The position numbers were made by a program, and so were the translations under genes. Shown piece after piece: positions 1-21,287 of a stretch of 21,287 nucleotides of DNA. The stretch covers positions 1 to 21,287 of the IMG/VR virus record IMGVR_UViG_3300007619_000014, one strand, 5' to 3'. The notes beneath the pieces were generated by a model. The model saw nothing but the letters and a program-made list of their open reading frames with translations, searched no databases and had not been told where the DNA came from. Source of the stretch: a virus. Each line of letters starts with the position of its first letter. Within the stretch, counting starts at the first letter, position 1.

Positions 1-190
1 GTCACCAGTGTCATCATCAATGAATAGTGATGTTGCTTCAACAGAACCATTCTCATATCTTTGCAATAAAAATCCAGGATTTCCAGATTTGCTCCCATCT
101 CTCAATGCCCAAATATCACTTCCCCCATCCTGTAGCCTTATCTCATCATTAAAAAATGCTGTGCTTGTAACATGTAAATTGTCAGTTATA
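1..190 (-). repeat. Second copy of fibre repeat (468-bp spacing)
   Basis: This segment repeats 469 to about 658 at an offset of exactly 468 bp (156 codons). Positions 1-85 and 469-553 differ at a single base (16 against 484). Identity then falls over the next 100 bases. The copy is cut by the window edge, so it may extend further left. Confidence 0.9.
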
Positions 191-1254
191 TAAACATCTG
201 GTGCACTTATTGAAGATGTTGTTGATAGCTCATTTGAACTGTCAACTGTCCAATCACCATCTAAACCTGAACTATTAATCGTTATTGAACCATTTGATCC
301 GGTTGTAATACTAATTCCACTTCCTGCTATCAAATAAGATGTTCCGTCTCTCAAGTGAGTAAGAGAGCCAGTCAAAGCATCAGATATTACTATCGCTAAA
401 CCAGAATCGTCCCCAACTGTCAATGTAGGAGACGAACTTGTTAAGTCTAAATTTGCTTCAATCTCCATGTCACCAGTGTCATCGTCAATGAATAGTGATG
501 TTGCTTCAACAGAACCATTCTCATATCTTTGCAATAAAAATCCAGGATTTCCAAGTTTAGAACCATCACTCAATGACCAAATATCACTTCCTCCATCCTG
601 TAGTCTTACTTCGTCATTAAAAAATGTTGTACTGGAAACATATAAATTATTTAAAACATATAAATCTTGAGTGGATACGTCTCCAGTGAATGTGCTGCCA
701 GAAATTGTTGCAACAATATTATCATTTATTCCCAAAACAACAGTTGAGCCAGCACCATTATCAGTTAAAATAAGTCCAGTACCTTCAGTTAAAACTCTTT
801 CCTGCGATAAATCTCCGTCTGTAGCTAAAGTAACATATTGAACATCATTTGGAGCAAAAGAAGTAACGCTTATTGTTATATCATTAGAACCAGAAGCTAC
901 AGTAACATTAGTTCCTGCCGAAATTGAACGAAACTTTAAGTCTACACCAGACTTATAAGAGAATAAACCTTCTCCTGATCCTAAATTAGATGCCGTATTA
1001 GCTTCGCCACTAAAACTAGGTCCAGTTGCAGAACCTAAAACACTTAAATTTCCAGAAATTACAGTTGTTGAATCAGAACACTCAGAAATTAATGGACCCT
1101 TAACCCGAAGAGTTCCTACACAATTATCAATTCCGATTTGAACTTCAGACTGAGGAAATATTTGTTTTTCAATTTTGCCAGTTTTTTTATTTTTAATAAG
1201 CAAATTTGGCAAAAATGCAACATCTTTCTTTTTTATTTTACTTCTGCTTGACAT
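1..1254 (-). CDS. Tail fibre protein, 5' part (runs off the window edge)
   Basis: An open frame starts at ATG 1254-1252 and stays open for 418 codons to position 1, so the 3' end lies outside the window. A competing ATG at 1258 hits a stop after six codons. The N-terminus is basic (MSSRSKIKKKD). Residues about 86-130 carry the common phage-fibre pattern ASNLGSGEGLFSYKSG followed by a SAGTNVTV-like stretch, and residues about 138-190 carry QYVTLATDGDLSQERVLTEG, another recurrent fibre motif. Residues 204-262 and 360-418 are two copies of one repeat, 52 of 59 residues identical and 156 residues apart. Between them, LDLTSSSPTLTVGDDSG matches repeats of the fibre gene at 4771-6918. The family is trimeric, beta-rich host-recognition fibres; which host receptor it binds is unknown. 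It lies 21 nt downstream of the 845-residue gene, with no clear Shine-Dalgarno. Confidence 0.8.
   Translation of the reverse strand, partial: MSSRSKIKKKDVAFLPNLLIKNKKTGKIEKQIFPQSEVQIGIDNCVGTLRVKGPLISECSDSTTVISGNLSVLGSATGPSFSGEANTASNLGSGEGLFSYKSGVDLKFRSISAGTNVTVASGSNDITISVTSFAPNDVQYVTLATDGDLSQERVLTEGTGLILTDNGAGSTVVLGINDNIVATISGSTFTGDVSTQDLYVLNNLYVSSTTFFNDEVRLQDGGSDIWSLSDGSKLGNPGFLLQRYENGSVEATSLFIDDDTGDMEIEANLDLTSSSPTLTVGDDSGLAIVISDALTGSLTHLRDGTSYLIAGSGISITTGSNGSITINSSGLDGDWTVDSSNELSTTSSISAPDVYITDNLHVTSTAFFNDEIRLQDGGSDIWALRDGSKSGNPGFLLQRYENGSVEATSLFIDDDTGD
469..658 (-). repeat. First copy of fibre repeat
   Basis: This is the partner of the repeat at 1-190. It encodes residues about 204-262 of the truncated fibre, including SDIW, GNPGFLLQRYENGSVEATS and LFIDDDTGD. 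The near-absence even of silent changes in the C-terminal part of the unit points to recent duplication or gene conversion. Confidence 0.9.
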
Positions 1255-1275
1255 CCATTCATTAAATATGATAGT

Positions 1276-3813
1276 TTATTCTGATACGATATCAGTATCT
1301 GGATAAGATGCTACAGATCTATTTCGCGGAACCCCGTCCTCATACCACAAACTACTCGTAGCTTCAAAGGATGTATTTTGGCTATCTGTATCAAATGGAT
1401 CGGGTAATGAAAATTTAATTTGAACTGGAGACGGAACAATTGTTCCATTATCCTTAATTGTTTTATAATCTTTTCTCTGTTCTAACATATCTGCTGGCAT
1501 TCCTCGATAAATATCGTGACGAAAAATTGCCTTAGGAGCTACAGATCTATAACTAAACAACCCCCTCTTAACTCCTCTAGTTATTACATTATAATATGCT
1601 GCTTGTCCAAAAGCCGTTCCCTGTCTTTCAGTAATTTCTGTTTGTCCATGAAATTTTGATGAATTTTCATAAAATCCTCTTGAAAATCCATATACAGACT
1701 TTCTTAATAGTAGATCTGAAATAAACCCGTTTGTTGGTTCACTAACTAAACTTATATTATTATTCATTTCTACAAACGCATCATCAACTTCGGGATCGGT
1801 TGGAGTAGCTTGAGCATTTTTAATTGGATTTCTTCCACGATCAACGTCAGAATATCGAGGCTCAAATGCAGCAGCCCTAAGAAATGTTGTATTAGAACCA
1901 TCTGAAAAAGCATATTTGATTGCCGGAGGAGAAAACGACAATGCTACTCCGTCAGCTCTAAAGACCTGATCTAATCTTGGCAATAAACAATCATAAATAA
2001 CTGAATTTTCCTCAGATAATTGAACCCCTCTAAAAAAAGAAGAACCAGATGTAGCTCTTGCTAATTCAGCAGAAGAATTTGCAAATCCAGACAAACTAAC
2101 AGAAGAACCAGCAACTACCCTATTGGGGATTGTTCCTGTCACTACGTCGTCAATATATGATCCTGAAAATAATGTTCTTGGGTTAAACAGATATTCATCC
2201 AAAGAAGGATTAGAAAAAAGAGATTCATGAACAGAAATTGAAGTTAGTGGTTGATTGAGTGTATCGTGATATTCCGACTTATCTTTAATTAAAGATCCAT
2301 AAATTTTAATTCTAGCAGGACCATTAAATATAAAAGGGTGCCTTGCCGATTGCGCTTCAATATCAGATATCTGTCCACAAAAACAAATAAGAAGTTTATC
2401 TTCAGGGCTCAATATATAAGGGGATACTGAAAAATGATCTGAAGTTCCCACTATATTTTCATTTAACGTTGAAAATGTTGTTTTTTGGGATTCAGATCCC
2501 ATTGTTGATACTGAAGCTATATAATTCCTTCCCGAAACATTTCGATCAACATCAGTGTTATTGAATATATTATTTGCCCCACCGAATTCACTTTTAACAG
2601 CATACAAATCAGAATCATCATTTCTTTTTCTATGCCATCCCATAATGTCTGTTATTTTTGGAATTCGAGGAGTAAATTCTAAAGTAAATGTACCTGTAAT
2701 GCCAGATGATGAATAATTCGTTCCAGAAATCGTTAAATCTCTTTCAAAAAAAGATGCTGGCCTAGCAGTTGATGGGGTGTGATTTATAACCGAAATCAAT
2801 CCGTACCCCACAAAATCCTTTGACTTTCCAACCGAATGAGTAACAGCATTAGTAACTAAACTAGCACCATTATTTATAGTTTCTTTCATTCCAATTGTAA
2901 TATTTTTATTAATTTGTGGATTGTTAAATTGATTTAATACATATAGAGAATAAATTTGTTGTGATTCATCTGACGTACCTGTATTCGGCATTGAACAAGA
3001 AAATTCAAAAACCATTTTTTCAACTAAAAATGGATGAGATAATGTTCCAGTTAAAGAAAATAATTGAGATGATGTAGCATCAAATTTAGAAGCAAAAGGA
3101 AATCCAAAATCTGTAATTGGATATCCAACATTTTGAATAATATTGTCATTATTAGCGATATCAGGTCTAGCAGTAGTAAAAACAGCTAATGGTGCTGTTG
3201 CCCTAGGATCTGAACTATCCTCAACATAATTTACGCTACTTCCAGTAGACAAATTTCCTATTGCTTCCCATCTTTTTAAATTAAAATTATAATAAGAAAG
3301 TCCAGAGTTTACTTCAGATACGGTTTCTCCTGTGGACCAAAAAATACTGCTACTTTGTTGAGAATTTAACTCTACCGTAAATGACGTTTTACTTCTAAGG
3401 GGAGATGTAAAATTTGTACCGATTATATTATGATCCGTTCCTGTTAGATAAAATCTTGATGATTTATTTTGTTCAAATAAACCATCCTCTATAAATGGTC
3501 CATTTTGTTGTCCTGGATTATTGAATTCAACAAAATTATCAGCTATGCCCTTTTTTACATTTCCGGGAGTATATATTGTACTACTTAGCTCTGTTTTTAA
3601 ATATTGTGAAGCAGTTGGTAATGTTGTGGGGTAACTTACAAAATTTGAAGATGTAATAAAATCCACAGTTTTACTATCATCAAAAAAAGAAGAATACTTG
3701 CCAGTTCTATTATCGCCAGTTCTAGCTATTGTTGGATAACTTCCTGTTAAATTGTCCCTTTGTCTTAATATTACTCTTGGAGGAAGATTTTTTATTTTAG
3801 TCTTTTTTACCAT
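1276..3813 (-). CDS. Large virion structural-type protein, unrecognised
   Basis: An 845-residue protein I do not recognise. It is rich in Ser, Thr, Gly and Asn, with many SGS and TGS turns and predicted beta character, as in the tail and fibre proteins around it. The N-terminus is basic (MVKKTKIKNLPPRVILRQRD). A distinctive stretch from residue about 709 has conserved-looking aromatic and basic residues (GFSRGFYENSSKFHGQTE, then FRHDIYRGMPADMLEQRKDY). There is no signal peptide or membrane segment. Its ATG follows the TAA of the 292-residue gene directly (TAAATG), so the two are probably translationally coupled and may form one assembly. A role as a virion or tail component is inferred from composition and its position between fibre genes. 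A host-surface enzyme cannot be excluded, but no catalytic motif was seen. Confidence 0.75.
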   Translation of the reverse strand: MVKKTKIKNLPPRVILRQRDNLTGSYPTIARTGDNRTGKYSSFFDDSKTVDFITSSNFVSYPTTLPTASQYLKTELSSTIYTPGNVKKGIADNFVEFNNPGQQNGPFIEDGLFEQNKSSRFYLTGTDHNIIGTNFTSPLRSKTSFTVELNSQQSSSIFWSTGETVSEVNSGLSYYNFNLKRWEAIGNLSTGSSVNYVEDSSDPRATAPLAVFTTARPDIANNDNIIQNVGYPITDFGFPFASKFDATSSQLFSLTGTLSHPFLVEKMVFEFSCSMPNTGTSDESQQIYSLYVLNQFNNPQINKNITIGMKETINNGASLVTNAVTHSVGKSKDFVGYGLISVINHTPSTARPASFFERDLTISGTNYSSSGITGTFTLEFTPRIPKITDIMGWHRKRNDDSDLYAVKSEFGGANNIFNNTDVDRNVSGRNYIASVSTMGSESQKTTFSTLNENIVGTSDHFSVSPYILSPEDKLLICFCGQISDIEAQSARHPFIFNGPARIKIYGSLIKDKSEYHDTLNQPLTSISVHESLFSNPSLDEYLFNPRTLFSGSYIDDVVTGTIPNRVVAGSSVSLSGFANSSAELARATSGSSFFRGVQLSEENSVIYDCLLPRLDQVFRADGVALSFSPPAIKYAFSDGSNTTFLRAAAFEPRYSDVDRGRNPIKNAQATPTDPEVDDAFVEMNNNISLVSEPTNGFISDLLLRKSVYGFSRGFYENSSKFHGQTEITERQGTAFGQAAYYNVITRGVKRGLFSYRSVAPKAIFRHDIYRGMPADMLEQRKDYKTIKDNGTIVPSPVQIKFSLPDPFDTDSQNTSFEATSSLWYEDGVPRNRSVASYPDTDIVSE

Positions 3814-4692
3814 TTATCTCTTAAGTCCTCCAAAAGCTAACGAATCCGTCCCTATAGTTGTATTATTTCTATACGTATATCCTGCTGCTGATGACTTGTA
3901 TCCTTTGGGTCTAAAATCATTGTCCTTGCTACCCGTCATATCTCTAAGCGCATTATCTACAACACTAACGCTTGTTAATTTATCTGCGTCAGGAGCTCCA
4001 CTAAACAAAGTTTCAGGTCTACTATCATCAAATGGATGTATTATTTTTGTGTTATCATCCCCCTTTGAGGAAGTAATAAACAATTCTACTGATCCAGCTA
4101 TTAAATCTCCACGATGACCAACATTATCGGAGAATGGATCTTTTTTTAACGAAGAACTAACAGGAATAAATTGCATAACACTATCAGACCTTAAGAATAT
4201 ATCTTCATTTCCACCCTGTAAAGAAGCTCTTATATTATTCCTAAAGTATGGATAATCAATTGATTCAAATTTTATTGCCTCCCGAATAACTAATGGTTCA
4301 ATAGCTCCGAATTTGTCTATTTCAGGAGTAGATGACTTAAAATCAACACCAGCATTTTTTGATATTTGCAAATAAAGGGCGGGAGAGAACTTGTCTGAGT
4401 CAGAATAAGGGGTTCCTTCACTTTCTATTGTTGGAGGTTGACCAAATACGCTTTGCTCTATTTCGTGAGAAATTGTTCCAGTTATACTGCTTCTCAAATT
4501 ATTGTCTTTCTGTCCTGAATTTATTCTTAATAATAATCCTGAATATCTTTGTTTGTTTGTTCTTACAGATACTCCTTGTCGAAAATCATCAAAAGCTCTT
4601 CGAGAACGAATTAAAGTTCCGGCTGAAGACGTTAAGGTCACCACGCAAGTAGCTACTCCCCATTCGTGATCCCAATAACATCCCCAAACCAT
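3814..4692 (-). CDS. Virion structural-type protein, unrecognised
   Basis: A 292-residue protein with no family I recognise. It opens with an unusual Trp/Cys-rich segment (MVWGCYWDHEWGVATC), followed by a polar, mixed-charge body with beta-type and turn-rich stretches, for example LLLRINSGQKDNNLRSS, and a Gly-rich C-terminus. The start is the ATG at 4692-4690. The gene is preceded by a purine-rich AGGGGAAG about 12 nt upstream and by one of the few real gaps in the operon (78 bp), which may hold a promoter. It abuts the 845-residue gene downstream (TAAATG), suggesting a paired function. Placement among fibre and baseplate genes suggests a virion component, possibly an adaptor or fibre-associated protein. 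That role is inference only. Confidence 0.7.
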   Translation of the reverse strand: MVWGCYWDHEWGVATCVVTLTSSAGTLIRSRRAFDDFRQGVSVRTNKQRYSGLLLRINSGQKDNNLRSSITGTISHEIEQSVFGQPPTIESEGTPYSDSDKFSPALYLQISKNAGVDFKSSTPEIDKFGAIEPLVIREAIKFESIDYPYFRNNIRASLQGGNEDIFLRSDSVMQFIPVSSSLKKDPFSDNVGHRGDLIAGSVELFITSSKGDDNTKIIHPFDDSRPETLFSGAPDADKLTSVSVVDNALRDMTGSKDNDFRPKGYKSSAAGYTYRNNTTIGTDSLAFGGLKR

Positions 4693-4734
4693 ACTACTAT
4701 GCTTCCCCTATTGATGAATTGTCAATAAATTTTA

Positions 4735-4742
4735 TATTTATT
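4735..4742 (-). promoter_or_regulatory. Candidate T4-late-type promoter box
   Basis: Read on the minus strand this is AATAAATA, one base off the T4 late promoter box TATAAATA. It sits in a 78-bp AT-rich gap, about 43 nt before the ATG of the 292-residue gene, which leaves room for a leader of roughly 30 nt. A gp55-like sigma factor is encoded in the same window, which makes such a promoter plausible. In AT-rich DNA a seven-of-eight match is weak evidence. Confidence 0.25.
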
Positions 4743-4770
4743 ACATTTAATACATTAAAAATCATATAAA

Positions 4771-6918
4771 TTACGATCCTGTGGTGTAGTTTACAACACT
4801 TCCATGCAATGACAAATTAGTGCTTGCAGTTTCCTGTACTCTAAAATAAATGATATTCACATCTTGACTCTCTCCACTGCTATTATTATCTACAAGAATT
4901 CCAATAGTTGACGGCGTAAAACCAATTGAAGTTTCGTTATTTATCGGGCTCCAACCAATTCCATCATCGCTCCAATGTGCTTGCCATAGGCTTCCCTTTT
5001 TGATTATACGAAGATAACAACCCGTTAGATTTTTGCTGACACTTGCTTCTGAAGAAAAAGAATTGTAATCCGTCCACACTTGTGCTTTTAGGGAACTAGC
5101 GCCACTAGCACGAGATAAAGCAGCTAATCTAATTGGATCTGTTGTTGGATTAGTGCCTAAATCACCACCAATAAAGATTCCACCACTCCAGAATTGACTA
5201 GTAATTGAGCCAGAAAAAGTTAGACCAATCTTAGCAACAATTTGGAAATCTCCAGCCGGAATAGAAGATTGATATACGCCAGCTAAACCACTCACTCCGG
5301 TAGCCTGTCGTAATGTTAATCCATGAGGATTGCTTGCTATTACCGTTAAATCAGTATCATTATTTAATGTACTCCACTTTGGATTAAGTGTAGTAGAGGT
5401 AAATTCATCATCATAAGAAGTACTGGAAGTAGGTGGAGCATCAGTGGTCCAAATAGGTATTGTACCACCCCCCACAACTGTCCAAGCTCCACTATTTCTC
5501 TGAAATATAGAAACCCCTGATGACCCATCTTTTTGAAAATAAAAGTCACCATTTGACCCAAAACTATCAAGGGGCATACCATTATTTGCATATAATTTAA
5601 CATCTATTGCTGTTCCCCCTAAAGATGCAGTCGGGAAAGAACCGACTGATAATGATGCGGTCAAGGTCAAATCTCCACCAAAATCAACATCTTTTTGGTG
5701 AAGTAGCTTCCCGTCTGAATTCTGAATTTTGAACAAACTTGATTCTTTAATCGTTCCCGCAATATATCGATCAATTCTAATATCTTCACTTGAATCAAAA
5801 ATACAATCCCATGATCGGTTTCCGTTAGATAGCATATCCATCCAAGATGCATTACCTGCATCCGATTTCTGAAGCCTATTTATTGGTGATCCACTACCGT
5901 TGCCCAACCTAAACGTTGGGCTCGCACTGTTCATCGTAATCGAACCTTCAAAGTTAATAGAACCATCTGTAAGAGAAATATCTATCGTTGTCCCTTGAAA
6001 TGATCCGTCTCTATAGCGAAACAATCTCAAAGGAGATCCCGCTGAAGCATCTTGTACCAAGGACCATTCCCGGGAACCAGTCGTATGGAATTCAAGAGAA
6101 GCATCAGCTCCTCCAGATGCAGGCCCATCAATTATAACCGACGCACCACCAGACCCATCTCCAACCGTAAGCGTAGGAGCAGAAGAAGTTAGGGACAAAT
6201 CTCCTTCCATTGTAATTGAACCATCAGCCACCAATATCTGTATTGGGTTTCCGTTGAAGTTTCCGTTATCATAATATCTATTAAATTCCAAATTCTCACC
6301 AGTGTCAAGATTCATTTGCCATCTACGAATCCCCGCATCGGAGAACTTAATTACTGCCTGTGATCCAGCGGCTTTATCAAGATCGATCTGGGGTTGTCCC
6401 GTTCCGTCGCCAACTGTAAATGTTGGAGAAGAAGAAGTAAGAGAAAGGTCATTTCCCAGATCCAAAAGTCCAGTATCAATATCCAAAGTAAGAACTTCAT
6501 TTTGATCAGTTCCCGAACCATCATATCGATAAAGAATCAAGTCCTCATTAGTATGATTTTGGAATCTCCATCGTACCACTCCAGCATCTTTCCAATCAAT
6601 TCTGCTAACACTACTTCCAAGCTTATTAATCGAAAAAGTTGGTAATCCAGTACCGTCCCCAAGCGAAATGGATGAAGAAGAAATTAAATTTAAGCTACCA
6701 GAGATTCCCAACCCTTGAATCTCAAACCCGCTTTGACCAACCATAATTCCCTTAATTTCTTTTATAATATCATCTATTTCATGCTTATAAATTGCTCCAT
6801 GTCTTGTGTTTAATTCACTTTTTGAAATTGTTGTTGTGCCATGATCGCTAGATGAGACAAATAATCCATCCGCAACGAAATTCGCATATGTTCCTTTTAA
6901 TATTTTTGGTGCTACCAT
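4771..6918 (-). CDS. Repeat-containing tail fibre with lectin-like C-terminal domain
   Basis: A 715-residue fibre-type protein. After an N-terminal attachment-like region (about 1-70) there are four degenerate repeats starting near residues 76, 158, 241 and 327, each 82-86 residues. Each opens with a form of LSLTSSSPTFTVGDGTG and continues to a DAG-x-R-W-like motif. The opening of a fifth copy appears near residue 415 (GDLTLTASLSVG). Residues about 497-700 form a separate domain beginning DDEFTSTTLNPKW, with alternating beta strands and a GGIFIGGD motif, resembling concanavalin A-like (DUF1349-like) sugar-binding folds. Repeats would form the shaft and the last domain would bind host glycan; both roles are inferred. 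A GGAG Shine-Dalgarno lies 8 nt before the ATG. The gene follows the gpI/gp7-like gene, the position of fibre genes in P2-like tails. Confidence 0.8.
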   Translation of the reverse strand: MVAPKILKGTYANFVADGLFVSSSDHGTTTISKSELNTRHGAIYKHEIDDIIKEIKGIMVGQSGFEIQGLGISGSLNLISSSSISLGDGTGLPTFSINKLGSSVSRIDWKDAGVVRWRFQNHTNEDLILYRYDGSGTDQNEVLTLDIDTGLLDLGNDLSLTSSSPTFTVGDGTGQPQIDLDKAAGSQAVIKFSDAGIRRWQMNLDTGENLEFNRYYDNGNFNGNPIQILVADGSITMEGDLSLTSSAPTLTVGDGSGGASVIIDGPASGGADASLEFHTTGSREWSLVQDASAGSPLRLFRYRDGSFQGTTIDISLTDGSINFEGSITMNSASPTFRLGNGSGSPINRLQKSDAGNASWMDMLSNGNRSWDCIFDSSEDIRIDRYIAGTIKESSLFKIQNSDGKLLHQKDVDFGGDLTLTASLSVGSFPTASLGGTAIDVKLYANNGMPLDSFGSNGDFYFQKDGSSGVSIFQRNSGAWTVVGGGTIPIWTTDAPPTSSTSYDDEFTSTTLNPKWSTLNNDTDLTVIASNPHGLTLRQATGVSGLAGVYQSSIPAGDFQIVAKIGLTFSGSITSQFWSGGIFIGGDLGTNPTTDPIRLAALSRASGASSLKAQVWTDYNSFSSEASVSKNLTGCYLRIIKKGSLWQAHWSDDGIGWSPINNETSIGFTPSTIGILVDNNSSGESQDVNIIYFRVQETASTNLSLHGSVVNYTTGS
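5688..6690 (-). repeat. Four in-frame repeats of about 250 bp in the fibre gene
   Basis: Four coding repeats with starts spaced 82, 83 and 86 codons apart encode the fibre shaft. They share S-S-x-P-T-x-T-V-G-D-G-x-G at the start and an R-W or similar aromatic position mid-unit. They are diverged at the DNA level, unlike the near-identical repeats at 1-190 and 469-658. Confidence 0.75.
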
Positions 6919-6935
6919 TTATTACACTCCAATTA

Positions 6936-9900
6936 CTAAAACCTTTTTATTCCCCCAACAATTTGCTGTAAAAGTATTGTTCCTTGTTGAGAATGTCTTT
7001 TTTCTTGTCCTAAGTATTGTTCTAAAAATAAATATCTAAATCTTGGTCTTTCAAGCATGTGACTTTCAACAACAAAATTAACACCATTAAATTTAGATCT
7101 ATTTGGCAATAAAGCTTCTATAAAAATGCCTATATTTCTATCAAACCACTTAAAAAATTCAAAAAATAACTTTAAATTAACTTTTTCTGTTAGTCTATTA
7201 AAATAAATTTTTCTATAATTTTCTAACTTTGGATAATCCTGTTCAAACATTAATTCAGGAGACCCAATTGCCTCATTAAATGAATCTAAAGTTGAAAATA
7301 TATTTATTATGTCTTGGTCAAGAGAATCTGCTATTGAAAAATCCATAGAAAATCTAACATCGTCTTTAGGCTCTTCAGATGGTTCTATCTCATATAATGG
7401 GGCTATACCTGCAAAAATATCATTATTTACAAGACCACTATCTTGATAAGATCTAACCCTTACTTTGTTAGTTGTTGAAGCTTCGTCAAATTTTGGAGAA
7501 ATATGAGAAAAATAGAATGTTTGTGGAGTAATAACATTAGTTGAAGCTAAAAATCCACTTCCACTTAAGCTCAATCCATTTTGAGAAAAATCAAAAACAT
7601 TTATCAGCCCTGAAGCATTGCTGGCGGTAGTTGATTGATCAGTTGAGGCATCAATTCTCAACCTGCCAAACGAACCCGATTCTTCAGTTGTAAAGTTAAA
7701 ATGGACATAAGGATCTTTAACTCCTAAAGACTTGAAATTTCTTACATGTTCTTTCCACTCTGACAACAATAAACCTTTTGACCAAAATCTAATGTGCCCA
7801 ATAAGACCATCAAAGTCTGTTGTTCTAACTATTGAAGATGTAGCAATTGAGGTATTATTCAAATATAGTCCAGTAGTTGCCGAATTCATGCTTTGACTTC
7901 CAAACAACAAAAAAGAACCTTTACTATTATAATTTGAACTAATGTCCTGTAATACATTAAAGGAACCTGTTGATTCTAAGAAAAATTCATTTGTAACATA
8001 TTCTTCTGCAATCTCTCCACGATCTGATCGTGCTGCTCGAAGAAAATAAGAACTTGAAAGATTTGAAGAAATTCTTGCTGGAGTACTGGCCAAAAAATCT
8101 TCTGAATCATCTGATCTAAACCTACCAAAACTAACGTTCCATAAATTTCCATCAAAAATATTTGCTCCTGTCAAAACCATTTCCAACATTTGCCCTGGCG
8201 GATCGTTTCCATATATACGAAAATCACTTGATCCTGAAAGGCTTCCTGACTCATGGGCATTTGACAGATATGCCCTTATTTGTGGGCTAGAACCAGATAT
8301 TGCTATAACGTTAGCAACAATCGAAGGAAATCCCCCAAACCCACCATCGGAACCGGTAGTACATAATCTCATTAGTGATTGTGTAGAAACAACTAGATTG
8401 CTTGTAAGTGGGTATCTATAAATTCCCTCATAAGTAAAGCTACCAGAGGTAAACAGTCCATCTGAAGAGTTTGAGGATAGTCCATGAGGATAGCTATTAT
8501 CATTTACATTTTTTATAATTGGTCCCTGTGGCAGTGGATATCCCGGTTCAACTCTTGAAGAAGACAAAAAAGAACTAGAAAGAACCGTAGAAGAACCAGA
8601 CATATCAAGCATTGTTGAGACTTCAGTTCTTATCTCTCTTGAATCCACAATACCCTTCCTTGTTGGACCTCCAAATTCGCGAATTCTAAATGTTGCATCT
8701 GGATCAATGCCGATAGTTCTAAGGAATGACTTTACACTATGGACTGTACCCTTTGAAGAAATAATATCATTAAGATTTATTAATATTCTTCTCCAAACTT
8801 CATTTTGTATTTGTTGCAATGTCTGCTGTGAACTTCCATAATCTACTCCCAAATCATCACCATCAATAAACTGTTCAAGATCAGCACCTGAAAATAAATT
8901 CGGTAAATCCACCCCTCTAGCTCTCGCCAATAAAGTCAAAAATTGATCTGGAACAGTATTGTTTTTGTTATAATCAACAGTAAACAATTTAGAAAAGGCA
9001 TCAGCATATATTTTTAATTCATCCCAAAATTTTGCCCAAACATACAAAAATTCAGATAAAACTTGACCTTCCCCCAATTTTCCTGAACCAGGAATGTTCT
9101 GTCCTGTATATGCATCAATAATTGATCCGTCTTCTGTTGAAAAAGCTGAATCGTCTTTTCCTTCTTCAAAATAATGGGGAGGAATTAATTTTGTTATTAT
9201 GTTTGGATTAAGATCGTCGTACCTACTTGCAGAAGTTAATAAGTCCGAGTTGAAATCAACCGTTGGAGAATAAAGCGGAAACAAAACGGGGCTAAATTCA
9301 AGCAATTCTCCTGTCATCGGATTGTTTATTGAACCGGTATTTCTCAATCCAAAACTAAAACCACTTTCACTTATTTTAGAATGTAAAGAATTTCCTGACG
9401 AATCAATTACTACCCTATTTGTAGAATCATCAGCACTTACCCCAAGAGTTCCAGATGGTTCATTAAATTTATAATATAATTTAAGTTCTGGTGTTTGGAA
9501 TATCCCCTTTTTCGCGTGTGACTTTTGCTGATCTATTGTCCTAATATCGTGCCAAACCCTTAACTCATCTAAAGCCCCTGAAAGTGTTGCTACCGGAGTA
9601 AACGTTGTTCCTCCTTGTGCTTGAGATGAAACTGCAACTCCAGACCCAATCAAAAATGGAGATACTGTAAAATCAATTGTCCCAAATGCCATTGAACCAG
9701 TGGTCTCATCTTTTAGAGATTCTCCCACATACAACTGCAATTTATTTACACTTGATTTTCTATTAAATGTTGCAACAACATGATTAAATTGACCTTTCGT
9801 AATAGATGCAGAAGTCTCCAATAATGTACTTCCAGAAGATACAGAAAATAACACCTTCCCTAAGGAAGTAGAAGTACTTCCTGTCAAAAGTAAACTAATG

Positions 9901-10514
9901 CCATTATTTGAACCAGAAACTTTTTGTAATATAACTGAATCGTGATTCGTTTCTGCCGGAACAAACAATTGCATTTCAAACGAAATTGAACCAAGTCCAG
10001 GATCAAGAATGCTTTCTCCTGTTATTTTTGAAGAGAAATTTGGAAATTCAGAACCGGCAAAATCTTTTACCTGAATAAATGTTCCCGAAATATCCGTAGG
10101 ACTTGTAGTTGTTCCAGAAAAGAATAAATAACCTATATTTTTACTAAAATTATCATATATGTAGTTTTTTTCAAATCCAGTAAGGCTATCTAAAAATCTT
10201 TCAACCTCTTTTCTTGTTCCGTCAAATGGATATTCATTAATAATTCTATGAAATGCAATGTTTACATTAACTTCAGCCGATTGGAAAAAAGTATGATTTT
10301 CAAATTTGCTCCAATCCAAATTAATTTGTTGAGTTGATTTAAGTCCTGTTTCTGGAGGATCATACCGAAATGATGCTGTTGACTCAATGTTTCTTGTTGA
10401 TAACTGTTCAAAGTTAAGTCTTTTAGACGGAGAATTCCCGTCTATCACACCCCGTACCACATTAGGGCGAAATAGTCTTGGCTTATTAAATCTAAGTGTG
10501 TTATCATTTGTCAT
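6936..10514 (-). CDS. Baseplate wedge protein, gpI/gp7-like core with LamG-like domains
   Basis: A 1192-residue protein. Residues about 165-350 look like a LamG/concanavalin A-like domain (GQFNHVVATFNR, LQLYVG, then ALDELRVWHDIRT and LKLYYKFNE). Residues about 488-612 resemble the tail protein I family: PDQFLTLLARARGVDLP, then NEVWRRILINLNDIISSKGT and VKSFLRTIGIDP, which parallels the P2 gpI pattern of an N-x-x-x-L-x-x-x-K-G-T helix pair. Residues about 650-950 hold a second LamG-like region (GHIRFWSKGLLLSEWKEHVR). The C-terminus (about 1090-1192) is helical, then FIEALLPNRSKFNGVNFVVE. T4 gp7 (1032 residues) is the established wedge counterpart of gpI. Placement after gp6/J supports a gp7-like wedge role; the LamG-like domains suggest a carbohydrate- or fibre-contacting surface. 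Its ATG overlaps the upstream stop by one base (TAATG). Confidence 0.75.
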   Translation of the reverse strand: MTNDNTLRFNKPRLFRPNVVRGVIDGNSPSKRLNFEQLSTRNIESTASFRYDPPETGLKSTQQINLDWSKFENHTFFQSAEVNVNIAFHRIINEYPFDGTRKEVERFLDSLTGFEKNYIYDNFSKNIGYLFFSGTTTSPTDISGTFIQVKDFAGSEFPNFSSKITGESILDPGLGSISFEMQLFVPAETNHDSVILQKVSGSNNGISLLLTGSTSTSLGKVLFSVSSGSTLLETSASITKGQFNHVVATFNRKSSVNKLQLYVGESLKDETTGSMAFGTIDFTVSPFLIGSGVAVSSQAQGGTTFTPVATLSGALDELRVWHDIRTIDQQKSHAKKGIFQTPELKLYYKFNEPSGTLGVSADDSTNRVVIDSSGNSLHSKISESGFSFGLRNTGSINNPMTGELLEFSPVLFPLYSPTVDFNSDLLTSASRYDDLNPNIITKLIPPHYFEEGKDDSAFSTEDGSIIDAYTGQNIPGSGKLGEGQVLSEFLYVWAKFWDELKIYADAFSKLFTVDYNKNNTVPDQFLTLLARARGVDLPNLFSGADLEQFIDGDDLGVDYGSSQQTLQQIQNEVWRRILINLNDIISSKGTVHSVKSFLRTIGIDPDATFRIREFGGPTRKGIVDSREIRTEVSTMLDMSGSSTVLSSSFLSSSRVEPGYPLPQGPIIKNVNDNSYPHGLSSNSSDGLFTSGSFTYEGIYRYPLTSNLVVSTQSLMRLCTTGSDGGFGGFPSIVANVIAISGSSPQIRAYLSNAHESGSLSGSSDFRIYGNDPPGQMLEMVLTGANIFDGNLWNVSFGRFRSDDSEDFLASTPARISSNLSSSYFLRAARSDRGEIAEEYVTNEFFLESTGSFNVLQDISSNYNSKGSFLLFGSQSMNSATTGLYLNNTSIATSSIVRTTDFDGLIGHIRFWSKGLLLSEWKEHVRNFKSLGVKDPYVHFNFTTEESGSFGRLRIDASTDQSTTASNASGLINVFDFSQNGLSLSGSGFLASTNVITPQTFYFSHISPKFDEASTTNKVRVRSYQDSGLVNNDIFAGIAPLYEIEPSEEPKDDVRFSMDFSIADSLDQDIINIFSTLDSFNEAIGSPELMFEQDYPKLENYRKIYFNRLTEKVNLKLFFEFFKWFDRNIGIFIEALLPNRSKFNGVNFVVESHMLERPRFRYLFLEQYLGQEKRHSQQGTILLQQIVGGIKRF

Positions 10515-12052
10515 TATTTAACTACTCTAAATCGTGCCCCAACTTTATTAGGTCCAAATTCTTGGGTAACTCCATTTTCGCTATATTGTATCTCAATTAC
10601 ATATACAGCCCCTATATCAAGACCACTCATTGGAACATCAAAATACATTCCTTTTGAATCTGTTGACATTAGTGTCGAATTATATGTAGTGTCAAAAGGA
10701 ATTATGACCTCATCACTATTTTCATCCCTTATTTGATAATGCATATTAGTGAATATTAAACTTGTTGCTTCTCTTGGTAATTTTGTTTTTATAACATCAT
10801 CTCTATTATCGCTTTGAGCAAAAACCCGAAATCTAACAGTTTCAGTAGCCGAATATTCTGGTCTCAAATTCGTAACAGACAATATTGTTTTAGTATTAAC
10901 ATTGGCAAAAGATGATCTTGATATACTTTTTATTACTAATGTTCCCGTGTGATAGCCCACGGTTCCGTCTAACGCCCCCCATATTACAGAGAACGTTCCA
11001 GAGCCTGCATTTAAAATCTCTGTCTTGAGCGAAGCAGTAGCCTCAGAAGATATTGCGAAACTTGAACTGTATACTCCACTAACAAAAGTAGCCCCAATAG
11101 AATGCTGTGAAGCTGTCATAATTTGTTGGAAATAAGTTCCTCTTGCCACAGAACCAGAAGTTATCGTTAATAACAATGAGTTGTTTCCGCTTATCTGGGT
11201 TAAATTTGAACCAGATAATATATTCGCAAGAACTCCTCTGTGGTTATTTCTTAAAAATAATGTTCCAGACAAATCAAAAAAGAAACTTTCGTGATGATCA
11301 TGTAAAGAATCGTCATATTTTACTAATATTCTTGGAGTTATTCTTGGGTTTGTACTATGTCTTGATGCAAATCTCTTAACGAATCTAGTTCTAGTGTCCT
11401 GTTCTTGCGTACCAGAAAATGAAATCCTAAAACCAAAATCTGGAATTTGATTAGTCAAAACCCCTGAAACTACCTTCGTTATATCTACTTCTAAATCTTC
11501 TTCTCCACTTGAAAAGGTTTGTGTAACAAATAAATTTTCCACTCCACTACCAAGATTTCCTGAATCTATAATATCTAAATCTGTAGAATCTAAACTACCA
11601 CTTTTATTAGCTCCTGCTTGACTCCACGTAACTGGTACTTGACCTGAAACCGATGCTGTTAGCCAATTTGCCGAATCTAAATCCCTAAACGAAGAAACAT
11701 CTCTTCCGATTCCCTCATCAAAAGATTTAGACAATGGAAATACTGCTAAAGTAAAATTTGATGGAGTAGTTTGACCACCAAATACATCCGTTAGCTTTAA
11801 AAAAGCCTTAAATGAAGTACTTGTAATATCAATTGAACTACCTGTCAGAGCCCTTAAGGGATTAAGATTAAAATGAACCAAAGCCCTTGTAACTTCTCTT
11901 GGTTCAGATGTTCCTGAGATCTCTTTCTCATCAAATAAATGATAAATGTCGATAGTTCCCGCTCTTCCTACGTTAGCGTCTGTTCTACGCTTTCCGTCAA
12001 AAATAGAATCAGTAATATAGGTATCTTTATCAGACTTGAGAATTAAGAACAT
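10514..12052 (-). CDS. DNRLRE-like beta protein in the baseplate block
   Basis: A 512-residue protein. The first 250 residues resemble a DNRLRE-type beta sandwich: KSDKDTYITDSIFDGKRRTD and NVGR near the start, a V-T-R-A-L-V-H-F-N-L strand, and a closing KRFASRHSTNPRITPRILVK. The C-terminal half is beta-rich with Ser/Thr turns and ends in an Ig-like or jelly-roll-like stretch (VYVIEIQYSENGVTQEFGPN). There is no signal peptide, membrane span or catalytic motif. It shares one base with the genes on both sides (TAATG at each junction), tying its synthesis to the gp6/J and gpI/gp7-like proteins. A structural wedge or fibre-adaptor role is inferred. DNRLRE domains are best known from bacterial surface proteins. 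Confidence 0.65.
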   Translation of the reverse strand: MFLILKSDKDTYITDSIFDGKRRTDANVGRAGTIDIYHLFDEKEISGTSEPREVTRALVHFNLNPLRALTGSSIDITSTSFKAFLKLTDVFGGQTTPSNFTLAVFPLSKSFDEGIGRDVSSFRDLDSANWLTASVSGQVPVTWSQAGANKSGSLDSTDLDIIDSGNLGSGVENLFVTQTFSSGEEDLEVDITKVVSGVLTNQIPDFGFRISFSGTQEQDTRTRFVKRFASRHSTNPRITPRILVKYDDSLHDHHESFFFDLSGTLFLRNNHRGVLANILSGSNLTQISGNNSLLLTITSGSVARGTYFQQIMTASQHSIGATFVSGVYSSSFAISSEATASLKTEILNAGSGTFSVIWGALDGTVGYHTGTLVIKSISRSSFANVNTKTILSVTNLRPEYSATETVRFRVFAQSDNRDDVIKTKLPREATSLIFTNMHYQIRDENSDEVIIPFDTTYNSTLMSTDSKGMYFDVPMSGLDIGAVYVIEIQYSENGVTQEFGPNKVGARFRVVK

Positions 12053-13896
12053 TAGACAGCACTCCCTATAATGTCAATATTGGGAAAACGAACTTCAAAA
12101 ATTGATCCTGGAGGACCAACAATCATTCCTTTTTTCATATTAGCGTCAACGTTAAACGTTACATCACTGTAAGAATTTCCATTTATTTCACCAACCAAAT
12201 TACGAAATTTAACATTCTCTACAGATAAAACCCCTGGATTATTGAAAATAATATTCCTTACATCATCAACATTTATTGGTTGATCAATTTGAAAATTAGT
12301 TATTTCAAAAAATTTCTTAAGTCTAGAAATTACATTACCAACGAGAACAGACTTATTTAGATTATGTTCAGAAACTATTCTAAATTCTACTTGAAGATTT
12401 ATAATTCTAGCATCTAAAATATCATAAGCATCACCTTGAATTCTAAATTCATTTAAGTACTTAGAAAGATTTTTTTTCAAAGAGTCTGGAGAGACAATAA
12501 GCTTTCTATCTGAATCTCTGCTAATAACATATAATATTGTAGAAAGAGGGTTCGCCGGATTATCTCTAACACCAGCCCTAAATACTCTTCCAAAACTTGA
12601 TGGCATAGTATAAACTCGAGCCAAAATATCTTCTCTAGTTACCATTCTTGATTGCGAATTTCTTGCTGAAGGTATTTGGGACTTTAATTCGTTTATTGTT
12701 GGTGCATTTTCTCCTCCGCGAGCATCGTCATTATTTTTTGTAGAAACACTGGCACGAACAGTTGAAGCAATACTTGACTCAACACCAGTTGGAAAGTCTA
12801 TTAATAGTCTGGTTGGAGTAGTAATTGATGTTGCAGGAACGTTGTGAGATAATCCGCCACCATATCTATACTGAACAGTAATTGTTGTATTTTGAGGAGA
12901 AACCCCTAAAGTTCTTGATTCTAACAACTTATTAGGATCAATAGAAAATCTTGAAAAAGTTGTTTTCCCAAATAAAGGTAAGGCAAATTCGCTTGGGTCA
13001 GGAATAATATCATTATCTAAACTTGATGCTTTTCCACCGCCAAATGTTAGTGTGGTTAGTCTTGTGTCAATATCCATTTGAGACGTAAATCTATATGGCG
13101 CAGGCTTTATCTCAAGAGACGATGGAACCAATTCATTATCGTTGTTTACGTTTACTGTGGCTCTAAAAACGGTGTCCTGACTAAGCGAACCAACCCTATA
13201 ATATTCATTATTGTCACTGTCTCTTACACTTATTATTTGAGTTATATCTTCTTCTCCAAGAGTAATTCTTCTAAATGAAACAAATGTATTCGGAATAACA
13301 AAAGATTCGGTTTTTGTAAAACCAGAAACCATCTGTCCTTTTTTGGACATTATAAGTGTTCCAGGAGTTCCGTCTGTATTTACGTCACCAAGAGCCAAAT
13401 CAGCCTTAAAACTACCGTCATCATTCTTATCGGAAAAGTCTAAATCTTCAACCAACTCAAACCTTGTACCATTATTGGCTTGTGCAATAGATCCTTGTTT
13501 TATTTTTGGAATAGCTGATTGTGTTGGTTGATAGGTTGTTCCAACCTTAGTTGCAGGAATTTCAACAAACCAAAGAACATCAACAACCGCTGGTGAATTT
13601 CCTGTTATTTCTACCCCTGCATCTCTTAGTTGAACTTCAATATTTTGTTTTTCTGTTGCTGTTTCCGGATATATCTCTCCTAGATTATGATCTGAATAGA
13701 ATGAAAAAACATCACCAACATGAGCAGCGAAATCAAGAAAAAGACCCCCAACTGAAACCTCAGAGAAATCTTTTATTCTGTCTCCATAGAAAGTCTTTGC
13801 ATAATTTAACAGATCTTTACGAAGAGCTTCTTGATCTTTATTGAGATATCTTCTCTGTCTAACTTGAATAGTTTCTTGTTTAGTATTTAGTCCCAT
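12052..13896 (-). CDS. Baseplate wedge protein, gp6/J family
   Basis: A 614-residue protein of the baseplate J / T4 gp6 family. The N-terminus has the gp6-type opening DLLNYAKTFYGDRIKDFSEV and GGLFLDFAAHVGDVFSFYSD, followed by a Pro/Val beta region. Residues about 385-560 hold the J core: GGENAPTINELKSQIPSARN, then SRMVTREDILARVYTMPSSFG, in line with the family pattern of Ala-Pro, Arg and V-T-x-E-D. A later helical and beta stretch (NVDDVRNIIFNNPGVLSV) matches the J C-terminus. T4 gp6 (660 residues) dimerises into the ring of baseplate wedges. The gene starts 6 nt after gp25 and overlaps the next start by one base, as expected for wedge partners. The length and motifs make this a confident call. 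Confidence 0.9.
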   Translation of the reverse strand: MGLNTKQETIQVRQRRYLNKDQEALRKDLLNYAKTFYGDRIKDFSEVSVGGLFLDFAAHVGDVFSFYSDHNLGEIYPETATEKQNIEVQLRDAGVEITGNSPAVVDVLWFVEIPATKVGTTYQPTQSAIPKIKQGSIAQANNGTRFELVEDLDFSDKNDDGSFKADLALGDVNTDGTPGTLIMSKKGQMVSGFTKTESFVIPNTFVSFRRITLGEEDITQIISVRDSDNNEYYRVGSLSQDTVFRATVNVNNDNELVPSSLEIKPAPYRFTSQMDIDTRLTTLTFGGGKASSLDNDIIPDPSEFALPLFGKTTFSRFSIDPNKLLESRTLGVSPQNTTITVQYRYGGGLSHNVPATSITTPTRLLIDFPTGVESSIASTVRASVSTKNNDDARGGENAPTINELKSQIPSARNSQSRMVTREDILARVYTMPSSFGRVFRAGVRDNPANPLSTILYVISRDSDRKLIVSPDSLKKNLSKYLNEFRIQGDAYDILDARIINLQVEFRIVSEHNLNKSVLVGNVISRLKKFFEITNFQIDQPINVDDVRNIIFNNPGVLSVENVKFRNLVGEINGNSYSDVTFNVDANMKKGMIVGPPGSIFEVRFPNIDIIGSAV

Positions 13897-13902
13897 TTAA
13901 TT

Positions 13903-14379
13903 TTATCCAGAAACGAAAAGGTTAGTTCTAACTGCTTGGTTTTTTAATGCTGCCTGGGGAACATCATAAAGTATATTTAACGTTACTATTGCAACATTCC
14001 CTACGTCATCTTCAGATATTTTTCTTTCCATTGATTTTAAAGTAATATATGGCATCCACTTAGAAACAGCATCTTTGATTCTAAAAGAAACTTCAGAATC
14101 AAATTCGTCCCTACTAAATTCAAATAATAATGGTCTAAGATTAGCCCCAAAATTATATCTCCCCAATCTTTCTCCCCAATTTGTAGCTAATAGATCCTTT
14201 AAATTTTGATTAATTTCACTTGATAAGGTGTGATTCATCTCCCAAATTTCATTATTCCCCAATCTCATTGGAGTTTTAACTCCGATTGGAACACGATTTA
14301 AAATTTCATCAGCTGTTTTTTTGGGTGCTGGTCGACTCCCAACGCTTTTAAAGTCTATTGTTGTAACTAGTTCAGCCAT
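13903..14379 (-). CDS. 25: Baseplate wedge protein gp25 (gpW/TssE family)
   Basis: A 158-residue member of the gp25 / P2 gpW / TssE family, which forms the core wedge bundle with gp6 and gp7 and nucleates the contractile sheath. The diagnostic region is residues 55-90: an N-x-x-L-L-x-T helix, WGERLGRYNFGANL, then RPLLFEF. The central Glu-Arg pair of GER is kept; the Pro that usually follows the second Arg is Tyr here. The C-terminal half (KDAVSKWMPYITLKSMERKI) is the expected helix and beta strands. It is a little longer than T4 gp25 (132 residues) because of an N-terminal extension of about 45 residues. Immediate linkage to gp6/J strengthens the call. Confidence 0.92.
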   Translation of the reverse strand: MAELVTTIDFKSVGSRPAPKKTADEILNRVPIGVKTPMRLGNNEIWEMNHTLSSEINQNLKDLLATNWGERLGRYNFGANLRPLLFEFSRDEFDSEVSFRIKDAVSKWMPYITLKSMERKISEDDVGNVAIVTLNILYDVPQAALKNQAVRTNLFVSG

Positions 14380-14398
14380 TGTTGTTATTAATTAGTAT

Positions 14399-15385
14399 CT
14401 ATACAAGATTTAGAGCGTCTGCCACACCCTTCGCCAATAACCCATCTCCCAAAAGCATACCCACCAAATCAACAGCCAACATAGCAACAACATTTTTAAT
14501 ATAAACCAAAAAAGCAGCAACAAAACTTAAAGCATTTTCTAAAGCAAACCCAACATCTGTCAAACAAGATAATAACAAGGAAACAACTACTCCAAAAATA
14601 AATGTGAATAATCCAAATGGTCCATTTTCAACTAAGTTTTGCACTAAGTCTGTTCCGCTAGCTATCAAAGTTGGAATGGCAACTAAAATTACTTTTGTAA
14701 AAAAACACTTGACAATATCAAATATATTGTAAACCCTTAAATCAGGCAAGTGTAAAGGAGGAGAAAGCCCAATTAGGTCAAATGGAAGTTCAGGAACCCG
14801 AATATTCGCTACAGGAACTCCAGAAATTGCAATATCTTCTAAAGTTATAGCAATATCGGGAGGAACTGGAAGATCCGGTATTTTTGGAAAAGAAACTGGA
14901 GAAACTAAATCTGGTAATTTTATTGCCAATTCTGCCAACAAATCAATGTCCGTAATATCTAAATCAAATAATGTAAAAATACCTGGCGGAGGTAATGGAA
15001 GAAGAATTTTGGGCAAAATATCACCAAATCCAATATCAGGTTTCAGATTTATACCTAAATCCAAAGCTATAGAGCTTGGGTCCATTATCGGAGCTAGAGG
15101 ACGAGATCCTTCTACGTCTAAAGCTTGAGCTGTTTTTTCAAATAATGTATCAATAAAAATTTTATGCCAAACCGTAAACGTCTCTCGGTGTTGTTCTATT
15201 GGTTGAATGTTGAATGGTGTAGAAAGTTGAGGGGATCCTTCAAATACCAAAATAGACGGAACGGGAAAATTAAGAGCACCAGAACCATTTAATAAAAGTA
15301 GATTAGTATCATTAACAAATCTTTCTCTAGCAGTTTGCGTTATTTTATTATTTTTTAAAACTCCAACTGAAGTCAAAATACCCAT
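14399..15385 (-). CDS. Proline-rich protein with hydrophobic C-terminal helices
   Basis: A 328-residue protein I do not recognise. Residues 1-105 look soluble. Residues about 108-215 are rich in Pro, Leu, Ile and Asp (ILPKILLPLPPPG, SFPKIPDLPVPPDI, LSPPLHLPDLR). Residues about 222-320 hold three to four hydrophobic segments able to span a membrane, such as TFIFGVVVSLLLSC and FVAAFLVYIKNVVAMLAV. There is no signal peptide. It lies between the gp5-like spike and gp25, where hub or tail-tip genes are expected, behind a 79-bp AT-rich gap in which I see no clear promoter or terminator. It uses TAG as stop. Possible roles are a tail protein delivered into the host membrane during infection, a hub component with buried helices, or a membrane protein unrelated to the tail. 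None is proven. Confidence 0.7.
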   Translation of the reverse strand: MGILTSVGVLKNNKITQTARERFVNDTNLLLLNGSGALNFPVPSILVFEGSPQLSTPFNIQPIEQHRETFTVWHKIFIDTLFEKTAQALDVEGSRPLAPIMDPSSIALDLGINLKPDIGFGDILPKILLPLPPPGIFTLFDLDITDIDLLAELAIKLPDLVSPVSFPKIPDLPVPPDIAITLEDIAISGVPVANIRVPELPFDLIGLSPPLHLPDLRVYNIFDIVKCFFTKVILVAIPTLIASGTDLVQNLVENGPFGLFTFIFGVVVSLLLSCLTDVGFALENALSFVAAFLVYIKNVVAMLAVDLVGMLLGDGLLAKGVADALNLV

Positions 15386-15464
15386 TATTAATATATATAA
15401 TACTATATTTTTTTAAAAATTAAAATTAAGTCTACCAACCAAAACTAATAAAAGAAATACAAAC

Positions 15465-16790
15465 TTATTCAATTAATACTTTTTTAGAAAATGTACCAGT
15501 ACTTCCTCCAATTCCAACCTGTCCGCCCATTGTACTCAATATACCTTGACCTAAAACTGTTCCACCTTGAGCTAAGGCAATATTTTGTACTAAAATAGCC
15601 TTATCAGCATTTTTGCCAAGCTTAATAATTCCATTATCTCCAGGAACAAAAATAATGTTTCCATCTGCCTTAATAATAACAGAAGCTCCATTTTCTTCTC
15701 CAACCCTTATTTTTAAATCTTCTCTACACTCTATTCTAGCTTGATTAGTTTTTAATACAATACACGGAGATTCTCCCGAAGTTCTATCTACTGTCGGAAT
15801 ATCAATTTCAAAATCATCATCAGCATTTCCATTCATTGACAAATAAATTCTACTTTTATCATTCTGAAAATTAGGATCCCCCTCTAATGGGTTGTCTTTG
15901 AAACCTCTCTTTTGAGGCACTTTTTCTGTTTCTAATAGTCCTCTCGTATTTTTTACAACTCTCGGTGAATTTTCTTTTGGTGTTTCCCTATCTTTCGGAA
16001 CGGAACCAACACCAACCACTAAATCTATAGCTCCACTAAATGCCTTAGGTGCGGTCGTAGCAGGACCATTTCTATCAGTACCTAAAACTATTCTTGAATT
16101 ATTTGATCCTTGTATAATTCTATCTCCTGGTCGTGGAGTATACCGTGGAACCGGTTCATTTACATGATATTGTGAAGCTTTAGCTTTTTTTACAATATTT
16201 TCAAAATCTTTTTCTCCCCCCAAAGTTCTAGAGTCATCATTCTCTCCGTCACCATTGGGGAACCCAGGTTTTTCTGTTAAATTCTGACCATCAAACCGTT
16301 CTGATGTTGGTCTTTTTATATTATCATCATATCTCCTGTCTCCGTGAGTATAATTCAAATCGTCAACATCATTCGGTTCTGCCAATCTACACATCCAAAA
16401 CCCTATTCTATTAGAGCGATATGGATCTGTATAAAACACTACTGCTTGTTCTCCTGGTTTAATTGGTTGAAGATCATATTGATTAAAAGGCATAAAAACA
16501 CTAGATTTATTGCTAGATCTTCCTGCTTCTCTCGTAACAATACGGGCAATAATGCTTTTTCTTGGCATTCTATCAACCATTTCTGGATTATCTACAGAAT
16601 TTCTAATTTCAGTTTTTTCTTCTTCAGACAAAAAGGCTGGATTCAATATTACGTCTTCAACAACAGCTATTGGAAATTGAGGAAGTGGAGTATTAGACCT
16701 AACTTCATTAATCTCTTCACCGATATCTTGTTGAACAACAAATGCTTGACGCATAGCTGGATATCCAGCATCATTTATACCGCCAACCAT
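15465..16790 (-). CDS. Baseplate hub/spike protein, gp5-like without lysozyme domain
   Basis: A 441-residue protein. Residues about 70-150 look like an OB-fold: ARIVTREAGR, then QPIKPGEQAVVFYTDPYRSN and RIGFWMCRL. Residues about 215-265 carry RYTPRPGDRIIQGSNNSRIV followed by LGTDRNG, a pattern seen in gp5 hub proteins of T4-like phages. Residues about 340-441 are short hydrophobic strands (CIVLKTNQARIECREDLKIR, GASVIIKADGNIIFVPGDNG) and a Gly-rich tail, fitting the triple-stranded beta-helix spike. T4 gp5 has a lysozyme domain between OB fold and spike. Here that space (about 150-215 and 265-310) is polar, low-complexity sequence with no lysozyme motif. The protein would be the trimeric membrane-puncturing spike; cell-wall digestion must come from elsewhere. 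Confidence 0.75.
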   Translation of the reverse strand: MVGGINDAGYPAMRQAFVVQQDIGEEINEVRSNTPLPQFPIAVVEDVILNPAFLSEEEKTEIRNSVDNPEMVDRMPRKSIIARIVTREAGRSSNKSSVFMPFNQYDLQPIKPGEQAVVFYTDPYRSNRIGFWMCRLAEPNDVDDLNYTHGDRRYDDNIKRPTSERFDGQNLTEKPGFPNGDGENDDSRTLGGEKDFENIVKKAKASQYHVNEPVPRYTPRPGDRIIQGSNNSRIVLGTDRNGPATTAPKAFSGAIDLVVGVGSVPKDRETPKENSPRVVKNTRGLLETEKVPQKRGFKDNPLEGDPNFQNDKSRIYLSMNGNADDDFEIDIPTVDRTSGESPCIVLKTNQARIECREDLKIRVGEENGASVIIKADGNIIFVPGDNGIIKLGKNADKAILVQNIALAQGGTVLGQGILSTMGGQVGIGGSTGTFSKKVLIE

Positions 16791-16793
16791 TTT

Positions 16794-17174
16794 TTATCCA
16801 GATCCCCTCTGAATCTCTTCAAAAATTTCGTCTTCATTTACAGTTTCTGACTTTTCTTTCGCCCTCTCTACTAAATCAGCTAATTTTATTAATTGATCGT
16901 TAGCTTTGGACATTCTTTCAATATATTTAGACAGCCTATCACCATGAATAGCATGGTCACTTGGGGTTTCTTTTACAATATTCCACAAATTATTAAAAAC
17001 CTCTAAAGCTAATCCTCTGTCTTGAAAAGCGTTTTGATAGATATCGGTCCACAGAATCTTTGTTTTGTCATCCAATTCACTAATTGAATCTAAAAGATCC
17101 TTGAATTGTTTTAATTTTCCACTCAATTCCTCTGACCAAAAATATTCACCTACATTAGAAGATCCCAAATTCAT
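16794..17174 (-). CDS. Small helical protein next to the sigma factor, unrecognised
   Basis: About 126 residues, predicted almost entirely helical, with heptad-like stretches (GKLKQFKDLLDSISELDDKT and LSKYIERMSKANDQLIKLA) and an acidic C-terminus (NEDEIFEEIQ). I chose ATG 17174-17172; a GTG one codon upstream (17177) is equally open. Purine-rich AAAAGGGAG precedes it and the reading overlaps the end of the gp55-like gene by 20 nt, so the two are translationally coupled. It is 3 nt upstream of the spike gene. I found no match in memory. A late-transcription partner of the sigma factor (T4 uses gp33) or a small tail or packaging component are both possible; no sequence motif supports one over the other. 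Confidence 0.6.
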   Translation of the reverse strand: MNLGSSNVGEYFWSEELSGKLKQFKDLLDSISELDDKTKILWTDIYQNAFQDRGLALEVFNNLWNIVKETPSDHAIHGDRLSKYIERMSKANDQLIKLADLVERAKEKSETVNEDEIFEEIQRGSG

Positions 17175-18159
17175 CACTCCCTTTTAACTCTCTATATCTT
17201 TTTTTTATTATTGACATAGCAGTGGTTAATTGTTTAGGGTTGACACCTGTCATTTCCCTAATATAAGTAAGTACTGCTCTCTTATTAAGCATTGGCAATT
17301 GGTGGGCTCGACCAAATAGGTCTTGTATACTATTCATACACTTAATTTCTAAGTCATTATTCAAATTTTTTCTTATTTCAGAAAGTAAAATTTTAATTGA
17401 GTCTATATTTTCTCTTTCAATTGCCTGATCGTCTGGGCTTGGCAATTTACAATGATCATCTAACAATTGCTTATCAGATTGTGTCATTAGATCTTTATTA
17501 TCCAAACTAACATTTCTAATCATGCTAGTTCCTCGTTTTTTTGATTGAATAATCAGAAAATTCTTTGCTACAATATTATAATAAGAAAAGGCTAACGATC
17601 CTTTAGAGGCATCAAAATTTGGCAATTTTTCATATAAAGCTGAAACACAGTCCGCTTTTAGCTCTTCATAAGATTCGTGGGTACTTTTAAAGTTGTGAAT
17701 AAAAATAAGATTTTCCACTAATTTATCAAAAGCTGGTTGAATTCTTCCAGTATATACTTCCCAAGCATTTTCCCTATTGACCAAAATTAGTTCTTTGCAT
17801 TTTTTTTTGGACATTTTTTTATAATTTGATGGCAAATACATTTTTTTAAAAGTTCTAATGTCTAACCTCATATTATTTATTTCTTCGTCACTTTTTCTTG
17901 CACCATCTTTATCCGCAGTTTTTTTGGCTTTTTTTCTTTCTTTCTTTTTAATTTGTTCTAATGTTATTTTTTTAGATGAATATAAAAATTCGTCAAAATC
18001 TTTACTTTCTATTGCCAATAAAAGATTTGTACATTTATTAACAATATCCATAAAGCCTTGATACTCAACGATTGCGTCTTGTGTATCAGCAGTAAAATAC
18101 ATTTTTGGAGTTGTCCAAGGTTTTCTCCTTATTCTTTTTTTTCCTTTAGGTCTTGGCAT
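17155..18159 (-). CDS. 55: gp55-like late RNA polymerase sigma factor
   Basis: A 334-residue protein related to sigma region 2, closest to T4 gp55, the late-gene sigma factor. Residues about 146-210 (ENLIFIHNFKSTHESYEELK, then ADCVSALYEKLPNFDASKG and FSYYNIVAKNFLIIQSKKRG) line up with the gp55 stretch [20 protein letters not shown] and its NFDETK...[20 protein letters not shown] continuation. At about twice the length of gp55 (185 residues), it adds a very Lys-rich segment (about 63-125) and a C-terminal part (about 270-326, LNKRAVLTYIREMTGVNPKQ) that could be a helix-turn-helix. It would bring host RNA polymerase core to phage late promoters. Its ATG shares one base with the preceding stop (TAATG), and the preceding acidic-tail codons supply a purine-rich GAAGAAGA ribosome site. 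Confidence 0.8.
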   Translation of the reverse strand: MPRPKGKKRIRRKPWTTPKMYFTADTQDAIVEYQGFMDIVNKCTNLLLAIESKDFDEFLYSSKKITLEQIKKKERKKAKKTADKDGARKSDEEINNMRLDIRTFKKMYLPSNYKKMSKKKCKELILVNRENAWEVYTGRIQPAFDKLVENLIFIHNFKSTHESYEELKADCVSALYEKLPNFDASKGSLAFSYYNIVAKNFLIIQSKKRGTSMIRNVSLDNKDLMTQSDKQLLDDHCKLPSPDDQAIERENIDSIKILLSEIRKNLNNDLEIKCMNSIQDLFGRAHQLPMLNKRAVLTYIREMTGVNPKQLTTAMSIIKKRYRELKGSDEFGIF

Positions 18160-18542
18160 TATTCGTCTTCTTCTTCGTTGTCTTCTTCTTCGTTGTCTTT
18201 ATTTTTTTCTAGCTCCCTCTTTTTTTCCTCCTTTTCCATCATTCTTATAACTTCTTTTATATCATCAGAGGGGTTTTTCAAAACATTAGTTGAAAAAATA
18301 ATAGCATTCATACTTGATTTGATAAGATCAACAAATTTTTGTGCAATTGGATCATTTGTAACCAAATATGTTTCTTTCATCATTTTTTCTAATGTTTCAT
18401 AAGTACTTTCAATATAATCAATTGATTTTTGACAATTGTCTTCAATCTGAAACAATATCTTCGTAAGCCGATATAAACCATATCCAGCTCCTAATAATAG
18501 TAAAAATTCTATTATGCTTATTATTGATAATACTAACATCAT
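18159..18542 (-). CDS. Small membrane-anchored protein with acidic tail
   Basis: 127 residues. Residues about 2-30 form one hydrophobic segment (LVLSIISIIEFLLLLGAGYG) followed by Tyr-Arg-Leu-Thr-Lys, giving a single N-terminal anchor. The middle is helical, and the last 25 residues are strongly charged, ending NEEEDNEEEDE. It is preceded 3 nt upstream by the TAG of the second glycosyltransferase (TAG ATT ATG ATG). Two adjacent perfect 15-bp repeats encode the acidic end. No family is recognised; it is too plain to call a holin or spanin, since no lipobox and only one membrane span are seen. A scaffold or membrane-tethering role is a guess. Confidence 0.6.
   Translation of the reverse strand: MMLVLSIISIIEFLLLLGAGYGLYRLTKILFQIEDNCQKSIDYIESTYETLEKMMKETYLVTNDPIAQKFVDLIKSSMNAIIFSTNVLKNPSDDIKEVIRMMEKEEKKRELEKNKDNEEEDNEEEDE
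18165..18194 (-). repeat. Two perfect tandem 15-bp coding repeats
   Basis: The unit gtcttcttcttcgtt (plus strand) occurs twice in tandem at 18165-18179 and 18180-18194, each encoding five acidic or Asn residues of the membrane protein's tail. On the minus strand it is purine-rich and sits just before the TAATG junction, so it also provides the ribosome-binding region of the gp55-like gene. A simple slip-strand origin is likely, so copy number may vary between strains. Confidence 0.85.
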
Positions 18543-18545
18543 AAT

Positions 18546-19781
18546 CTATAACAACTCAGATAATACAAGATCATATTTTTTATTTATCTCTTCTTGAGAA
18601 TATTCTTTTAAGATTGTTTCCTGTAAATCCTTTGCCCATTTACTTGGAATATCGTTTGATATTCTGAATTTCTTTAATATTTTCTTAAAATGTTTTTCTT
18701 TAACTTCGGCCCACCTTGATCCGGCCATCCAAATTTGGTTATCAATTCTTGATGGGGGAATAGTAATAAGATCATAATCTACTTTAATAAATTTTCCTTT
18801 ATTTAAATAATCTAAATGACCAGACCAATCTGTTGCTATTACTGGAATTCCTGAAGCTACTGATTCTAACAACGGCAAGCAAAATCCCTCTCCTCTTGAA
18901 ATCGCTACTGTTGCCTTAATTGATGGGTGACGATATAAAGAGGCAACCTCACTATCTTCCATGAATCCATGTAGCAAATAAACCCTTGGATTATTTCCAT
19001 CTCTAACTGTCTTTAACGTATTCTGAACTTTCATGGTAGTGGCTTTTTTATCCATAGCCGTATATCTTCCACTATTTGTCTTTATAATAATTCCAACATC
19101 TTCATCATTTTTGAAGGTTTCACAAATCCATTTGAGAGCATTAAATGTATTTTTTCTATCATTCTCACTGGAATTTCCAGTAAATTGTCCATAAAGAAGA
19201 AAATTAAAGTCGGTAGGGAATTCTAAATTCAACCCCTCATCACCCTCTGCAATTTCTTCAAAATAGGCTTCTGGAACTACAACAATTCTTGTCGTTACCT
19301 CTCCCGAATTCATCAAAACATTACGTGCGTGTTCAGATGGGACTATAACCAAATCCATTTTATTTGTTGCTTCAACCCATACAGGATTACACTTGTCAGA
19401 CTCAACCACCGCTGTAACCCCAACATTATATTTAGCTAACTTAGAATTCCATTCATTTGGAATCATAACCTGAATTGATACATCCACTTCATTGCCAGGA
19501 TCAATAGCATGATCCAAAACGTCTTTAACAAGCCCATTAAATCCCTCTGCATCTATAGTCCAGGTTGTATTTCCCCACCTTAAACTATCTACAAATAATT
19601 CAACATCATTTTTATGTGTTAATAACCACCTAAAAATTTGTCGAGAATGAACACCATATCCCGAACAAGTCAAAACAGGAGCCTTAAATAAAACTCTTGT
19701 TTTTTTATTTTTTTTATTGTTTTTATTGTTTCTCAACGGTCCTTGAAAGTCTAATGTTTTTGGAGTATTAATTGATTCCAT
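18546..19781 (-). CDS. GT-B glycosyltransferase, group 1/GT4-like (second copy)
   Basis: A 411-residue glycosyltransferase of the GT-B fold. The N-terminal Rossmann-like half has the glycine-rich loop SGYGVHSRQI at 40-49. The C-terminal donor-binding half has VAISRGEGFCLPLLESVASG around 292-311, the group-1 motif with the E-x-x-x-x-x-x-E spacing, followed by IPVIATDWSGHLDYL. Donor and acceptor cannot be read from sequence. It is related to the neighbouring glycosyltransferase, sharing the S-G-x-G-x-x-S-R loop. The gap between the two genes is 30 nt. Possible targets are virion proteins, phage DNA bases or host surface glycans. Confidence 0.88.
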   Translation of the reverse strand: MESINTPKTLDFQGPLRNNKNNKKNKKTRVLFKAPVLTCSGYGVHSRQIFRWLLTHKNDVELFVDSLRWGNTTWTIDAEGFNGLVKDVLDHAIDPGNEVDVSIQVMIPNEWNSKLAKYNVGVTAVVESDKCNPVWVEATNKMDLVIVPSEHARNVLMNSGEVTTRIVVVPEAYFEEIAEGDEGLNLEFPTDFNFLLYGQFTGNSSENDRKNTFNALKWICETFKNDEDVGIIIKTNSGRYTAMDKKATTMKVQNTLKTVRDGNNPRVYLLHGFMEDSEVASLYRHPSIKATVAISRGEGFCLPLLESVASGIPVIATDWSGHLDYLNKGKFIKVDYDLITIPPSRIDNQIWMAGSRWAEVKEKHFKKILKKFRISNDIPSKWAKDLQETILKEYSQEEINKKYDLVLSELL

Positions 19782-19811
19782 AAGGAATATTATATCAAGT
19801 TTTGATATTTT

Positions 19812-21089
19812 TTATAATACATTCATATTCCACTTTGGGGGACGTCTTTTTCTCCAATTTTCAATAGTGTCTTCTATTGTTCTGTCCCAAGTCCCAATAA
19901 CTTTTTCTCCACTAAAGTGTTTTAATACATATTCTCTTCCTCTTTGTCCAATTTCTGACCTTTTTTCTGGGCCCATCTTATACATTTTCATAAATGCATC
20001 AGCAATTGACTCAACTGAAGCGTAATCCTCATAAATGTATGGAGTCATCTGGGACCCCACTAAAGTTCTAAAGTCTGGATCTAAAGCAATTCCATTGTGA
20101 ACTTCTGGCTTATTTTCCAACAATTGTTTCGCTTGAACCGTTTGTCCACCAGTGCAAACAGAAACAATAGGAATTCCACACTGCAACGAAATTGTTGTAC
20201 CAAGACCCCACCCTTCATTAAAAGAAATGTTCACATAAAAATCTGAAATGTTATGTAAAACGTTCATCTGAGCGAATTCAATCGCTGACGTAGAAAAACA
20301 AATATTATCTGCTATTCCCAACATATCAACTACTTCATATAAATTTGGACCTTCCATATCAAGAGGGTCGGTATGTAAAATAAGAATGGCTTTTCTATGC
20401 CCCTCTTCTTTTTCTAATTTATCAATAAATTTTTTCCATGACCACATTAAATCTGATGGTCTTTTTCTTTTTGCGTTTCTATTCGTCCACAGCCCAACAA
20501 ACCAATCTTTTTTATCTTCTCCAATCATTTTTACTTTAGCTTCTTGCCTTGTTACATTGTCAAGTGGATAATACATATCTTGTGGGAAAAAATGAGGAGT
20601 AAAATTTACCTTATGTTTTTGATTCTCTGGCAAATTATCTTTTAGCATGTTATAGGTCAAATGCGAAATACAATTAAGCAAATCTACACTTTCATATATG
20701 GGCATATTGTACTTAGGAAATGGAAATTCGTCCCAAATTTTATTATAAAGAATTGGACATTGTTGATGTACCTCATCTTCCATTTCAAATAGGTACATAA
20801 AGAATCGTGGATCATTAAAAATCAATATGGCATCGGGTCTCTCTGTAAAAAGAAGATATCGTATTAACTCTGGATTACCAAAACCGTCAATTGGTTTGAT
20901 AACAAAATCTTCATTTACCTTAATTGTTTCATAATTTTTATGACGCTTAGCACACCCTAAAGATCTAAAGGTGTACTTTCCAGTATTTATAAGTCCATTA
21001 ACTAAAAATCTAGATTGACATCCAACTCCCGAGATACTTAACGGATGATCTGAAATCATTAAAATCTTCTTTTTTTTATTATTGTCCAT
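19812..21089 (-). CDS. GT-B glycosyltransferase, group 1/GT4-like (first copy)
   Basis: A 425-residue GT-B glycosyltransferase and the first complete gene of the operon. The N-terminus is KILMISDHPLSISGVGCQSR, with the acceptor-side loop S-G-V-G at 20-23. The donor-side motif is FNEGWGLGTTISLQCGIPIV at 290-309, followed by SVCTGGQTVQAKQLLE. The C-terminus has REYVLKHFSGEKV, the usual closing helix. The start is the ATG at 21089-21087, with AAGG 10 nt upstream. There is no signal peptide, so it should act in the host cytoplasm. A sugar-nucleotide donor is expected for the family; the acceptor is unknown. Confidence 0.88.
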   Translation of the reverse strand: MDNNKKKKILMISDHPLSISGVGCQSRFLVNGLINTGKYTFRSLGCAKRHKNYETIKVNEDFVIKPIDGFGNPELIRYLLFTERPDAILIFNDPRFFMYLFEMEDEVHQQCPILYNKIWDEFPFPKYNMPIYESVDLLNCISHLTYNMLKDNLPENQKHKVNFTPHFFPQDMYYPLDNVTRQEAKVKMIGEDKKDWFVGLWTNRNAKRKRPSDLMWSWKKFIDKLEKEEGHRKAILILHTDPLDMEGPNLYEVVDMLGIADNICFSTSAIEFAQMNVLHNISDFYVNISFNEGWGLGTTISLQCGIPIVSVCTGGQTVQAKQLLENKPEVHNGIALDPDFRTLVGSQMTPYIYEDYASVESIADAFMKMYKMGPEKRSEIGQRGREYVLKHFSGEKVIGTWDRTIEDTIENWRKRRPPKWNMNVL

Positions 21090-21165
21090 ATGTATTATAC
21101 CTTGACTGTTTTTTGTTTTTCCTGTAATATAATAACATTATATCCCATAAAGGAAAACTTTTAAA
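21090..21165 (-). promoter_or_regulatory. Leader of the operon with possible -10 boxes
   Basis: This 76-nt AT-rich leader precedes the first glycosyltransferase. Minus-strand TATAAT appears at 21142-21137 and 21099-21094; neither has a good -35 box 16-18 nt upstream. The TTGACT beginning at 21170 is 22 nt from the first box, too far for a normal sigma-70 promoter. A promoter is expected here if the operon starts at this gene, but none is convincing. Confidence 0.25.
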
Positions 21166-21173
21166 GTCAACTA

Positions 21174-21194
21174 CCCCCATGACAAGCATGGGGG
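21174..21194. repeat. Perfect 8-bp hairpin with 5-nt loop
   Basis: CCCCCATG (21174-21181) pairs fully with CATGGGGG (21187-21194) across a five-base loop. It is the strongest inverted repeat noticed in the window and stands out as GC-rich within very AT-rich DNA. Confidence 0.95.
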
Positions 21195-21245
21195 CTTAAA
21201 AGGAGTACAAAAGCCAATTGGAAACAATTAAGACTAAACAGTTGA

Positions 21246-21287
21246 CTAGACTACGGAATGTGTTTGTACAAGTCCAAACTGAATCAA
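21246..21287 (-). CDS. Possible last 13 codons of a gene upstream (tnpB?)
   Basis: A minus-strand frame entering from the window edge reads LIQFGLVQTHSVV and stops at TAG 21248-21246, about 75 nt before the presumed element end. TnpB genes usually finish within the right-end scaffold, so the position fits, but 13 residues carry no family signature. A second frame is also open from the edge (to about 21195), so the choice is uncertain. Confidence 0.2.
   Translation of the reverse strand: MIQFGLVQTHSVV

Follow-up and report, generated by a model that had tools for sequence, protein, structure and literature searches.

A probable IsrB-type OMEGA element cut by the contig end of a large tailed phage, upstream of a glycosyltransferase and baseplate operon

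The window analysed here is the whole of IMG/VR virus record IMGVR_UViG_3300007619_000014 (21,287 bp), and there is nothing beyond 21287 into which it could be extended. The major neighbouring genes are encoded on the minus strand, among them those for baseplate wedge proteins and two glycosyltransferases, so that the earlier note's description of the right-hand end as beside a phage late operon is a fair one. The glycosyltransferase encoded at 19812-21089 has relatives in large phages at 33% identity, and a protein search of viral contigs returned no close relatives. Phages related to the window by both this glycosyltransferase and a baseplate protein are Flavobacterium phage immuto, Microcystis phage Mel-JY01 and the 484-kb phage LR756508. 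The last of these (LR756508.1) has ten TnpB matches and a single HNH-bearing IscB (L025-L032 and L045), a heavy load of RNA-guided nuclease genes. At the other end of the window (1-1254, minus strand), the contig boundary truncates an ORF with a long internal repeat, in which two slightly different copies of a stretch around GNPGFLLQRYENGSVEATSLFIDDDTGD are present. The features at the right-hand end are:

19812-21089, minus strand: glycosyltransferase, first gene of the adjoining late operon (PHROG 2170, E = 4.8e-5)
21102-21130, plus strand: promoter-like TTGACT-17-TAATAT just 5′ of the guide, a possible omega-RNA start (9/12 consensus; weak)
21137-21165, minus strand: promoter-like TTTAAA-17-TATAAT for the glycosyltransferase operon, overlapping the guide (10/12 consensus; weak)
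21146-21165, plus strand: predicted 20-nt guide CATAAAGGAAAACTTTTAAA, the phage DNA that adjoins the scaffold on its 5′ side (placed as in DtIsrB, PMC9581776)
21166-21287, plus strand: predicted 5′ part of the omega-RNA scaffold, also the transposon end (covariance model R1; cut by the contig end)
21166-21172, plus strand: 5′ strand of stem S1 (GTCAACT), pairing with 21240-21246 in the minimum-energy fold
21174-21194, plus strand: hairpin SL1 (CCCCCATG-ACAAG-CATGGGGG), the transposon-end hairpin of the earlier note (fold and covariation)
21216-21229, plus strand: hairpin SL2 (AATTG-GAAA-CAATT; minimum-energy and centroid folds)
21240-21246, plus strand: 3′ strand of stem S1 (AGTTGAC), followed by a conserved CTAG (fold and covariation)

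Promoter-like sites occur in this region in about the number expected by chance, and both of those listed are weak.

The window end had been read in the earlier note as the right end of an IS200/IS605-type element, with a GC-rich hairpin followed by TAGTTGAC and a TnpB effector just outside. The hairpin is present as described. On the minus strand, 21195-21165 reads GCCCCCATG-CTTGT-CATGGGGGT-AGTTGACT, a near-perfect GC-rich hairpin and then TAGTTGAC (the hairpin portion, 21195-21166, being GCCCCCATG-CTTGT-CATGGGGGT-AGTTGAC), and the 148-nt end folded as single-stranded DNA gave z = -3.1, with 1 of 200 shuffles folding equally well. A scan of viral contigs for the pattern GCCCCC(N8-20)GGGGGTAGTTGAC returned 16 matching contigs, which supports an end of the IS200/IS605 superfamily. 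Confirmed tnpB ends are among those that share the signature. In L007, L008, L016, L017 (two copies) and L018, the hairpin lies 6-9 nt past the stop codon of an ORF whose product ends in a TnpB-type zinc finger, and Pfam identifies the ORFs of L008 and L018 as TnpB. Judged from its sequence, the combination of hairpin and TAGTTGAC is a genuine IS200/IS605 signature, but it does not tell the effector class; present in the window and common to confirmed tnpB ends, it is not TnpB-specific.

In contig L005, the DNA inside the hairpin resembles that of the window, and the contig likewise breaks there. Contigs commonly break within repeated mobile elements, which would explain why the window contig and L005 both stop inside the same RNA. 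Exact and gapped hairpin patterns had no match in viral contigs, no contig overlapping the last 21 bases of the window was found, and the window end had no match in Rfam or in a DNA search of phages and plasmids. L022 (Treponema; the single match of a pattern scan of genome contigs), on reading, and L024 were judged to be chance matches.

A pattern drawn from the 92 nt inside the hairpin found a match in L023. There, the same interior sequence accompanies a different yet base-paired hairpin (ACCTCT/AGAGGT) upstream of a 342-aa gene, and the orientation of RNA and gene is opposite to that required for TnpB. IsrB lacks HNH and is a relative of IscB and Cas9, forming a minimal RNA-guided DNA-nicking system. 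The L023 protein can be assigned to IsrB by sequence: it belongs to the RRXRR family (Pfam, E = 1.2e-39) and aligns with IsrB of Desulfovirgula thermocuniculi (DtIsrB; PDB 8dmb; PMC9581776) over residues 11-309, nearly full length (E = 2.2e-44), whereas IscBs align only in their N-terminal part. Relatives of the L023 protein are found in viral contigs, in phages (including the 485-kb LR745208) and in cyanobacterial plasmids, and the same RNA is located upstream of isrB in six more loci (L034, L035, L037, L040, L041 and L042). In all seven linked loci, the RNA is directly upstream of an RRXRR-family gene of the IsrB type. HNH is missing from all six intact linked proteins scanned by Pfam, while the IscB of LR756508, as control, has it; the isrB copy of L042 (Calothrix) is a pseudogene with stops.

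Several of these loci have features of their own. The L023 contig encodes a GIY-YIG/NUMOD3 homing-type endonuclease approximately 0.8 kb from isrB (features at 251-1006 and 1850-4254), and the L023 omega-RNA adjoins a phage tail-tube gene (PF18906). A hairpin, TTTCCTCCCA...TGGGTTTCC, is common to L034, L036, L040 and L042 just past the isrB stop and is probably the other transposon end. In L034 (IMGVR_UViG_3300035659_001198, 2211-2290), the transposon-end hairpin GTCAACTACCCAC...GTGGGCT occurs twice in tandem, 34 nt apart, upstream of isrB. The Microcystis phages MaMV-DC, LMM01, CH01, DH01 and CH02 carry three to four extra tandem omega-RNA 5′ ends (GTCACTAACCCCGCCCTAAGGCG...) before isrB (L038 1181-1400; L039 1206-1370; L050-L052 upstream of isrB). 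These copies are 28-38 nt apart, their number and short tails vary among the phages, and the arrangement looks like a degenerate, CRISPR-array-like multi-guide layout.

The RNAs of the seven isrB-linked loci (L023, L034, L035, L037, L040, L041 and L042) were aligned without the window, and a covariance model, R1, was made from them with S1 and SL1 given as structure. In a search space of 232 kb of loci, all 108 positions of R1 matched the window at 21166-21287 on the plus strand (61.7 bits, E = 1.9e-12), a match that recurred in a second R1 search; L005 scored 49.1 bits (E = 1.9e-9). The training loci are few (n = 7), and both E-values are rough. TnpB ends scored at most 8.8 bits, in the hairpin part only, or had no match. 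The R1 search found no match in L045, the only IscB omega-RNA locus tried, and LR756508, immuto and Mel-JY01 gave no omega-RNA match that was significant. Local alignment of the window interior gave z = 8.5 for L033 (same contig as L023), 6.5 for L037, 5.8 for L035, approximately 4 for L040 and L041, 2.3 for L034 and 0 for L042; L005 reached z = 8.0, TnpB loci gave 0 to 2.9 and the IscB locus L045 gave -0.1. Single-locus alignments are thus strong for some isrB loci and weak for others, so that the profile carries the argument. By this homology, the last 122 nt of the window (21166-21287, plus strand) are the 5′ part of an IsrB-type omega-RNA scaffold. The TnpB effector of the earlier note is not borne out, as the 92-nt interior matches the isrB-linked omega-RNAs of seven loci and no TnpB right end tested.

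Folded alone, the plus strand of the window forms S1, then SL1 (21174-21181 with 21187-21194), then SL2 (21216-21220 with 21225-21229), and all three are intact. In the alignment including the window, 86% of S1 and SL1 cells are paired, against 33-48% in slid versions, and eight S1 and SL1 pairs show two-sided changes, in a structure taken from the same sequences on which the covariation was counted. Such changes were counted in three pairs of S1 (nine sequences) and in four of the five pairs counted for SL1. The middle of S1 is mismatched in L005, L034 and L035.

Similarity among the homologous loci ends exactly upstream of GTCAAC. DtIsrB takes as its guide the 20 nt that immediately precede the scaffold (PMC9581776), and in the window the flanking DNA beside the transposon end, which is single copy there (21146-21165), is very likely the guide. 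To that extent the readable guide of the earlier note stands, while its strand does not. Since the RNA is homologous to isrB-linked omega-RNAs, it is read on the plus strand with CATAAAGGAAAACTTTTAAA as guide, the reverse complement of the guide first proposed, TTTAAAAGTTTTCCTTTATG. The TAM also changes sides: in place of TTGAT on the 5′ side, analogy with DtIsrB (PMC9581776) suggests that it would be NTGA, 3′ of the target in the empty site. The target would be the empty site in related phages, beside the promoter-like sequence of the glycosyltransferase/baseplate operon. No such site in related phages, where the earlier note had expected one, was found for the window's element in the searches made; around isrB in LR745208 and in the Leptolyngbya plasmid, every locus recovered was either occupied or a homologous isrB locus. 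In the homologues, isrB starts approximately 170-270 nt after the scaffold start, and the gene would thus begin here on the plus strand approximately 50-150 nt past 21287. Its predicted product would be of about 350 aa with PLMP/RRXRR and RuvC and lacking HNH, features that the linked loci do show. No coding sequence is therefore expected in the window, and its absence is uninformative. Also off the contig are the rest of the omega-RNA (SL5, pseudoknots and nexus), the far transposon end and the TAM.

DtIsrB is alike in having its omega-RNA upstream of isrB on the same strand with a 5′ guide. Its guide-adaptor region has the S1-SL1-SL2 order of the window, with SL1 formed by the transposon end in both; SL1 of DtIsrB is dispensable for nicking and may serve transposon mobility (PMC9581776). 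The proteins linked to the window's RNA homologues align over nearly the whole length of DtIsrB. Unlike DtIsrB, the window holds only the first 122 nt of the scaffold with the protein out of view, its group is that of phages and cyanobacteria, and the likeness of the two RNAs is one of layout and stem order. A low-infectivity strain of cyanophage Mic1 gained the host isrB at an ATGA motif, with 207 bp upstream and 59 bp downstream included (PMC11237433). Mic1 is alike in that isrB and about 207 bp of upstream DNA were inserted in a phage genome, but its insertion was of host origin and interrupted a tnpB-like gene, whereas the window's element sits between genes beside the late operon. Phage LR745208 is also alike: an RNA of this family (68.7 bits) precedes an isrB that is 64% identical to that of L023. 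The Microcystis phages LMM01 and MaMV-DC have isrB, but their RNAs, with 5′ ends in tandem, were unmatched by R1 (12.5 bits, elsewhere in the genome).

Most probably, the contig breaks off within an IsrB-type OMEGA element, a member of the IS200/IS605 superfamily that has inserted into a large tailed phage a short way upstream of a glycosyltransferase/baseplate operon, a reading to which we assign a probability of roughly 0.88. TnpB elements of the IS200/IS605 superfamily are similar in terminal hairpin style, in the TAGTTGAC end and in a guide taken from DNA flanking that end, but differ in having the ORF on the other strand, ending at the hairpin, the guide at the RNA 3′ end, and an unrelated interior. 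If the window held a TnpB right end, tnpB would be on the minus strand just outside it with the guide TTTAAAAGTTTTCCTTTATG at the omega-RNA 3′ end, and a minus-strand small RNA ending in TTTAAAAGTTTTCC would be expected, where IsrB predicts a plus-strand RNA. The shared hairpin and TAGTTGAC would fit, as would the ten TnpBs of the related phage LR756508 and one minus-strand frame that runs 29 codons without a stop until a TAA immediately ahead of the hairpin, in whose visible part there is no recognisable TnpB feature. However, the interior is unlike tnpB 3′ ends (8.8 bits or no match; z of 0 to 2.9 against 8.5 for the best isrB locus) and matches isrB-linked RNAs in the opposite orientation, which makes a TnpB element extremely unlikely. 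An IscB element, with HNH and double-strand cleavage, would have the same orientation and guide as an IsrB element and the same layout of an upstream omega-RNA with the guide at its 5′ end, and the IscB of LR756508 is preceded by GTCAACGACCCCCGAATAAATTCGGG. Against this, the locus of that IscB, the one IscB locus compared, lacks an R1 match and aligns at z = -0.1, while in seven of seven loci with a matching RNA the linked gene is an IsrB-type RRXRR gene, the six intact proteins scanned being without HNH. We consider IscB very unlikely.

The omega-RNA could instead be stand-alone or decayed, without an isrB of its own, and either serve an IsrB encoded elsewhere, in trans, or have no activity. 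The coding part does lie outside the visible sequence, and stand-alone omega-RNAs are known for IscB (PMC9581776). Yet isrB follows the RNA in all seven homologues, albeit as the L042 pseudogene in one, and the intact S1, SL1 and SL2 of the window speak against decay, so that this explanation is also unlikely. The probability of an ordinary phage intergenic hairpin or terminator is close to nil: the hairpin is labelled terminator-like by a scanner, but its tail is AGTTGACTTT with no T run, the homology spans 122 nt and occurs in unrelated plasmids and phages, and the relatives LR756508, immuto and Mel-JY01 are without a significant omega-RNA match.

For an IsrB-type element at this site, a mechanism can be proposed whose functional steps are modelled on one studied relative, DtIsrB. 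A transcript would carry the flanking phage DNA at 21146-21165 as a 20-nt guide and would bind IsrB. The guide-loaded IsrB would then nick the non-target strand at the empty allele, in which an NTGA-like TAM would come after the guide sequence. In the occupied copy, GTCA comes after it instead, and this would protect that copy from nicking. Where related phages or genome copies meet, nicks in empty alleles may favour recombination through which the element is copied or kept. As the guide overlies promoter-like sequence of the glycosyltransferase/baseplate operon, the element might also nick or silence that region in element-free related phages during mixed infection. That the phage keeps the IsrB nickase element as such a homing or competitor-control device is a doubtful proposition, and we regard it as rather improbable.

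IsrB and its omega-RNA are known, as are phages that carry IsrB and a cyanophage into which it has inserted; the window end is a new truncated example in a large phage. Both the effector class and the guide strand are corrected here, and any experiment at the site depends on both. A large tailed phage is added to the known locations of IsrB, from which IscB, and through it Cas9, likely descends. The gathered loci provide a covariation-supported model of the phage/cyanobacterial group of IsrB omega-RNAs, with which elements cut off by a contig end can be recognised. Should the homing use prove true, the element would represent an RNA-guided analogue of the homing endonucleases of phages.
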